From NCBI RefSeq assembly GCF_030409335.1, contig NZ_JAUFPN010000182.1, positions 1-64,000 of the forward strand: a DNA stretch of 64,000 nucleotides. The letters run 5' to 3'. This stretch comes from Paeniroseomonas aquatica. GTDB taxonomy: Bacteria > Pseudomonadota > Alphaproteobacteria > Acetobacterales > Acetobacteraceae. Position numbers and translations under genes: made by a program. The notes beneath the pieces are model-generated. The model was not told the DNA's origin. It did not search any database and saw only the letters and a program-made list of their open reading frames with translations. Below, piece after piece: positions 1 to 64,000 of this stretch (positions are counted from its first letter, which is position 1; each line of letters begins with the position of its first letter).

Positions 1-198
1 CCAGACCGGTTAGCCAGACAGTCCGGTCACAGACCCTAGACCCCGGCCGCCCCCCGCCCCTCCCCGACTCATGGATCGCTCGCTTGACGCGGCGGGGGGG
101 CGGACGGTAGAAGCCCGTTCCTTACGCAGGCTCCGGGCCCGTGGCACGTCGGCCTGCGTCACCCCATCACCCTTGTGCAGAGTTGAAGATAACCCGCC
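1..198. other. Non-coding leader upstream of rpsT
   Basis: I find no gene here. The first 30 bases hold an interrupted inverted repeat (GACCGG at 4-9, CCGGTC at 23-28) that could be the end of a terminator for a gene to the left of the window. The rest is GC-rich leader of rpsT with no convincing open frame that has a plausible start and protein. Confidence 0.5.
84..113 (+). promoter_or_regulatory. Possible sigma70 promoter of rpsT
   Basis: TTGACG at 84-89 and TAGAAG at 108-113 are separated by 18 bases and lie about 85 bases upstream of the rpsT start. The match to the -35 box is good and to the -10 box is mediocre, so this is a candidate only. Confidence 0.3.
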
Positions 199-465
199 AT
201 GGCGAACACGGCTTCCGCCCGCAAGCGCATCCGTCAGAATGAGAAGCGCACGATCCGCAACCGCGCGCGGCGGTCCCGGGTGCGGACCTTCCTGCGCAAG
301 GTGGAAAACGCCATCGCCACCGGTGACAAGCCGCAGGCGCAGGAAGCGCTGAAGGCGGCGCAGCCCGAGCTGCAGCGGGCCGCCACCAAGGGCGTGTTCC
401 ACGCCAATACCGTGGCCCGCAAGCTGTCGCGGCTTTCCGCCCGTGTGAAGTCGATCGGGGCCTGA
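199..465 (+). CDS. rpsT: 30S ribosomal protein S20
   Basis: Encodes an 88-residue, very basic protein with the standard S20 opening ([17 protein letters not shown]) and helical Arg/Lys/Ala composition throughout. S20 binds 16S rRNA early in assembly of the small subunit. The length is normal for the family. The gene is followed by a terminator-like hairpin and then dnaA; rpsT next to dnaA is a common alphaproteobacterial arrangement. I saw no strong Shine-Dalgarno sequence before the ATG, but the N-terminus matches the family exactly, so the start is secure. Confidence 0.97.
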
Positions 466-470
466 TGACC

Positions 471-505
471 GGGCCTTTGCTGTCATTTCTTGACAGCCGG
501 GGCCC
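471..505 (+). terminator. Terminator-like hairpin after rpsT
   Basis: A perfect 7-bp inverted repeat, GCTGTCA (479-485) and TGACAGC (491-497) with a 5-base loop, is nested inside an outer GGGCC (471-475)/GGCCC (501-505) pair. It begins three bases after the rpsT stop codon and is followed by GTTTG. The T tract is weak, so termination may be partial. Confidence 0.6.
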
Positions 506-538
506 GTTTGACTGCCGCGACGCAATATTGAGAAATCC

Positions 539-547
539 TTATTCATA
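539..547 (+). promoter_or_regulatory. Candidate DnaA box upstream of dnaA
   Basis: TTATTCATA differs at one position from the consensus TTATNCACA. It lies in the AT-rich part of the rpsT-dnaA gap, about 250 bases before the dnaA start, where autoregulation by DnaA would be expected. A single imperfect box is weak evidence. Confidence 0.35.
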
Positions 548-738
548 GTGACTGCCAAGTCCGGCAGCATATGTTGAGCGATTCATCGTTGCTTGCTGAT
601 TTTATTGGACTGCTACTGTCCCGTGTCGATGGTTCGGAAAGTTACTATTTACCCGGACTTTCAGGATGCGGTAACGTCCCGCCTGTCGGATTGACGGGCA
701 GCTAGATCTCCCAAAGCGCCGTCAGGCCTGACACCACC

Positions 739-757
739 CCCGGGACGCTGTCCCGGG
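739..757 (+). other. Hairpin in the dnaA leader
   Basis: CCCGGGAC (739-746) and GTCCCGGG (750-757) form a perfect 8-bp stem with a 3-base loop, ending 36 bases before the dnaA ATG. It could be a 5' UTR structure affecting dnaA translation, or a protein-binding palindrome. Confidence 0.45.
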
Positions 758-793
758 CGTGGCGGTGGCTGGCATGCGCTGGCGTGTGCAGGG

Positions 794-2236
<1,443 letters not shown>

Positions 2237-2273
2237 GGGGCTTGAGCCAGGGTTGAAAAGCCCATCTTACCCT

Positions 2274-2282
2274 TGTGAATCA
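2274..2282 (-). promoter_or_regulatory. Candidate DnaA box overlapping a GANTC site, dnaA-dnaN gap
   Basis: Read on the minus strand this is TGATTCACA, one mismatch from TTATNCACA. It overlaps GAATC (2277-2281), a GANTC site of the kind methylated by CcrM in alphaproteobacteria. It lies in the short gap between dnaA and dnaN and could influence dnaN expression. The assignment rests on sequence match only. Confidence 0.3.
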
Positions 2283-2364
2283 ACACTGTTAGATTGGCGG
2301 CCGACGGTCCCGCGCAGGCGTGGGCGGCGGTGCCGGTTGCGAATGTCGGGGGAGCCTGGGTCAG

Positions 2365-3492
2365 ATGAAGTTCACGGTCGAACGGGCGATCCTGATCAAG
2401 GCGCTGGCGCACGTCCAAAGCGTGGTCGAGCGCCGCAACACCATCCCCATCCTGGCTAACGTGCTGCTCTCGGCCCAGGACGGCGTGCTGAAGCTGACCG
2501 CGACCGACATGGAGATCGCGGTGGTCGAGGAGGTGCCGGGGGTGCAGATCAGCCGGCCCGGCCGCACCACCGCGCCGGCCGCGACCCTGTACGAGATCGT
2601 CCGCAAGCTGCCCGAGGGCGCCAAGGTCGAGCTCGACCACGCCGGCGGCGATGCCGCGCTGAAGCTGCGCGCCGGGCGCTTCAACACCGACCTCTCGGTG
2701 CTGCCGGTGGAGGACTTCCCCTCCATGACCGAGGGCAAGCTGCCGCACCAGTTCAGCCTGCCGGCCGGGCAGCTGCGCGAGCTGGTGGACCGCACCCGCT
2801 TCGCCATCTCCACCGAGGAGACGCGCTACTACCTCAACGGCATCTACCTGCATGCGACCGAGAGCGAGGGCACGCCGGTGCTGCGCGCCGTGGCGACGGA
2901 CGGCCACCGCCTGGCCCGGGTCGAGGAGCCGCTGCCGGAGGGCGCCGCCGGGATGCCCGGCGTCATCATCCCGCGCAAGACGGTCAACGAGCTGCGCAAG
3001 CTGGCCGAGGAGACCCAGGACGAGATCGCCATCCGCCTGTCCGACACCAAGATCCGCTTCGACATCGGCGCGGTGCAGCTCACCAGCAAGCTGATCGACG
3101 GCACCTTCCCGGAATACGACCGGGTCATCCCGCGCGGCAACGACAAGATCCTGCGGGTGAACAAGAAGGAATTCGCCGAGGCCGTGGCCCGGGTGGCGGC
3201 GATCAGCTCGGAGCGCTCGCGCCCGGTCAAGCTCAGCCTCGAGCGCAACCACCTGCTGCTCTCCGCCTCCTCGGCCGAGCAGGGCCAGGCGCAGGAGGAG
3301 CTGGAGGGCGAGGGGGTGCAGTACGAGAACTCGCCGCTCGAGATCGGCTTCCAGGCCCGCTACCTCAACGACATCACCGACCAGATCGGCGAGACCGTGG
3401 AATTCCGCTTCGCCGACGGCAGCGCCCCGACGGTGGTGACCGACGCGGCCAAGCCCGAGGCGCTCTACGTGCTGATGCCGATGCGGGTCTGA
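2365..3492 (+). CDS. dnaN: DNA polymerase III sliding clamp (beta subunit)
   Basis: Encodes 375 residues in the usual three-domain clamp layout. The N-terminus MKFTVERAILIKAL and the C-terminus ending YVLMPMRV are characteristic of DnaN. The dimeric ring tethers polymerase III to DNA and recruits other replication and repair factors. I chose ATG 2365 over an in-frame upstream alternative because MKFTVER is the conserved start. recF, which often follows dnaN, is not here; the next gene is a rhodanese. Confidence 0.97.
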   Translation: MKFTVERAILIKALAHVQSVVERRNTIPILANVLLSAQDGVLKLTATDMEIAVVEEVPGVQISRPGRTTAPAATLYEIVRKLPEGAKVELDHAGGDAALKLRAGRFNTDLSVLPVEDFPSMTEGKLPHQFSLPAGQLRELVDRTRFAISTEETRYYLNGIYLHATESEGTPVLRAVATDGHRLARVEEPLPEGAAGMPGVIIPRKTVNELRKLAEETQDEIAIRLSDTKIRFDIGAVQLTSKLIDGTFPEYDRVIPRGNDKILRVNKKEFAEAVARVAAISSERSRPVKLSLERNHLLLSASSAEQGQAQEELEGEGVQYENSPLEIGFQARYLNDITDQIGETVEFRFADGSAPTVVTDAAKPEALYVLMPMRV

Positions 3493-3564
3493 GGCGCCCC
3501 GCCGCGCCCCCTCCCGCTTTCCGGCGGCCCTGCTAGGCTCCCGCGCACACCAAGGGACGCCCCC

Positions 3565-5166
3565 ATGCGCCGGATCACCCCCGCCACCCTCAAGGCCTGG
3601 ATCAACGACGGCCAGGAACTCGCCATCCTCGACGCCCGGGAAGACGGCGAGTTCGGCAGGTCGCACCTGTTCTGGGCCAATCCCTGCGGCCTCTCCCGCG
3701 CCGAGCTCCGCGCCCGCCTGCTGCTCCCCCGCCCCGCCACCCGCGTGGTCTGCGTCGACGGCGGCGAGCAGGGCCCGACCGGGCGCCCCCTGGCCGAGCA
3801 TCTGGCCGGCCTCCTCGCCGGCATCGGCTGCACCGATGTCGCGGTGCTCGACGGCGGCACCCCGGCCTGGGCCGCCGCCGGCTATGTCCTGTTCTCCGGC
3901 ATGAACGTCCCCTCCAAGGCCTTCGGGGAATGGGTCGAGCACCACTACCACACCCCCTCGGTCGACCCCGCCGAGCTCAAGGCGATGATGGAGGGGGGCC
4001 AGGACATGGTCATCCTCGACAGCCGGCCGATGGACGAGTTCCACCGCATGTCCATCCCCGGCGCCATCGACGTCCCCGGCGGCGAGCTGGTCTACCGCAT
4101 CGGCGAGATCGCCCCCGACCCGGCGACCACCATCGTGGTGAACTGCGCCGGCCGCACCCGCTCCATCATGGGCGCCGAGAGCCTCCGCTCCGCCGGCATC
4201 CCGAACAAGGTCGTGGCGCTGCGCAACGGCACCATGGGCTGGGAGCTGGCCGGCTTCTCCTGCGAGAACGGCAAGACCGCCAGCTATCCCCGCGGCGTGC
4301 CGGGGACGCTGCCCACCGCGCTGGCCCGCGCCAGCGCCTTCGCCGAGGCCTGGGGGGTGCGGCGCATCGACCGCGCCGGGCTCGACGCCCTGCTCGCCGA
4401 TCCCGCCCGCACCACCCATGTGCTGGACGTGCGGGACCCGGCCGAATACGCCGCCGGCCACCTGCCCGGCAGCCGCAGCGCCCCCGGCGGGCAGCTCGTG
4501 CAGGGGACCGACAACTGGGTCGCGGTCCGCGGCGCCCGCCTCGTGCTGGTCGACGACACCGGCGTCCGCGCCCGGATGACCGGCGGCTGGCTGCGCCAGC
4601 TCGGCCAGTGGGAGGTCTTCGTGCTGGAGGACGGCCTGGAGGGCCCGCTGGAGCAGGGCCACCCCGCCCCCGCCTGCCCCGAGGCCGCCGCCCTCCGCCC
4701 CGCCACCGTCGCCCCGGCCGAGCTCTCCGCCCTGCTGGCCGAGGGCAGCGCCCAGGTGGTGCAGCTCTCCCGCTCCACCGACTTCCGCGAGGGGCATATC
4801 CCCGGCGCCCTCTGGGGCGTCCGCAGCCGCCTCGCCGGCCTCGCCCCGCGGCTGGCCGGGGCGCGCCGCGTGGTGGTCGCCGGCCCGGACGAGGCGATCG
4901 CCCGCCTCGCGGTGCCCGAGCTGCAGGCGCTGGCCGCGGCACCGGTGATGCTGCTCGCCGGCGGGCTCGCCGCCTGGAAGGCCGCCGGCCTGCCCCTGGC
5001 CAGGGACCGCCGCACCCCGGCCGATGCCGATTGCATCGATGCCTACCTTCGCCCCTATGATCGCAACGACGGGGTCGAGGCGGCGATGCGCGAATACCTC
5101 TCCTGGGAGATCGACCTGGTGCATGAGGTGGCGCGCGACGGCGACGCCCGCTTCGGCACCCGATGA
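3565..5166 (+). CDS. Four-domain rhodanese-like sulfurtransferase
   Basis: The 533-residue protein contains four consecutive rhodanese folds, at about 1-115, 130-235, 265-365 and 390-490. Each has the LDxRxxxEF-type first strand and a GG(x)xAW-type end. Only domain 2 has an active-site loop with cysteine, CAGRTRS at Cys194. In the equivalent loops domain 1 has an Asp-Gly-Gly sequence, domain 3 has Asp-Asp-Thr-Gly and domain 4 has Ala-Gly-Pro, so those are probably inactive. Rhodaneses carry persulfide sulfur to acceptors; the physiological acceptor here is unknown. No signal peptide is visible, so it is probably cytoplasmic. Its stop overlaps the start of comF by 4 bases, suggesting translational coupling. 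Confidence 0.9.
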   Translation: MRRITPATLKAWINDGQELAILDAREDGEFGRSHLFWANPCGLSRAELRARLLLPRPATRVVCVDGGEQGPTGRPLAEHLAGLLAGIGCTDVAVLDGGTPAWAAAGYVLFSGMNVPSKAFGEWVEHHYHTPSVDPAELKAMMEGGQDMVILDSRPMDEFHRMSIPGAIDVPGGELVYRIGEIAPDPATTIVVNCAGRTRSIMGAESLRSAGIPNKVVALRNGTMGWELAGFSCENGKTASYPRGVPGTLPTALARASAFAEAWGVRRIDRAGLDALLADPARTTHVLDVRDPAEYAAGHLPGSRSAPGGQLVQGTDNWVAVRGARLVLVDDTGVRARMTGGWLRQLGQWEVFVLEDGLEGPLEQGHPAPACPEAAALRPATVAPAELSALLAEGSAQVVQLSRSTDFREGHIPGALWGVRSRLAGLAPRLAGARRVVVAGPDEAIARLAVPELQALAAAPVMLLAGGLAAWKAAGLPLARDRRTPADADCIDAYLRPYDRNDGVEAAMREYLSWEIDLVHEVARDGDARFGTR

Positions 5167-5978
5167 CCGCCGCGGCCCGGATCCTGCCGAAGCTCGGCCC
5201 CTGGATGGCCCGCCTCGGCACCGGGCTGCTGGATGCGGTGCTGCCGCCGCACTGCCTGACCTGCGAGGCCGAGGTGGACCACCAGGGGGCGCTCTGCGCC
5301 GCCTGCTTCCGCACGCTCTCCTTCGTCACCGCGCCGCTCTGCGCCTGCTGCGGCGTGCCCTTCCCGCATGCCGGGGCGGGCCGGCCCTCCCCCGTCGGGC
5401 CGCTCTGCCCGGCCTGCCACGCCGCCCCGCCGGCCTTCGCCGCGGCCCGGGCGGCGCTGCGCTACGACGCCGGCGCGCAGCGGCTGATCCTGCCCTTCAA
5501 GCACGGCGACCGCACCGAGCTGGCCGGGCCGCTGGCCCGCCACATGGCCCGGGCCGGCGCCGCGCTGCTGGCCCGGGCGGAGGTGGTCGCGCCGGTGCCG
5601 CTGCACTGGCGCCGGCTGCTGTCCCGCCGCTACAACCAGGCGGCGCTGCTCTCGTCCCGGCTGGCCCGGATGGCGGGCAGGCCGCACCTGCCGGACCTGC
5701 TGCGCCGGCGGAAGCCGACGCCGCCGCTCGGCGAGCTCGGCGCCGCCGACCGCGCCGCGGCGCTGGCCGGTGCCTTCACCCTCTCGCGCCGCGGCGCCGC
5801 CCGCATCGCCGGCCGCCGCGTGCTGCTGGTGGACGACGTCCTGACCTCCGGCGCCACCACCGAGGCCTGCGCCCGGCTGCTGCTGGCCGCCGGCGCCGAT
5901 GCGGTGGACGTGCTGGCCGCCGCCCGGGTGCCGGACCCGCGGCTGGAAGCCCAGGCCAGGTCCCGCCCGCCGGGCTGA
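5163..5978 (+). CDS. comF: ComF family phosphoribosyltransferase-like protein
   Basis: Encodes 271 residues. The N-terminal third has paired zinc-ribbon cysteines (CLTC, CAAC, CACC, CPAC). The C-terminal part is a type I phosphoribosyltransferase fold with the PRPP loop VDDVLTSGATT. ComF proteins belong to the DNA-uptake machinery in naturally competent bacteria and are also widespread in species not known to be competent. It overlaps the rhodanese gene by 4 bases. Confidence 0.93.
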   Translation: MTAAARILPKLGPWMARLGTGLLDAVLPPHCLTCEAEVDHQGALCAACFRTLSFVTAPLCACCGVPFPHAGAGRPSPVGPLCPACHAAPPAFAAARAALRYDAGAQRLILPFKHGDRTELAGPLARHMARAGAALLARAEVVAPVPLHWRRLLSRRYNQAALLSSRLARMAGRPHLPDLLRRRKPTPPLGELGAADRAAALAGAFTLSRRGAARIAGRRVLLVDDVLTSGATTEACARLLLAAGADAVDVLAAARVPDPRLEAQARSRPPG

Positions 5979-6059
5979 GCGGCCCCGGGCGATCCTCAGC
6001 CTTCCTTCAGCATCCGCGGCGAGACTGCCCCGGGCCCCCCTGGCCGGAGACGCCCGCCC

Positions 6060-6284
6060 ATGCCGACCCGCCCGACCCCCGCCGCGCCGCAGGACCTGCC
6101 CGAGGTCGACCCGCAGGAGAGGATGGCGGGCTCCCCCTTCGCCATTCCGCCCAGCCCGCAGGCGGCGCGCCGGATGCCGGCGGCGGTCCTCGACCAGGGC
6201 GACGTCCCCGCCTTCCTCGCCGCCCTCGGCCTGATCTTCGCCCTGGTCTCGCTGGTCGGGATCGCCGTGCTGCCCGGCCGCTGA
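6060..6284 (+). CDS. Small predicted membrane protein
   Basis: Encodes 74 residues that I do not recognise. The first half is Pro-rich and hydrophilic. The C-terminal 25 residues form one hydrophobic segment (FLAALGLIFALVSLVGIAVL) with a short tail, which suggests a tail-anchored or single-pass protein. A GGAGA sequence lies about 10 bases before the ATG. It sits between comF and grxC, both on the same strand. It could be a small inner-membrane protein specific to this family of bacteria. Confidence 0.55.
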   Translation: MPTRPTPAAPQDLPEVDPQERMAGSPFAIPPSPQAARRMPAAVLDQGDVPAFLAALGLIFALVSLVGIAVLPGR

Positions 6285-6356
6285 GGCGCGGCGCCGATCC
6301 GGAAAGGGTTCGATACAGCCCTTGAACCAGGCCCGCCGGCGGCCAAAATCGGCGCC

Positions 6357-6614
6357 ATGCCCAAAGTCGAAATCTACACCATCCTCTTCTGTCCCTATTG
6401 CGAGCGCGCCAAGGCGCTGCTCGGCAGGAAGGGCGTGGCCTTCGAGGAGATCGATGCCCCCAGCGGCTCCGCGGCCCGCAAGGAGGCCATCGCCCGCTCC
6501 GGCGGCCGGACCACGGTCCCGCAGATCTTCATCGACGGTCAGGCCATCGGCGGCTCCGACGACCTGACGGCGCTCGACCGCGGCGGCAAGCTGGACCCCC
6601 TGCTCGCCGCCTGA
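6357..6614 (+). CDS. grxC: Glutaredoxin 3
   Basis: Encodes an 85-residue monodomain glutaredoxin with the dithiol active site CPYC near residues 12-15, the cis-proline motif TVPQIFI and the GG(S)DDL glutathione-binding turn. It reduces disulfides and glutathionylated proteins using glutathione in the cytoplasm. Length and motifs are standard for GrxC. It lies between a small membrane protein and the DUF1178 gene, an order I associate with comF-grxC-DUF1178 neighbourhoods in related bacteria. Confidence 0.96.
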   Translation: MPKVEIYTILFCPYCERAKALLGRKGVAFEEIDAPSGSAARKEAIARSGGRTTVPQIFIDGQAIGGSDDLTALDRGGKLDPLLAA

Positions 6615-6705
6615 CCCGGGACGGGCGGCGCCACCCGCCCGGCACTCGACGCGCCCGGAATTCATACGCTATGCGGAACGGATCGCAGGACCGGAAAGGC
6701 TTGGG

Positions 6706-7182
6706 ATGATCCACTACGATCTGCGCTGCGGCGCGGGCCATGAGTTCGACGGCTGGTTCAAGGACAGCGCGGCCTTCGCCACCCAGGCCAAGGCCGGCTT
6801 CGTCGAGTGCCCGGCCTGCGGCTCGACCGAGGTGGTGAAGCAGCTGATGGCCCCGGCCATCCCGAAGAAGGGCCGCGGCAAGCCGGCCGCGCTGCCGGCC
6901 CCGGCGCCCGCGCCGGCCGCCGCCGAGGCCCCCCCCTCCCAGGTCGCCGCGGCCGGCCCCGTCCCGGCCCAGCTCGTCGCCCTGCTGCAGAAGGTCCGGG
7001 CCGAGGTGGAAAAAAGTTGCGACTACGTCGGCAAGGAATTCGCCGAGGAGGCGCGCCGGATCCACCGCGGCGAGAGCGACCGGGTCGGCATCTACGGCGA
7101 GGCCAGCCCCGCCGACGCCGAGGCGCTGCGCGACGAGGGCATCGAGGTCGCCCGCATCCCCTGGGTGCCCCGGGCGGACTAA
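6706..7182 (+). CDS. DUF1178 family protein
   Basis: Encodes 158 residues. The start MIHYDLRCGAGHEFDGWF and the end with GIYGEASPADAEALRDEGIE are the conserved blocks of DUF1178. A Cys pair (CPACGS, about 35-40) with the N-terminal Cys and His may bind zinc. The middle is a low-complexity Ala/Pro linker at about 60-90. The function of the family is unknown. It is convergent with ubiG. Confidence 0.9.
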   Translation: MIHYDLRCGAGHEFDGWFKDSAAFATQAKAGFVECPACGSTEVVKQLMAPAIPKKGRGKPAALPAPAPAPAAAEAPPSQVAAAGPVPAQLVALLQKVRAEVEKSCDYVGKEFAEEARRIHRGESDRVGIYGEASPADAEALRDEGIEVARIPWVPRAD

Positions 7183-7188
7183 GCCCCT

Positions 7189-7920
7189 TTAGCGCGCCAT
7201 GACCAGGTAGTTGACCCCGACGTCCCGGCCAGTGCTCCAGCCGCCCCGGGCGTCGCGGATCAGGCCGGTGATGTCGCTCACCCGCAGCCCCGCCGCCCGC
7301 AGCTCGGCGCCGAGCTCGGCCGGGCGGACGAACATCCGCCAGTCATGGGTGCCGACCGGCAGCAGCCGCAGCAGGTACTCGGCGCCGATCTTGGCCATGA
7401 CAAAGGACCGCGAGGTGCGGTTCAGGGTCGAGACGAAGACCGCCCCGCCCGGCGCCATCAGCGCGGCCAGGTGGCGGCAGAAGGCCTCGCGGTCGGCGAC
7501 ATGCTCGATCACCTCCAGCGCCACCACCGCGTCGAAGCGCGGCCCGCCCTCGGCCAGCAGCCCTTCCGGCATGCCCTGGCGGTACAGGATGGCAAGGCCC
7601 GCGGCCGCGGCATGCGCCCGCGCCACCGCCAGGGCGGTCGCCGCCGCATCCAGCCCGGTCACCTGCGCCCCGGCCCGGGCCAGGGCCTCGCTCGCCAGCC
7701 CGGCGCCGCAGCCGACGTCCAGCACCCGCAGCCCGGCCAGCGGCGCCGGCCCGGCCGGGTCCCGGCCGTGCAGCCGGGCCAGCCGGGCGACGATCCAGCC
7801 GCAGCGCGCCGGGTTCATCGCGTGCAGCGGCGCCATCGGCCCCTTAGGGTCCCACCACCGCGCCGCCAGGCCGTCGAATTTGGCGATCTCGGCGTCGATG
7901 GCCGTTCCTGTCGCCGGCAT
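7189..7920 (-). CDS. ubiG: Ubiquinone biosynthesis O-methyltransferase UbiG
   Basis: Encodes 243 residues. The N-terminal block EIAKFDGLAARWWDPKGPMAPLH is diagnostic of UbiG, followed by the SAM-binding motif VLDVGCGAGL (about 70-80) and the motif VIEHV (about 130). UbiG performs both O-methylation steps of ubiquinone synthesis. It is transcribed away from lysC, with 146 bases between the two start codons. Confidence 0.95.
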   Translation of the reverse strand: MPATGTAIDAEIAKFDGLAARWWDPKGPMAPLHAMNPARCGWIVARLARLHGRDPAGPAPLAGLRVLDVGCGAGLASEALARAGAQVTGLDAAATALAVARAHAAAAGLAILYRQGMPEGLLAEGGPRFDAVVALEVIEHVADREAFCRHLAALMAPGGAVFVSTLNRTSRSFVMAKIGAEYLLRLLPVGTHDWRMFVRPAELGAELRAAGLRVSDITGLIRDARGGWSTGRDVGVNYLVMAR

Positions 7921-8066
7921 GCGCCGCCATCCTTTCCGCTATTCCGCGGCCGCGCCCGGGCAAATGTTGCAGCAGGGGAGCCACATGGGTATCTGTGCCG
8001 CCCTTCCCGCGGCGGCAAGCTGTGCCACCGCTGCCGCGGCCTCTTTTTCCGGACCGAACGCCCGCC

Positions 8067-9290
8067 ATGGCCCGCATCGTGATGAAGTTCGGCGGCACCT
8101 CCGTCGCCGATCTCGACCGTATCCGCAACGTCGCCCTCCGCGTGCAGCGGGAGGTGGAGGCCGGCCACGAGGTGGCCGTGGTGGTCTCCGCCATGTCCGG
8201 GGTCACCAACCAGCTGGTCAAGTGGTGCCAGGAGCTCTCCCCGCTGCACGACGCGCGGGAATACGACGCGGTGGTCGCCACCGGGGAGCAGGTGACCAGC
8301 GGGCTGCTGGCCATCGCGCTGCAGGCGCTCGGCGTCGATGCCCGGTCCTGGCAGGGCTGGCAGGTGCCGATCCGCACCGACAGCGCCCATGGCAAGGCCC
8401 GGGTCGAGAGCATCGAGGGCGCCACGCTGATCGAGCGCATGCAGCAGGGCCAGGTGCCGATCGTCGCCGGCTTCCAGGGCATCGACCCGACGCGGGGCCG
8501 GGTGACGACGCTGGGCCGCGGCGGCTCGGACCTCTCGGCGGTCGCCATCGCCGCGGCGGTGAAGGCGGACCGCTGCGACATCTACACCGACGTCGACGGC
8601 ATCTACACGACCGACCCGCGGATCGTGCCCCGCGCCCGCAAGCTGGACCGCATCAGCTACGAGGAGATGCTGGAACTGGCCTCGGTCGGTGCCAAGGTAT
8701 TGCAGACCCGTTCGGTCGAGCTGGCGATGAAGCAGCGCGTCCGGGTGCAGGTGCTGTCGAGCTTCGAGGACAAGCCAGGGTCCCTGGTGGTGGATGAGGA
8801 CGAGATCGTGGAACAGCCCATCGTCAGTGGCATCGCCTATTCCCGGGACGATGCGAAGGTCACCCTGCGGCGGGTGCCGGACCGGCCGGGCGTCGCCGCC
8901 AATGTCTTCGGCCTGCTGGCCAAGGCCAACGTGAACGTGGACATGATCGTCCAGAACATCGGCGCCGACGCCGGCACCGACATGACCTTCACTGTGGGCA
9001 AGGCCGACCTCGCCCGGGCCCAGGACGTGCTGGAGAAGGCGCGGCCGGAGATCGGCTTCGAGGGCATCGTCGCCGACCCCAACGTCGCCAAGATCAGCGT
9101 CGTCGGCGTCGGCATGCGGAGCCATGCGGGCGTCGCCAACACCATGTTCCAGGCGCTGGCCGACAAGGGCATCAACATCCAGGTCATCTCGACCAGCGAG
9201 ATCAAGGTCAGCGTCCTGGTCGGCGCCGACTACACCGAACTCGCGGTGCGCGCCCTGCACACCGCCTATGGCCTCGATGGCCCGGGCTGA
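8067..9290 (+). CDS. lysC: Aspartate kinase
   Basis: Encodes 407 residues. The N-terminus MARIVMKFGGTSVAD is the kinase signature, and the C-terminal part (about 265-400) holds tandem ACT domains that give feedback control by lysine and/or threonine. It phosphorylates aspartate, the first step toward lysine, threonine, methionine and diaminopimelate. ATG 8067 is chosen because the conserved start lies there; the in-frame extension upstream is Pro/Arg-rich and not conserved in character. The next gene starts four bases after its stop codon. Confidence 0.96.
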   Translation: MARIVMKFGGTSVADLDRIRNVALRVQREVEAGHEVAVVVSAMSGVTNQLVKWCQELSPLHDAREYDAVVATGEQVTSGLLAIALQALGVDARSWQGWQVPIRTDSAHGKARVESIEGATLIERMQQGQVPIVAGFQGIDPTRGRVTTLGRGGSDLSAVAIAAAVKADRCDIYTDVDGIYTTDPRIVPRARKLDRISYEEMLELASVGAKVLQTRSVELAMKQRVRVQVLSSFEDKPGSLVVDEDEIVEQPIVSGIAYSRDDAKVTLRRVPDRPGVAANVFGLLAKANVNVDMIVQNIGADAGTDMTFTVGKADLARAQDVLEKARPEIGFEGIVADPNVAKISVVGVGMRSHAGVANTMFQALADKGINIQVISTSEIKVSVLVGADYTELAVRALHTAYGLDGPG

Positions 9291-9294
9291 GACG

Positions 9295-10365
9295 ATGGAC
9301 AGCATCCTCCCCACGACCCCCCCCCCCACGACCTCCCCCACCGTGCCGGCCGACGGCATGGCCGAGCTCGACCGGCTGATGGCCCGCGGCGCCGCCTTCT
9401 TCGGCGCCCGCTACGCCCTGATGGGCGGGGCGATGAGCTGGGTGAGTGAGCGCAACCTGGTCGCCGCCCTGTCCAACGCCGGGGCCTTCGGCGTCATCGC
9501 CTGCGGCGCGATGGAGCCGGAGCGGCTGGCGCAGGAGATCGCCGGCACCCAGGCGCTGACCCAGCGGCCCTTCGGCGTGAACCTCATCACCATGCACCCC
9601 CGGCTGGAGCAGCTGGTGGATACCTGCCTCGAGGCCAAGGTCGGGCACATCGTCTTCGCCGGCGGCATCCCCTCCGGCGCCATCATCAAGAAGGCCAAGG
9701 ACGGCGGCGCCAAGGTGGTCTGCTTCGCCCCGGCGCTGGCGCTGGCCAAGAAGCTGGTGCGCTCCGGCGCCGATGCGCTGGTGATCGAGGGCTCCGAGGC
9801 CGGCGGGCATATCGGCCCGGTCTCGCTGAACGTGCTGGCGCAGGAGATCCTGCCGGCCATGGCCGAGCAGGTGCCGGTCTTCGTCGCCGGCGGCATCGGC
9901 CGGGGCGAGGCGATCCTGTCCTTCCTCCAGATGGGGGCGGCCGGCGTCCAGCTCGGCACCCGCTTCGTCTGCGCGACGGAAAGCATCGCCCATCCGCTGT
10001 TCAAGCGCGCCTTCCTGCGCGGCAATGCCCGGGACGCGGTGCCGACCCAGCAGATCGACGAGCGCTTCCCGGTCATCCCGGTGCGGGCGCTGGTCAATGC
10101 CGGGACCAAGCGCTTCATGGCGCACCAGGCCGAGGTGCTGGCGAAATTCCAGTCGGGCGAACTGACCAAGGAGGCGGCGCAGCTCGACATCGAGCATTTC
10201 TGGGCCGGTGCCCTCCGCCGCGCGGTGATCGACGGCGATGTGGAGAACGGCAGCCTCATGGCCGGCCAGTCCGTCGGCATGGTGGACCGGGAGGCCCCCG
10301 CCGCCGAGATCATCGCCGAACTCATCGGCCAGGCCGCCGCTGCCCTGGTCCGCCGGGCGGCGTGA
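9295..10365 (+). CDS. Nitronate monooxygenase / 2-nitropropane dioxygenase-like FMN enzyme
   Basis: Encodes 356 residues of an FMN-dependent TIM barrel. It has the characteristic motifs GGAMSWVS near the N-terminus, VIEGSEAGGHIGP (the phosphate-binding and GGH signature) and a final GAAGVQLGTRF strand. Family members oxidise alkyl nitronates or act as enoyl reductases, and the true substrate here cannot be read from sequence. The gene starts 4 bases after lysC stops, suggesting cotranscription. The first 20 residues are a Pro/Thr-rich extension, so a start at the Met about residue 22 (MAELDRLM) is also possible. Confidence 0.88.
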   Translation: MDSILPTTPPPTTSPTVPADGMAELDRLMARGAAFFGARYALMGGAMSWVSERNLVAALSNAGAFGVIACGAMEPERLAQEIAGTQALTQRPFGVNLITMHPRLEQLVDTCLEAKVGHIVFAGGIPSGAIIKKAKDGGAKVVCFAPALALAKKLVRSGADALVIEGSEAGGHIGPVSLNVLAQEILPAMAEQVPVFVAGGIGRGEAILSFLQMGAAGVQLGTRFVCATESIAHPLFKRAFLRGNARDAVPTQQIDERFPVIPVRALVNAGTKRFMAHQAEVLAKFQSGELTKEAAQLDIEHFWAGALRRAVIDGDVENGSLMAGQSVGMVDREAPAAEIIAELIGQAAAALVRRAA

Positions 10366-10515
10366 CACTTCGATGAAACCCGCTCGCCGTGCCGCGATCG
10401 GGCTCGCTGCCGCCCCGGCCGGTGGCGCAATAGACGGGACGTGCGCGCGGCCGCTTTGGCAAAGCCGCCCGCACTGCCATATTCAATCGCCACGACCCCT
10501 TGGGGAAACCAGCGC

Positions 10516-11658
10516 ATGAGCTATCGCCCCTACCAGATGATCACCCGGCGCAAGTCGCGCCAGATCCGGGTGGGCAAGGTCCTCGTCGGCGGCGACGCGC
10601 CGATCACGGTCCAGACCATGACCAACACCCCGACCGAGGATGCGGCGGCGACCATCGCCCAGATCCGCAAGTCGGAGGTCGCCGGCGTCGACATCGTCCG
10701 CGTCTCCTGCCCGACGCCCGAGAGCACGGCGGCGCTGGCCGAGATCGTGCGCGAGGTGAATGTCCCGATCGTCGCCGACATCCACTTCCACTACCGCCGC
10801 GCCATCGAGGCGGCCAAGGCCGGCGCCGCCTGCCTGCGGATCAACCCGGGCAATATCGGCAGCGCGGAACGCGTCAAGGAAGTGGTCAAGGCGGCTCGCG
10901 ACTACGGCTGCTCCATCCGCATCGGCGTCAACGCCGGCAGCCTCGAGAAGCACCTGCTGGAGAAGTACGGCGAGCCGAACCCGGAGGCGCTGGTCGAGAG
11001 CGCGCTCTGGCACGCCGACCACCTGCTGCAGAACGACTTCACCGAGTTCAAGATCAGCGTGAAGGCCTCCGACGTCTTCCTCGCCGCCGCCGCCTACCAG
11101 CAGCTCGCCGAGGTCTGCGACCACCCGCTGCACATCGGCATCACCGAGGCGGGGGGCAAGCGCACCGGCACGGTGAAGTCGGCGGTCGGCCTGGGCTCGC
11201 TGCTCTGGGCCGGCATCGGCGACACCATGCGCGTCTCGCTCTCCGCCGAGCCGGAGGAGGAGGTGCACGTCGGCTGGGAGATCCTGAAGTCGCTTGGCAT
11301 CCGCCACCGCGGGGTCAAGATCATCTCCTGCCCCTCCTGCGCCCGGCAGGGCTTCGACGTCATCCGCACGGTGGCGACGCTGGAGGACCGGCTGGCGCAT
11401 ATCGAGACGCCGGTGACCCTCTCCATCATCGGCTGCGTGGTCAACGGCCCGGGCGAGGCGCTCATGACCGACATCGGCCTGACCGGCGGCGGCGCCGGCC
11501 GGCATATGATCTATGCCGCCGGCAAGACCGACCACACCATCGACGAGGCCGCCATGGTCGACCACGTGGTCTCCCTGGTGGAGAAGAAGGTCGGCGAGAT
11601 CCAGGCCACCGAGGCGGCCGAGAAGGCCGCCCGGGACGCCCTCACCGTCGACGCCTGA
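10516..11658 (+). CDS. ispG: 4-hydroxy-3-methylbut-2-enyl-diphosphate synthase (flavodoxin)
   Basis: Encodes 380 residues. IspG uses a 4Fe-4S cluster to convert methylerythritol cyclodiphosphate into HMBPP in the non-mevalonate isoprenoid pathway. The N-terminal barrel has the QTMTNTPT and ADIHFHY blocks. The C-terminal cluster domain has CPSC and the later GCVVNGPGE cysteine. MSYRPYQM was taken as the start; an in-frame GTG at 10441 would add 25 residues of non-conserved type. Confidence 0.96.
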
Positions 11659-11664
11659 AGGGCG

Positions 11665-12687
11665 TCAGCGCATCGGCAGGGCGTAGATCAGCCCGCCGTC
11701 GGTCCAGAGCCGGTTCGGCCCGCGCGGCAGGCCGATGCTGGTCTCGGGGCCGAAGGAGCGGTCGTAGATCTCGCCGTAATTGCCCACCGCCCTGACCACG
11801 TTGTAGGCCCAGGCGCGGTCGAGCTTCAGCGCCTCGCCCAGCTCGGGCGTCACGCCCAGCAGCCGGCGGGTATTCGGGCTGGGGCTGGTGCGGCGCTGCT
11901 CCTCGACGTTCTGCTGGGTCAACCCCTGCTCCTCGGCCTCGATCAGGGCGGTGGTGTACCAGCGCACCACGTCGAACCACTGCTGGTCGTCGCGGCGGAT
12001 GTAGGCGCCGTAGGGCTCCTTGCTGAAGCGCTCCGGCAGGATGGTCCAGTCGGCCGGGTTCGCCATGGTGGAGCGCACGCCGGCGAGCTGCGAGGCATCG
12101 GTGCCGAAGCTGTCGCAGCGCCCGGCCTGCAGCGCCGCGGTCGCCTGGTCGGTCCGTTCGAACAGCACCGGGCTGAAGGGGGTGTTGATGCTGCGGAAGT
12201 AGTCCGCCGTCACCTGCTCGTTGGTCGTGCCCTGCACCAGGCAGATGGTGGCGCCGCGCATCTCCGAGACCTTCTGCACGGTGCCGGTCCGCACGATGAA
12301 GCCGTGACCGTCGAAGAAGTAGGTCGTCACGTGCCGCAGGCCGAGCGAGACGTCGCGCAGCATGGTCTGGGTGCTGGTGCGGAACAGCACGTCCACCTCC
12401 CCGGCGCCGAGCGCGGTGAAGCGGGTCGAGGACGACAACGGCGCGAAGCGCACCTTGCTCGCGTCGTTGAAGATGGCGACGGCGAGGCCGCGGCAAAGGT
12501 CCACGTCCATGCCCTGCCAGACGCCCCGGCTGTCCGGCAGGCCGAAGCCGGCGACGCCGGTGCCGATGCCGCAGACCAATTGGCCGCGCGCCCTGACCGC
12601 CTGCAGCGTCTGCTGGCTCAGGGCCGGTGATGTGGCGAACAGCGCGCATGCGAGCGCCGCCGCGGCAGCGAAGCCTCGTCCCAGCAT
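11665..12687 (-). CDS. Amino-acid ABC transporter periplasmic binding protein
   Basis: Encodes 340 residues with a clear Sec signal peptide (cleavage after about residue 24, ...ATSPALSQQ). It belongs to the AapJ/BztA-like family 3 binding proteins, shown by RGQLVCGIGTGVAGFG near the N-terminus and the GNYGEIYDRSFGP block near the C-terminus. It should bind amino acids in the periplasm. The cognate permease and ATPase genes are not in the window; the next minus-strand ABC genes belong to a different (DevBCA-type) exporter. It is convergent with ispG. Confidence 0.9.
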   Translation of the reverse strand: MLGRGFAAAAALACALFATSPALSQQTLQAVRARGQLVCGIGTGVAGFGLPDSRGVWQGMDVDLCRGLAVAIFNDASKVRFAPLSSSTRFTALGAGEVDVLFRTSTQTMLRDVSLGLRHVTTYFFDGHGFIVRTGTVQKVSEMRGATICLVQGTTNEQVTADYFRSINTPFSPVLFERTDQATAALQAGRCDSFGTDASQLAGVRSTMANPADWTILPERFSKEPYGAYIRRDDQQWFDVVRWYTTALIEAEEQGLTQQNVEEQRRTSPSPNTRRLLGVTPELGEALKLDRAWAYNVVRAVGNYGEIYDRSFGPETSIGLPRGPNRLWTDGGLIYALPMR

Positions 12688-12772
12688 GATTCCTTGCCTA
12701 CCCTGTCGAGAATGTCCCGCCAGGATGGTCGCCGCTGCCGCTTCGCTCTGTCAACGAAAAGACCGGGCCGAT

Positions 12773-13477
12773 TCAGGCCGCCGGCGCCGGTTCTGCCTTT
12801 TCCGTAGGCAGGATGCGCCCATCCTCCATCGCCACGATGCGGTCGGCGATATCGAGGATGCGGGGGTCATGCGTCACCAGCAGGATCGGCACGCCGCGCT
12901 GCTTGGCCAGCTCGCGCAGCAGCCGCACCACCTCGCCGCCCGATTGGCGGTCGAGCGCCGCGGTCGGCTCGTCCGCCAGGATCAGCCCGGGGTCGCCGGC
13001 CAGCGCCCGGGCGACGGCCACCCGCTGCCGCTGGCCGCCCGAGAGCTGCGCCGGCTTCGACTCCGTCCTGTCGCCGAGCCCGACCGCCTCCAGCATCCGC
13101 CCCGCCCGGGCCAGCCGCCCGGCCTCGTCCGTGCCGGGGTCCAGCTCCAGCGCCATGGCCACGTTCTGCCGCGCGGTCAGGAAGCCCAGCAGGTTGTGCT
13201 GCTGGAAGATGAAGCCGATCCGCCGCCGCAGCAGCACCCGCTGCGCCTCCTTTGCCCCGGCCAGCTCCTGGCCCAGCACCCGGCAGCTGCCCGCCTGCAT
13301 CGCCCTGAGCGCGCCGATCAGGGTCAGCAGCGTGGTCTTGCCGCTGCCCGAGGGGCCGGTCAGCAGCACGATCTCGCCGGGGCCGACGGCGAGGCCGACC
13401 TCGCGCAGCACCGGCCGCGCCAGATCACCGCTGCCATAGGCATAGGACAGGCCGCGGATCTCGACCGGCGCGCCCAT
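12773..13477 (-). CDS. devA: DevA-type ABC exporter ATP-binding protein
   Basis: Encodes 234 residues of an MacB/LolD/DevA-type ATPase. It has Walker A GPSGSGKTT (about 40-48), a Q-loop in FIFQQHNLL, the signature LSGGQRQR (about 145) and Walker B LILADEP. It energises the DevC permease and, with the DevB adaptor and a TolC-like channel, exports substrate across both membranes. Its ATG shares one base with the devC stop codon (TGATG). It is the last gene of the tetR-led operon. Confidence 0.93.
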   Translation of the reverse strand: MGAPVEIRGLSYAYGSGDLARPVLREVGLAVGPGEIVLLTGPSGSGKTTLLTLIGALRAMQAGSCRVLGQELAGAKEAQRVLLRRRIGFIFQQHNLLGFLTARQNVAMALELDPGTDEAGRLARAGRMLEAVGLGDRTESKPAQLSGGQRQRVAVARALAGDPGLILADEPTAALDRQSGGEVVRLLRELAKQRGVPILLVTHDPRILDIADRIVAMEDGRILPTEKAEPAPAA

Positions 13478-14736
13478 CAGAACATGTCCGCCGGATTGGC
13501 GTCGCGCAGCTTCCGCATCGCCAGCAGCCCGGCGATGGCGCACATGCCGAAGATCAGCCCGAAGACGATGGCGCCCCGCGTCGCATCCATGGCGATCGGC
13601 AGGAAGGTCGCGTCCTCCACCACCCGGTACAGCCCGATCGAGGCGAGGAGGCCGGGGATGAAGCCCAGCACCGCCAGGATCAGCGCCGCCCCCATCACCG
13701 CCCGCCGCAGGTAGCCGTTGGCATAGCCCATGGCCTTCAGCGTGGCGTATTCCGACAGGTGGCTGGCGATGTCGCTGAACAGGATCTGGTAGACGATCAC
13801 CATGCCGACGATCAGCCCCATCAGGCTGCCGAAGGCGAAGATGAAGCCGATCGGCGTCGCCGTCTCCCAGTAGTTGCGCTCCCAGGCGACCAGCTCGGCA
13901 TGGGTCAGCACCACCACGTCGCCCGGCAGCAGCCGCGCCAGCCGGGCCTGCGCCGCGCCGATGTCGGCGCCGTCCCGCAGCCGCAGCGCGACCAGGTCGG
14001 TATTGCTCGCCGCCCGCTCCTTCACCAGCCGGCGGAAGTTGGTCTCGCTGACCACGCCGTTGCCGTCGGCGCCGAAGCTGGCGCCGAGGCTGACCGTGCC
14101 GATCACCTCCACCCGGCGGTTGCCGACCTGGCCGATGAAGGGGCCGTGCTCGGCCAGCATCCGGGCGATCGGGCCGAATTCCGGGCGGGAGCGGTCGTCG
14201 AAGGCCATGGTATCCGGCCGCTTCAGCGCATCGACCAGCCCTGCCAGCCCCGGGAAGGCGACCGCCCCGGCCTCGGTGTCGAAGCCCACGAGCTGCAGGG
14301 CGCGCTTGCTGCCATCGACCGGGTTCCGCCAGCTGCTCTGCGCCAGGTAGATCGGCACCGCCTGCGCCACCGCCTCGAGGGCCAGGGTCTGGTAGGCCCG
14401 GACACGGGGCATCGGCTCCGGCCGGAACAGCGCCTGGGTCTGCGGGTGCAGCAGGAAGAGCTCCCCCTGCATCGCCCGCGGCAGCGCCGTCGCGCTGTCG
14501 AACAAGGCGCTGCGGAAGCCGAGCTGCATGAAGACCAGCACGCAGGCGAACATCACCCCGGCGATGGCCGAGAGCAGCCGGGCGCGTTCCGCCCGCAGCT
14601 GCCGCCAGGCCAGCCGCAGCGGCAGGTACAGCCCGGCGAGGGGGGACCGGCGCGGCGGCGGCGCGGCGGGGGGCACGGCGTCGCCGCTCAGCTCCGGCGC
14701 CCAGGGCAGCAGCGGCGGGCCGGGGATGGCGTTCAT
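13477..14736 (-). CDS. devC: DevC-type ABC exporter permease (FtsX/MacB fold)
   Basis: Encodes 419 residues with four membrane spans: one at about 50-72, a large periplasmic domain at 80-275, then three spans at about 280-300, 335-360 and 385-405. This is the FtsX/MacB topology. The SEYATLKAMGY motif before the third span marks the cytoplasmic coupling region of DevC proteins. It partners DevA (ATPase) and DevB (adaptor), whose genes overlap it on both sides (TGATG downstream, ATGA upstream). Confidence 0.92.
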   Translation of the reverse strand: MNAIPGPPLLPWAPELSGDAVPPAAPPPRRSPLAGLYLPLRLAWRQLRAERARLLSAIAGVMFACVLVFMQLGFRSALFDSATALPRAMQGELFLLHPQTQALFRPEPMPRVRAYQTLALEAVAQAVPIYLAQSSWRNPVDGSKRALQLVGFDTEAGAVAFPGLAGLVDALKRPDTMAFDDRSRPEFGPIARMLAEHGPFIGQVGNRRVEVIGTVSLGASFGADGNGVVSETNFRRLVKERAASNTDLVALRLRDGADIGAAQARLARLLPGDVVVLTHAELVAWERNYWETATPIGFIFAFGSLMGLIVGMVIVYQILFSDIASHLSEYATLKAMGYANGYLRRAVMGAALILAVLGFIPGLLASIGLYRVVEDATFLPIAMDATRGAIVFGLIFGMCAIAGLLAMRKLRDANPADMF

Positions 14737-15797
14737 GGCCGGATCGCCACCTGGACCTGCATGTTGGTGCGCCGCTCCAGCGCCGCCCGGCCTTCGTCGG
14801 ACAGCGCCAGCCGCACCTCCACGGTGCGGGCATCGACCGCCGCCACCGGGTCGGTCCCGGCCTGGGTGGTGCGCCGCACCAGCCAGCCGATCTCCCGCAC
14901 CGTCGCGGCGTAGCGCCGCGGATCGCCCGGCACCGTCACCTCGGCGACGGCCCCCGGCCGCAGCCGCGGCAGGTCGGTCTCGTAGACATCGGCCACCACG
15001 TCCAGCCGGTCGAGGTCCGCCATCTCCAGCAGCCCCTCGCTGCCGACCTGGTCGCCCGGCCGGGCATGGACCTTGAGGATGGTCCCGGCGATCGGCGCCA
15101 TCACCCGGGCCAGCCGCGCATCCGCCCGCGCCTTGGCCACCCCGGCCTCGGCCATGGCGAGCTCCGCCTCGGCCACCGCCAGGTCCTCCGGCCGCGGCAC
15201 CAGCAGGCGCTGCAGGGTGGCGGCGGCCTCGGCCCGCTCGGCCGCCGCCCGCGCCGCGGCGAAGCGCGCCCGCTCCGCCGTCGCCTTGCCGCCGGCGCCC
15301 GAGGGCACCAGCGCCTCGGCCCGCTCGGCGTCCCGCCGCAGGCTGGCCTCGGCGAAGCGCAGGGCCTCGATCCGCGCCCGCTGCGCCTCGACCTCCTCCG
15401 GCCGGCCTGCGGCGCGGATCCGCGCCAGCGCGGCGCGGGACTGCGCGAGCGAGGCCTCGGCCTGGGCGATGGCGGCATCCTTCTGCGCGGCGTCGCCGAA
15501 CTCGGCGACCACCTGCCCGGCCGCGACCCGGTCGCCCTCGGCCACCAGCAGCCGGTCCAGCCGGCTGACGGACAGCCCGCCGGGCTGGTTCAGGGTGCGG
15601 ATGCGCCCGGCCGGCTCCACCCGCCCCAAGGCACCGACCCCGGGGGCACCGACCCCTGGGGCACCGACCCCTGGGGCATCATCCGCCGCCGCGGCGGCCA
15701 CCGGCCCGGCCGGCCGGCCGCGGGACCGCTCCCAGGCCAGGGCGCCCAGGCCCCCCGCCAGCGCCAGGCCGACCAGGGCCCAGCCGACCGGTTTCAC
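14733..15797 (-). CDS. devB: DevB-type periplasmic adaptor (HlyD/MFP family)
   Basis: Encodes 354 residues from a GTG start. An N-terminal membrane anchor (about 4-20) is followed by the typical GRVEPAGRI opening, a lipoyl half-motif, a long Ala/Glu/Arg coiled-coil hairpin (about 105-205) and a beta-barrel domain. It links the DevC permease to an outer-membrane channel. I place the start at GTG 15797 because it precedes the anchor and gives a 4-base overlap with the upstream gene. Residues about 41-55 are a short tandem repeat (GVGAP). Confidence 0.88.
   Translation of the reverse strand: MKPVGWALVGLALAGGLGALAWERSRGRPAGPVAAAAADDAPGVGAPGVGAPGVGALGRVEPAGRIRTLNQPGGLSVSRLDRLLVAEGDRVAAGQVVAEFGDAAQKDAAIAQAEASLAQSRAALARIRAAGRPEEVEAQRARIEALRFAEASLRRDAERAEALVPSGAGGKATAERARFAAARAAAERAEAAATLQRLLVPRPEDLAVAEAELAMAEAGVAKARADARLARVMAPIAGTILKVHARPGDQVGSEGLLEMADLDRLDVVADVYETDLPRLRPGAVAEVTVPGDPRRYAATVREIGWLVRRTTQAGTDPVAAVDARTVEVRLALSDEGRAALERRTNMQVQVAIRP
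15631..15675 (+). repeat. 15-bp tandem repeat inside devB
   Basis: Three head-to-tail copies of GCACCGACCCCTGGG, the first with one change, lie in frame in devB and encode repeated Gly-Val-Gly-Ala-Pro units just after the membrane anchor. Copy number could vary by slippage without breaking the frame, changing only linker length. Confidence 0.85.
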
Positions 15798-16072
15798 CGC
15801 GCCGGCGCCTTCGGCCCGGCACCGTCCCCGGGCCGCGGCGGGATGCCGTCTCCGGCCTCCGGCACGGTGCCTTCGAGCAGCTCCAGGAATTCGGCCTCGT
15901 CCAGCACGTCGAAGGCGAGCATCGCGCCGTCCGGCGCCTCGCCGCAGTGCAGGAACTCGCTGAGCAAGCCGAATATCCCGGGCATGGAGGGGTGGAACTG
16001 GCTGCCGGCCACCGCCGCGCCGGCCAGGCTCATGGTGAGGAAGGCGCCGAAGAGGGCGGTTGGCAGGCGCAT
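15794..16072 (-). CDS. Small secreted protein of unknown function in the DevBCA operon
   Basis: Encodes 92 residues. A signal peptide is evident (MRLPTALFGAFLTMSLAGAAVAG), followed by an acidic mature part with one cysteine (EFLHCGEAP) and a Pro/Gly-rich tail. I do not recognise the family. It starts two bases after the tetR stop and overlaps the devB GTG by four bases, so it is embedded in the operon and presumably co-translated with the exporter. It could be a substrate, a chaperone or an accessory of the exporter. No function is supported directly. Confidence 0.7.
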   Translation of the reverse strand: MRLPTALFGAFLTMSLAGAAVAGSQFHPSMPGIFGLLSEFLHCGEAPDGAMLAFDVLDEAEFLELLEGTVPEAGDGIPPRPGDGAGPKAPAR

Positions 16073-16074
16073 GG

Positions 16075-16644
16075 TCAGGCCTCCAGCAGGCGCGAGAGCG
16101 CGGCATGCATCTCCCGCGTCTCCTCGGGGGTCGGCGTGTACATGCCGAAGATCCGGGCCATGAACAGCCCGTCCCCGGCCGCCATGATGGCGCCGCCATG
16201 GCCGGGCGGCAGCCCGTCCGCCATCACCGCCTCGCGCATTCTCGCCACCACCGCCCGCATCGGGTCGAGCAGCGCCGGGTCGTGGTGGAAGACCGCCAGG
16301 AAGACCGCGGCGGCGCGGTCGCAGCGCTCGTTGCGCGCCTCGGGCGCCAGGCCGAAGCCCCAGTTCAGCATCGCCCGCGCCACCCGGCCGGGGCCCTCCG
16401 GCTGGTCGGCGACGCCGGCGGCGAAATCGGCGGTCACGAATTCGGCCATGCGGCCGAGCAGGCCGGTCAGCAGCGCCTCCTTCGAGGCGAAGTGGTACAG
16501 CAGCCCGCCCTTCGAGACGCCGGCCAGCTTCGCCGCCGCCTCGAGCGTCAGCCCGGCGACCCCCTTGGCGCGGACCAGCGCCTCGGCGGCATCGAGGATG
16601 CGGGTGCGGGCGTCGGTCGCGGGGAGCGTGCTGCCATCCATCAT
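16075..16644 (-). CDS. TetR family transcriptional repressor
   Basis: Encodes 189 residues. An N-terminal helix-turn-helix of TetR type spans about 12-58 (RTRILDAAEALVRAKG ... VSKGGLLYHFASKEALL), followed by a helical ligand-binding domain. It is the first gene of the operon with the small secreted protein, devB, devC and devA. A long palindrome overlaps the probable promoter 16-51 bases upstream of its start, indicating that it represses itself and the exporter. The inducing ligand is unknown and is probably a substrate of the exporter. Confidence 0.93.
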   Translation of the reverse strand: MMDGSTLPATDARTRILDAAEALVRAKGVAGLTLEAAAKLAGVSKGGLLYHFASKEALLTGLLGRMAEFVTADFAAGVADQPEGPGRVARAMLNWGFGLAPEARNERCDRAAAVFLAVFHHDPALLDPMRAVVARMREAVMADGLPPGHGGAIMAAGDGLFMARIFGMYTPTPEETREMHAALSRLLEA

Positions 16645-16653
16645 TCCGCCACT

Positions 16654-16695
16654 CTACTATACCGGCTGGACGGTTCGTCAACCGTCCAGCCGGTA
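16654..16695 (-). promoter_or_regulatory. Promoter and long palindromic operator upstream of tetR-devBCA
   Basis: ACCGGCTGGACGGTT (16661-16675) and its exact reverse complement (16680-16694) are separated by four bases, and one more pair (16660/16695) extends the match to 16 bp per arm. Each arm itself contains ACCG-N6-CGGT, a smaller inverted repeat typical of TetR sites. On the minus strand TTGACG lies at 16681-16676, in the centre of the palindrome, and TAGTAG at 16659-16654 is 16 bases away, giving a promoter covered by the operator. The hairpin could also help terminate the upstream acyltransferase transcript. Confidence 0.8.
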
Positions 16696-16703
16696 CAGTT
16701 GCG

Positions 16704-17633
16704 TTACCGGCCCTCGACCGGCTCGCCGTCCGCCGCCAGGCCGGGCAGCGGCGCCGCGGCGGGCAGGGCCCCCGGCGGCGGCCAGCGGCGGTGCAGCCAG
16801 AGCCATTCCGCCGGCCGCGCGGTGATCCAGGCCGAGAGCCGGTCGTTGATCGCCAGGGTCAGCGCCCGGATCGCCGCCTGCTTGTCGCCGCCCGGCAGCG
16901 GCAGCGGCGGCTCGACCACCATGCGGAAGCGGCAGGGGCCCAGGCGCTCGATCCGCCCGGGGATCACCGGGCAGCCGAAGCGCAGCGCCAGCTGCGCCGG
17001 CGCCGGGGCGGTCATGGCCGGCAGCCCCAGCAGCGGCACCGCGATGCCGTCGTTCAGCTTCTGGTCGGCCAGCATGCCCAGCACGCCGCCCTGGGCGAGG
17101 AAGCGCAGCGCCGCCCGCGCCCCGGCCGAGCCCTTGGGGAACAGCGGCAGCGGCTCCCCGGCGATGGCGGCGGCGCGGCAGCCGTTCACCAGCGCATCCA
17201 CCGCCCGGTTGTCCGCCGCCCGGTAGACGCTGCCCATGCGGATGCCGAGCGCGGCCAGCGCCGGCGGCAGCACCTCCCAATTCGCCAGGTGGCCGGAGAC
17301 CATGATGGCCGGCCCGCCGCGGGCGGCGATCGGCGCCAGGTGCTCGGCCCCGACGACCTCCCAGCGCAGCGCCGCGATATGCGGCATCTCCGCCACGGTG
17401 CGGCCGAGGTTGTCCCACATCCCCCGCAGCACCGCCGCGCGCTCGGCCACCGGCAGCCGCGGCAGGGCCCGCGCCAGGTTGCGCCGCGCCACGCCCGAGA
17501 CCGGCAGCAGCGGCCCCAGCGACCGCGCCAGCCAGCCGCCGAAGTCGGAGGCGCGCCGCGGTCCCAGCCAGCGGGCGAGGACGAACAGCAGCCGCGCCGC
17601 GGCGTATTCGGCCTGGAACAGGACTCGTTTCAT
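16704..17633 (-). CDS. LpxL/HtrB-like lipid A acyltransferase
   Basis: Encodes 309 residues of the lysophospholipid acyltransferase superfamily, in the LpxL/LpxM group. The catalytic motif HxxxxE appears as HLANWE (about residue 115-120), and the C-terminus has the EWLWLHRRW block typical of these enzymes. It adds a secondary acyl chain to Kdo-lipid A at the inner membrane. The start follows the lpxK stop by four bases, and waaA and a DUF374 acyltransferase lie upstream. Which acyl chain it transfers cannot be told from sequence. Confidence 0.9.
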   Translation of the reverse strand: MKRVLFQAEYAAARLLFVLARWLGPRRASDFGGWLARSLGPLLPVSGVARRNLARALPRLPVAERAAVLRGMWDNLGRTVAEMPHIAALRWEVVGAEHLAPIAARGGPAIMVSGHLANWEVLPPALAALGIRMGSVYRAADNRAVDALVNGCRAAAIAGEPLPLFPKGSAGARAALRFLAQGGVLGMLADQKLNDGIAVPLLGLPAMTAPAPAQLALRFGCPVIPGRIERLGPCRFRMVVEPPLPLPGGDKQAAIRALTLAINDRLSAWITARPAEWLWLHRRWPPPGALPAAAPLPGLAADGEPVEGR

Positions 17634-17637
17634 GGGG

Positions 17638-18627
17638 TCAGGCGGGGATCGGCACCCGCTGCGCCAGCGGGTCCAGCAGCGCCTCGATCGCCGCGGTGTC
17701 CTCCCACTCGAGGCGCACCGTCACCACCGTGACCCGGCTGCGGAAGGCGGGGGGGATGCGGACGAAATCCTTGCGGGTGGTCACCGGGATGGCGCGCAGC
17801 GATTCCGCCTCGGCCAGGATCTCGCGCATGTCCCCGGCATCGAAGGGGTAGTGGTCGGCGAAGGCGGAGCGCCCGGCCACCACCGCCCCGGCCTCGGCCA
17901 GGGTGGCGAAGAATTTCTTCGGGTTGGCGATGCCGCAGAAGGCGTGCACCGGCTGTCCGGCCAGCATCTCGGCCTCCGGCCCCGGCCGCAGGTGCGCCCG
18001 CAGGATGCGCATGCGCGGCGGCAGCAGCGCCGCCGCGTTGGTCTCGTCCTCGCCGATGATCACCGCCGCCCGGCAGCGCGCCGCCGCCACCGCCACCGGC
18101 TCGCGCAGGGGCCCCGCCGGGATGATGCGGTTGTTGCCGAAGCCGAAGCTGCCGTCGATGATCAGCAGCGAGAGGTCCTTCTCGAGCGTCGGGTTCTGCA
18201 GCCCGTCGTCCATCAGGATGGTCTGCGCCCCCGCCGCCACCGCCGCCTGGGCGCCGAGGCCGCGATCGGCCGAGATCCAGGCCGGGCGCTCGGCCGCCAG
18301 CAGCAGCGCCTCGTCGCCCACCGCCTGGCTGTCGTGCAGCACGGGGTCGACCCGGGCCGGACCCTTCAGCCGCCCGCCGTAGCCGCGCAGCAGGAAATGC
18401 ACCGCGACGCCCCGGTTCGCCAGCCGCCGGCCGAGGTCGAGCGCGACCGTGGTCTTGCCGGCGCCGCCCGCGGTCGCGTTGCCGCAGCAGATCACCGGCA
18501 CCGGCGCCTGCCAGCCCGCCCGCGCCATCCGCCGGGCGGTCGCCGCGCCATAGAGGGCGGCGAGCGGGGAGAGCAGCAGGGGCATCAGCCCGGAGCCATC
18601 GCCCCCCCAGAATTCAGGGGCGCGCAT
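17638..18627 (-). CDS. lpxK: Tetraacyldisaccharide 4'-kinase
   Basis: Encodes 329 residues. The P-loop is GNATAGGAGKTT (about 48-59), the hallmark of LpxK, and the N-terminus MRAPEFW is typical. LpxK phosphorylates the 4' position of the lipid A disaccharide. It lies downstream of waaA with a 92-base gap that holds a hairpin. Confidence 0.95.
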   Translation of the reverse strand: MRAPEFWGGDGSGLMPLLLSPLAALYGAATARRMARAGWQAPVPVICCGNATAGGAGKTTVALDLGRRLANRGVAVHFLLRGYGGRLKGPARVDPVLHDSQAVGDEALLLAAERPAWISADRGLGAQAAVAAGAQTILMDDGLQNPTLEKDLSLLIIDGSFGFGNNRIIPAGPLREPVAVAAARCRAAVIIGEDETNAAALLPPRMRILRAHLRPGPEAEMLAGQPVHAFCGIANPKKFFATLAEAGAVVAGRSAFADHYPFDAGDMREILAEAESLRAIPVTTRKDFVRIPPAFRSRVTVVTVRLEWEDTAAIEALLDPLAQRVPIPA

Positions 18628-18672
18628 GAGCGTGTTTTCGCATCAGGATCAGACCGGTCCTCGTCCCAGGCA

Positions 18673-18695
18673 CCGGGACCCACCACGGGTCCCGG
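18673..18695 (-). other. Hairpin between waaA and lpxK
   Basis: CCGGGACCC (18673-18681) and GGGTCCCGG (18687-18695) form a perfect 9-bp stem with a 5-base loop. There is no T tract. It may attenuate transcription into lpxK or stabilise a transcript end. Confidence 0.45.
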
Positions 18696-18719
18696 AACGG
18701 CGCAGTCCGCGCGTCCCCG

Positions 18720-20033
18720 TCACAGGGCGGTCTCGGCCCGCCCGGTTCCGGCCCCGGTGTCAGGCATCAGCCGCAGGAGCGCCTCGGCCACCTCTCCCGG
18801 CAGGCCGGCCGCCGGGGAGATGGCGGCGGCGGCGGCTTGTGCCAGGGTTCGGCGATAGTCCCGGTTGCATAGCACGGCCTGCGCCGCCGCCGCCAGCGCC
18901 CCCGCTTCGGCGCCGGCCAGCCGCACCGCGCCGCCGGCCTGCAGCAGCCGCGCCACCGGATCGGCGAAATTGCCCGTCCAGGGCCCCAGCAGGATCGGGC
19001 AGCCCAGCCGCGCCGGCTCCAGCGGGTTCTGCCCGCCGTGCGGCACCAGGGAGCCGCCGACCAGCGCGACCGAGCCCAGCCGGTAGGCCAGGCCCAGCTC
19101 CCCCAGCGTGTCCATCACATAGACCGCGGTCGCCGGCCCCGGCAGCTCGCCGGCGCCGCGCCGGGCCACGGCGAGCCCCTCGGCCAGCGCCGCCACCGCC
19201 CGGCCGCGCTCGGGGTGGCGCGGCACCAGCAGGGTCAGCAGCCGGGGGAATTCGGCCAGCAGCAGGCGGTGCGCCGCCAGCACGATCGCCTCCTCGCCGG
19301 GGTGGGTGCTGGCCGCCAGCAGCACCGGGCGGTCGCCGATCGCCGTCCGCAGCGCTGCCAGCGCCGCCGGGTCGGCCGGCAGCGGCGCCGCCGCCTCCTT
19401 CAGGTTGCCCCAGGCATGCACCTCGCCGGCGCCGAGCGCGGCGAAGCGGGCGGCATCCCCCGGCGACTGCGCCAGCACCAGGGCGAAGGCGCCCATCAGC
19501 TTCCGCGCCAGGCCGGGCGCCCAGCGCCAGCGCCGGGCCGAGCGCTCCGACAGCCGCCCGTTCACCAGCGCCAGCGGGATGCCGCGGGCCCGTGCCGCGA
19601 AGACCAGGTTGGGCCAGAGCTCGGAATCGACGAAGCCGGCGGCATCCGGCCGCCAGCCATCGAGGAAGCGCGCCGCCCAGCCCGGCACGTCGAGCGGCAC
19701 GAAGCGGTGCAGCACCCGGCCGCGGCGCCCGGGCGGCAGCCGGCGGTCCAGCGTCTCGAGGCCGGTGACCGTGCCGGTGGTCAGCAGCACCGTCACCCCG
19801 GGCGCCCGGGCGGCCAGCGCCTCCAGCACCGGCAGGATCGACAGCGTCTCCCCGACGCTGGCCGCGTGCAGCCAGAGCAGGCGCCCGGGCGGCCGGGCCA
19901 CGCCGCCGCCGCGGCGCTCCTCCAGCCGGCCGGCGAGTTCCTTGCCGCGCGCCAGCCGGCGGCGGAGGTAGAAGGGCAGCGCCGGCGCGGCGAGGCGGGC
20001 CAGCCCGCCCCAGACCCAGGCGGCGACGGTCAC
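18720..20033 (-). CDS. waaA: 3-deoxy-D-manno-octulosonic acid (Kdo) transferase
   Basis: Encodes 437 residues. An N-terminal membrane-associated segment is followed by the GT-B fold. Typical features are LWLHAASVGE (about 52-61), DSELWPN, and the C-terminal GGSLVPHGGQNPLEP nucleotide-sugar motif. It attaches Kdo residues to lipid IVA on the cytoplasmic face of the inner membrane. Its start overlaps the stop of the DUF374 acyltransferase by 4 bases. The downstream neighbours lpxK and an LpxL-like gene make this a lipid A/inner-core cluster. Confidence 0.95.
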   Translation of the reverse strand: MTVAAWVWGGLARLAAPALPFYLRRRLARGKELAGRLEERRGGGVARPPGRLLWLHAASVGETLSILPVLEALAARAPGVTVLLTTGTVTGLETLDRRLPPGRRGRVLHRFVPLDVPGWAARFLDGWRPDAAGFVDSELWPNLVFAARARGIPLALVNGRLSERSARRWRWAPGLARKLMGAFALVLAQSPGDAARFAALGAGEVHAWGNLKEAAAPLPADPAALAALRTAIGDRPVLLAASTHPGEEAIVLAAHRLLLAEFPRLLTLLVPRHPERGRAVAALAEGLAVARRGAGELPGPATAVYVMDTLGELGLAYRLGSVALVGGSLVPHGGQNPLEPARLGCPILLGPWTGNFADPVARLLQAGGAVRLAGAEAGALAAAAQAVLCNRDYRRTLAQAAAAAISPAAGLPGEVAEALLRLMPDTGAGTGRAETAL

Positions 20034-20719
20034 GCGGCGACCCAGGCGTCGGCGGCCTCGCAGGCGGCGGTCAGCGCCGCCTCGATGGCCGGCAGGGAAT
20101 CGAGCGGCGCGGCGCGGTCCACCGCGACCGGCGGGCCGAGCACCAGCACCCCGCGGGCGAAGGGCAGCGGCAGCAGCATGCGGTCCCAGCTCGGCAGCAC
20201 CCGCAGCCGGCTGGTCCGGGCGGCGCAGGGCAGCACCGGCACGCCGGCCAGCGCCGCGAGCTGCGCCACGCCCGGCGCCGCCCGGCGGCGCGGGCCGCGG
20301 GGGCCGTCAGGGGTGATGACCACCATGTCCCCCCGCCCGAGCACCCGCAGCAGCACCCGCATGCCGACGGCGCCGCCGCGCGAGGTGGAGGCATGCACCA
20401 TCACCAGCCGGAAGCGGCGCACCACCTCGCCGATGAAGCGCCCGTCGCGGTGGCGGGAGACCAGCACATGCGCCTGCACCCCGGCCAGCCGCGGCTCCGC
20501 CGCGCGCGCGCGCAGCCAGAGCATCGGCATCATCGGCAGGCGCTCGTGCCAGAAGGCGGCCAGGATGGGTCGCCCCGCCCCGGCTCCCAGCGCCGCCTGG
20601 AGGTGCTCCTGGCCGAGCAGGGTCCAGCGGGTGGTGCGGAAGACCAGCGCCAGATAGAGCCCCAGCAGCCGGGAAATGGCCGCCTGGCTGGCGGGATGCC
20701 GGATCAGACGGCGGAACAT
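20030..20719 (-). CDS. DUF374 lysophospholipid acyltransferase family protein
   Basis: Encodes 229 residues. The DUF374 signature includes a proposed catalytic region AFWHERLPMMP, the ITPDGPRGPRR motif near residue 120-135 and a hydrophobic N-terminus. The family is found next to waaA in many alphaproteobacteria and is thought to act on lipid A or another envelope lipid. It overlaps waaA by 4 bases and heads the lipid A cluster. Confidence 0.88.
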   Translation of the reverse strand: MFRRLIRHPASQAAISRLLGLYLALVFRTTRWTLLGQEHLQAALGAGAGRPILAAFWHERLPMMPMLWLRARAAEPRLAGVQAHVLVSRHRDGRFIGEVVRRFRLVMVHASTSRGGAVGMRVLLRVLGRGDMVVITPDGPRGPRRRAAPGVAQLAALAGVPVLPCAARTSRLRVLPSWDRMLLPLPFARGVLVLGPPVAVDRAAPLDSLPAIEAALTAACEAADAWVAA

Positions 20720-20954
20720 GATGGGTATCGCACGGGCGCAGGGCGGGTAGCACAGGACGTCCCGCGCAACCAGGGTCGGTGGCGCCGCCCGGGCCGGTCA
20801 CGCTGGAAGGGATGGCTCACGCAGGCTGCCCCGATCGGCTCAGGGCCGCTGTCCGCCCTCGTGCAGCGCTAGCACCGGGGAATTGGCGCGTCCAGGGCGC
20901 GGCGGCCGCAGCCGGGCCGCAGGGCCGGGGGCCTCGCGGCCGCCGGCCGGGGCT
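20720..20954. other. Intergenic region with no recognised feature
   Basis: This 235-base stretch separates the lipid A cluster promoter from a small membrane protein. It is GC-rich, lacks a plausible reading frame, and I found no tRNA or convincing RNA fold. The promoter of the DUF374-waaA-lpxK-lpxL transcript should lie at its left end. Confidence 0.4.
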
Positions 20955-21137
20955 TCAGCCGTAGCGCCGCATGGCGACGACCGCGGCGGCAAGGCCGCTG
21001 GCGAGCGAAACCGCGCCGAAGGCGGGGGCGGCGAGCAGGGCGGTGGAGGCCGCGGCGCTCAGCGGCCCGAGGGCCAGGCCGACGGTGGCGAGGCCGGCCA
21101 GCGCTGCGAGAACGGCCATGAAGCAAAGCGCGATCAT
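20955..21137 (-). CDS. Small hydrophobic membrane protein
   Basis: Encodes 60 residues with two hydrophobic stretches (about 1-22 and 30-52) ending in a basic RRYG tail. I do not recognise it. I chose ATG 21137 because GGAGG lies about seven bases upstream on the minus strand; an upstream in-frame ATG would add 17 residues. It may be a real two-span peptide or a chance frame in Ala-rich DNA; the good Shine-Dalgarno favours the former. Confidence 0.5.
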   Translation of the reverse strand: MIALCFMAVLAALAGLATVGLALGPLSAAASTALLAAPAFGAVSLASGLAAAVVAMRRYG

Positions 21138-21211
21138 CGATGGCCCTCCAGGCAATTGGGTCGAAAACGGCAGGTCTGCCATCTTCATGCCATGATCTGG
21201 CCCCGAGGCGC

Positions 21212-21263
21212 CACAATTACGACAGCGCCGGCACCCTCTTCCGAGGATGCCGGCGCGATTGTG
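21212..21263 (-). terminator. Terminator-like nested hairpin after the Tim44 gene
   Basis: Three nested stems share one centre: CACAAT/ATTGTG outside, GCGCCGGCA (21225-21233)/TGCCGGCGC (21248-21256) in the middle and CCTC/GAGG at the tip around a TTCC loop. It lies 20-70 bases beyond the stop of the Tim44-domain gene. No T run follows, so it may act as a transcript-end stabiliser instead. Confidence 0.6.
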
Positions 21264-21282
21264 ACCAAAATGGGACGGTGGG

Positions 21283-22281
21283 TCAGCGGGTCTGCTGGAT
21301 CGCCGAGAGCATCCAGGGGCCGCCCTGCACCCGGACGAAGGTCCAGAGCTCGGTCGCCTCGACCCGGCGGGAGGGGTCGCCCTCGACCACCACGCCGTCG
21401 CTGAGCCGGCGGGTGACGTCGATCTGCGAGAAGCGCATCGCCACCGTCGCGTAGTCGCGGCTGCCCTCGCGCCAGGCCTCGGCCAGGTCGCCCTGCTCCA
21501 GCTTCACCTCGCTGGTCTCGTTGCGCAGGCCGCGCTTGGCCAGGTCGGCCAGGTCGTCGCCGAAGTAGCGCATCATCTCCGGCGTGGCGACCGAGCGCAT
21601 GCCGCTCTCGTCCTGCCGCGACCAGGCCTCGTTCACCACCTTCAGCGTGTGCTCGAAGGCGGTGAAATCGGCCGGCGTCACCTGGATGGCGCTGCTCGGG
21701 GCACCGCCGCCGCCGCCCAGCGGGCCACGGCCGGTCTCCATCGCTTCCCGCTGCATCGGGCCCTGGTTCATGGCATCGCGCGCCATGCCACCGGGCATCC
21801 CGTGGGGCATGCCGGCCATCGCCGGCTGCTGCGCTTCCTGGCGCCGGCGGAACCAGCCGATGGCGAAGCGGACGATCAGCACGATCAGGCCGATCTGCAG
21901 CAGCAGGCCGAGGATCGAGGCGAAGCCGCTGAAGCCGCCGAACAGGCCGTTGCCGAAGAGCAGCCCGCCGAGGCCGACGCCGATCAGGCCGCCCATCATG
22001 CCCGCCATGAAGGGGGAGCGGGTGAGGAAGCTGCCGGAGGGATTGGGCTGGCCGCTGCCGGCCCGGGCCGCCTGCTGGCCGCCCGGCGTGGCCGAACGCT
22101 GGGTATCCATCGTCCGCTCCATCGGGCGGGCGGCGCTCGGCGCGGTATTGGTGGCGGGCGGCGCGCTATAGGTGCGGCTGCCGCGGCTGCCGCTGGAGGA
22201 ACCGCCGCCCGGCCGCGCGTCCGCGAGCATCGGGGCCAGCGCCATGGCGACGGCGGCGAGCAGGAGGAAGGGGCGACGCAT
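21283..22281 (-). CDS. Tim44-like domain protein
   Basis: Encodes 332 residues. A signal peptide (about 1-22) is followed by a Ser/Gly/Pro-rich segment, one or two Gly-rich hydrophobic spans (about 80-135, with FRRRQEAQ after them), and a C-terminal Tim44-like alpha+beta domain (about 185-330). Mitochondrial Tim44 tethers import motors; bacterial homologues are membrane-anchored proteins of poorly known function. It stands alone on the minus strand with its own terminator-like hairpin. Confidence 0.87.
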   Translation of the reverse strand: MRRPFLLLAAVAMALAPMLADARPGGGSSSGSRGSRTYSAPPATNTAPSAARPMERTMDTQRSATPGGQQAARAGSGQPNPSGSFLTRSPFMAGMMGGLIGVGLGGLLFGNGLFGGFSGFASILGLLLQIGLIVLIVRFAIGWFRRRQEAQQPAMAGMPHGMPGGMARDAMNQGPMQREAMETGRGPLGGGGGAPSSAIQVTPADFTAFEHTLKVVNEAWSRQDESGMRSVATPEMMRYFGDDLADLAKRGLRNETSEVKLEQGDLAEAWREGSRDYATVAMRFSQIDVTRRLSDGVVVEGDPSRRVEATELWTFVRVQGGPWMLSAIQQTR

Positions 22282-22417
22282 GACTTGGGTGTCTCCGATT
22301 CATGAATTGACGGCAATATAGGGAAGCCCGGCGGCAATTGCGACGGGGCCCGGCCGCATCGCCGCAGCTTTTCGTTCCGCGGCCCGGCCTGCCGGGCTCA
22401 AGCTGGGGTGGCGGGGG

Positions 22418-23299
22418 TCACGGTGCCAGGGCCCGGGCGAAGAAGCTGGCGACCTGGGTGGCGGACAGGGCGGCCAGCTCCGGCCAGGGCCGGGACTCGA
22501 CCCGGCCCGCCGGAAGGCCGCCTGCCGGCTCCGGCGGCTGCAGCAGCTGCCGGCGCTCGCTGCCATGGACCGGATAGTCCCAGGCGTAGCTGGCGCCGTC
22601 GTATTCCACCCGCCGCACCGCCGCCCCGGCCTCGGCCAGCGCGGCGGCGGCGGCGACGCAGAGCGCCGGCGGGTTGGCCCGGTCCGCCCCGCCATGCAGC
22701 ACCAGTACCGGATGGCCGCCCCAGCCCCCGGCGGGCGGGCGCCGCGCCGCCTCGGCCAGGCCGCGGCAGCCGGGGTAGAGCAGGGCGCGGGCGGCGACCG
22801 GCACCTCCCCGGCGATGGCGCCGGCCGCCCCCCGGCCGAAGCCCAGCAGGCCGAGCCGCACCGGGTCCACCCGCGGGTCCGCGGCCAGGGCCGCGACGGC
22901 GGCGGCCAGCACCGCCGCCTCCGGCCCGGCGCAGAGCAGCTCCAGCACGGCGATGCCGGCGCCGAGCAGCTGCCGGGCATAGGGCTCGGCCCGGGCATCC
23001 GGCCCCAGGCTGTCGTGCAGCAGGGCGACGGCGGCGACCGGCCGGCCGGGCATGGCCAAGGGCTGGGCCAAGGGCAGGGTGAAGGTGGCCGGCACCGGCC
23101 CGCGGTCGAAGTGCTCGGGCCGGATCTCGGTGCCGGGCCGCTCCTCGGCGGCGAAGGCGCCGGGGGAGGCGCAGGGGGCGGCGGCCAGGGCGGCGATCAG
23201 GCCCCGCAGCAGGCCCCGGCGGTCCGGCGGCGCGGCGGGCAGCCGACAGCGGGCGGGATCCGGTCGCGGCCAGGCCTGCCAAGGGTCACGCATCGCCAT
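22418..23299 (-). CDS. Exported dienelactone hydrolase-fold protein lacking the nucleophile
   Basis: Encodes 293 residues. A Tat-like leader has DRRGLLRG (about 26-33) and a hydrophobic stretch. The mature part is an alpha/beta hydrolase related to dienelactone hydrolases. Where the family has G-x-Cys/Ser-x-G the sequence reads GFGRG, so the nucleophile is replaced by glycine. An HGGADRANPP block and a later His (PVHGSERR) match the acid and histidine regions. It may be a binding protein or inactive relative rather than a hydrolase. It is the first gene after pmbA on the same strand, 125 bases away. Confidence 0.75.
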   Translation of the reverse strand: MAMRDPWQAWPRPDPARCRLPAAPPDRRGLLRGLIAALAAAPCASPGAFAAEERPGTEIRPEHFDRGPVPATFTLPLAQPLAMPGRPVAAVALLHDSLGPDARAEPYARQLLGAGIAVLELLCAGPEAAVLAAAVAALAADPRVDPVRLGLLGFGRGAAGAIAGEVPVAARALLYPGCRGLAEAARRPPAGGWGGHPVLVLHGGADRANPPALCVAAAAALAEAGAAVRRVEYDGASYAWDYPVHGSERRQLLQPPEPAGGLPAGRVESRPWPELAALSATQVASFFARALAP

Positions 23300-23424
23300 C
23301 TCCCGCCCTGGCCCCCGGCCATACGGGAGTCAATGCGGCAGCCGATCCTTTGCGTCATGGCAGCGCGATCACGCTTCGCTCCCGCCGCGCGGCAGGCGGC
23401 GGCCGGGCAAGGCCGCCCGGCGGG

Positions 23425-24753
23425 TCAGCCGCCCGCCATGGTCAGGCCCTCGACCCGCACCGTCGGGCTGTCGGTGCCGCGGCGGAAGACCAGGTCGTCG
23501 GCCGGGGTCATGTGCAGCAGCATCTCCATGACGTTGCCGGCGATGGTGACCTCGCTCACCGGCTCGGCCAGGGCGCCGTCGCGGATCATGAAGCCGGCGG
23601 CGCCGCGGCTGTAGTCGCCGGTGACGCCGTTCACCCCCATGCCGATCAGCTCGGTCACGTAGAGCCCTTCCCGGATGTCGGCCATCAGCGCCGCCGGCGT
23701 CATCGTGCCAGGGGCCAGCCAGAGGTTGGTCGCCGCCGGGCCGGGCGGGCCGCCGGTGCCGCGGCTGGCATGGCCGGTGGAGGCCATGCCGAGCTGCCGG
23801 GCGCTGCGCCAGTCGAGGATCCAGGTGGTGAGGACGCCGTCCTCGACGATCGCGCGGCGGATGCCCTGCATCCCCTCCCCGTCGAAGGGCCGGCTGCGGA
23901 GGCCGCGCCGCCGGGTCGGGTCGTCAATGACGGAAAGCCCCGCCGCCATCACCCGCTGCCCGAGCTTGTCCCGCAGGAAGCTGGTGCCGCGCGCCACCGC
24001 CGCGCCGTTGATCGCCCCGGTGAGGTGCCCGAGCAGCGAGGTGGCGACGCGGGGGTCGTAGACCACCGGGATCCGCGCGGTCTTCGGCCGCGAGGGGTTC
24101 AGCCGCGCCACCGCCTTCTCCCCGGCCCGCCGCCCGATCATGGCGGCATCGTCGAGGTCGGCGAGGAAGACGGTGCTGGAATAGTCGTAGTCCCGCTCCA
24201 TCCCCGTCCCCTGCCCCGCGAGCGCGGTGGCCGAGATGGAATGGCTGGTGCGGGCGTATTCGCCGGCGAAGCCGTTGCTCGCCGCCAGCGCCACCGTGTA
24301 GCGGGTGAAGCCGGCATCGGCGCCCTCGGAATTGGTCACCCCGGCGACGGCCAGCGCCGCCTCCTCGGCCAGCGCGGTGCGGGCGATCAGCTCCTCGGCG
24401 CCCGGCTCGTAGGGGTCCTCGAGCTCCAGCGCGGAGGAGGTCAGCCCGTCCGGCGCATCCGGCAGGCCGGCATGCGGGTCCTCCGGCACCACCCGGGCCA
24501 TGGCGACGGCGCGTTCCGCCAGCGCCGCGAAACCCTTGGGAGAGGCATCGGTGGAAGCGACGATCGCCTGGCGGCGGCCGACGAAGACCCGCAGCCCGAG
24601 GTCGAAGCCCTCGGCGCGTTCGAGCTGCTCGATCTTGCCGAGCCGCCGCTGCACCGAGAGCGAGGCGGAGGAGACCAGCAGCGCATCCGCCGCATCGGCC
24701 CCGGCGCGGCGGGCGGCGGCGACCAGATCCTGGAGGGTGGACGCGTGGCTCAT
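23425..24753 (-). CDS. pmbA: PmbA/TldE-type subunit of the TldD/TldE metalloprotease
   Basis: Encodes 442 residues matching the PmbA (TldE) subfamily, which lacks the HExxxH zinc site of TldD. Typical blocks include GLRVFVGRRQA, the GGTGNVxG-like TGVNGVTGDYSRGAAGFMIRDG region (shown here only in part by ITGDYSRGAAGF-type residues near 370) and the C-terminal AGNVMEML. With TldD it degrades small proteins and matures microcins and antitoxins. tldD is not in the window. Its ATG overlaps the stop of the M16 peptidase gene by 4 bases. Confidence 0.9.
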   Translation of the reverse strand: MSHASTLQDLVAAARRAGADAADALLVSSASLSVQRRLGKIEQLERAEGFDLGLRVFVGRRQAIVASTDASPKGFAALAERAVAMARVVPEDPHAGLPDAPDGLTSSALELEDPYEPGAEELIARTALAEEAALAVAGVTNSEGADAGFTRYTVALAASNGFAGEYARTSHSISATALAGQGTGMERDYDYSSTVFLADLDDAAMIGRRAGEKAVARLNPSRPKTARIPVVYDPRVATSLLGHLTGAINGAAVARGTSFLRDKLGQRVMAAGLSVIDDPTRRRGLRSRPFDGEGMQGIRRAIVEDGVLTTWILDWRSARQLGMASTGHASRGTGGPPGPAATNLWLAPGTMTPAALMADIREGLYVTELIGMGVNGVTGDYSRGAAGFMIRDGALAEPVSEVTIAGNVMEMLLHMTPADDLVFRRGTDSPTVRVEGLTMAGG

Positions 24754-26045
24754 GCCGCCAGCCTCGCGGCGATCTCGGCGAGGGTCGGCACCTTGCTGGC
24801 CGGGCCCAGCGCCGCCAGGGTCGGGGTGCCGCGGAAGGCCTCGACGGCGGCTTCCTGCACTTCCTCGATGGTGACGGCGGCGATCTTCCGCTTGGTCTCC
24901 TCGACCGGGATGACCCGGCCATGCACCTGGATCTGCCGGGCCAGCTGCTCGGTGCGGCTGCCGGTCGATTCCAGGCTCATCAGCAGGGAGGCGCGGAGCT
25001 GCGCCTTGGCGCGGTCCAGCTCGTCCTGGGTCACCGTGGTCTGCACCTTGCGCAGCTCGTCGAGGGTGACGGGCATCAGCTCCTCCACCTCCTTCTCCCC
25101 GGTCCCGGCATAGACGGCGAAGACCCCGCCGTCGTTGAAGGGATGGGCGAAGGAATAGATCGAATAGACCAGCCCGCGCTTCTCCCGGATCTCCTGGAAC
25201 AGCCGCGAGGACATGCCGCCGCCGAGCAGCGTGCTCAGCAGCAGGGTCGGGTAGTGCAGCCGCTCCTTGTAGCCGGTGGAGGGGAAGCCGAGCACGATAT
25301 GCACCTGGTCGAGGTCGCGCTCCTCGCGGAACTCGCCGCCGACGTATCGGGAGGCCTCGGGCGGCGGCGGCGCCACCTGCGGCAGGTCGCGGAAATGGGT
25401 CTGCACCAGCTCGAGCAGCGCCTCGTGCTCCAGCGCCCCGGCGGCGGCGACCACCATGCGCTCCGGCCCGTAGTGGTGCTGCATGTAGTCGGTCAGCGCC
25501 GAGCGCTTCATCCCCTTGATGACGTCCTCGGTGCCCAGCGTCGGCCGGCCCATCGGCTGGTCCGGGTAGGCGGTGGACTGGAAGTGGTCGAAGACGATGT
25601 CGTCCGGGGTGTCGTTGGCCTGGCCGATCTCCTGCAGGATGACGCCGCGCTCGCGCTCCAGCTCGTCGGGGATGAAGGTGGAATGGGTCAGGATGTCGCC
25701 GATGATGTCGGCGGCCAGGCCGAGATCCTCCTTCAGCACCTTGCAGTAGTAGGCGGTCTGCTCCCGCGCCGTGTAGGCGTTGAGATGGCCGCCGACATTC
25801 TCCATCTCGCGGGCGATGGCCGCGGCGTCCCGCTTCTCGGTGCCCTTGAAGGCCATGTGCTCGAGGAAGTGGGAGACCCCGTTCTCGGCCGCGGTCTCGT
25901 TCCGGGTCCCGGCCGAGACATAGGCGCCGAAGGAGACGGTCTCGACCCGGGGCATGGTCTCCGAGACGACGACGAGGCCATTGGGCAGGCGGGTGACGCG
26001 GACGGCATCGGATGCGGACAAGGCGGTGTTCCTGACAGGGCTCAT
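24750..26045 (-). CDS. M16 family zinc peptidase (processing-peptidase type)
   Basis: Encodes 431 residues with the inverted zinc motif HFLEH (His59, Glu62, His63) and the downstream glutamate in ERGVILQEI. The sequence closely resembles mitochondrial processing peptidase beta. M16 enzymes cleave presequences or short peptides. There is no signal peptide, so it is probably cytoplasmic. Its stop overlaps pmbA, and threonine synthase lies 69 bases upstream on the same strand; thrC next to this peptidase is a recurring alphaproteobacterial pair. Confidence 0.93.
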   Translation of the reverse strand: MSPVRNTALSASDAVRVTRLPNGLVVVSETMPRVETVSFGAYVSAGTRNETAAENGVSHFLEHMAFKGTEKRDAAAIAREMENVGGHLNAYTAREQTAYYCKVLKEDLGLAADIIGDILTHSTFIPDELERERGVILQEIGQANDTPDDIVFDHFQSTAYPDQPMGRPTLGTEDVIKGMKRSALTDYMQHHYGPERMVVAAAGALEHEALLELVQTHFRDLPQVAPPPPEASRYVGGEFREERDLDQVHIVLGFPSTGYKERLHYPTLLLSTLLGGGMSSRLFQEIREKRGLVYSIYSFAHPFNDGGVFAVYAGTGEKEVEELMPVTLDELRKVQTTVTQDELDRAKAQLRASLLMSLESTGSRTEQLARQIQVHGRVIPVEETKRKIAAVTIEEVQEAAVEAFRGTPTLAALGPASKVPTLAEIAARLAA

Positions 26046-26114
26046 GGGATGTGCTTGTCCCCTATGTAGGCGATCCTGCCCGGTTCCGCATCGCCCGCGG
26101 ATGCAGTGCCCGGC

Positions 26115-27518
26115 TCAGCCGTTGCGCCGGGCATGGGCGCGGACGAAGGCCTCGACCTCCGCCAGCGTCCCCGGCACCACCGCATAGCGCTCCTCGCGCT
26201 CGTACAGGTCGGCCAGCCGCGGCGGCAGCGGCGGCCGGAGGCCGGTCGCCTGCTCCACCGCATCGGGGAATTTGGCCGGGTGGGCGGTGGCCGCGACCAC
26301 CACCGGGATGCCCAAATCCTCCGGCGCATGCGCCCGGGCCGCGGCGGTGCCGATGGCGGTATGCGGGTCCGCGAGGTAGCCGGCCGAGGCCCAGAGGTGG
26401 CGGATCTCGGCCAGGGTCCCCGGATCGTCCAGGGTGAAGCCGCGGAACAGCGCGGTCGCCGCGCGCCAGGCGGCATCGGGCACCGGCATCCGCCCCTCGG
26501 CCCGGAAGCGCTGCATCACCCCGGCCGTCGCCGCCCCGTCGCGGCCCAGCAGCTCGAAGAGCAGCCGCTCGAAGTTGGAGCTGACCTGGATGTCCATGCT
26601 CGGCGACAGGCTCGGCTCGACCCCGCGGATCGACATGTCGTTCGCCGCCAGGAAGCGCGCCAGGATGTTGTTGCGGTTGGCGCCGATGATCAGCCGCTCG
26701 ACCGGCAGGCCCATCTGCTTCACCGCCCAGGCGGCCAGCACGTTGCCGAAATTGCCGGTCGGCACGGAAAACGCCACCGGCCTCTCCGGCGCGCCGAGCG
26801 CCAGCGCCGCATAGGCGTAGTAGGGGATCTGCGCCGCGACGCGGGCCCAGTTGATCGAATTGACGGCGCCGAGGCCCATCTCCTGGCGGAAGGGCACGTC
26901 GGCGAACATCGCCTTCACCAGGTCCTGGCAGTCGTCGAAGCTGCCCTGGATGGCGAGGTTGGCGACGTTCGGCGCCAGCACCGTGGTCATCTGCCGCCGC
27001 TGCACCTCCGAGGTCCGCCCCTCCGGGTGGAGGATGACCATGTCGATGGCCTGGCGGTCGCGGCAGGCCTCGATGGCGGCCGAGCCGGTGTCGCCGCTGG
27101 TGGCGCCGACGATGGTGATCCGCGACCCCCGCCTGGCCAGCGCATGGTCGAACAGCCGCCCGAGCAGCTGCATCGCCATGTCCTTGAAGGCCAGCGTCGG
27201 CCCGTGGAACAGCTCCAGCGCGAAGGTGCGGGTATCGAGCTGCACCAGCGGCGCCACGGCGGGGTGGCCGAAGCCGGCATAGGCGGCGCCGGTCATCTCC
27301 CGCAGCGTCTCGAAGGGCAGCGTGTCGCCGGTGAAGCGGTGCATCAGCCGGGCCGCGAGCTCGGCATAGGGCAGGCCGCGCAGCCCGCGCCATTCGGCGG
27401 GGGACAGGCTGGGCCAGCTCTCCGGCAGGAACAGCCCGCCATCCTCCGCCAGGCCGGCGAGGAGGACAGCTTCGAAGTCACGGGGGGCGGCCTGGCCGCG
27501 GGTGCTGAGGTAGCGCAT
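26115..27518 (-). CDS. thrC: Threonine synthase
   Basis: Encodes 467 residues from MRYLSTRGQ, the standard ThrC opening. The PLP lysine lies in LAFKDMAMQ (about residue 110-118), and the glycine-rich phosphate loop reads SGDTGSAA. The enzyme converts O-phosphohomoserine to threonine. It is the long (class I, fungal/proteobacterial) form. With lysC at 8.1 kb the window holds two steps of the aspartate pathway. The start lacks a strong Shine-Dalgarno sequence. Confidence 0.96.
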   Translation of the reverse strand: MRYLSTRGQAAPRDFEAVLLAGLAEDGGLFLPESWPSLSPAEWRGLRGLPYAELAARLMHRFTGDTLPFETLREMTGAAYAGFGHPAVAPLVQLDTRTFALELFHGPTLAFKDMAMQLLGRLFDHALARRGSRITIVGATSGDTGSAAIEACRDRQAIDMVILHPEGRTSEVQRRQMTTVLAPNVANLAIQGSFDDCQDLVKAMFADVPFRQEMGLGAVNSINWARVAAQIPYYAYAALALGAPERPVAFSVPTGNFGNVLAAWAVKQMGLPVERLIIGANRNNILARFLAANDMSIRGVEPSLSPSMDIQVSSNFERLLFELLGRDGAATAGVMQRFRAEGRMPVPDAAWRAATALFRGFTLDDPGTLAEIRHLWASAGYLADPHTAIGTAAARAHAPEDLGIPVVVAATAHPAKFPDAVEQATGLRPPLPPRLADLYEREERYAVVPGTLAEVEAFVRAHARRNG

Positions 27519-27581
27519 GCGGGCGGCAGGGTAGCATTCCGCCGGGGAAGGCGGAAATCGGCGGTGTGCGTACGGCGATTC

Positions 27582-27618
27582 TGTAGTTCTTGCACCCACT
27601 ACACCGACCAACTACATT
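27582..27618 (+). promoter_or_regulatory. Promoter and half-sites upstream of the toxin-antitoxin pair
   Basis: TGTAGT (27582-27587) and ACTACA (27598-27603) form an inverted repeat with a 10-base spacer, and a second ACTACA lies at 27611-27616. TTGCAC (27590-27595) and TACATT (27613-27618) with a 17-base spacer make a plausible sigma70 promoter interleaved with these sites. This is the layout expected for autorepression by a ribbon-helix-helix antitoxin. Confidence 0.65.
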
Positions 27619-27643
27619 CGGCGCAGCAGCCAAGGCCTTCACC

Positions 27644-27892
27644 ATGGGCACCCCCGTCTCCATCCGGCTCGACGACGACATCCAGGCCATGCTGGAAACC
27701 GCGGCGCGTGCCCGCGGCATCGGCCTGGCGACCTATGTGCGGGAGATCGCCACCGCCGAGGCGAAGCGGGTCCGCAAGGAGCGCATCCGCGAGCAGACCA
27801 AGGCCGTCGCGGCCTATGTCGCCAGCAACAAGGAAGCGCAGGAATTCTTCGAGGATTGGGGCACGCCGACGAGCATCATCGATAAGCCATGA
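27644..27892 (+). CDS. Ribbon-helix-helix antitoxin
   Basis: Encodes 82 residues. The N-terminal part (about 2-45) is an RHH fold: a beta strand with PVSIRLDDD followed by two helices. The C-terminal part is a charged helix and an acidic tail (EFFEDWGTP) suited to neutralise the toxin. It should bind the half-sites upstream and repress the operon. ATG 27644 is chosen because the RHH strand begins there. Its stop overlaps the toxin start by 4 bases. Confidence 0.88.
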   Translation: MGTPVSIRLDDDIQAMLETAARARGIGLATYVREIATAEAKRVRKERIREQTKAVAAYVASNKEAQEFFEDWGTPTSIIDKP

Positions 27893-28245
27893 ACGGCCGC
27901 TTCGCCGCCGGCGACATCGTGCTCGCGGATTGGCGGGATGCCTTGCCGAAGGAGCCCAACAAGCGCCGCCCGGCCATCGTGGTCGAGGAGGACGGGCTGT
28001 TCGATGCCGATTATCCCAATCTGCTGCTGATCCCCCTCGCCGAGGATGCCAACCTCGGCGCGCCCGACCTTTCCGTCCGGATCGAACCCTCGGCTTCGAA
28101 TGGCTGCACCAAGCCCTGCTTCGCCCTGGCAGCGCATGTGACCACCACCTCGAAGCTGCGGGTTCGCCGCACCGGGTACCGGATCACGCCGCCCGAGCTC
28201 GCCGCGATCCGCGACCGCATCGCCATCGCCCTGGGCCTCGCATGA
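27889..28245 (+). CDS. PemK/MazF-type mRNA interferase toxin
   Basis: Encodes 118 residues of the PemK/MazF fold. The first strands read GDIVLADW and the conserved RRPAIVV motif carries the catalytic-region arginine; the C-terminal helix follows KLRV. Family members cleave mRNA at short sequence motifs. Four-base overlaps join it both to the antitoxin before it and to the DUF938 methyltransferase after it. Target sequence and activity are unknown. Confidence 0.85.
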   Translation: MNGRFAAGDIVLADWRDALPKEPNKRRPAIVVEEDGLFDADYPNLLLIPLAEDANLGAPDLSVRIEPSASNGCTKPCFALAAHVTTTSKLRVRRTGYRITPPELAAIRDRIAIALGLA

Positions 28246-28835
28246 CCGACCCCCGCCGCTTCGCCCCCGCCGCATCGCGCAACCGCGACCCCATCCTCGC
28301 CATCCTCCGCGACCACCTCCCCGCCACCGGCCTGGTGTTGGAAGTCGCCAGCGGCACCGGCGAACACGTCCTCCACTTCGCCACCGCCCTCCCGGCGCTG
28401 ACCTTCCAGCCGAGCGACCCCAGCCCCGAGGCCCGCGCCAGCATCGATGCCTGGGCCACAGGCCAGCCGAACATCCGCCCTGCCCTGGCCCTCGACGCCA
28501 CCGGTGACAATTGGCCAGCGGCCGATGCCATCCTCTGCATCAACATGATCCATATCGCCCCCTGGGCCGCGACCCTCGGCCTGCTGCGGGGCGCCGCCCA
28601 CTGCCTGCCGCCCGGCGGGCCGCTGATCCTCTACGGCCCCTACCGGCGCGGCGGCGCCCATACCGGCCCCGGCAACATCGCCTTCGACGCCGACCTTCGC
28701 GCCCGCGACCTCGCCTGGGGCATCCGCGACCTGGAGGCCGTCGCCGAGGCCGCCGCCGCGCAGGGCTTCGGCCCGCCCGCCATCACGCCCATGCCGGCCG
28801 ACAACCTGGCCCTGGTCTTCCGCCGCATGCCCTGA
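28242..28835 (+). CDS. DUF938 family SAM-dependent methyltransferase-like protein
   Basis: Encodes 197 residues. The opening RRFAPAASRNRDPIL and the SAM-binding motif LEVASGTGEHVLHFA (about 33-47) are the DUF938 signature, with NMIHIAPW and LYGPYRRGG later. The substrate is unknown. Its ATG overlaps the toxin stop by four bases, which is unusual because DUF938 genes are normally free-standing; it may be a passenger or a functional third member of the toxin-antitoxin unit. Confidence 0.9.
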   Translation: MTDPRRFAPAASRNRDPILAILRDHLPATGLVLEVASGTGEHVLHFATALPALTFQPSDPSPEARASIDAWATGQPNIRPALALDATGDNWPAADAILCINMIHIAPWAATLGLLRGAAHCLPPGGPLILYGPYRRGGAHTGPGNIAFDADLRARDLAWGIRDLEAVAEAAAAQGFGPPAITPMPADNLALVFRRMP

Positions 28836-28867
28836 TGCGCCACCCTCCCCGCCAAGGGGAGAACGCC

Positions 28868-30454
28868 ATGGACACCGACTACCTCGTCATCGGCGCCGGC
28901 TCGGCCGGCTGCGTCGTCGCCAGCCGGCTGAGTGAGACCGGTGCCCGCGTCACCCTGCTCGAGGCCGGGCCGTCGGACTGGTATCCCTGGATCCACATCC
29001 CCGCCGGGATGCTGAAGCTGATCTACAACCCGCGGGTCAACTGGAACTACCTGACCGAGCCCGAGACAGGCAGCGGCGACCGCGCCATCCGCTGGCCGCG
29101 CGGCCGGGTGCTCGGCGGCTCCTCCTCCATCAACGGCATGCTCTATGTCCGCGGCAACCCGGCCGATTTCGACGGCTGGGCGCAGATGGGCTGCCGCGGC
29201 TGGAGCTATGACGACGTCCTGCCCTACTTCCGCCAGTCCGAGGACTACGGCCCGGGCGATGCCGCCGTGCGCGGCAAGGGCGGCGTGCTCAAGGTGGAGG
29301 ACTACCGCACCATCCTGCCGCTGACCCACCGCTTCGTCGAGGCGGCGCAACAGGCCGGCCATCCCTTCCGGAAGGACCTCAACGGCCGGGAACAGGAAGG
29401 CGTCGGCTATTCGCAGATGACCCGGCAGGGCCGCTTCCGCGCCTCCACCGCCCGAACCTTCCTGAAAGCCGCAAAAGGCCGCGCCAACCTCACGGTCGAA
29501 ACCAACGCCCCGGCAACGCGGCTGATCTTCGAGGGCCGCCGCTGCGTCGGCGCCCGCTTCCGCCGCGACGGCGTCGAGCACGAGGTGCGCGCCACGAAGG
29601 AGGTCATCCTCTCCGGCGGCGCCGTCAACTCGCCGCACCTGCTGCAGGTCTCCGGCATCGGCCCGGCCGCGCACCTGCAATCCATCGGCGTGGAGGTGGT
29701 GCAGGACACGCCCCAGGTCGGCCACAACCTGCAGGACCACTACGTCGCCCGCGTCCAGCACCGGGTGAAGGACGCCATCTCCACCAACCAGCTCGCCCGC
29801 GGGCTACGGCTGGCCGGGGAGGCGATCCGCTATGCCGTGCAGGGCCGCGGCGCGCTGACCTTCGGCGTCACCACCGCCCAGGTCTTCTGCCGCTCGCGCG
29901 AGGGCCTCGCCAGCCCCGACCTGCAACTGCTGTTCACCCCGGCGACCTACGAACGCAACGTCTTCGGCGTGCTGGAGAAGGAGGCGGGCATGACCTGCGC
30001 CATCTGCCCGACCCGCCCGGACAGCCGCGGCACCATCCTCGCCAGATCCGCCGATCCCTTCGAGAAGCCGGCGATCCGCCCCAATTACCTCGCCCAGTTC
30101 TCCGACCAGCAGGTGATGCGCGCCGGCCTCCGCCTGGCCCGCGCCATCTTCGCCGCCCCGGCCATCGCGAAGCACAGCGCCTTCGAGCTCATGCCCGGGC
30201 CGGAGGTGCAGGACGACGAGGCGCTGCTGGCCTTCATGCGCGCCGAGGGCACCACCATCTACCACCCCGTCGGCACCTGCCGCATGGGCGAGGACCCAGC
30301 CAGCGTGGTGGACAGCCGGCTGCGGGTGCGGGGGATCGGCGGGCTGCGGGTGATCGATGCCTCGGTCATGCCGACGCTGACCACGGGGAACACCAATGCG
30401 CCGACGATCATGATCGGGGAAAAGGGCGCGGCGATGATCCGCGAGGACGCCTAG
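28868..30454 (+). CDS. GMC family oxidoreductase (choline dehydrogenase-like)
   Basis: Encodes 528 residues. The FAD-binding GxGxxG motif reads [12 protein letters not shown] (about 6-17), followed by the GMC signatures [14 protein letters not shown] (about 75-90) and [10 protein letters not shown] (about 255). The C-terminal HPVGTCRMG block supplies the catalytic histidine. Members oxidise alcohols, often choline or aromatic alcohols, and pass electrons to a quinone. GGGGAG lies about nine bases before the ATG. A second GMC enzyme lies at 55.4-57.0 kb. The substrate is unknown. Confidence 0.93.
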
Positions 30455-30499
30455 GACCCTGCCATGGCCTTGCCTTAACTCCCAAAAATAGATGGGGGC

Positions 30500-30521
30500 T
30501 CGGGGGAATACCTTCCCCCGA
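30500..30521. other. Perfect hairpin before the sirtuin gene
   Basis: TCGGGGGAA (30500-30508) and TTCCCCCGA (30513-30521) form a 9-bp stem with a 4-base loop, 46 bases after the GMC stop. No T run follows on the plus strand. On the minus strand a TATTTTTG run lies about 13 bases beyond the stem. It may end the GMC transcript or structure the sirtuin leader. Confidence 0.5.
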
Positions 30522-30541
30522 CCTTGCCTTCGGAGACCTCC

Positions 30542-31291
30542 ATGGACCCGGATATCACCGCCCTCCGCGCCCTCCTCGACGCCGCCCGGCGCGTCGTGGT
30601 CTTCACCGGCGCCGGCATCAGCACCGAATCCGGTATCCCCGACTTCCGCAGCCCCGGCGGCGTCTGGGACCAGATGAAGCCGATCATGTTCCAGGACTTC
30701 TGCGCCTCCGCCGCCATGCGCCGCGAGGCCTGGCGCCGCCGCTTCGCCTCCGACCCCGTCATGCGCGCCGCCGAGCCCAACCGCGGCCACCGCGCGGTGG
30801 CGCGGCTGGTGCGCGAAGGCAAGGCCGCCGCCGTCATCACCCAGAACATCGACGGGCTGCACCAGGCCTCCGGCATTCCGGAGGGCAAGGTCATCGAGCT
30901 GCACGGCAACACCACCTACGGCGCCTGCCTCGACTGCGGCGAGCGCTACGCGATCGAGGAGTTGCAGGCCGCCTTCGCCCGCGACGGCGACGTGCCGGAT
31001 TGCGCCGCCTGCGGCGGGCTGGTGAAGACCGCCACCATCAGCTTCGGCCAGGCCATGCCGGAAGCGCCGATGCTGCGCGCCCGGCAGGAGGTGCTGGCCG
31101 CCGACCTCTGCCTGGTGCTGGGCTCCTCCCTCGTCGTCTATCCGGCGGCGGGCTTTCCCGAACTGGCCAAGCGGAACGGCGCCCGCCTCGCCATCGTCAA
31201 CAACCAGGAGACCGGGCTGGACGAGATCGCCGACCTCGTCATCCACCGCGGCATCGGCGAGATGCTGGGCGGCGCCGTCGGCAGCAACTGA
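30542..31291 (+). CDS. cobB: NAD-dependent protein deacylase of the Sir2 family
   Basis: Encodes 249 residues. NAD-binding motifs are GAGISTESGIPDFRS (about 23-37) and QNIDGLHQ, the catalytic histidine is in LHGN, and four zinc cysteines appear as CLDC and CAAC. It removes acetyl or other acyl groups from lysines of metabolic enzymes, with NAD as cosubstrate. I chose ATG 30542 because GGAG precedes it by six bases; an upstream TTG (30524) is weaker. It is convergent with the MFS transporter. Confidence 0.94.
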   Translation: MDPDITALRALLDAARRVVVFTGAGISTESGIPDFRSPGGVWDQMKPIMFQDFCASAAMRREAWRRRFASDPVMRAAEPNRGHRAVARLVREGKAAAVITQNIDGLHQASGIPEGKVIELHGNTTYGACLDCGERYAIEELQAAFARDGDVPDCAACGGLVKTATISFGQAMPEAPMLRARQEVLAADLCLVLGSSLVVYPAAGFPELAKRNGARLAIVNNQETGLDEIADLVIHRGIGEMLGGAVGSN

Positions 31292-31301
31292 GCGCCCCGC
31301 C

Positions 31302-32474
31302 TCAGGCCGGCCGGATGCCCTCGGCCAGGACATCCGGCCGGGCCGGGCGCGGCGCGCGCAGGCAGAGATAGAGCGCGCCGATGCCGAGCGAGGCCGGCAG
31401 CACCGCCAGCGCCGGCACCGGCACCAGCGCCGCCACCGCCGCCGCCACGAACAAGCCGCCGGCGGCGCCGCAGTCCCAGCCGGCCTCGGCCGCGAGGTGG
31501 AAGCGGTAGGGCGCGCCCGACCGCCGCGCCCGGGCATAGACCGCGCTGTAGAGCACCGGCCCGTACAGCCCGCAGATCGCCGCGCCGGTCACGTTGGCCA
31601 GCGCCGCCGCCAGCGGCGACCAGGCCGCGGCGGCGCGCAGCGCGAAGCTCACCGCCAGGGCGGCGCAGACCAGGGCCAGGGTGGCGTCGCGCTGGCCACG
31701 GTCGATCGCCCGGCCGCACCAGGGGCTGACCGCGGCGCCGACCAGCCCGGCCGCCGCATTGGCCAGGCCGAAGGCCTGATAGCTGGAGCCCATGGCGGCG
31801 AACATCACCATCGGCCAGACGAAGCCGAGGCCGGAGGCGATCCAGCCATCGGCGGCGAAGGTCGCCACCCCCCGGCGGTCCATGCCCCGCAGCACCTCGC
31901 CGAGGCGCGGCACCGGCCCGGCCTCGATCCGCCCGAGCCGCGCCACCGGCAGGATCGAGAGCAGCCCGACCAGGGCGGCGATGCCGAAGCCCGCCGCCTC
32001 GCCGAGCCCGGCCAGCAGCAGCCCGCCCGCCAGCGGCCCGGCCACCGCCACCACCGCCCCGACCATGGTCCGCTCCGCCACCTGCCGGCCGAGGTTGTCG
32101 TCCCCGGCGACCGTGGTCACCGTGGTGGCATGGAAGGCGGGCCAGTAGATGGCCTCGGCCAGCGAGACGAGCAGGATCCAGGCCAGCAGCCCGGCCAGGC
32201 TGCCGGCCATGAGCAGGGGCAGGAATTCCACCGCCCCGATCAGCACGCCGAGCCGCAACGCCCCGGCCATGCCGACCCGCCGGACGATGGTGATCGCAAG
32301 GCCGCGCAGGCCGAAGCGGAGTACGAGCAGCACGCCGTAGGCGGCCAGCGCCACCGGCAGGCTGAAGCCCAGCTTCAGCAGGTAGGCCCCGGCGAAGCCG
32401 CCGGCCATGGCGGTCGACAGGCCGAACAGGGCGGCATGCAGGGTGAGGAGGCGGAACCGGTTGAGCGGCGGCAC
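31302..32474 (-). CDS. MFS transporter
   Basis: Encodes 390 residues with about eleven or twelve hydrophobic spans and an MFS-type fold. The central loop (about 190-215) separates two halves, and charged residues in loops such as CGRAIDRGQRDA resemble MFS loop motifs. The substrate is not identifiable. No regulator or dedicated pathway gene flanks it; the sirtuin is convergent and an acyltransferase gene lies downstream of its start. Confidence 0.8.
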   Translation of the reverse strand: MPPLNRFRLLTLHAALFGLSTAMAGGFAGAYLLKLGFSLPVALAAYGVLLVLRFGLRGLAITIVRRVGMAGALRLGVLIGAVEFLPLLMAGSLAGLLAWILLVSLAEAIYWPAFHATTVTTVAGDDNLGRQVAERTMVGAVVAVAGPLAGGLLLAGLGEAAGFGIAALVGLLSILPVARLGRIEAGPVPRLGEVLRGMDRRGVATFAADGWIASGLGFVWPMVMFAAMGSSYQAFGLANAAAGLVGAAVSPWCGRAIDRGQRDATLALVCAALAVSFALRAAAAWSPLAAALANVTGAAICGLYGPVLYSAVYARARRSGAPYRFHLAAEAGWDCGAAGGLFVAAAVAALVPVPALAVLPASLGIGALYLCLRAPRPARPDVLAEGIRPA

Positions 32475-32560
32475 GGCGATGATCCGTTTCGGTGAGCGAT
32501 GCAGGATGCCCGCTCATCTCACGGAAGTGTGACCACCTTCTGACCGCTGCCGCTTGTGGC

Positions 32561-33577
32561 TCACTCTGCCGGGGCCGGCGCCATGCCCAGGGGCCGCAGC
32601 CGCGGCCTCGCCCGCATCAGCGGCGCCTCCACCGCGTGGTGCAGCGCCCAGGCGACCGGGATGGTGATGGCCAGTGACAGCACCGCGTAGAGCGCTATCG
32701 GCCCGAAGGTACCGGCCAGCCCCGCGGCGGCGACCAGCGGCGCCGCCAGCGCCAGCCCCAGCGCATGGGAGAGGTAGAAGGGATAGCTGATGCGCCCGAG
32801 GAAGCGCAGCGCCGGATGCAGCAGCCAGCGCGGCTGCCACTGGCCCAGCGTGCCCACCACCGCCACCGCGCCGACCAGCTCCGCCCCGCGGGAGAGCGTG
32901 CCATGGCCCAGCACCAGGCTGCCGAGCAGCAGCGCCGGCAGGCCCAGCGCCAGCACCCAGCCGCGCCACCACCGCGCCGGCACCGCGCCGATCAGCGCCC
33001 CCGCCAGGAACATCGGCAGGTAGACCAACACCGGCACCTGCCGCAGCCAGGGCAGCAGCGCCACGGTCAGCCCCAGCGCCAGCAGCAGGCCCGCCGTCCG
33101 GCCGCGCAGCAGCCGGTGCAGCGGAAACAGCAGCAGGCTCGCCACCACCTCGACCTGCAGCGACCAGGCGGGGCCGTTCAGGTCGTAGCTGAGCAGCAGC
33201 ATGTTGCCGACCAGCCGCGCTGCGCTTGCGTCATGGAGCAGCCCGAGCGGGATGGCGCAGGCCATGGCGACCGGCAGCAGCCGGTACAGCCGGGCCAGGG
33301 TCCAGTCCGGCATGCCGCCCAGCAGCCCGCCCGGGTGCCGCCCGCAGGCCTGCCACAGCACATGGCCGCTGAGCACGAAGAAGACGATCACCGCGGCATC
33401 GCTGGGGAAAGCGACATAGCCCAGCCGGGCCAGGATGGCCGCGGCCGGCAGCTGCGGGAAGTCGAAGACCGTGGCGCCCCAGGTCGCCAGCCCGGTCACC
33501 GCCAGGATGCAGTGCCCGAGGGCCACCGCCAGCGCGGCCAGGCCGCGCAGGCTATCCAGGGCGTGGTTCCGGGTCAT
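32561..33577 (-). CDS. Acyltransferase-3 family membrane protein
   Basis: Encodes 338 residues of the OafA/acyltransferase-3 family with about ten spans. The N-terminal motif LDSLRGLAALAVALGH (about 7-22) carries the conserved Arg and His, and FFVLSGHVL appears at about 68-76. Such enzymes O-acylate polysaccharides or lipids at the membrane. Start choice is uncertain: an ATG nine codons upstream would give a slightly longer protein. It stands alone on the minus strand with no polysaccharide genes near. Confidence 0.87.
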   Translation of the reverse strand: MTRNHALDSLRGLAALAVALGHCILAVTGLATWGATVFDFPQLPAAAILARLGYVAFPSDAAVIVFFVLSGHVLWQACGRHPGGLLGGMPDWTLARLYRLLPVAMACAIPLGLLHDASAARLVGNMLLLSYDLNGPAWSLQVEVVASLLLFPLHRLLRGRTAGLLLALGLTVALLPWLRQVPVLVYLPMFLAGALIGAVPARWWRGWVLALGLPALLLGSLVLGHGTLSRGAELVGAVAVVGTLGQWQPRWLLHPALRFLGRISYPFYLSHALGLALAAPLVAAAGLAGTFGPIALYAVLSLAITIPVAWALHHAVEAPLMRARPRLRPLGMAPAPAE

Positions 33578-33684
33578 GCAGCCGCCATCCCGGCCGGATG
33601 GCATAGGATCCCCCGCCCGGCGAGGGGCTATCGGCCGGCCGGGCCGCCGCGCCGGATGTTGTGAGCAGTGCCCTGCCCCAGGAT

Positions 33685-34461
33685 TCAGGCCGCCTGGCGC
33701 GGCCGCCAGATCGCGGTATGCGCCACCCGCGCCAGCGGCACCCCGTCGCCGCGCAGCACCCAGGCGTCCAGCTCGACGATCTTGTGCCCCTTCCGCTCGG
33801 CGTTGGCGGTGACCCGCGCCCGGGTCGTCAGCACATCGCCGACCCGCGCCGCCGCCAGGTTGCGCACCGCCGAGCCGACATGGATCCAGGGGCCCAGCAC
33901 CACATTCTGCACCAGCGCCTGGTTGCACTGCCGCAGCAGCAGCCCCGGATGGACCAGCCCGGCGGCGGCATAGAGCGGGTCGGTCTCGCGCACCGCGGCG
34001 AGGTACTCGGCCGCGCGGGCCGGCGTGACCTCGAAGGGATGGGTGCCGAGCCAGAGCCCGGGCGCCAGGCTGTCCTCGCTCGCGGGCGGGCGCTGGCTGG
34101 GCGGCGCCTGCCAGCGGGTCTCGCCCATCGCCGGCGGGTCCTCCTCCGGCATCCAGGCGCGGCCGGTGGCGCAGGTCGCCGCCTCGCGCCGCACCAGCAG
34201 GCCGATGCCCTCGGCCGCCACGGTCTCCTCCACCGTGACGAGGTCGCCGTCGTAGACCGGCGACTGGAAGCGGCACTCGGCCGCCCCGCGCTCCAGCCAG
34301 TCCCGGCCCCAGCGCGCGACGGCGGCGTGGCAGGCATAGGCATAGACCTCCACGCCCGGGACCAGCGCGCCGGTGAAGCCGAAGCGCTTCGCCACCGTGT
34401 CGTCGTGGATCTTGTTCTCGGACGTGGCCGAGAGGTTGTAGGCGCTCACCTGGTAGGCCAT
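33685..34461 (-). CDS. Hotdog-fold (MaoC-like) protein of unknown substrate
   Basis: Encodes 258 residues. Two hotdog-type halves can be seen: an N-terminal half with DDTVAKRFGFTGALVPG (about 20-36), the usual MaoC-type entry loop, and a C-terminal half ending RVAHTAIWRP. MaoC-like proteins hydrate enoyl thioesters or act as thioesterases. I chose ATG 34461 because GGGGGAG lies six bases upstream. It is downstream of the M32 carboxypeptidase on the same strand with a 42-base gap, so it may end that operon. Confidence 0.75.
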   Translation of the reverse strand: MAYQVSAYNLSATSENKIHDDTVAKRFGFTGALVPGVEVYAYACHAAVARWGRDWLERGAAECRFQSPVYDGDLVTVEETVAAEGIGLLVRREAATCATGRAWMPEEDPPAMGETRWQAPPSQRPPASEDSLAPGLWLGTHPFEVTPARAAEYLAAVRETDPLYAAAGLVHPGLLLRQCNQALVQNVVLGPWIHVGSAVRNLAAARVGDVLTTRARVTANAERKGHKIVELDAWVLRGDGVPLARVAHTAIWRPRQAA

Positions 34462-34503
34462 CGGCATCTCCCCCGTTTCCGGGATCATGCCTCGCCGTCC
34501 CGG

Positions 34504-35982
34504 CTACAGGTAGCGGTGGCGCAGGTGGTCCATGAAATCGGCGGGGTCGAGCGGCTTGCCGGTCGCCTGCCGCAGCAGGTCCTGGAAGCCGAGGCGGGAG
34601 CCCTGGGCATGGACATGCCGCGCCAGCCAGCCGGTCAGCGGCGCCATGTCGCCCTGGCCCATGGCCGCCTCCAGCCCCGGCACCGCCGCCCTGGCCGCCT
34701 TCATCAGCTGCGCCGCCGCCATGGCGCCGAGGGTGTAGCTGGGGAAGTAGCCGAAGGCGCCGTCGTGCCAGTGGATGTCCTGTAGGCAGCCCTCCGCGTC
34801 ATTCGGCGGGGCGATGCCGAGCAGCCGGCGGAAGCCCTCGGCCCAGGCGCCCGGCAGGTCGGCGACGGACAGCTCGCCGCCGATCAGCGCCCGTTCCAGC
34901 CGGAAGCGCAGGATGACATGCGCGGGATAGGTCAGCTCGTCCGCATCCACCCGGATGAAGCTGCGGCCGACCCGCCGCCACAGCCGGGCGAGGTTGGCCG
35001 TCTCATACGGTGCCGGATCGCCGCCGAAGGCGCGGTGCAGCTCGCCGCCGAGGAAGCCGAGGAAGGCATCGGACCGGCAGGCCTGCATCTCGACGATCAG
35101 GCTCTGGGATTCATGCGCCGCCATGCCGGCGGCCTCGCCCACCGGCTGGCGCGCCCAGGCCCCGGGCAGGCCGCGCTCGTACAACGCGTGGCCGGTTTCG
35201 TGCAGCACGCCGAGCAGCGCCTTGCCGACATCGGCCTCGGCATAGAAGGTGGTGATCCGCACGTCGGTCGGGGTGCCGCCGCAGAAGGGGTGCAGGCTCT
35301 CGTCCAGCCGGGCATGGCCGTAGTCGAGGCCGACACGCTCGGACAGCGACCGGCAGAGCGCCTGCTGCACCGCGACCGGGAAGGGCCCGGGCAGCGGGAG
35401 CGGCGCGCCGCGCGCGGCCTGGATCGCCTCGGCCCGTGGCAGCGCCTCGGCGAGGAAGGCCTCATAGGCAGCAAACACTGGCTCCACGTCGGCGGCGCCG
35501 ATGCCGGGCTGGTAGCCATCCATCAACGAGTCATAGGGCGCGAGGCCGAGCACGCCGGAGAGCGCCTGCGCCGCCTCCCGCTGCAGCGCCACCACTTCCT
35601 CCAGCGCCGGCCGGACCATGGCGAAATCCGCCGCGGCCTTGGCCTGGCGCCAGACCTTCTCGCAGGCGGCATTGGCCCGCGCCGTCGCCTCGACCAGCGA
35701 GGTCGGCAGCGCGGTCGCCCGCAGGTGGGCGCGGCGCATCAGCCTGAGGTTGGCCTGGTCCCAGTCGCCTGTCGCGGCCGCCGCGGCGAGATCCTCGGCG
35801 ACGGCCGGCGCGGTCAGCAGCTCATGCCCCAGCCCCGCCAGCACCGCGAGCTGCTCGCCGCGGGCCGCGCCGCCCCCCGGCGGCATCATCGCGCTGGCAT
35901 CCCAGTGCAGCATGGCGCCGGCTTCGCCGAGGGTGGCGATGCGGGCGAAGCGCGTTTTCAGGCGGGCATAGGCGTCGCTCAT
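34504..35982 (-). CDS. M32 family metallocarboxypeptidase
   Basis: Encodes 492 residues. The zinc site HETGH (His261, Glu262, His265) and the DVRITTFY and DELTYPAH blocks mark the M32 carboxypeptidase family (Taq/Pfu type), which removes C-terminal residues in the cytoplasm. Length is typical. Its ATG overlaps the surf1 stop by 4 bases, which places it in the cytochrome oxidase assembly transcript. Confidence 0.95.
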   Translation of the reverse strand: MSDAYARLKTRFARIATLGEAGAMLHWDASAMMPPGGGAARGEQLAVLAGLGHELLTAPAVAEDLAAAAATGDWDQANLRLMRRAHLRATALPTSLVEATARANAACEKVWRQAKAAADFAMVRPALEEVVALQREAAQALSGVLGLAPYDSLMDGYQPGIGAADVEPVFAAYEAFLAEALPRAEAIQAARGAPLPLPGPFPVAVQQALCRSLSERVGLDYGHARLDESLHPFCGGTPTDVRITTFYAEADVGKALLGVLHETGHALYERGLPGAWARQPVGEAAGMAAHESQSLIVEMQACRSDAFLGFLGGELHRAFGGDPAPYETANLARLWRRVGRSFIRVDADELTYPAHVILRFRLERALIGGELSVADLPGAWAEGFRRLLGIAPPNDAEGCLQDIHWHDGAFGYFPSYTLGAMAAAQLMKAARAAVPGLEAAMGQGDMAPLTGWLARHVHAQGSRLGFQDLLRQATGKPLDPADFMDHLRHRYL

Positions 35983-36665
35983 GCGGCAGGCTCCCGGTCG
36001 CGGCGGAGGAGGAAGGCGATCAGCACCCCGACCAGCGCCGCCGCCAGCCCGTACCAGGTGATGGCATAGCCGAGGTGCGGGTTGTCCGGCCGCGGCAGGC
36101 TCGCCGCCGCCGCCGGCAGCAGCCCGGCCGGCGCCCCGGGCGGCGCCAGCGCCACCAGCCCGAAGGGGGCCGGCGGCGGCAGGCCGAGCGCGGCGCCGAT
36201 CGCCGCCGGGTCGAAGACGTAGAAGCGCCGCCCGGCGGTGTCGTCCTTCGGGCTGTTCCAGTCGCGGGTATCGGCGGCGCGGATGTAGCCGGTGATGGCG
36301 ACCTCGCCCTCGGGACGGTCGAGGCCGCGGTCGCGGGTGAGCGGCACCCAGCCGCGGTCGACCAGCAGCGGCGGCGCGCCGTCGCGCAGCAGCGGCGTCA
36401 CCAGATGCCCGCCGAGCGCGGTGCCGCGCACCTCCACCCCCAGCAGGGCCTCGCGCGCATGGTCGAGCCGGCCGGTCGCCACCACCTTGGTGTAGGGCGC
36501 GGCGCTGCCGGCCAGCGGCAGCGGCGGCCCGGCCTCGGCCGCGGCGATGCGGTCCAGCATGTCGGTCTTCCAGTGCAGCCGCTGCACCTGCCAGGTGCCG
36601 AGCCAGAGCAGCGCCGCCAGCACCGGCAGGCTGGCCAGCACCGGCAGCCAGATCCGCCGCCTCAT
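35979..36665 (-). CDS. SURF1 family cytochrome oxidase assembly protein
   Basis: Encodes 228 residues with a span at each end (about 5-22 and 200-220) and a periplasmic beta domain between them, the usual SURF1 topology. Conserved elements include GTWQVQRLHWK after the first span and VDRGWVP in the middle. SURF1 helps insert heme a into subunit I of aa3 oxidase. Its start overlaps the stop of the DUF983 gene by 4 bases and its stop overlaps the M32 carboxypeptidase start. Confidence 0.93.
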   Translation of the reverse strand: MRRRIWLPVLASLPVLAALLWLGTWQVQRLHWKTDMLDRIAAAEAGPPLPLAGSAAPYTKVVATGRLDHAREALLGVEVRGTALGGHLVTPLLRDGAPPLLVDRGWVPLTRDRGLDRPEGEVAITGYIRAADTRDWNSPKDDTAGRRFYVFDPAAIGAALGLPPPAPFGLVALAPPGAPAGLLPAAAASLPRPDNPHLGYAITWYGLAAALVGVLIAFLLRRDREPAA

Positions 36666-37018
36666 GCGCCGCCCCGCTGGCGGTACTGCAGCCCGGCCAG
36701 CGCCGCCTTGGCGCCCCGCATGACCAGGATGGCCAGGACGAGGATCACCCCCGGCCAGACCAGCGCATGGACCCAGAGCGGCGGGGCGTATCTGACGTCG
36801 ACGATGAGCGCGGCGACGACGGTGACGGCCCCCACCAGGAAGATGCCGGCCACCGCCGGCCCGTCCCCGGCCTCGAAGGGGCGGAGGTCGAGGCCGCAGC
36901 CCGGGCAGCTTTCCCGCATCGCCAGCAGCCCGGAAAACAATGGGCCGCTGCCGCAACGCGGACAGCGGCCCAGCAGGGCGACCCGCCAGAAGGGGGCCAG
37001 GTCAGGCCCCGGGGCCAT
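36662..37018 (-). CDS. DUF983 family membrane protein
   Basis: Encodes 118 residues. Two CxxC pairs (GRCPRCGSG and ESCPGCGLD) in the N-terminal cytoplasmic part precede two hydrophobic spans (about 55-75 and 80-100). DUF983 genes sit in cytochrome oxidase operons of many alphaproteobacteria but the role is unknown; the cysteines suggest metal binding. It overlaps surf1 by 4 bases and follows ctaE by 38 bases. Confidence 0.92.
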   Translation of the reverse strand: MAPGPDLAPFWRVALLGRCPRCGSGPLFSGLLAMRESCPGCGLDLRPFEAGDGPAVAGIFLVGAVTVVAALIVDVRYAPPLWVHALVWPGVILVLAILVMRGAKAALAGLQYRQRGGA

Positions 37019-37056
37019 GCGGCCCCCTGGTCGTCGGACCCTGGGAGATCAAGGGA

Positions 37057-37914
37057 TCAGTGCTCCGCGATGTCGCCGGCGCCGAGGAAGTAGATGCAGA
37101 TGAAGAGGAACAGCCACACCACGTCGACGAAGTGCCAGTACCAGGCCGCCGCCTCGAAGCCGAAGTGGCGCTGCGGGGTGAAGTGCCCCTTGATGGCCCG
37201 CACCAGGCAGACCGCCAGGAAGATGGTGCCGATGATGACGTGGAAGCCGTGGAAGCCGGTCGCCAGGAAGAAGACCGAGGGATAGACGCCGCCGGTGAAG
37301 GCGAAGGGCGCCTCGGCGTATTCCACCGCCTGCAGGGTGGTGAAGAACATGCCGAGCGCGACGGTCAGGGCAAGGCCGCCGATCATCGCCTTGCGGTCGC
37401 CGTGCAGCAGCCCGTGATGCGCCCAGGTCACCGTGCAGCCCGAGAGCAGCAGGATCATGGTGTTCAGGAAGGGCAGGCCGAAGGGGTCGAAGGTCAGCAC
37501 GCCCTTGGGCGGCCAGACCGCGGTGGCGGCGACCGAGCCGGAGACATGCTCGGGGTAGAGCGCGAAGTGGAAGTAGGCCCAGAAGAAGGCCACGAAGAAC
37601 ATCACCTCGGAGGCGATGAACAGCATCATCCCGTACCGCAGGCCGATCCGCACCACCGGGGTGTGCATGCCCGGGGTCCGCGACTCGCGGACGATGTCGC
37701 GCCACCACATGAAGGCGGTCGCCAGCACGCCGACGATGCCGGCATAGAGCATCCAGTGGATGTTGTAGTGCGCCAGCAGGATGATGCCGAGCACCAGGGC
37801 GCCCGCCGAGAAGCTGGCGACGATCGGCCAGGGGGACGGATCCACCAGGTGGTAGGGGTGCTTGTGGAGCGGTGCGGCTTCCGCAGTCGCCGTCATATCG
37901 GAAGAGCTGGCCAT
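37057..37914 (-). CDS. ctaE: Cytochrome c oxidase subunit III
   Basis: Encodes 285 residues with seven spans. The N-terminus [12 protein letters not shown] and the motif FWAYFHFAL mark subunit III, and the conserved glutamate lies in IASEVMFF. Subunit III stabilises the aa3 core and its proton uptake. It is in the ctaB-coxF-ctaG-ctaE-DUF983-surf1 series. Confidence 0.97.
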
Positions 37915-38012
37915 TGCGCGTCCTGGTGTCGTGCCGCCGAGGCCGGGGTCCGGGACGGGCCCCGCCGGTTGGGCCGCATCAATCCCCAAAACCCCACCTT
38001 TATCAAGCCCGC

Positions 38013-38639
38013 TTACGGCGTCGCGGTCGGCGGCGTGGCGGCGCCGCGGCCGACATGCTCGCCGGCATTGGCCAGGGCGCCCGAACGGGCCGCGTCGTCG
38101 AGGCTGCGGAAGAAGGTGTAGCTGATGGTGATGGTGCGGATGCCCCGGGTATTGGGGTCCTCGCCGATCTTCGGGTCGACCCAGAAGCTCAGCGGCATGT
38201 CGGCCTTCTGGCCGGCCGCCAGGGTCTGCTCGTCGAAGCAGAAGCAGGCGGTCTTGTGGAAATACTTGCCCACCACCTCGGGCGTCACGTTGTAGGTGGC
38301 GATGCCGGTGACCGGCGTGCCGGAGAGGTTCTCGGCGCTGTAGAAGCCCATGCCCTCCTCGCCGACCCGGAGCGACAGGGACGGCGCCTCCGGCCGGAAG
38401 CGCCAGGGCAGGTTGGGCTGGGTATTGGCGTTGAAGCGGATGGTCAGCACCTGCTGCCCGGCGCCCGGCGCCGCCGGCCCGCCGGTCTGCACCGTGCCAT
38501 TGTAGCCGGTCGCCCGGCAGAACATGTCGTAGAGCGGCACCGAGGCGAAGGCGAGGCCGACCATGCCGGCGACGAAGCCGCCGACCATGAGGCCCAGGCG
38601 GCGGTTGCGGCGGCGGAGCGCGGGAGGGTGCTGCTGCAT
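38013..38639 (-). CDS. ctaG: Cytochrome c oxidase assembly protein CtaG (Cox11)
   Basis: Encodes 208 residues with one N-terminal span (about 15-36) and a periplasmic immunoglobulin-like domain. The copper-binding motif CFCF (about 103-106) is conserved. CtaG/Cox11 delivers copper to the CuB site of subunit I. The micro-gene coxF lies 40 bases upstream and ctaE follows, typical of the alphaproteobacterial order. Confidence 0.96.
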
Positions 38640-38679
38640 GATCGACCTCAGATGGCGCCCGGCGGCGCCGCCGCAAGCA

Positions 38680-38823
38680 TCAGCCGCGCAGGACGCGGGC
38701 GGTGCTGATGAAGAAGAACAGCACGACCAGCGCGATCAGCACCCCGAGCACCGCCCAGTTCTTCTGCCGCCGCCGCCGGTCGAGGTCAGCCCGCTGCTCC
38801 GGCGTCATCGCCACCGGGATCAT
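38680..38823 (-). CDS. coxF: CoxF-like small membrane protein
   Basis: Encodes only 47 residues. The N-terminal part has MTPEQRADLDRRRRQKNWAV and the rest is one span (about 22-41, LGVLIALVVLFFFI) with a short STARVLRG tail. The TPEQ opening, the Arg-rich stretch and the single span match the CoxF type of small protein found between ctaB and ctaG in alphaproteobacteria. Its ATG overlaps the ctaB stop by four bases (ATGA). Its role in oxidase assembly is not known. Confidence 0.82.
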   Translation of the reverse strand: MIPVAMTPEQRADLDRRRRQKNWAVLGVLIALVVLFFFISTARVLRG

Positions 38824-39746
38824 CCGAGCACCGCCTTGTCGGCGGCCAGCGCAATGAACAGCAGCGCCAGGTAGAGCAGCGAGTAGCGGAAGGCCTTCTT
38901 GGCCGGGACGTCGTTACTCAGGCTGCGGCCGGCGGCGTCCTGGAGGTCGCGGTAGACCGCGACCGACTGGCGCAGGAACTCGGCCCCCAGCAGCAGCGCC
39001 GCGGCGGCGTAGACCCAGCCGGCGAAGCCGAAGACCCAGGGCAGCAGGGTCAGCGGCACCAGGGCGATGGTATAGACCAGCACCTGCTTCCGCGTTTCCC
39101 TGGCGCCGTGGGTGACCGGCAGCATCGGCACCCCGACCTTCTCGTAGTCGGCATGGGCCCAGAGGCTGAGCGCCCAGAAATGCGGCGGGGTCCAGAAGAA
39201 GATGATGGCGAACATCAGCACCGGCATCAGCGTCACGTCGCCGGTCACGGCGGCCCAGCCGATCACCGGCGGGAAGGCCCCGGCGGCGCCGCCGATGACG
39301 ATGTTCTGCGAGGTCCGCCGCTTCAGCCACATGGTGTAGACGAAGACGTAGAAGCCGATCGACAGCGCCAGCACCCCGGCCGCGACCCAGTTGGTGGCAA
39401 GCCCCATGATGGCGACCGAGGCCAGCGCCAGGCCGACGCCATAGGCCAGCGCCGCGCCCGGTTCGATCCGCCCGGCCGGGATCGGCCGCCGCTCGGTCCG
39501 CCGCATCACCGCGTCGATGTCGCGGTCGTACCACATGTTGATGGCCCCCGCGGCGCCGGCGCCGAGCGCGATGCAAAGCACCGCGGCGATGGCCAGGGTC
39601 GGGTGCAGGTGCCCCGGGGCCACCAGCAGCCCCACCACCCCGGTGAGGACCACCAGCGAGATCACCCGCGGCTTGAGGAGGGTGACCCAGTCGGAGACCT
39701 CGGAGAGATCCTGTCGCAGGGGGGCAGCAGCGGTGACGTCGCTCAT
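38820..39746 (-). CDS. ctaB: Protoheme IX farnesyltransferase (heme O synthase)
   Basis: Encodes 308 residues of the UbiA superfamily with about nine spans. The first Asp-rich motif NMWYDRDIDAVMRRT (about 95-109) and the later WAHADYEKVGVPMLP are diagnostic. It adds a farnesyl group to protoheme, giving heme O, the precursor of heme A used by the oxidase. It is separated from ctaD by a strong terminator, so it heads its own operon. Confidence 0.96.
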   Translation of the reverse strand: MSDVTAAAPLRQDLSEVSDWVTLLKPRVISLVVLTGVVGLLVAPGHLHPTLAIAAVLCIALGAGAAGAINMWYDRDIDAVMRRTERRPIPAGRIEPGAALAYGVGLALASVAIMGLATNWVAAGVLALSIGFYVFVYTMWLKRRTSQNIVIGGAAGAFPPVIGWAAVTGDVTLMPVLMFAIIFFWTPPHFWALSLWAHADYEKVGVPMLPVTHGARETRKQVLVYTIALVPLTLLPWVFGFAGWVYAAAALLLGAEFLRQSVAVYRDLQDAAGRSLSNDVPAKKAFRYSLLYLALLFIALAADKAVLG

Positions 39747-39771
39747 GCCCGCGATGTAGGCCCTGGCAACG

Positions 39772-39800
39772 CAAAACGCCACACCCTCCCGGGTGTGGCG
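39772..39800 (-). terminator. Rho-independent terminator after ctaD
   Basis: CGCCACACCC (39777-39786) and GGGTGTGGCG (39791-39800) form a perfect 10-bp stem with a 4-base loop. Read on the minus strand it is followed at once by TTTTGCGTT. It lies about 30 bases past the ctaD stop and before the ctaB start, so it splits the oxidase genes into two transcripts. Confidence 0.88.
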
Positions 39801-39828
39801 CTGCGGATATTCCTCGAGAAGGCCGGGA

Positions 39829-41484
<1,656 letters not shown>

Positions 41485-42399
41485 TTACCGGCCGGCCTCG
41501 GCAAGCTGCGTGGTGGCCACGGCCGCCGGCTGGGCGGCGATCGCCGCCGGAGGGGCGGTCTCGTTCGTGGCGTATTTCTTCTTGGCCTCGTCCAACCAGG
41601 CCTGGAACTGGGCCTGCGGGATGGCCTTCACCACGATCGGCATGAACCAATGGTTGGTCCCGCAGATCTGGTTGCACTGGCCGTAGAAGGTGCCCTCGTG
41701 GTCGGCGCGGAACCAGGTCTCCAGCGTCCGGCCGGGGATGGTGTACTTCTGCACGCCGAGCGAGGGGACGAAGAAGCTGTGGATCACGTCCTGGCCGGTG
41801 GTCAGCACACGGACATTGGCGCCCACCGGAATGACCAGAGGCTCGTCCACGGTCAGGTTCCGCAGGTCGCCCGGCTTGAGGTCCTCGGTCGGGATCGGCC
41901 GGCTGTCGAAGGCCAGCTCGCCGCTGTCGGGATAGGCATAGTGCCAGTACCACTGCCGGCCCTGGACGTTGATGGTGATGTCCGCGTCCCGGGCCCGGTC
42001 CTCATAGTAGATGAGGCGGAAGGAGGGGATGGCGATGATCAGCAGGATCAGCACCGGCAGCACCGTCCAGGCCACTTCCAGCATGGTGTGGTGGCTGGTG
42101 CGCGACGGCGTCGGATTGGCCGATTCGCGGTAGCGCCAGACGCAATAGGCCAGCAGCGCCGTCACGAAGACGGAGATGATGATGATGATCCACAACACCA
42201 GGTTGTTGAAGTCGTGGATCGCCTCCTTCACCGGCCCGAAGGCCTCCTGCAGGCCCATGCCCCAGGCATGCGGCGCGCCGACCACGTCTTCCGCCGCCGC
42301 CGGCCCGGCCCAGAAGGCCAGGCACAGCGCCGCCATGCCGAGCAGCCCGGTCAGCACCGGAGCTGAAATCTTGAGTGAACGCCCGATCAAACGCCGCAT
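41485..42399 (-). CDS. ctaC: Cytochrome c oxidase subunit II
   Basis: Encodes 304 residues. A signal sequence (about 8-35) is followed by two spans and a periplasmic cupredoxin domain. The CuA ligands appear as CNQICGTNH with a later Met (FMPIV), and the aromatic electron-entry patch is WYWHYAYP. It receives electrons from cytochrome c. A Pro/Ala-rich C-terminal tail is present. It starts the ctaC-ctaD transcript. Confidence 0.97.
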   Translation of the reverse strand: MRRLIGRSLKISAPVLTGLLGMAALCLAFWAGPAAAEDVVGAPHAWGMGLQEAFGPVKEAIHDFNNLVLWIIIIISVFVTALLAYCVWRYRESANPTPSRTSHHTMLEVAWTVLPVLILLIIAIPSFRLIYYEDRARDADITINVQGRQWYWHYAYPDSGELAFDSRPIPTEDLKPGDLRNLTVDEPLVIPVGANVRVLTTGQDVIHSFFVPSLGVQKYTIPGRTLETWFRADHEGTFYGQCNQICGTNHWFMPIVVKAIPQAQFQAWLDEAKKKYATNETAPPAAIAAQPAAVATTQLAEAGR

Positions 42400-42616
42400 C
42401 CCGTGCCCCGTCCGCGCGCCATGCGCGCGCCGCCTGATGCCTGTCCCGCCGGCCCGTATGGCCGCCCCGACTGGCCGAATGACGCGCCCCCTCCCCGGAT
42501 GCCGGGGGTCCGGAGGCGCGGCCGGACCATAGTCGCGCTGCACCACACCGCACAAGTGAGCCCAACCCCGGGATACGCAAGTCCGGGTCTGAAAATCCGC
42601 CCGGCGGTGGTCGGGC

Positions 42617-42943
42617 TCAGCCGGCGGCCTCGGCCTCGGCATCCACCTCGGCCACGTGGTCGACCATGTCGGACAGCATGGACCGGACGTGCTCGTCCTG
42701 CACCGCGTAGAAGACCTGTCGGCCGCGGCGGTCGGCCTGGAGCAGCCGGGCCGCCCGCAGCAGCCGCAGGTGGTGCGAGACCAGGGAGGCCGAGATCCCC
42801 AGCCGTTCCGCCATTTCCCCGACCGCCGCGGCGGCATCGAGGCAGGCCAGGATGATCTTCAGCCGCGTCGGGTCGCTCATCAGGCGGAACATTTCCGCCA
42901 ATTCAACCACCTGGTCGTCGCCGATCCGGATCCGTCCGCGCAT
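42617..42943 (-). CDS. ArsR/SmtB family metal-responsive repressor
   Basis: Encodes 108 residues. A winged helix is present (about 15-80; helix-turn-helix around VGEMAERLGISASLVSHHLRLL). The last helix has Asp83-x-His85, then His96 and Glu99, exactly the spacing D-x-H-x10-H-x2-E of the alpha5 zinc-binding site of SmtB. It is divergent from an Nramp transporter and an inverted repeat TGAACAG-N8-CTGTTCA lies between them. It probably releases DNA on binding a metal such as zinc, manganese or cobalt; which one is not clear. Confidence 0.88.
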   Translation of the reverse strand: MRGRIRIGDDQVVELAEMFRLMSDPTRLKIILACLDAAAAVGEMAERLGISASLVSHHLRLLRAARLLQADRRGRQVFYAVQDEHVRSMLSDMVDHVAEVDAEAEAAG

Positions 42944-43034
42944 GCACCCTCGCCTTCAGCCCGATGCCCTTGACAGGAAAGCCTCCCGGGCGCAACTCGA
43001 TACCAGTATAACCCACTGAAAAACAAGGAACCTC

Positions 43035-43056
43035 TGAACAGTTGAAGACCTGTTCA
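43035..43056. promoter_or_regulatory. Candidate ArsR/SmtB operator between arsR and the Nramp gene
   Basis: TGAACAG (43035-43041) and CTGTTCA (43050-43056) are perfect inverted repeats with an 8-base spacer. The core TGAACA...TGTTCA resembles operators of SmtB-type repressors. It lies 24 bases before the Nramp start, downstream of a -10-like TATAAC (43007-43012), so binding would block that promoter. On the minus strand TATACT (43010-43005) could serve arsR. Confidence 0.65.
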
Positions 43057-43079
43057 CCCGTCCCTTCCCGGACGCCCCG

Positions 43080-44417
43080 ATGCTGAGCCGCCGGGATCCG
43101 GCGCCGGCATCCGCCCCCAACCCCAGCGATCTCAGCCTGGCCGAGATGCACGGCAGCGTCCGGATCCCGAATGCCGGCGGCTGGCTGCGCCGGCTCTCGG
43201 CCTTCATCGGCCCGGGCTACCTCATCGCGGTCGGCTACATGGACCCCGGCAACTGGGCGACCGCCCTCGCGGGCGGATCGGCCTTCGGCTACACGCTGCT
43301 CAGCGTCGCCCTGGTCTCCTCGCTTATGGCCATGCTGCTGCAGGCGCTCTGCACCCGGATCGGCATCGCCTCGGGCCGCGACCTGGCCCAGCTCTGCCGC
43401 GACCGCTTCCCCCGCCCGGTCAACCTCGTGCTCTGGGCCCTGGCCGAGGTGGCGATCTGCGCCACCGACCTGGCCGAGCTGATCGGCACCGCCATCGCCC
43501 TGCAATTGCTCTTCGGCATCCCGCTCATCATCGGGGTGCTGCTGACCGCGGCCGATGCGCTGCTGATCCTCTGGCTGCAGCACCGCGGGGTGCGCTGGCT
43601 CGAGGCCCTGGTCGCCGGGCTGATCTTCCTGGTCTTCGGCTGCTTCGCGGTGCAGCTCGCCTGGGCCCAGCCGGACTGGGCGGCGGTGCTGAACGGCTAC
43701 ATCCCGAACCCCTCCATCCTGACCGACGAGACCCAGCTCTACATCGCCATCGGCATCCTCGGCGCCACGGTCATGCCGCATAACCTCTACCTGCACACCG
43801 CCGTGGTGCAGTCCCGCGCCTATGGCCCCGGCGCCCCGGCCAAGCGGGAGGCGATCCGCTTCGCCACCATCGACAGCAGCCTGGCGCTGACCCTGGCGCT
43901 GTTCATCAACTCCGCCATCCTCATCACCGCCGCCGCCGTCTTCCATGCCGGCGGCCGCACCGAGGTGGCGGAGATCCAGGAGGCCTACGAGCTCCTCACC
44001 CCCATGGTCGGCACCGCCGCCGCCGCCACCCTCTTCGCCGTGGCGCTGCTGGCCTGCGGCCTGAACGCGACGGTGACGGCGACGCTCGCCGGGCAGGTGG
44101 TGATGGAGGGCTTCCTCGGCCTCCGGCTGCCGCCGGTGCTGCGCCGGCTGGTCACCCGGCTGGTCGCCATCGTCCCGGCGGTGATCGTCACCTGGTACTA
44201 CGGCACCAGCGGCACCGCCCAGCTGCTGATCCTGTCGCAGGTGGTGCTCTGCCTGCAGCTGCCCTTCGCCGTGGTGCCGCTGATGCTCTTTGCCTCCGAC
44301 CGCGGGCGGCTGGGCGAGCATACCGCCCCGGGCTGGCAGCTGGTGCTGGGCTGGGCCAGCACGGTGCTGATCGTGGTGCTGAACCTGAAGCTGTTCTGGG
44401 GGCTGCTGACGGGCTAG
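43080..44417 (+). CDS. mntH: Nramp family divalent metal transporter
   Basis: Encodes 445 residues with about eleven spans. Both Nramp metal-binding motifs are present: DPGNWATAL in span 1 (about 59-67) and MPHNLYLHT in span 6 (about 232-240). It imports Mn2+ or Fe2+ with protons. No Shine-Dalgarno sequence is obvious before the ATG. It is divergent from the SmtB-like regulator. The 40 residues before the first motif form a hydrophilic N-terminal tail. Confidence 0.94.
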
Positions 44418-44469
44418 GCGGCGGAGACGTGATGCAGCCCCGCCGCGGCCGGGCCGCTACACCCCTGGC

Positions 44470-45252
44470 ATGGCGGAACCCGGCTTGATCCCGCGCCAGG
44501 GGGCGGCGACGTCCCGGGCGGCCCTCCCCTGGCGGGCCATCGGCGCCCTGGCGGCGCTGCTGCTGGCCGCCCCCGCGGCGGCGCAGCCGGCCGCAGACCC
44601 GGCCCGGGATGCCGCCTGGGGCGCCTGCCGCCGCGCCATCGCGGCGGCGGAGCCCGCCTCCGGCCTGCCACCCGGCCTGCTGCTGGCCATCGCCCTGGTC
44701 GAGACCGGCCGGGCCGAGGGCCGCAGCGGCCGGATCGAGCCCTGGCCCTGGAGCTGGAACGCCGGGGGCGAAGGCCAGGCCGAGCCCAGCCGGGAGGCCG
44801 CCATCGCCCGGGTGGAGGGCTTCCTCGCCAGCGGCCGCCGCTCGGTCGACGTCGGCTGCATGCAGGTGAACCTGCTGCACCACCCGGATGCCTTCGCCAG
44901 CCCGGCCGAGGGCTTCAACCCGGCCGCCAACATCCGCTACGCCATCCGCTTCCTGAAGGAATTGCGCGCCCGCACGGGCAATTGGGCCGAGGCCATCGCG
45001 CAGTACCACTCGGCGGAGGCGGAGCGTGGCGGCGCCTATCACCGGCGGGTGGTGCTGGCGCGGCTGGGAACGGCCTGGGCGGCGGGCGGGCCCGGGCCGG
45101 TCGCCCTGACGCTGCCGGCCGGTGCCGGTTCGGGCGGGGCGCTCGCCGGGCTCTGCGCGGCGGGGCTGCGGCCGGTGCTGCTCATCCGCCGCGGCGGCGG
45201 CGGGGCCCAGCCGCGGCTCGGCTGCCGCCGGCCCGGCCGGGCTTCGCCCTAG
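44470..45252 (+). CDS. Lytic transglycosylase-like exported protein
   Basis: Encodes 260 residues. A signal peptide (hydrophobic segment about 22-40, ending AAAQP) precedes a lysozyme-like SLT domain (about 50-190), with VETGRAEG carrying the catalytic glutamate region and VDVGCMQVN the second conserved block, followed by NPAANIRYAIRFL. It should cleave peptidoglycan. The C-terminus is Gly/Arg-rich. Its stop is separated by one base from the stop of the convergent methyltransferase gene. Confidence 0.85.
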   Translation: MAEPGLIPRQGAATSRAALPWRAIGALAALLLAAPAAAQPAADPARDAAWGACRRAIAAAEPASGLPPGLLLAIALVETGRAEGRSGRIEPWPWSWNAGGEGQAEPSREAAIARVEGFLASGRRSVDVGCMQVNLLHHPDAFASPAEGFNPAANIRYAIRFLKELRARTGNWAEAIAQYHSAEAERGGAYHRRVVLARLGTAWAAGGPGPVALTLPAGAGSGGALAGLCAAGLRPVLLIRRGGGGAQPRLGCRRPGRASP

Positions 45253-45253
45253 C

Positions 45254-46003
45254 CTAGGCCAGGGCCAGGTTCGGCACCCGCACCAAAGTGAACAGGCCGA
45301 AGGGCGGGCATTCGGTGATCTCGACCGCCTGCCGCGGATCATCGAGCAGATCCGTCAGGGCGAAATCCGGATGCCAGCCGAGCACGCGGGACAGCGGCGC
45401 CAGCGTGCGCTCGGCCCACCAGCGCAGGCCGCCCTCGGCGGCGAAGTGATTGACGAAAAGCAGCTCGCCGCCCGGCCGCACCACCCGGCGCATCTCGCGG
45501 TAGAGCCGCCTGGCATCGGGCACCACCGTCGCGGTGAACATCGCCACCGCGATGTCGAAGCTATCGTCCTCGAAGGCCATGGCCTCGGCGTCCATCTCGA
45601 CCAGGCCGACGACGTTGCGCAGGCCGCGGCTCTCCACCCGCTCGCGGGCGTGCCTCAACATGTCGCGCGACAGGTCGATGCCGACCACGCGCTTCTGCGG
45701 ATGGTACAGCGGCAGGGCGAGGCCGGTGCCGACGCCGACTTCCAGCACGCGGGTGCCGGGCAGCTTGTTCGCCATCGCGACCGCACGCTTGCGCCCGGCG
45801 CCGGAGACGCCGCCGAAGACGCCGTCATAGACACCGGCCCAGCGGCGATAGGCATCGCGCACGGACTCCACATCCAGCGCAGCCCGTGGATGCGCCAGCC
45901 GATCGACCTGCTTGCTTGGGGGCTGCTGCAGCCTTGCGTGGGAAATGACGCGGCTCTCCTCCGGCGTAGGCCCTGCGCTAGACCAATGCTGCCGAGGACG
46001 CAA
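45254..46003 (-). CDS. PmtA-like phospholipid N-methyltransferase
   Basis: Encodes up to 249 residues. The core has YRRWAGVYDGVFG and the SAM motif VLEVGVGTGL, then VVGIDLS, as in the PmtA type of phosphatidylethanolamine N-methyltransferase. It would make methylated PE and phosphatidylcholine in the membrane. The stated 5' end is a TTG codon; GTG codons near 45871 or 45862 would give a protein starting close to the conserved core, so the true start is uncertain. A general small-molecule methyltransferase is the main alternative. Confidence 0.78.
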   Translation of the reverse strand: MRPRQHWSSAGPTPEESRVISHARLQQPPSKQVDRLAHPRAALDVESVRDAYRRWAGVYDGVFGGVSGAGRKRAVAMANKLPGTRVLEVGVGTGLALPLYHPQKRVVGIDLSRDMLRHARERVESRGLRNVVGLVEMDAEAMAFEDDSFDIAVAMFTATVVPDARRLYREMRRVVRPGGELLFVNHFAAEGGLRWWAERTLAPLSRVLGWHPDFALTDLLDDPRQAVEITECPPFGLFTLVRVPNLALA

Positions 46004-46027
46004 GCGTGGGCGACCTCCTCCGGTTGC

Positions 46028-46906
46028 CTAGGAGGCCGGTGATCCGCGCGCCTTTTCCGGCAGCGCAACCAGAATTCCGCCGGTGGCGATGACCGCCGCG
46101 CCGGCCAGGGTCCAGCCATCCGGCCAGTCGCCGAAGACCAGCACGCCCGCCAGGGTTGCCCAGACCAGCTGGGTATAGGACAGCGGCGCGAGCAGGCTGA
46201 CCGGCGCCCGCGCATAGGCCAGCACCAGCAGCCCGTGCCCCAGCGCGCCCAGCAGGCCGAGCAGCACCAGCAGCCCCCAGTCCAGCGTCCCCGGCCAGGT
46301 CCAGACCAGGGGCTGCACCAGCGTCGTCACCACCGCCCCGGCGAAGCCGGTGTGCAGGATGGTGGTGCGCGGGTCGTCGATCGCCGCCAGCTTGCGGGTC
46401 AGGATCTGGTAGACCGCGAACATCGCCGCGGTGCCGAGCGGCAGCAGCACCGCCCAGTGCATCGGCGCCCCGCCGGTCAGGAAGGGCGGCCGGATCGCCA
46501 CCAGCACCCCGGCCAGACCGACGCAGACCCCCAGCCAGCGCCGCCAGCCCACCCGCTCCCGCAGCCAAGTCGCGGCCAGGGCCACGGTGAACAGCGGCGA
46601 GGCGAAGCCGATCGCCGTCGCATCGGTCAGCGGCAGGTGCGGCAGGGCGGTGGAGAACATCAGGTTGGCGCCGGCCAGCATCAGGCTGCGCCAGGCCTGC
46701 AGCCAGGGCGCCCGGGACCGCCAGGGCAGCCGCCCCATGGTCAGCCGGAACAGCAGGGCCACGGCCAGCAGGCTGAAGACGAAGCGCGCCCACATGAGCT
46801 GCGGCACGGCGTAGTAGGCCGTGAGCAGCTTCAGCAGCGTGTCCATGCAGACGAAGACCGCGAGCGCCGCCACCTGCAGCGCGACGCCGGCGAGCCAACC
46901 CTTCAT
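46028..46906 (-). CDS. EamA/DMT family membrane transporter
   Basis: Encodes 292 residues with ten spans arranged as two EamA repeats (about 5-135 and 150-285). The motif PLFTVALAATWLRERVGWRRW ends the first repeat (residues approximate). Such carriers export metabolites or amino acids. No neighbour indicates the substrate. Confidence 0.88.
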   Translation of the reverse strand: MKGWLAGVALQVAALAVFVCMDTLLKLLTAYYAVPQLMWARFVFSLLAVALLFRLTMGRLPWRSRAPWLQAWRSLMLAGANLMFSTALPHLPLTDATAIGFASPLFTVALAATWLRERVGWRRWLGVCVGLAGVLVAIRPPFLTGGAPMHWAVLLPLGTAAMFAVYQILTRKLAAIDDPRTTILHTGFAGAVVTTLVQPLVWTWPGTLDWGLLVLLGLLGALGHGLLVLAYARAPVSLLAPLSYTQLVWATLAGVLVFGDWPDGWTLAGAAVIATGGILVALPEKARGSPAS

Positions 46907-46989
46907 CGGCTGGCGAGCAATCTAACCATCCCGACAGGATCGCCCCGGCGCCGGCCGGGGGCAACCCATGGTGGTGAGCGCCGCTGCGG

Positions 46990-47454
46990 TCAGGCGGCGT
47001 CTTCGCGCCGGTCGCGGGCCTTCACGTAGGCGACCGCCGCATGCTCCTGGCAATAGGGCTTGCCGCCCAGCGCCTCGGCCACGCAGAAGCGGAAGTCCGC
47101 GGTGCCCGGCTCGCCCAGCGGCCAGCAGCAATTCCGCAGGGAGGCGCGGGGGAAGGCGCGGACCACGGCGGTGGCGGGCTGGCCGGCCGGCTTCTCCGGC
47201 CGGCGGATGGTGGCGGCGGCCTCGCGCGGCGTGCCCGGGGCGGCGGGGGTGCGGCGCGGCTGGACCTGGGCGGGCCGGCTGGCGGCCTCGGCATCGCGGC
47301 GGATGGGACTGGGCCTCGCGTCGAGGTTCAGCCGGTGCGCCTTGCCGACAACGGCGTTCTTCGAGATGCCCATGCGGCGGCCGATCTCGGCCGTCGAATG
47401 ACCCTCTGCCCAAAACGCACGGAGCTGGTCGATAGCCTCTGCCGTCCAGTCCAT
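46990..47454 (-). CDS. gcrA: GcrA cell cycle regulator
   Basis: Encodes 154 residues. The N-terminal helix-turn-helix (MDWTAEAIDQLRAFWAEGHS, then IGRRMGISKNAVVGKAHRLNL) and the C-terminal domain with CCWPLGEPG and PYCQEHA are characteristic. In Caulobacter GcrA binds sigma70 and activates promoters carrying methylated GANTC. A Pro/Ala/Arg-rich linker joins the domains. A DnaA-box-like site and a GAATC lie upstream. Confidence 0.96.
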   Translation of the reverse strand: MDWTAEAIDQLRAFWAEGHSTAEIGRRMGISKNAVVGKAHRLNLDARPSPIRRDAEAASRPAQVQPRRTPAAPGTPREAAATIRRPEKPAGQPATAVVRAFPRASLRNCCWPLGEPGTADFRFCVAEALGGKPYCQEHAAVAYVKARDRREDAA

Positions 47455-47559
47455 GTGGTTCTCCCGATCAACGGCCCACCAGATGTAGCGCCTACTAGAT
47501 ACGGTAGGATATCGCGTGGGTGGACCACAAGTTCTGGCGCGTCGAGTTCACCAAAAAGC

Positions 47560-47568
47560 TGTGGACAA
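47560..47568 (-). promoter_or_regulatory. Near-consensus DnaA box upstream of gcrA
   Basis: On the minus strand this reads TTGTCCACA, one mismatch from TTATNCACA. It is about 106 bases upstream of the gcrA ATG. In Caulobacter crescentus DnaA activates gcrA transcription, so the location is meaningful. A GAATC methylation site lies at 47659-47663, further upstream. Confidence 0.5.
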
Positions 47569-47677
47569 GCCTGCACATGCATCGGATTGGCGAATTTTGG
47601 CAAGCCCCGGCATGCAAATTAACCCTCGCGGAGCGTCACGACATGTCGAAACGAATGCGAATCGAGCGGGCGGCCGG

Positions 47678-48397
47678 CTAGCCGAAGGCCAGCCGCCAGA
47701 GCAGCGGCAGCAGCAGCGCCGTGGCCAGGGCGTTCAGCCCCATCGCCAGCCCGCTGAAGGCCCCCGCCGCGGCGCTGACCGACAGCGCCCGGGCGGTGCC
47801 GATGCCATGCGCCGCGGTGCCGATCGCCAGCCCCCGCGCCCGCATGTCCCGCACCCGCGCCCAGTCCAGCACCAGCGGCCCGAGCGCCGCCCCGGTGATG
47901 CCGCTGCAGATCACCAGCGCCGCGGTCAGCGACGGCAGCCCGCCGATCCGCTCGGCGATGCCCATGGCGACCGGGGTGGTGACCGAGCGCGGCGCCAGCG
48001 AGGCGACCACCTCCGGCGCCGCCCGCAGCGCCAGGGCGATGGCGACGCCGACCCCGGCCGCGAAGACCCCGCCGGCGATGACCGAGACCGCCGCCACCCC
48101 CGCCGCCCGCCGCACCACCGCCCATTGCCGGTAGAGCGGCACCGCCAGCGCCACGGTCGCCGGGCCGAGCAGGAAATGCACGAATTGCGCACCCTCGAAG
48201 TAGCTGCGGTAGTCGATGCCCGTCAGCAGCAGCCCGGCCGCCAGCAGCGCCACCGCGAACAGCACCGGATTGGCCAGCGCATGCCGCCCGCAGGCCCGCT
48301 GCAGCCGCAGCGCGCCGAGCCAGGCGAGCAGGGTCGCGGTCAGCGCCGCCAGCGGCTCCCGCGCCAAATAGACCCAGATCTCGCCCAGTTCGCTCAT
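47678..48397 (-). CDS. lrgB: LrgB/CidB family membrane protein
   Basis: Encodes 239 residues with about seven spans. The conserved blocks FLLGPATVALAVPLY (about 85-100), PRSVTTPVAMGIAE (about 138-150) and GTAAHGIGTARAL (about 195-207) identify LrgB/CidB. With LrgA it affects murein hydrolase export, or in some bacteria carboxylate transport. The lrgA gene ends 10 bases before its start. Confidence 0.93.
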   Translation of the reverse strand: MSELGEIWVYLAREPLAALTATLLAWLGALRLQRACGRHALANPVLFAVALLAAGLLLTGIDYRSYFEGAQFVHFLLGPATVALAVPLYRQWAVVRRAAGVAAVSVIAGGVFAAGVGVAIALALRAAPEVVASLAPRSVTTPVAMGIAERIGGLPSLTAALVICSGITGAALGPLVLDWARVRDMRARGLAIGTAAHGIGTARALSVSAAAGAFSGLAMGLNALATALLLPLLWRLAFG

Positions 48398-48407
48398 CGC
48401 GGGTCGC

Positions 48408-48752
48408 TCATCCGAGCCGCCGCAGCAGCCATTGCGCCAGCCGCCCGGTGAAGGCGATGGCCGAGAGGGTGCCGACCACCACCGCCAGCGACAGCGGCGC
48501 CCAGTCCCGCGCCAGCAGCGGCAGGTAGAGCACCACCCCGACCCCGGCCGGCACGAAGAGCAGCCCGAGGCTGCCGAGCAGCCCATCCGCCGTCGCATCC
48601 AGCGCCGGCGGCGCCTCCCGCCCGCGCAGCAGCAGCGCCAGGAACAGCAGCACCATGCCGATCACCGGGCCCGGCACCGGCAGGTGCAGCGCCCGCGCCA
48701 CGACCTCGCCGGCCAGCTGGCAGGCGAGCAGGGCGGCGAGCGCGCCGATCAT
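48408..48752 (-). CDS. lrgA: LrgA/CidA family holin-like protein
   Basis: Encodes 114 residues with about four spans and the conserved motif LPVPGPVIGMVLLFLALL near residues 25-43. LrgA/CidA proteins are holin-like partners of LrgB. Its ATG overlaps the stop of the NIPSNAP gene by four bases, and lrgB follows after 10 bases, so three genes form one unit. Confidence 0.92.
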   Translation of the reverse strand: MIGALAALLACQLAGEVVARALHLPVPGPVIGMVLLFLALLLRGREAPPALDATADGLLGSLGLLFVPAGVGVVLYLPLLARDWAPLSLAVVVGTLSAIAFTGRLAQWLLRRLG

Positions 48753-49084
48753 GCCGTGCCGGCCCGGTAGGCCTCGAAGAAGCCGGTCGGGCGGATGATG
48801 CGGTTCTGCATCTTCACCAGCGCCCCCTGCTGCGCCGCGGCCTTGAGGTAGGCGGCCCAGGCGGGGTCGGCGGCCATGGCGGCGCGGCGCCGCTCGCGGT
48901 CGCCCTGGTCGGCATAGCCCCACATGTGGACCACGGTGTTCAGCGCGCCCTCCAACGTGGTGTACCAGCCGACGCAGTGGCCGAGGTGCTTCAGCTGCAG
49001 CGGCCAGCCCTGCTCCTCGTAGAGCGCGACGAACTCGGCCATCCGGTTCGGCAGGGTGGTGTAGATGCGCAGGTCGACGATCAT
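48749..49084 (-). CDS. NIPSNAP family protein
   Basis: Encodes 111 residues of the dimeric alpha-beta barrel type: MIVDLRIYTTLPNRM at the start, HMWGYAD in the middle, ending RPTGFFE. The biochemical role is unknown. ATG 49084 was chosen because the conserved N-terminus begins there. Its stop overlaps lrgA by 4 bases, an uncommon coupling. Confidence 0.87.
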   Translation of the reverse strand: MIVDLRIYTTLPNRMAEFVALYEEQGWPLQLKHLGHCVGWYTTLEGALNTVVHMWGYADQGDRERRRAAMAADPAWAAYLKAAAQQGALVKMQNRIIRPTGFFEAYRAGTA

Positions 49085-49123
49085 GGCGGCGGCTCCCTCT
49101 CCGCCGCCATGATCCATGAGCGG

Positions 49124-50731
49124 CTACTGCAGGTCCACCGTCACCAGGTCCTGGAACCAGGACTGCGCCGAGACGAAGCCGCGCACCCGGCACGACATGG
49201 CGCGCGGATTGAGGTCGTGCACGATGAAGAGCCAGGGCGGGTTGTCCACCAGCCGCTCATGCGCGCGGGCATAGGCGGCGTCGTAGGCGGCCGGCGTCGT
49301 CGCGTTCTCGAGCGCGCCGAAGGCGGCCTCGAATTCCGGGTCGTTCCACTGGCCCCAGTTGAAGCCGTTGGGCGGCACGAAGGCCTGCAGGAAGTAGCGC
49401 GCCGCCACCGCCGGATCGGAGGAGGGCGAGGAGGGGTTCACCGAGGCCGCGCCGTTCAGGATGCCGGCATCCGGCCCGCTGCGCATCGCGGTCAGCAGGG
49501 TGTTCCACTCCGTCACCTCGAAGGCGACGTTGACGCCGCAGGCCTCCTTCAGGTTCTGCTGCATGTACTCGTTCATCGGCAGCGGCAGCATCTGGCCGGA
49601 GCCGCTGGCCGAGATCAGCACCTTGAAGGACAGCGGGCGCTGCGCGGTGAAGCCGGCCTCGGCCAGCAGCGCCTTCCCCTTCGCGGGGTCGAAGCCGTAG
49701 CGGTTCTGCGGACTGCCGAAATGCGGGTCGGAGGGCTTCAGCCAGCCGACCGAGGGCTCCGCCGTGCCGTTCAGCAATTGCACCAGCCCGGCGCGGTCGA
49801 CGCAGTAGTTCAGCGCCTGCCGCACCCGGGGGTCGCGGAAGGGCGTGGCGGCGCCGCCCATCTGGAAGAACCAGGGCCAGACATGCGGGTAGCTGTTGGT
49901 CACCACGTTGAAGTTCGCCTGGCGCAGCGAGGGGATGGCATCCGGCGGCGGCACCTCGATCCAGTCCACCTGGCCCGAGCGCAGCGCGGCGAGCCGGCTG
50001 TTCGCCTCCGGGATCGGCAGCAGCAGCACGCGGTCGAGCTTCGGCACCCGCGCCGGGTCCCAGTAGCCCTCGTTCTTCGTGAGCTCGGCCGAGACCCGCG
50101 CGGTGAAGCGCGAGAGGCGGAACGGCCCGGTGCCGGCGGGGGGGAGCATCGCCACCCTGGACCAGTCGCGGCCGCCCTGCTCGAAGCTGTTCGGGCTGAT
50201 GAACAGGATATAGACCGCCATGTAGGGGAAGTAGCTGGCGACGCGGGTGGTGGTCATCGCCACCGTCCGGTCGTCGATCTTGCGGTAGCTCGCCATGATC
50301 GGGATGCGCGAGCGGGTGATGCCGCTGCCGGCCGGCTCGAACTGCGGGCTGTCGGTCTTGAAGAAGCGGTCGAGGTTCCAGATCACGCTGTCGGCGCTGA
50401 AGGGCGTGCCGTCGTGGAATTTGACGCCTTCGCGCAGCCGGAAGATCCAGGTCTTCGGATCGGCCGGGTCCTGCGACCAGCTTTCCGCCAGGCCCGGGCG
50501 AAGCGCCGCCGGCTGGTCGGCGCGGCTGAGGTCCCAGAGCACCAGCCCCTCGAAGCTGGGGTAGCCGAGGAAGCGCATGCCCTCGAAGCCGTTGTTCGGC
50601 ATGCCCGTGGTGGTCGGCACGTCGGCCGCGGTCATGGCGATGCGGAGCGTTTTCTGCTGCGCCAGGGCGGGTGGCGCCAGGGCCAGCAGGGCGGCCATGG
50701 CGAGGCCCCTGAATAATCCGGTGCGGTTCAT
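49124..50731 (-). CDS. Family 5 extracellular solute-binding protein (paralogue 1)
   Basis: Encodes 535 residues. A signal peptide (MNRTGLFRGLAMAALLALAPPALAQ) is followed by a peptide/nickel-type binding fold with blocks RLREGVKFHDG, LNYCVDRAGL and QSWFQDLVTVDLQ at the end. It captures peptides or other small molecules for an ABC importer, but no permease or ATPase gene is in the window. It is a close paralogue of the product of 51400-53016 and more distantly of 60877-62493. Confidence 0.92.
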   Translation of the reverse strand: MNRTGLFRGLAMAALLALAPPALAQQKTLRIAMTAADVPTTTGMPNNGFEGMRFLGYPSFEGLVLWDLSRADQPAALRPGLAESWSQDPADPKTWIFRLREGVKFHDGTPFSADSVIWNLDRFFKTDSPQFEPAGSGITRSRIPIMASYRKIDDRTVAMTTTRVASYFPYMAVYILFISPNSFEQGGRDWSRVAMLPPAGTGPFRLSRFTARVSAELTKNEGYWDPARVPKLDRVLLLPIPEANSRLAALRSGQVDWIEVPPPDAIPSLRQANFNVVTNSYPHVWPWFFQMGGAATPFRDPRVRQALNYCVDRAGLVQLLNGTAEPSVGWLKPSDPHFGSPQNRYGFDPAKGKALLAEAGFTAQRPLSFKVLISASGSGQMLPLPMNEYMQQNLKEACGVNVAFEVTEWNTLLTAMRSGPDAGILNGAASVNPSSPSSDPAVAARYFLQAFVPPNGFNWGQWNDPEFEAAFGALENATTPAAYDAAYARAHERLVDNPPWLFIVHDLNPRAMSCRVRGFVSAQSWFQDLVTVDLQ

Positions 50732-50925
50732 CGGCGTGTCCGTCCCCTGTCTCGGTGGCGCCGCCGCGATGCAAGCAGCGTGCAAGCTGGCACGTCCCCT
50801 TGCCGATGCAGTGGCGGGGATTGCCTGCACAAAGCTTGCGCAAGGCTGCCTGCGGCCGCAGCAGCGGCTCAGGGCGTGGCCCATCGCAGCCTCGGGGCTT
50901 CATCGGCGGGCAGGACAGCCGTGTG
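50732..50925. other. Gap with no recognised gene
   Basis: This 194-base stretch upstream of the first family-5 binding protein gene should hold its promoter. I found no convincing reading frame, repeat or RNA structure. Confidence 0.4.
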
Positions 50926-51351
50926 TCAGGCTGTCGGCGGGGTCGCCCTCCGCCCCAGGACCATCGGCAGCGCGGCGAAAGCGACCTGCCCGGCCAGCCC
51001 GACTAACCCCAGCGGGGTGGCCGTGGCCGCCGCCCAGTCCATGACGCCTTGGCCGCGCAGCACCCCGGCCAGCGCTATTTCGCTGGCCATCGTCAGGGCG
51101 AAGGCGGTCGCGCCCATCGTGGCGCGCTGCGGGAGCGTGAGGACACGATGGCGCAGGATCCGGCGGGCGACGGCCCAGCTCACCACGAGGATCATGGGCA
51201 CTTCCAGCAGGACCGCGGCCGTCGGCCCGATGCGGGGTGCCACGACCAGCACCCGGGCAACCCCCATGGCGAAGGCCACGGCGAATACCGCCAGGAAATA
51301 CAGCAGCCCCGGCAGCAATGCCGCGGTCATCGGAGCGGCCGGCCGGACCAT
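50926..51351 (-). CDS. Hypothetical four-span membrane protein
   Basis: Encodes 141 residues with four hydrophobic segments (about 8-30, 45-62, 78-96 and 110-130) and basic loops (RRILRHRVLTLPQR). I do not recognise the family. It lies between two paralogous solute-binding protein genes on the same strand, and I see no direct link to them. The segment LRGQGVMDWAAATATPLGLVGL resembles a conserved re-entrant region but is not diagnostic. Confidence 0.65.
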   Translation of the reverse strand: MVRPAAPMTAALLPGLLYFLAVFAVAFAMGVARVLVVAPRIGPTAAVLLEVPMILVVSWAVARRILRHRVLTLPQRATMGATAFALTMASEIALAGVLRGQGVMDWAAATATPLGLVGLAGQVAFAALPMVLGRRATPPTA

Positions 51352-51399
51352 GATCGGCGCATCATGCCACGCCGATCATGGTGAAGGCGTGCCCCTGCC

Positions 51400-53016
51400 C
51401 TATTGCAGATCGACCCGCGTCAGGTCCTGGTACCAGGACTGCGCCGAGACGAAGCCGCGCACCCGCCGGGTCATCGCGCGGGGATTGAGGTCGTGCACGA
51501 TGTAGAGCCAGGGCGCGCCATCGACCAGCCGCTCATGCGCCCGTGTCAGCGCCGCGGCGATGGCCGTCGGGTCGGTGCTGGTCTCGACCGCGGCGAAGGC
51601 GGCATCGAAGGCCGCGTCCCGCCAATGCCCGGCGTTGGAGCCGACCGGCGTCGCATTGGAGGAGAGGAACCAGCGCGCCATCTGCGAGGCATCGGAGGAA
51701 ACCAGGCTGATGTTCAGCGCATCGGCGCCGAGCCATTGCGGCGCATCCGGCGTGGCCCGGAGCCCGGCCAGCAGGGTGTTCCACTCGACCACCTGGAAGG
51801 CGATGTCGACGCCGCAATTCTCCTTCAGCGATTGCTGGAGGTACTCGTTCATCGGCAGCGGCAGCATCTGGCCGGAGCCGCTGGTGGAGATGCCGATGGT
51901 CAGCTTCAGCGGCCGCTGCGCGGCATAGCCGGCCTCGGCCAGCAGGGCGCGGCCCTTGGCCGCATCCAGCCGGTAGCGGTTCTGCGGGCTGCCGAACAGC
52001 GGGTCGTTCGGCTTGTAGAAGCCGACCGAGGGCTCCGCCGTGCCGTTCAGCAGCGTGACCATGCCGTCGCGGTCGAAGCAGTAGTTCAGCGCCTGGCGCA
52101 CCCGGACGTCGGAGGTCGGGCTGGAGGCGCGGCCGGCGGCGAAGACCCAGGGCCAGACATGCGGATAGCTGTTGGTCACCACCTGGAAGCCGCCGGCGCG
52201 CAGGCTCGGCAGCCCGTCCGGCGGCGGCACCTCGATCCAGTCCACCTGGCCGGAGCGCAGGGCGGCAAGCCGCGTATTCGCCTCCGGCATCGGCAGCAGC
52301 AGGATGCGGTCGAGCTTGGCGCGGCGGTTCGGGTCCCAGTAGTTGTCATTGCGCGAGATCTCGGCGGATTGCCGCGGCACGAAGCGGGTGATGCGGAAGG
52401 GCCCGGTGCCGGCGGCGCCGGCGGTCGCCACCTTGGACCAGTCCCGGCCGTTGCTCTCCCAGGACTGCGGCGAGGTGAAGAGGATCCAGGTCAGCAGGTA
52501 GGGCAGGTAGGAGATCGGCCGGGCGGTCTCGAGCTCGACGGTATGGGCGTCGATCTTCCGATACCCGGTCAGGATCGAGACCCGGCCGCGGGCCAGCGCG
52601 GCGCCGGCGGCATCGAATTGCGGACTGTCGTTCTTGTAGAAGCGGTCGAAGTTCCAGATGACGCTATCGGCGCCGAAGTCCGAGCCGTCGTGGAATTTCA
52701 CCCCTTGGCGCAGGTCGAAGCGCCATTTCCTGCCGTCGGCCGGGTCCTGGGTCCAGGCGGTGGCGAGGCCGGGCATGATATCCGCCGGCCGGTCGGCGCG
52801 CGAGAGGTCCCAGTTCACCAGCGGCTCGAAGACGGGGAAGCCGAGGAAGCGCATGCCCTCGGAGCCGTTGTTCGGCATGCCGGTGGTGGTCGGCACGTCC
52901 GAGGCGGTCATCGCGACGCGCAGGACCTTGGGGGCCTGGGCTTGGGCGGTGAGTGGGACGATCAGGCTGGCGGCGAGGGCCAGGCGTCTGAAGGTGGTTC
53001 CGGTGCGAAGGTGCAA
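51400..53016 (-). CDS. Family 5 extracellular solute-binding protein (paralogue 2)
   Basis: Encodes 538 residues with a signal peptide (...LIVPLTAQAQA). It has the same blocks as paralogue 1, such as DLRQGVKFHDG, ALNYCFDRDGM, SGSGQMLPLPMNEY and a C-terminus ending QSWYQDLTRVDLQ. The two genes are a local duplication separated by a membrane protein gene. It should bind a solute for an importer encoded elsewhere. Confidence 0.92.
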   Translation of the reverse strand: MHLRTGTTFRRLALAASLIVPLTAQAQAPKVLRVAMTASDVPTTTGMPNNGSEGMRFLGFPVFEPLVNWDLSRADRPADIMPGLATAWTQDPADGRKWRFDLRQGVKFHDGSDFGADSVIWNFDRFYKNDSPQFDAAGAALARGRVSILTGYRKIDAHTVELETARPISYLPYLLTWILFTSPQSWESNGRDWSKVATAGAAGTGPFRITRFVPRQSAEISRNDNYWDPNRRAKLDRILLLPMPEANTRLAALRSGQVDWIEVPPPDGLPSLRAGGFQVVTNSYPHVWPWVFAAGRASSPTSDVRVRQALNYCFDRDGMVTLLNGTAEPSVGFYKPNDPLFGSPQNRYRLDAAKGRALLAEAGYAAQRPLKLTIGISTSGSGQMLPLPMNEYLQQSLKENCGVDIAFQVVEWNTLLAGLRATPDAPQWLGADALNISLVSSDASQMARWFLSSNATPVGSNAGHWRDAAFDAAFAAVETSTDPTAIAAALTRAHERLVDGAPWLYIVHDLNPRAMTRRVRGFVSAQSWYQDLTRVDLQ

Positions 53017-53045
53017 GGCGAGGCTCCCTGGTTAGGCGGCCGGGC

Positions 53046-53435
53046 CTAGCAAGGATCGTGCTGCGGCCTTCGTTCGAGCAATTCGACCATCACCCCCTCC
53101 GGGCCCCGCACGAAGGCGAGGCGGAAGCCGGGCCCGGCCTGCATCGGCCCGACCGTGATCTCCGCCCCCTTGGCCCGCAGCGCGGCGCAGGCGGCGTCCA
53201 GGTCCTCGACGCCGAGGCCGATGTGCTCGAGGCCGAGATGCGGGAAGGCCGGGCCGGGCGCGGCCGGGAAATCCGGGTTGGACGGGGCGATCAGCAGCAG
53301 CTGGCCGTCGAGGCGCAGGATATGGCGGCCGGGCCGGCCCTCCGGCGTCGCCTCGGCGCCGAACAGCCGGGTGAAGAACGCCGCCATCGCGCCGGGGTCG
53401 GCGGCGCGGAGGTGGATGTGGTCGAAGCGGAACAT
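53046..53435 (-). CDS. VOC (glyoxalase/bleomycin-resistance fold) family protein
   Basis: Encodes 129 residues with two beta-alpha-beta-beta-beta modules. The pattern starts FRFDHIHLRAAD, with a histidine in LEHIGLGVED and a glutamate in GVMVELLE, fitting the metal site of the fold. Its function is unknown. Its ATG shares one base with the stop of the acyl-CoA ligase gene (TGATG), so the two are co-transcribed. Confidence 0.85.
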   Translation of the reverse strand: MFRFDHIHLRAADPGAMAAFFTRLFGAEATPEGRPGRHILRLDGQLLLIAPSNPDFPAAPGPAFPHLGLEHIGLGVEDLDAACAALRAKGAEITVGPMQAGPGFRLAFVRGPEGVMVELLERRPQHDPC

Positions 53436-55075
53436 CAGCCGGCGACGCGGCCCTTGTAGCGGGTCTTGAGGTCGGCCTTCCACAGCTTGCCGGTCGCGGT
53501 ATGCGGCAGGCTCTCGACGAACTCCACCGCATCGGGGATCCACCACTTGGCCACCTTGCCCTCGTAGTAGGCGAGGATCTCCTCGGCGGTCGGCGCCATG
53601 CCGGGCTTCGGCTGGACCAGCAGCAGGGGGCGCTCGTCCCACTTCGGATGGGCCATGGCGATGACCGCCGCCTCCTGCACCGCGGGGTGGCCCATGATCA
53701 GGTTCTCGAGGGTGATGGAGCTGATCCACTCGCCCCCCGATTTGATGACATCCTTGGCGCGGTCGACGATCTCGATGCAGCCGAGCTCGTCCATGGTGAC
53801 GACGTCGCCGGTGCGGAACCAGCCGTCCGCGGTGAAGGCGGCATCGCCGGGGCGGTTGAAATAGGCCGCGGCCGCCCAGGGGCCGCGGACTTCCAGCTCG
53901 CCGAAGGCGGTGCCGTCGTGGGGGATCTCCGCCCCGGCGCCGTCGCGGATGCGGAGTTCCACCCCGAACAGCGGGCGGCCCTGCTTGCGGGCGTAATCGA
54001 GGAAGCGGTCCTCGTCCCAGCCCGCGTTCTCCGGCTTGCGGGCATTGGTGGTGCCGAGCGGGCTGATCTCGGTCATGCCCCAGGCATGCAGGATGGAGAC
54101 GCCGTATTCCTTGAGGAAGCCGGCATTGATCGCGGTCGGCAGGGCGGTGCCGCCGACCACCAGCCGCGGCGGGGCGGCGAAGCGGCGGCCGGGCTCGGCC
54201 CGCAGCCAGTTCAGCAGCGCGGTCCAGATGGTCGGCACCCCGGCGGAGAAGGTGACGCCCTCCTCCTCGATCAGCCGGTGGAGGCTGGCGGGGTCGAGCT
54301 TCGCGCCGGGCAGGACGAGCGAGGCCCCGGCGGCGGCGGCCGAGTAGGGGATGCCCCAGGCATTCACATGGAACATCGGCACGACCGGCATCACCACATC
54401 GGCGGCGCCGATCGCGAAGCAGTCCTTCTGCAAGGTGCTGATGGCGTGGATGACGGTGCTGCGGTGGCTGTAGAGCACGCCCTTCGGCTCGCCGGTGGTG
54501 CCGGAGGTGTAGCAGAGCGAGGAGGCGCTGCGCTCGTCCAGCTCCGGCCAGTCGAACTGCGTGGGCTGGCCGGCGATGAGGCTTTCCTGGGCCAGCAGCT
54601 CGAAGCGGCCGCGCAGCGGGCAGTCGGCGGGGATATCGGCCTCGCTGCCCATGACGATGATGGCGCGGAGGCTGGGCGGCAGCTGGTCCGCCAGGGCCGC
54701 GGCGCCGGCCAGCAGGGTCGGGTCGACCAGCAGGTGGGTGTCCTCGGCGTCCGCCAGGATGAAGGCGATCTGGCCGGGGAAGAGGCGCGGATTCACGGTG
54801 TGCAGCACCGCGCCCATGGCGGAGATGCCGTAGTAGGCTTCCAGGTGGTGGTGCTCGTTCCAGGCGAGGGTCGCGATGCGCTCGCCGCGTTGCACGCCGC
54901 GCGCCGCCAAGGCATGGGCGAGCTGGGCGGCGCGGGCGGCGATCTCGGGCCAGCTGTGGCGCACCAGGCTGCCGTCGGGGCGGGCGGAGACGATCCTGGA
55001 GCCGGCGTGGTTGCGGGCGGCGTGATCCAGGAGGCTGGAGATTAGCAGCGGTCGGTCCTGCATCAGGCCCAGCAT
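53435..55075 (-). CDS. Acyl-CoA ligase (AMP-binding, long-chain fatty-acid type)
   Basis: Encodes 546 residues. The P-loop [12 protein letters not shown] (about 185-197), the adenylate motif [13 protein letters not shown] (about 308-320) and the D-G-W-F-x-T-G-D block followed by [12 protein letters not shown] are all present. It activates a fatty or other carboxylic acid as an acyl-CoA. I chose ATG 55075, preceded by GGGGAG nine bases upstream, over the longer frame. An unusual 10-bp repeat array lies 75-120 bases upstream of its start. Confidence 0.92.
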
Positions 55076-55150
55076 CTCGGTTGTCTCCCCGTTGGTGTTG
55101 GCCGGAGTTTGCGGGGGCGCGGGGGTGGCGGCAAGGGCGCGCTGGGGTGG

Positions 55151-55195
55151 CTCAATTCCACTCAATTCGGCTCAATTCCGCTCAATTCCTCTCAA
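55151..55195 (+). repeat. 10-bp tandem repeat array upstream of the acyl-CoA ligase
   Basis: CTCAATTC followed by two variable bases is repeated four times (55151-55190) and begins a fifth time as CTCAA (55191-55195). The 10-bp period puts the AATT cores on the same face of the helix. An inverted copy GAATTGAG lies at 55247-55254, in the AT-rich part of the same gap. The array is on the promoter side of the minus-strand ligase gene. Confidence 0.9.
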
Positions 55196-55246
55196 ATGGT
55201 GGGGCCTACGCGTCTGATTTCATTGATAAAAATGCCGGAAATTTTA

Positions 55247-55254
55247 GAATTGAG
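55247..55254 (+). promoter_or_regulatory. Inverted copy of the repeat core
   Basis: GAATTGAG is the reverse complement of the CTCAATTC core repeated four times at 55151-55190. It lies about 56 bases away in the same intergenic gap and may be a distal binding site for the same protein. Confidence 0.55.
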
Positions 55255-55287
55255 CGGTTGAGGGCGGGGACCCGGCCCGCCTCGCCC

Positions 55288-55311
55288 GCCTGCGGCCGCG
55301 ATGCCGCAGGC
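55288..55311 (-). terminator. Hairpin downstream of the second GMC gene
   Basis: GCCTGCGG (55288-55295) and CCGCAGGC (55304-55311) form an 8-bp stem with an 8-base loop about 50 bases past the stop of the GMC oxidoreductase. No T run follows on the minus strand, so termination may need Rho. Confidence 0.45.
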
Positions 55312-55361
55312 ATAGCAGCCGGGGGGGCCGGATGTAAAGAATATCGTCCTATCTGTCGCCG

Positions 55362-56993
55362 TCACCCCGCCCGCAGGAAGGCCGCCGCCCGCTCGCCGAT
55401 CATCAGCGCCGCCGGCTGGATGTTGGAGGAGGGCACCAGCGGCATGACGCTGGCATCCGCCACCATCAGCCCCTCGATCCCCTTCAGCCGCAGGCGCGGG
55501 TCGACCGGCGCCATGGCGTCGTCGCCCATCCGGGCGGTGCCGCAGGGGTGGTAGACGGTGCCGCCGTCGCGGCGGATATGGGCAAGGATCTCCTCGTCCG
55601 TATGGGCCTGCGGGCCGGGGGTGAGTTCTTCCTCGATCAGCGCCGCCAGCGGGCCCTGCTGCGCCAGGCGGCGGGCATATTTCACGCCCTCGACCATCAG
55701 CCGCTGGTCGTGCGCGGCCTCCAGGTAATTGGCGCGGATCACCGGCTTGTCGTCCGGGTCGGCGCTGCGGAGGGAGATGGTGCCGCGGCTGTCGGGGCGG
55801 CACTGGCAGGCGCTGAACATGAAGCCGGGCCAGGGGTCCGGGCCATCCTCGTAGGTGGTGACGGTGAAATTGACGAACAGGTACTGCATGTCCGGCTCCT
55901 CGGCGCCGGGCAGGACGCGGGCGAAGAGGTTGGCCTCCGCCGCGCCGATGGACATCGGGCCGCGGCGGTCGAAGGCGTAGCGGGCGGCCATGCGCAGCTT
56001 GCCGAAGGGGCCGCGGACCAGCTCATTCACCGTGCCGCAGGGCTTCACCCGGTAGCGCATGCGCTGGAGGAAATGATCCTGCAGGTTCTGGCCGACGCCG
56101 GGGCTGTGGAGGCGGGTCTCGATCCCGTGCTCGGCCAGCTGCGCGCCGTCGCCGATGCCGGACAGCATCAGGATCTGCGGCGTGCCGATGGCCCCGGCCG
56201 AAAGCACCACCTGGCGGCGGGCTTCCCAGCGCTCGAGGCCCGCCGGGCCGCGGACCAGGGCGCCGGTGCAGCGGTTGCCGTCGAAGAGCAGGCGCTGGAT
56301 GGTGCGCTCCGGCATGATGCGGAGGTTCGCCCGGCCGCGCGCGGGCTTGAGGAACATGTCGCCGGAATGGCTGCGGAAGCCGCCCTTGACGTTCATCTGC
56401 ATCGGCCCGGCGCCCTCGTGCCAGGCGCCGTTGAAGTCCTTCACCCGTTGCTGGCCCATGGCCAGCGCCGCCGCGACGAAGGCCTGGGCGCCGGGGGAGG
56501 AATGGCGGGCCTCGGAGGCATGGATCGGCCCGTCGGTGCCGCGCTCCTCCGAGGGCTCGCCCGACCAGGTCTCCATCCGCTTGAAATAGGGCAGCACGTC
56601 GTCATAGGCCCAGCCGCGGGCGCCGGACTGCGCCCAGCGGTCGTAGTCGCGCGGTGACCCCCGCAGGAAGACCAGCCCGTTCACCGCGCCCGAGCCGCCG
56701 ACCACCTTGCCGCGCGGCCAGTGGATGCTGCGCCCGTCGAGGCCGGGCTCGGCCTCGGTGTGGTAGCGCCAGTCGTACCTGCCGGAGGCATAGAGCCGGG
56801 CGAAGCCGGCGGGGATGCGGATCCAGGGGTCGCGCCAGGCGGCGGGCCCGGCCTCGATGAGGGCGACCTGGGTGCTGCTGTCCTCCGACAGCCGGGCGGC
56901 GATGACGCAGCCGGCGGAGCCGGCGCCGAGCACCAGCACGTCGGTGGTGTGGACGCTGGCCGTGGCCGCGGCCTGTTGGGCGCCGTCGGGCAT
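55362..56993 (-). CDS. GMC family oxidoreductase (second copy)
   Basis: Encodes 543 residues. FAD motif [15 protein letters not shown] (about 20-34), signature PRGKVVGGSGAVNGL (about 93-107), and C-terminal HPCGTARMG. The family oxidises alcohols; the substrate is unknown. It is related to the GMC enzyme at 28.9-30.5 kb but clearly diverged. It precedes the acyl-CoA ligase on the same strand, with the repeat array between them. Confidence 0.92.
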   Translation of the reverse strand: MPDGAQQAAATASVHTTDVLVLGAGSAGCVIAARLSEDSSTQVALIEAGPAAWRDPWIRIPAGFARLYASGRYDWRYHTEAEPGLDGRSIHWPRGKVVGGSGAVNGLVFLRGSPRDYDRWAQSGARGWAYDDVLPYFKRMETWSGEPSEERGTDGPIHASEARHSSPGAQAFVAAALAMGQQRVKDFNGAWHEGAGPMQMNVKGGFRSHSGDMFLKPARGRANLRIMPERTIQRLLFDGNRCTGALVRGPAGLERWEARRQVVLSAGAIGTPQILMLSGIGDGAQLAEHGIETRLHSPGVGQNLQDHFLQRMRYRVKPCGTVNELVRGPFGKLRMAARYAFDRRGPMSIGAAEANLFARVLPGAEEPDMQYLFVNFTVTTYEDGPDPWPGFMFSACQCRPDSRGTISLRSADPDDKPVIRANYLEAAHDQRLMVEGVKYARRLAQQGPLAALIEEELTPGPQAHTDEEILAHIRRDGGTVYHPCGTARMGDDAMAPVDPRLRLKGIEGLMVADASVMPLVPSSNIQPAALMIGERAAAFLRAG

Positions 56994-57136
56994 GGGTTTC
57001 CTCCGGTGATTTTGCCGAAGTCTGGCATGCGCCAGGGCGGGGGCGAAGGGTGGGGGCGAAGGGCGGGCGCGCGATTCCCGTTTACAGGAACATATACCTA
57101 ATGTTACGGTACGGCACCATGTTGCGGGAGCCGGCC

Positions 57137-57946
57137 ATGTTGCCCATCGACGCCCAATGCCTGCTGGAGATCGCCCCGCGCTTCGGCGGCGCGGCGGGGC
57201 AGCGGCAGGCCCGGATCGTCGCCGCCCTCGGCCCGGTGCTGCGGCCGGTGCTGGCCGGCTACGGGATCGGGACCCGGCTGCGCCTCGCGCATTTCCTGGC
57301 CCAGGCCTGCCATGAATCGGCGGGCTTCCGCGCGACCGAGGAATTCGCCTCCGGCGCCGCCTACGAGGGCCGCGGCGATCTCGGCAATACCAGCCCCGGC
57401 GACGGGCCGCGCTTCAAGGGCCGCGGCCTGCTGCAGCTGACCGGGCGGGCGAACTACCGCACCTATGGCCAGGCGCTCGGGGTGGACCTGCTGGCCCGGC
57501 CGGAGCGGGCCGCCGAGCCCGAGCTCTCGCTGCGCATCGCCGGCGAATACTGGACCCGGCTCGGCATCAACGCCGCCTGCGACGCGGACGACGTCGTCGA
57601 GGTGACGCGGCGGGTCAACGGCGGCCTGGTCGGGCTGGAGGAACGGCGCGGCCTGACCGCCCGGGCCAAGCTGGTCCTGGCCCGGCTGGAGGGGGTGCGG
57701 CTCGGCGGGGCGCAGCCGGAGGCGGCCCGGCCGGTGCTGCACCGCGGCTCGACCGGCGCGGCGGTGGCCGAGCTGCAGCGGCGGCTGCGCCAGCTCGGCT
57801 ACCGCCTCGCGGTGGATGCCGATTTCGGCCCGGCCACCGAGCTGGCGGTGACCAGCCTCCAGGCCGCCCGCGGCATTCCGGCCGATGGCGTGGTCGGGCG
57901 GCTCACCTGGGCGGCGCTGGAGGCGCCGGCGGCGGCGGCCGCCTGA
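57137..57946 (+). CDS. GH19 endolysin-like enzyme with peptidoglycan-binding domain
   Basis: Encodes 269 residues. The N-terminal GH19 domain has HFLAQACHESAGF with the catalytic glutamate, then a second acidic motif near EEFASGAAYEGRGDLGN, and FKGRGLLQLTGRANY. The C-terminal part (about 200-265) is a peptidoglycan-binding domain (AVAELQRRLRQLGY ... GVVGRLTWAAL). There is no signal peptide, which is typical of phage endolysins. ATG 57137 is preceded by GGGAG at six bases. No other phage gene is near, so it is a lone lysin of likely phage descent. Confidence 0.88.
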   Translation: MLPIDAQCLLEIAPRFGGAAGQRQARIVAALGPVLRPVLAGYGIGTRLRLAHFLAQACHESAGFRATEEFASGAAYEGRGDLGNTSPGDGPRFKGRGLLQLTGRANYRTYGQALGVDLLARPERAAEPELSLRIAGEYWTRLGINAACDADDVVEVTRRVNGGLVGLEERRGLTARAKLVLARLEGVRLGGAQPEAARPVLHRGSTGAAVAELQRRLRQLGYRLAVDADFGPATELAVTSLQAARGIPADGVVGRLTWAALEAPAAAAA

Positions 57947-57955
57947 TCCCGGCCG

Positions 57956-58930
57956 CTACTCCGGCCGGATCCCGGCCTCCTGGATCAGCTTGCCCCAGCG
58001 CGCGGTCTCCTCGGCCAGGGTGCGGTGGAGCATGGCGGCGTCGCCGGTGGTGAGGACCACGCCCTGCTCGGCCAGGCGGGCGCGCAGCGCCGCATCCTCG
58101 GTCGCCGCGCGCAGCGCCGCGCCGGCCCGGGCGAGGACGGGCGCGGGCGTGCCGGCCGGGGCAAAAAGCCCCTGCCAGAAGACCACGTCGAAGCCGGGCA
58201 GGGTCTCGGCCACCGGGGGGATGTCCGGCAGCAGCGCGGATCGCTCGGCCGAGGAGATGGCGAGGCCGCGCGTGGCGTTGTCCGCCAGGGTCGGCAGCGC
58301 CTCGAGCACCGCCTGGAACATCGCCTGGATGCGGCCGGCGCGGAGGTCGAGCAGCGCCGGGGCGCCGCCGCGGTAGGGGATGTGGGTCACCTCGATCCCG
58401 GCCGCCTGGGCGAAGAGCGCCAGCGCCAGGTGGTTGACCGCGCCGGTGCCGCTGCTGCCGAAATTCAGCTTGCCGGGGTTGGCCTTGCACCAGGCGATCA
58501 GCTCGGCGGTGCTGCGGGCGGGCACGTCCGGGTGGACGTGCAGGACGAAGGCGGTGCGGAAGACCATGCCGATCGGGGCAAGGTCGCGCAGCGGCTCCTT
58601 CGGGGTCAGGCTCGGCTGCAGGCCGGGGTTGATGGCCAGCGTCGAGGTGCCCATCAGCAGGGTGTAGCCATCCGGCCGGGCCTGGGCGACGGCGGTATTG
58701 GCCACGGCGGTCGCGGCGCCGACCCGGTTCTCCACCACCATCGGCACCGCCAGCTCGCGCCCCATGCGCTCGGCGACGGCGCGGGAGGTGACGTCGGTGA
58801 CCCCGCCCGGGGCATAGCCGGAGACGACGCTGATGGCGCGGCTGGGGTAGGCCTCCTGCGCCCCGGCCAGGGTGGGGGCGAGCAGCGGGAGCGCCCAAGG
58901 GAGGGTCAGGGCGGCGCGGCGTGTCGGCAT
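57956..58930 (-). CDS. Bug family (TctC-type) solute-binding protein
   Basis: Encodes 324 residues. A Tat-like leader (MPTRRAALTLPWALPLLAP) precedes the Bug fold with YPSRAISVVSGYAPGG and the later GAVNHLAL and VTHIPYRGGAPAL blocks. Bug proteins bind carboxylates for tripartite tricarboxylate transporters, whose membrane genes are absent here. A hairpin that includes part of the Shine-Dalgarno lies just upstream. A lactate permease gene follows upstream on the same strand. Confidence 0.92.
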   Translation of the reverse strand: MPTRRAALTLPWALPLLAPTLAGAQEAYPSRAISVVSGYAPGGVTDVTSRAVAERMGRELAVPMVVENRVGAATAVANTAVAQARPDGYTLLMGTSTLAINPGLQPSLTPKEPLRDLAPIGMVFRTAFVLHVHPDVPARSTAELIAWCKANPGKLNFGSSGTGAVNHLALALFAQAAGIEVTHIPYRGGAPALLDLRAGRIQAMFQAVLEALPTLADNATRGLAISSAERSALLPDIPPVAETLPGFDVVFWQGLFAPAGTPAPVLARAGAALRAATEDAALRARLAEQGVVLTTGDAAMLHRTLAEETARWGKLIQEAGIRPE

Positions 58931-58940
58931 GGGCGGGACC

Positions 58941-58957
58941 TCCGGGATTTTCCCGGA
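58941..58957 (-). other. Hairpin over the Shine-Dalgarno of the Bug gene
   Basis: TCCGGGA (58941-58947) and TCCCGGA (58951-58957) form a 7-bp stem with a 3-base loop. On the minus strand the stem's downstream arm runs into GGAGGT, the likely ribosome-binding site, about 10 bases before the ATG. Folding would mask part of it. Confidence 0.5.
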
Positions 58958-59003
58958 AGCTGGCCGCTGCGGCGGGCGGGGGCAAGCCCCGCCCGCGGTA
59001 TCG

Positions 59004-60674
59004 TCAGCCCGCGACAACCATGGCGGTGAAGGGCCAGACATAGGCCTGCAGCATCACCAGCATCCCGACCAGGATGGCCAGGGCGACGGAGTGGAAGAAG
59101 ACGAAGCGCAGGATGGTGCCTTCCTGGCCGAACCAGTTGGTCGCGGTGGAGGCGACGACGATGGACTGCGCGTCGATCATCTTGCCCATGACGCCGCCCG
59201 AGGAATTGGCCGCCGCCATCAGCACCGGCGAGAGGCCGAGCTGCTGCGCCGTGATCTTCTGCAGCCCGCCGAACAGCACGTTGGAGGCGGTGTCGGACCC
59301 CGTCAGCGCCACGCCGAGCCAGCCGAGCATGGTGCCGAACAGCGGGAACAGGAACCCGGTCGAGGCGAAGGCGAGGCCCATGGTCGCATCCAGCCCGGAG
59401 TAGCGGGTCAGCGTGCCGAGGCCGAGCATGGCGCCGATGGTCACCAGGCTGAGCCGCACCTTCCAGATGGTCCGGCCGTACTCGGCGATGAGCGCGAAGG
59501 GCGAGAACTTCATCAGCAGGCCGGAGACGATGGCGGCGAAGAGGATGCCGGTGCCGGTCATCGACAGGATGTTGAAGGCCCAGACGGCGGGCTCGGGGAT
59601 CGGCCGCTCGACCACCGGCGGCGCCTTGATGATGGCGTTGTGCAGCCCGTCGATCGGCAGGCTGGTGGTGAAGATGCCGTTCAGCGCCGCGCGCACGCTG
59701 GGCAGGCCCCAGGCGAAGACGAAGACCGTCAGGATGAGCCAGGGCATCCAGGCGCGGACCAGCGTCGCGCGGTCCATCGCCTCGCCGCCCACCACCGGCT
59801 TGGCCTGCACCAGCCCGGCGCTCGGGTCCTTGCTGCGGAGGCCGGCGTTGGTCCAGATCTCGCGCGGCTGCCAGACCCGGAGGAAGCCGACCAGGCAGGC
59901 CATGCAGACCAGGGCGGAGATGACGTCGACCAGCATGGGGCCGATGTAATTGCTGACCAGGAACTGCGGGATGGCGAAGCTGACGCCGGTGACCAGGATG
60001 GCGGGCCAGACATCGCGCATCGCGCGGAAGCCGGCGAAGGCCCAGATCAGCCAGAAGGGCACGATCAGGCTGAAGAAGGGCAGCTGCCGGCCGATCATCG
60101 CCGAGAGCAGGTTGAGGTCGATGCCGGTGACCGCCGACAGCGCGATGACCGGCGAGCCCAGCGCGCCGAAGGCCACCGGCGCGGTATTGGCGATCAGCGA
60201 CAGGCCCGAGGCGGCGAGCGGGGAGAAGCCGAGGCCCATCAGGATGGCCGCCGTCACCGCGACCGGGGTGCCGAAGCCGGCGGCGCCCTCGAAGAAGGCG
60301 CCGAAGGCGAAGGCGATCAGCAGCAGCTGCAGCCGGCGGTCCGGCGTCACCCCGGCGATCGCCTGCTGCAGGGTGGTGAAGCTGCCGTTGGCCACCGTCA
60401 GGCGATAGAGGAAGATGATGTTCAGCACGATCCAGCCGATCGGGAAGAGGCCGGAGAGGACGCCGAGGCCGGCGGCCCGCACCGCCATGCCGCCGGGCAT
60501 GCCGAAGACGACGCTGGCGCAGATGACGGCGACCACAAGCGCGGCGATGGCGGCCCAATGCGCGGCGATGCGGAAGAAGGCCAGCGCGACCAGCATGACG
60601 ACGACGGGCAGGGCGGCGAAGACGGTCGAAAGGGCGATATTGCCCATGGGGTCGTATACCTGGGTCCAGGTCAT
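59004..60674 (-). CDS. lctP: L-lactate permease (LctP/LldP family)
   Basis: Encodes 556 residues with about thirteen or fourteen spans. The conserved block FAFGAFFEGAAGFGTPVAVTAA (shown here by its central residues, about 108-128) is the family signature. It imports L-lactate or glycolate with protons. There is no lactate dehydrogenase gene in the window. Its start is divergent from a binding protein gene, with a palindrome between them. Confidence 0.93.
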   Translation of the reverse strand: MTWTQVYDPMGNIALSTVFAALPVVVMLVALAFFRIAAHWAAIAALVVAVICASVVFGMPGGMAVRAAGLGVLSGLFPIGWIVLNIIFLYRLTVANGSFTTLQQAIAGVTPDRRLQLLLIAFAFGAFFEGAAGFGTPVAVTAAILMGLGFSPLAASGLSLIANTAPVAFGALGSPVIALSAVTGIDLNLLSAMIGRQLPFFSLIVPFWLIWAFAGFRAMRDVWPAILVTGVSFAIPQFLVSNYIGPMLVDVISALVCMACLVGFLRVWQPREIWTNAGLRSKDPSAGLVQAKPVVGGEAMDRATLVRAWMPWLILTVFVFAWGLPSVRAALNGIFTTSLPIDGLHNAIIKAPPVVERPIPEPAVWAFNILSMTGTGILFAAIVSGLLMKFSPFALIAEYGRTIWKVRLSLVTIGAMLGLGTLTRYSGLDATMGLAFASTGFLFPLFGTMLGWLGVALTGSDTASNVLFGGLQKITAQQLGLSPVLMAAANSSGGVMGKMIDAQSIVVASTATNWFGQEGTILRFVFFHSVALAILVGMLVMLQAYVWPFTAMVVAG

Positions 60675-60734
60675 GCGGCGCTTCCATGCAGGATGTTCAG
60701 TCTCCGGGCGGGGCTAGCGCAAAATTCGGGCAGA

Positions 60735-60761
60735 GGTAATCGTTCACCGTACGGGATTACC
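60735..60761. promoter_or_regulatory. Inverted repeat between lactate permease and binding protein genes
   Basis: GGTAATC (60735-60741) and GATTACC (60755-60761) are perfect inverted repeats with a 13-base spacer, centre to centre 20 bases. It lies in the divergent gap, 61 bases before the lctP start, and would suit a dimeric regulator controlling either gene. Confidence 0.6.
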
Positions 60762-60876
60762 AGGAGTACATCTTTCGGAGCGGGTTGACGGCGGCGCGGG
60801 CCCGGGGCCAGCATGCCGCAATTCCGGGAGAAGGCGCTGATCGCAGGGCAAACGGCCAGATGCCGGAGGCTTGCGC

Positions 60877-62493
60877 ATGTCCGAGACCACCCTGACCCGC
60901 CGTGGCCTGCTGGGCGCCCTGTCCGCCGCGGCGGTCCCCTGGGACCTGGCCCAGGCCCAGACCGCCAGTGGCACGCTCCGCGTCGGGATGACGCTGGCCG
61001 CCATCCCGCTGTCCAACGGCTGCCCGGACCAGGGCGGCGAGGGCCAGCGCTTCATGGGCATCACGCTCTATAACTTCCTGGTCGAATGGGACCTGACCCA
61101 GGCCGACCGGCCCTCCGCGCTGAAGCCGGGGCTGGCGACCAAGTGGGAGATCGACCCGACGAACCCCAAGCGCTGGTGGTTCACCCTGCGCCAGGGCGTG
61201 CGCTTCCACGACGGCAAGGCGCTGGTCGCCGAGGACGTCGCCTTCAGCTTCGACCGCGCCTTCCGCCGCACCGCGCCCTGGTTCGACAACCGCGCCAATG
61301 CCGCCGTCGCGCTCAGGATGCCGACCATCGCCGACTGGGGCGCCGAGGGCGAGAACCGCTTCTGGATCGACACCATCTACCCCGACAGCACCGCGCCCTT
61401 CGGCACGGTCTATGTCGGCATCACCCATCGCGGCGCCTGGGAGGCGGCGGGGAAGTCCTGGGACGCCTATCTGAACAAGCCGGTCGGCACCGGGCCCTGG
61501 AAGCTCGAGAGCTTCGCCATCCGGGAGCGCGCGGTGCTGGTCCGCAACCCCGACCACTGGGAGGCCGCGCGCATCCCGAAATGCGCCCGGCTGCTGCTGC
61601 TGCCGCTGCCGGATGCCAATACCCGCGTCGCCGCGCTGCGCAGCGGCCAGGTGGATTTCATCGAGGCGCCGCCGCCGGATGCGCTGGCCAGCCTGCAGGC
61701 CGCGGGTTTCACCACGGTGACCAACCGCTATCCGCACAACTGGACCTGGCATTTCTCCATGCTGGAAGGCTCGCCCTGGCGCGACGTGCGGGTGCGCCGC
61801 GCGGCCAACCTGGCGATCGACCGGTCGGGGATGAAGGCGATGCTGGGCGGGACCATGCTGGAGGGCGCCGGCATCGTCACGCCGGACAGCCAATGGTACG
61901 GCACCCCCAGCTTCAAGCTGGAATTCGCCCCGGACAAGGCCCGCGCCCTGCTGGCCGAGGCCGGCTTCGGGCCGGGCCGCCCGCTGAAGACCAAGGTGGC
62001 GATCTCGGCCGGCGGGTCCGGGCAGATGCAGCCGCTGACCATGAACGAGGTGGTGCAGCAGAACCTGAAGGACATCGGGATCGAGGTCGATTTCGAGGTG
62101 CTGGAATGGAACGCCCTGCTGGTGATGCGGCGGGAGGGGGCGGCCAAGGCGCAGGCGCGCGGCGTCACCGCCATCAACGTCTCCTATGGCGCGGGCGACC
62201 CGTTCAGCGGCTTCATGCGCATCATGAAGGCCGACATGGCGGCGCCGGCCGGGGGCAACTGGGGCAATCTCGACGACCCCGTGCTCGAGCCGATGTTCGA
62301 TGCGGCCTACAAGGCGATGGAGCCGGCGGCGCAGGATGCCATCCTGGCGAAGATCCACACCCGGGTGGTGGATGAGGCGCTGTTCCTCTTCGTGGCGCAC
62401 GACCTCAATCCCCGCGCCATGAGCAAGAAGGTCCGCGGCTTCGTGCAGGCACGGAATTGGTCGCAGGACCTGACGCCGATCAGCCTGGCTTGA
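60877..62493 (+). CDS. Family 5 extracellular solute-binding protein (paralogue 3)
   Basis: Encodes 538 residues. A Tat-type leader (TLTRRGLLGALSAAAV) precedes the binding fold. It shares with paralogues 1 and 2 the RQGVRFHDGK block, SGQMQPLTMNEVVQQNLKD-type region and a C-terminus ending RNWSQDLTPISLA, but is more diverged. GGAGG lies seven bases before ATG 60877. It starts an operon with the AtzG-like and amidase genes, suggesting that it supplies their substrate. Confidence 0.92.
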   Translation: MSETTLTRRGLLGALSAAAVPWDLAQAQTASGTLRVGMTLAAIPLSNGCPDQGGEGQRFMGITLYNFLVEWDLTQADRPSALKPGLATKWEIDPTNPKRWWFTLRQGVRFHDGKALVAEDVAFSFDRAFRRTAPWFDNRANAAVALRMPTIADWGAEGENRFWIDTIYPDSTAPFGTVYVGITHRGAWEAAGKSWDAYLNKPVGTGPWKLESFAIRERAVLVRNPDHWEAARIPKCARLLLLPLPDANTRVAALRSGQVDFIEAPPPDALASLQAAGFTTVTNRYPHNWTWHFSMLEGSPWRDVRVRRAANLAIDRSGMKAMLGGTMLEGAGIVTPDSQWYGTPSFKLEFAPDKARALLAEAGFGPGRPLKTKVAISAGGSGQMQPLTMNEVVQQNLKDIGIEVDFEVLEWNALLVMRREGAAKAQARGVTAINVSYGAGDPFSGFMRIMKADMAAPAGGNWGNLDDPVLEPMFDAAYKAMEPAAQDAILAKIHTRVVDEALFLFVAHDLNPRAMSKKVRGFVQARNWSQDLTPISLA

Positions 62494-62508
62494 GGGAGGA
62501 AAAGAGAC

Positions 62509-62703
62509 ATGCCGGACGAGATGGAACTGGATTTCCAATCGGCGCTGCGCGTCGCCGGGATCAGCATCCCGGAGGATCGCTACGCCATCATGCTCGATGC
62601 CTATCACCAGTACCGCAAGCTGGTGGCGGTGCTGGACGAGCCGACGCCCTACGCCGATGAACCGGCGGCGGCGCCGCACCTGGCCGCGAGCCCGGTTCGA
62701 TGA
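62509..62703 (+). CDS. AtzG-like small amidase subunit (DUF4089)
   Basis: Encodes 64 residues. The pattern LDFQSALRVAGISIPEDRY followed by Y-H-Q-Y-R-K-L matches the DUF4089/AtzG type, small helical proteins that bind and stabilise AtzE-type amidases. In the cyanuric acid pathway AtzG forms a complex with AtzE, which hydrolyses 1-carboxybiuret. Its stop overlaps the amidase ATG by 4 bases. Confidence 0.78.
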   Translation: MPDEMELDFQSALRVAGISIPEDRYAIMLDAYHQYRKLVAVLDEPTPYADEPAAAPHLAASPVR

Positions 62704-64000
62704 GCGCGCCCCCGGTTCCGAGCCTGGCGGAAGCCTCCGCCGGCATCGCCGATGGCACGCTCTCGCCGGTCGCGCTCTGCGAGCAGGCCCTGGCGCGGAT
62801 CGCGGCGCTGGAGCCGGCGCTCAACGCCTTCATCCTGCTGACCGCCGACCGGGCGCGGGCCGCCGCGGCCACCGCCGAGGCGGAGATCAAGGCCGGCCGC
62901 AGCCGCGGCCCGCTGCACGGCATCCCCTATGCGCTGAAGGACATCTACGACGTCGCCGGCCTGCCGACGACGGCGCATTCCCGCGTGCTGATCGGGCGGA
63001 ACACGCCGGTCGCCGACAGCGATGCGGCGGCGCGGCTGGAGGCGGCTGGCATGGTGCTGCTCGGCAAGCTGGCGACGCATGAATTCGCCCGCGGCGGCGT
63101 GCGCGACGACGACCTGCCCTTCCCCCGCGCCAAGAATCCGTGGAACCCGCTGCATTTCGCCGGCGGCTCCTCCTCCGGCTCGGGCGCGGGCGTGTCCTCG
63201 GGCATGATGGCGCTGGCGATGGGCTCGGATACCGGCGGCTCCATCCGGCTGCCGGCGGCCTTCTCCGGCTGCGTCGGGCTGAAGCCGACCTATGGGCGGC
63301 TGAGCCGGCGGGGCGTGGTGCCGCTCTCCTTCGGCATGGACCATACCGGGCCGCTGACCCGCACGGTCGAGGATTGCGCCCTGGCGATGCAGGTGCTGGC
63401 CGGGCACGACCCGGAGGACCCGGGCTCGGCGCCGGTGCCGGTCGGCGACTACATGTCCGGACTGCGCGATGGCGTGGCCGGCCTGCGCCTCGGCTATGCC
63501 CGGGCCTACAACATCGAGGCGGGGGTCGATGCCGAGGCGCTGGCCGCCAATGACGCGGCGGTGGAAGTGCTGGCGAAGCTCGGCGCCGGGATCGTCGAGG
63601 TGGCGATGCCCTCGCTGAAGCGCTTCGAGGCGGCGGTCTGGACCATCATCCATGCGGAATCCTTCGCCATCCACCAGCAGGACCTGCGGCAGCGGCCGGA
63701 GGCCTATGGGCGGACGACGCGGGAGCGGATCATGCTCGGCGCCTTCGTCACCGGGCCGCAGTATGTCCAGGCGCAGCGGCTGCGGCTGAGCCTGATGCGG
63801 GAGGTCGATGCGCTGTTCGGGGAGGTGGATGCCATCCTCTGCGCCCCCGCGCATGGGGCGGCGCCGCTGGCGGCGGAATCCGACGACGGGCCCTGGCGGC
63901 GGGCGCAGCCGATCACCGCCGCCTTCAACGTGACCGGGCATCCCGCGCTCTGCCTGCCGGCGGGTTTCGCGGCGAATGGGCTGCCGCTGTCCCTGCAGAT
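62700..64000 (+). CDS. AtzE-like amidase (partial, runs off the window)
   Basis: An open frame from ATG 62700 reaches the end of the window with 433 codons and no stop. The amidase-signature triad is intact: Lys80 (LKDIYDV), cis-serine Ser157 in GGSSSGSG and nucleophile Ser181 in DTGGSIRLP, with the usual 24-residue spacing between the serines. With the AtzG-like gene before it, an AtzE-like role on a small nitrogen compound is likely. A general amidase is the alternative. The binding protein upstream may feed it. Confidence 0.88.
   Translation, partial: MSAPPVPSLAEASAGIADGTLSPVALCEQALARIAALEPALNAFILLTADRARAAAATAEAEIKAGRSRGPLHGIPYALKDIYDVAGLPTTAHSRVLIGRNTPVADSDAAARLEAAGMVLLGKLATHEFARGGVRDDDLPFPRAKNPWNPLHFAGGSSSGSGAGVSSGMMALAMGSDTGGSIRLPAAFSGCVGLKPTYGRLSRRGVVPLSFGMDHTGPLTRTVEDCALAMQVLAGHDPEDPGSAPVPVGDYMSGLRDGVAGLRLGYARAYNIEAGVDAEALAANDAAVEVLAKLGAGIVEVAMPSLKRFEAAVWTIIHAESFAIHQQDLRQRPEAYGRTTRERIMLGAFVTGPQYVQAQRLRLSLMREVDALFGEVDAILCAPAHGAAPLAAESDDGPWRRAQPITAAFNVTGHPALCLPAGFAANGLPLSLQ

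Follow-up and report, generated by a model that had tools for sequence, protein, structure and literature searches.

A dispersed, helically phased intergenic element at gene ends in Paeniroseomonas aquatica and related species

The stretch of Paeniroseomonas aquatica DNA analysed here (the window, 64,000 nucleotides) carries, between the start of an acyl-CoA ligase gene and the stop codon of a GMC oxidoreductase gene, four exact CTCAATTC cores on the plus strand at positions 55151, 55161, 55171 and 55181, a spacing of 10 bp, followed by a partial fifth unit, CTCAAATG, at 55191. An exact inverted CTCAATTC copy at 55247-55254 belongs to a run of inverted units: TTTTAG, TTGAG and a second TTGAG at 55258-55262. 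The features of the locus are as follows.

53438-55075, minus strand: acyl-CoA ligase (AMP-binding, PF00501/PF13193), 546 aa, its ATG 76 bp to the left of the array
55106-55135, minus strand: possible weak ligase promoter, CTTGCC then CAAACT, between the array and the ATG, read by eye
55151-55198, plus strand: left array of four CTCAATTC units and the partial CTCAAATG, in a 10-bp register common to other copies
55207-55219, plus strand: central IHF-like block TACGCGTCTGATT, 7/9 by sequence score to YAA-N4-TTGATW (the reverse complement of WATCAA-N4-TTR)
55240-55262, minus strand: right inverted units, AATTTTAGAATTGAG (55240-55254) and TTGAG (55258-55262)
55342-55353, minus strand: promoter-like TATAGGAATATA motif, 9/12 here (GATAGGACGATA), pointing into the element
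55362-56993, minus strand: GMC oxidoreductase (PF00732/PF05199), whose stop codon is the promoter-side limit of the element

Direct reading and Tandem Repeats Finder (period 10, 4.6 copies, 55150-55195) bear out a preliminary description of this DNA, which had reported a phased array with a partial fifth unit and an inverted copy, and had judged its origin by chance very unlikely. The window holds five exact CTCAATTC matches in all, every one in the array or the inverted copy, whereas 100 dinucleotide shuffles of the window give a mean of 0.57 and a maximum of 3, and none reaches five. The promoter-like sequence of the window copy lacks a CTTGC -35 and has only the -10-like part (9/12). A consensus scan of the same copy finds no terminator and a single promoter-like site, which reads rightward and spans the right units (TTGATA-N16-TAGAAT, 55223-55250, 10/12; shuffles mean 0.1). 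Elsewhere in the window, TACAGGAACATATACCTA at 57083-57100 resembles the promoter motif of the element and lies upstream of the GMC oxidoreductase gene with no array beside it, and a tandem repeat of period 15 (3.3 copies) occupies 15630-15678.

A search of the genome for further CTCAATTC arrays shows that the window array is not unique. In the whole genome (6.5 Mb, 313 contigs), CTCAATTCNNCTCAATTC with at most two mismatches matches 66 places (36 forward, 30 reverse), against none for the same pattern read backwards. A first model, built from 16 of the 24 own-genome copies (alignment A1), gives 24 matches at E <= 0.01 in this genome (G000), of which the window copy is one; six are partial or shifted (L040, L041, L042, L048, L049 and L050), and L052 was dropped as a false match. 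The genome has 12 exact occurrences of the 15-mer AATTTTAGAATTGAG, every one of them within one of the 24 copies. The array is thus one part of a dispersed element of about 200 bases, with about two dozen copies in the genome that lie mostly at the ends of unrelated genes; the distance from the first unit to the promoter -35 is 160-227 bp in the 16 copies measured (G000 and G002 copies whose promoter scores at least 9).

Related species carry the element as well. A second model, built from 37 of 55 copies from six species (alignment A3) and used at E <= 0.001, gives 20 matches (19 places) in G000, 22 in G002, 29 in G003, 16 in G005, 21 in G006 and 11 in the 75%-complete genome of G007, with three in G001 and one in G004. 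Six of the eight species of the genus therefore have 11-29 matches and the other two have 3 and 1, while 32 genomes outside the genus have none at this threshold. For later counts we use a held-out set, 52 of the 65 copies of G002, G003, G005 and G006 outside the second model, the 13 left out being mostly the weakest. These 52 fall into 27 flank clusters, 15 common to earlier copies and 12 unrelated to them; many are one locus in several species, so the held-out copies are not independent. Two full units followed by CTCAA match 13 stretches in other taxa in genome_contigs, one match each and one of them an Acetobacter record, and no record in viral_contigs, near records possibly being omitted from both searches. 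A literature search among open-access papers returned work on related elements and nothing further on the topic.

These copies bear on the preliminary description of the array as a multi-site operator or curved-DNA element on the promoter side of the ligase operon. The exact 10-bp register upholds the helically phased, multi-site part of that proposal; the tie to the ligase finds no support. An operator of the ligase operon fits the position of the array, which starts 76 bp upstream of the ATG, but 23 other copies adjoin unrelated genes, mostly at gene ends, and the 420 bp upstream of the ligase show no element in six of the seven other species of the genus, nor does the first model match at those six loci. 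We reject this candidate as highly improbable, and the window copy would lie upstream of the ligase only through local gene order. The preliminary description had named absence of the array, or random variation in its number, among close relatives as evidence against it, and this is half borne out: the only relative with a copy in the ligase region (G007) has a shorter array, but array length is species-specific, not random.

Alignment of the copies reveals a regular anatomy. With the centre set at zero, left YTCAA units run from -16 to -66 in a strict 10-bp register: in G000 they occupy -16, -26, -36, -46, -56 and -66 in 16, 19, 19, 18, 12 and 5 of 22 copies, and the only off-register position with four copies across species is -37 (2/22 in G000). 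These register counts come from 55 copies (L049 without an aligned centre, L050 dropped), those of other species having been recovered with a G000-based model that may favour G000-like ones. In G002, units at -26 and -36 are each present in 11/12 copies, with an inverted unit at -16 in 7/12. The exact register is seen in the own genome, G002 and part of G007, and the mean number of left units in register is 4.0 in G000, 2.25 in G002, 1.6 in G007 and 0.2-0.5 in the others, G003, G005 and G006 copies being mostly without a left array. On the right, all six species have inverted units near +35/36 and +43, and five have one at +51. In most aligned copies the distances separating the left units, the centre and the right units differ by just a few bases; the sequence between the motifs is unrelated. 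Such kept spacing combined with free intervening sequence points to DNA geometry, and hence to a protein complex.

The centre offers a candidate for one component of such a complex. The IHF consensus is WATCAANNNNTTR, and the centre resembles its reverse complement with a mean score of 7.35/9 against 2.89 for shuffled sequence, over the 57 of 62 rows that have a full centre (a few loci contribute two rows). The score is at least 8/9 in 26 of these 57 home-genus rows, as a sequence match only, and the window block, at 7/9, is near the family mean. The background is 48 matches in 599,262 positions, the cores themselves included; in the held-out copies the enrichment arises partly by construction, because the model contains this block. 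IHF would be the natural candidate for bending the centre.

AT periodicity is also pronounced, with a value of 2.0 at 10.5 bp in own-genome copies against a shuffle maximum of 0.42 (L050, L040, L041, L042 and L048 left out). A period of about 10.5 bp that extends for some 120 bp, together with placement at gene ends, could be explained by a strong site for gyrase or DNA topology that is functionally analogous to BIME-2, with gyrase wrapped by phased AT/GC steps on the downstream side of transcribed genes. In E. coli, the gyrase motif shows phased GC variation, and its sites are found in BIME-2 and downstream of transcribed loci (PMC6379681). The same paper reports gyrase sites as negatively correlated with IHF sites (PMC6379681), and a degenerate gyrase motif falls far short of the specificity of the YTCAA units and the exact AATTTTAGAATTGAG; in the same core of G002 and G007, moreover, the periodicity is weaker, though still above shuffles. 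We regard this explanation as distinctly unlikely.

A further recurrent component is a promoter-like sequence, CTTGC-N18-TATAGGAATATA, that points inwards from the right end. At a score of at least 9/12 it is present in 33/52 held-out copies versus 2/208 controls (6/10 in G002, 13/20 in G003, 7/12 in G005 and 7/10 in G006), and in 8 of the 12 flank clusters unrelated to earlier copies. In the first set, which is the 55 copies minus L050, it is found in 25/54 copies versus 5, 1, 0 and 5 of 54 in four controls. Alignment on TATAGGAATATA alone lets CTTGC emerge 20-24 bases upstream, and this -35 is seen in both copy sets though it lies outside the alignment criterion. By itself TATAGGAATATA is unspecific, with 40 places at up to two mismatches versus 25 for the backward pattern. 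At one copy, L032, the right units lie within a rightward TTGACA-N17-TTTTAT ahead of a small gene of 78 aa.

An inward promoter of this frequency raises the possibility of a family of small non-coding RNA genes, in which the right-end promoter would drive an RNA through the inverted units, the centre and the array, running in many cases antisense to where the array-side gene ends. The distance from promoter to centre, mostly 75-94 bp among the 26 rows listed (outliers 120 and 173), is consistent with this, as is the presence of the element in tandem and divergent contexts too. Other observations speak against it. In the five sources searched (window, L044, L046, L047 and L053), Rfam gives no match to the element at gathering score, and the window region has none to it even at E <= 5. 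Although some single copies fold well at the centre, a central RNA hairpin was rejected since over 55 copies it is no better than swapped halves (-10.4 vs -9.8 kcal/mol, p = 0.30). The array and the inverted units can pair, yet double changes in this long-range stem are found in 0/8 pairs; a T-run follows the array in 1/18 copies, and a fixed 10-bp DNA register is not needed by an RNA. A small-RNA family is on balance unlikely, though it is a real contender. Separately, the Rfam sRNA CC2171 (RF01867, 87.2 bits) lies at L047:4043-4208 on the minus strand, directly before the array side of the C114 copy.

Some of the evidence on this point comes from a second genus. The first model, run with stricter filters on 249 genomes of the family, finds weak matches in two genomes from beyond the genus, G130 and G221, and had earlier given one in G017; those in G130 and G017 are AT-rich or of low complexity and were judged by eye to be chance. 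The G221 match combines a CTCAATTC unit with three inverted units at a spacing of 8 bases. Among five genomes of its genus searched at E <= 0.01, G221 has six matches and G267 four, and three genomes have none. In these ten copies (L315-L324), TATAGGAATATA scores at least 9/12 in eight and 11 in five, although the model used for them does not contain TATAGGAATATA. A clear IHF match is uncommon in their centres, as read by eye; instead, CTGAGTCCG is exact in the centre of 8/10, beside the left unit. This CTGAGTCCG block was not seen in home-genus copies. The second genus thus keeps the promoter and right units around a different central block, which weakens the IHF step and favours a small RNA. 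Given the array-poor copies of G003, G005 and G006 and the second-genus centres, the long array is not universal, and nor is the IHF block.

We further note that the element occupies a characteristic genomic position. In G000, with genes called by a simple codon score, 11 of the 24 copies have convergent neighbours (for one of them the right gene is 1.9 kb away), nine have tandem and three have divergent neighbours, and the remaining copy has no left gene on its contig. Among the 52 held-out copies, 21 are convergent, 28 tandem and 3 divergent, versus 14, 27 and 41 of 82 background gaps of at least 100 bp drawn from the same loci; divergent gaps are avoided by the element. No held-out copy lies within a called gene, and 49/52 face at least one gene end. 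This avoidance of divergent gaps, together with flanking proteins that have no common theme (miscellaneous Pfam matches in 36 of the 40 scanned, out of 47), leaves the targets with neither the shared function nor the gene starts of a regulon operator. At one copy, L220 (C84) at 9960-10720, a response-regulator gene separates the IHF-like block from a TATAGG-like motif, and the element is intact in the G002 orthologue. A rearrangement hot spot was also considered: junctions are broken in 6/10 tests with the element versus 14/120 elsewhere, where one junction can be tested from both sides, and among convergent junctions in 4/6 with the element and 3/7 without. Orientation may explain these breaks, and this candidate was set aside.

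Placement after genes on both sides would also suit a bidirectional Rho-dependent terminator, in which each strand would carry, past the gene, regularly spaced units rich in C and poor in G. Base composition partly agrees: on the inward strand of 18 own-genome copies the array has C 0.34 vs G 0.16 and the right units C 0.33 vs G 0.15, the right units of the 52 held-out copies have C 0.37 vs G 0.09, and T-runs are few. The held-out left side, with C 0.27 vs G 0.32, shows no C excess, and Rho needs neither fixed helical spacing nor an IHF-like site, which makes this explanation quite improbable.

Comparison of individual loci between species indicates both shared positions and variable presence. 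Eleven of 23 G000 copies have at least one flank in common with a copy recovered from another species, and for three of them both flanks clearly match. At the IspDF end, inspection by eye shows the element or what is left of it in all seven genomes with that protein, decayed in G001, and the models match it in G000, G003 and G006. The LpxB end has an element in G000 and G002, reduced remnants in G003, G005 and G006, and none seen in G001 and G004; in G007 (L167) the element follows LpxB in the orientation opposite to that in G000, promoter side first. Between an AsnC/threonine dehydratase-like pair, G000 has an element and G002 and G005 are empty, while in G001, G003, G004 and G006 the downstream sequence is different and none was seen. 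Dispersed copies, clean empty sites, reduced remnants and patchy presence among species and in the second genus recall a MITE-like miniature mobile element, now decaying, whose binding arrays and IHF site would serve as its ends. Flanks give no target duplication signal (5.56 vs 5.47 for swapped flanks, 16 copies), however, the inter-motif sequence is unrelated while motifs and spacing are kept, and 11/23 positions are common to species. A mobile origin is accordingly more improbable still than termination by Rho.

Several known systems share parts of this plan. BOX elements of Streptococcus pneumoniae are modular with a variable number of internal repeats; the modular plan is alike, whereas repeat size and sequence differ, and the centre here is IHF-like. 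Lambda attL has 10-bp direct arm sites, an IHF site and then further sites, an order that the element follows with its direct 10-bp units, IHF-like site and further units. Its far (right) units, by contrast, all have the same direction and form no inverted core pair, and no Pfam match to a recombinase turns up in the 40 flanking proteins scanned, 36 of which have any match. Integron attC boxes, compared by eye only, were rejected. The BIMEs of enterobacteria are intergenic composites of inverted units, RIP and RIB being their IHF-containing forms, and like these the element is intergenic at gene ends; its units, in contrast, are short YTCAA motifs. BIME-2 is bound by gyrase (PMC6379681). Correia/NEMIS repeats of Neisseria are likewise small, dispersed and intergenic, and the 155-bp form is described as containing an IHF site and putative promoters (PMC2229807). 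Here, there is no target duplication signal and no consistent central hairpin, the arrays are phased at 10 bp, and no sequence relation is apparent. The plan of the element is closest to Correia elements and IHF-linked BIMEs, and we do not claim membership of either.

On the present sequence evidence, we tentatively favour a bent nucleoprotein element at gene ends, closely followed by the small-RNA gene family. In the favoured reading, the array would be the left arm of the dispersed intergenic element. IHF would bend the centre, and a putative sequence-specific protein would bind the phased array and the inverted units together, so that a single nucleoprotein complex would form at gene 3' ends, in many cases where two genes converge. 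Its role would most likely lie in DNA topology or in separating converging transcription, with the promoter under the control of the complex. A more specific and more speculative proposal, which we think somewhat less probable than the small RNA, is a new class of chromosomal element at gene ends, present in two genera or more. In it, a bent complex with an inward promoter would separate convergent genes, a putative protein would read the phased units, and unit sequence and number may shift in concert at all the loci of one species because they track that protein.

To our knowledge, composite gene-end repeats such as BIMEs have no agreed role. The family described here would offer a clean test: its geometry is tight, a genome has about 20 copies, sister species share some positions and naturally lack others, and array length is particular to the species. 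Work on it could tell whether the role of such elements is to part convergent transcription, to organise DNA topology or to make RNA, and could reveal a new DNA-binding protein.
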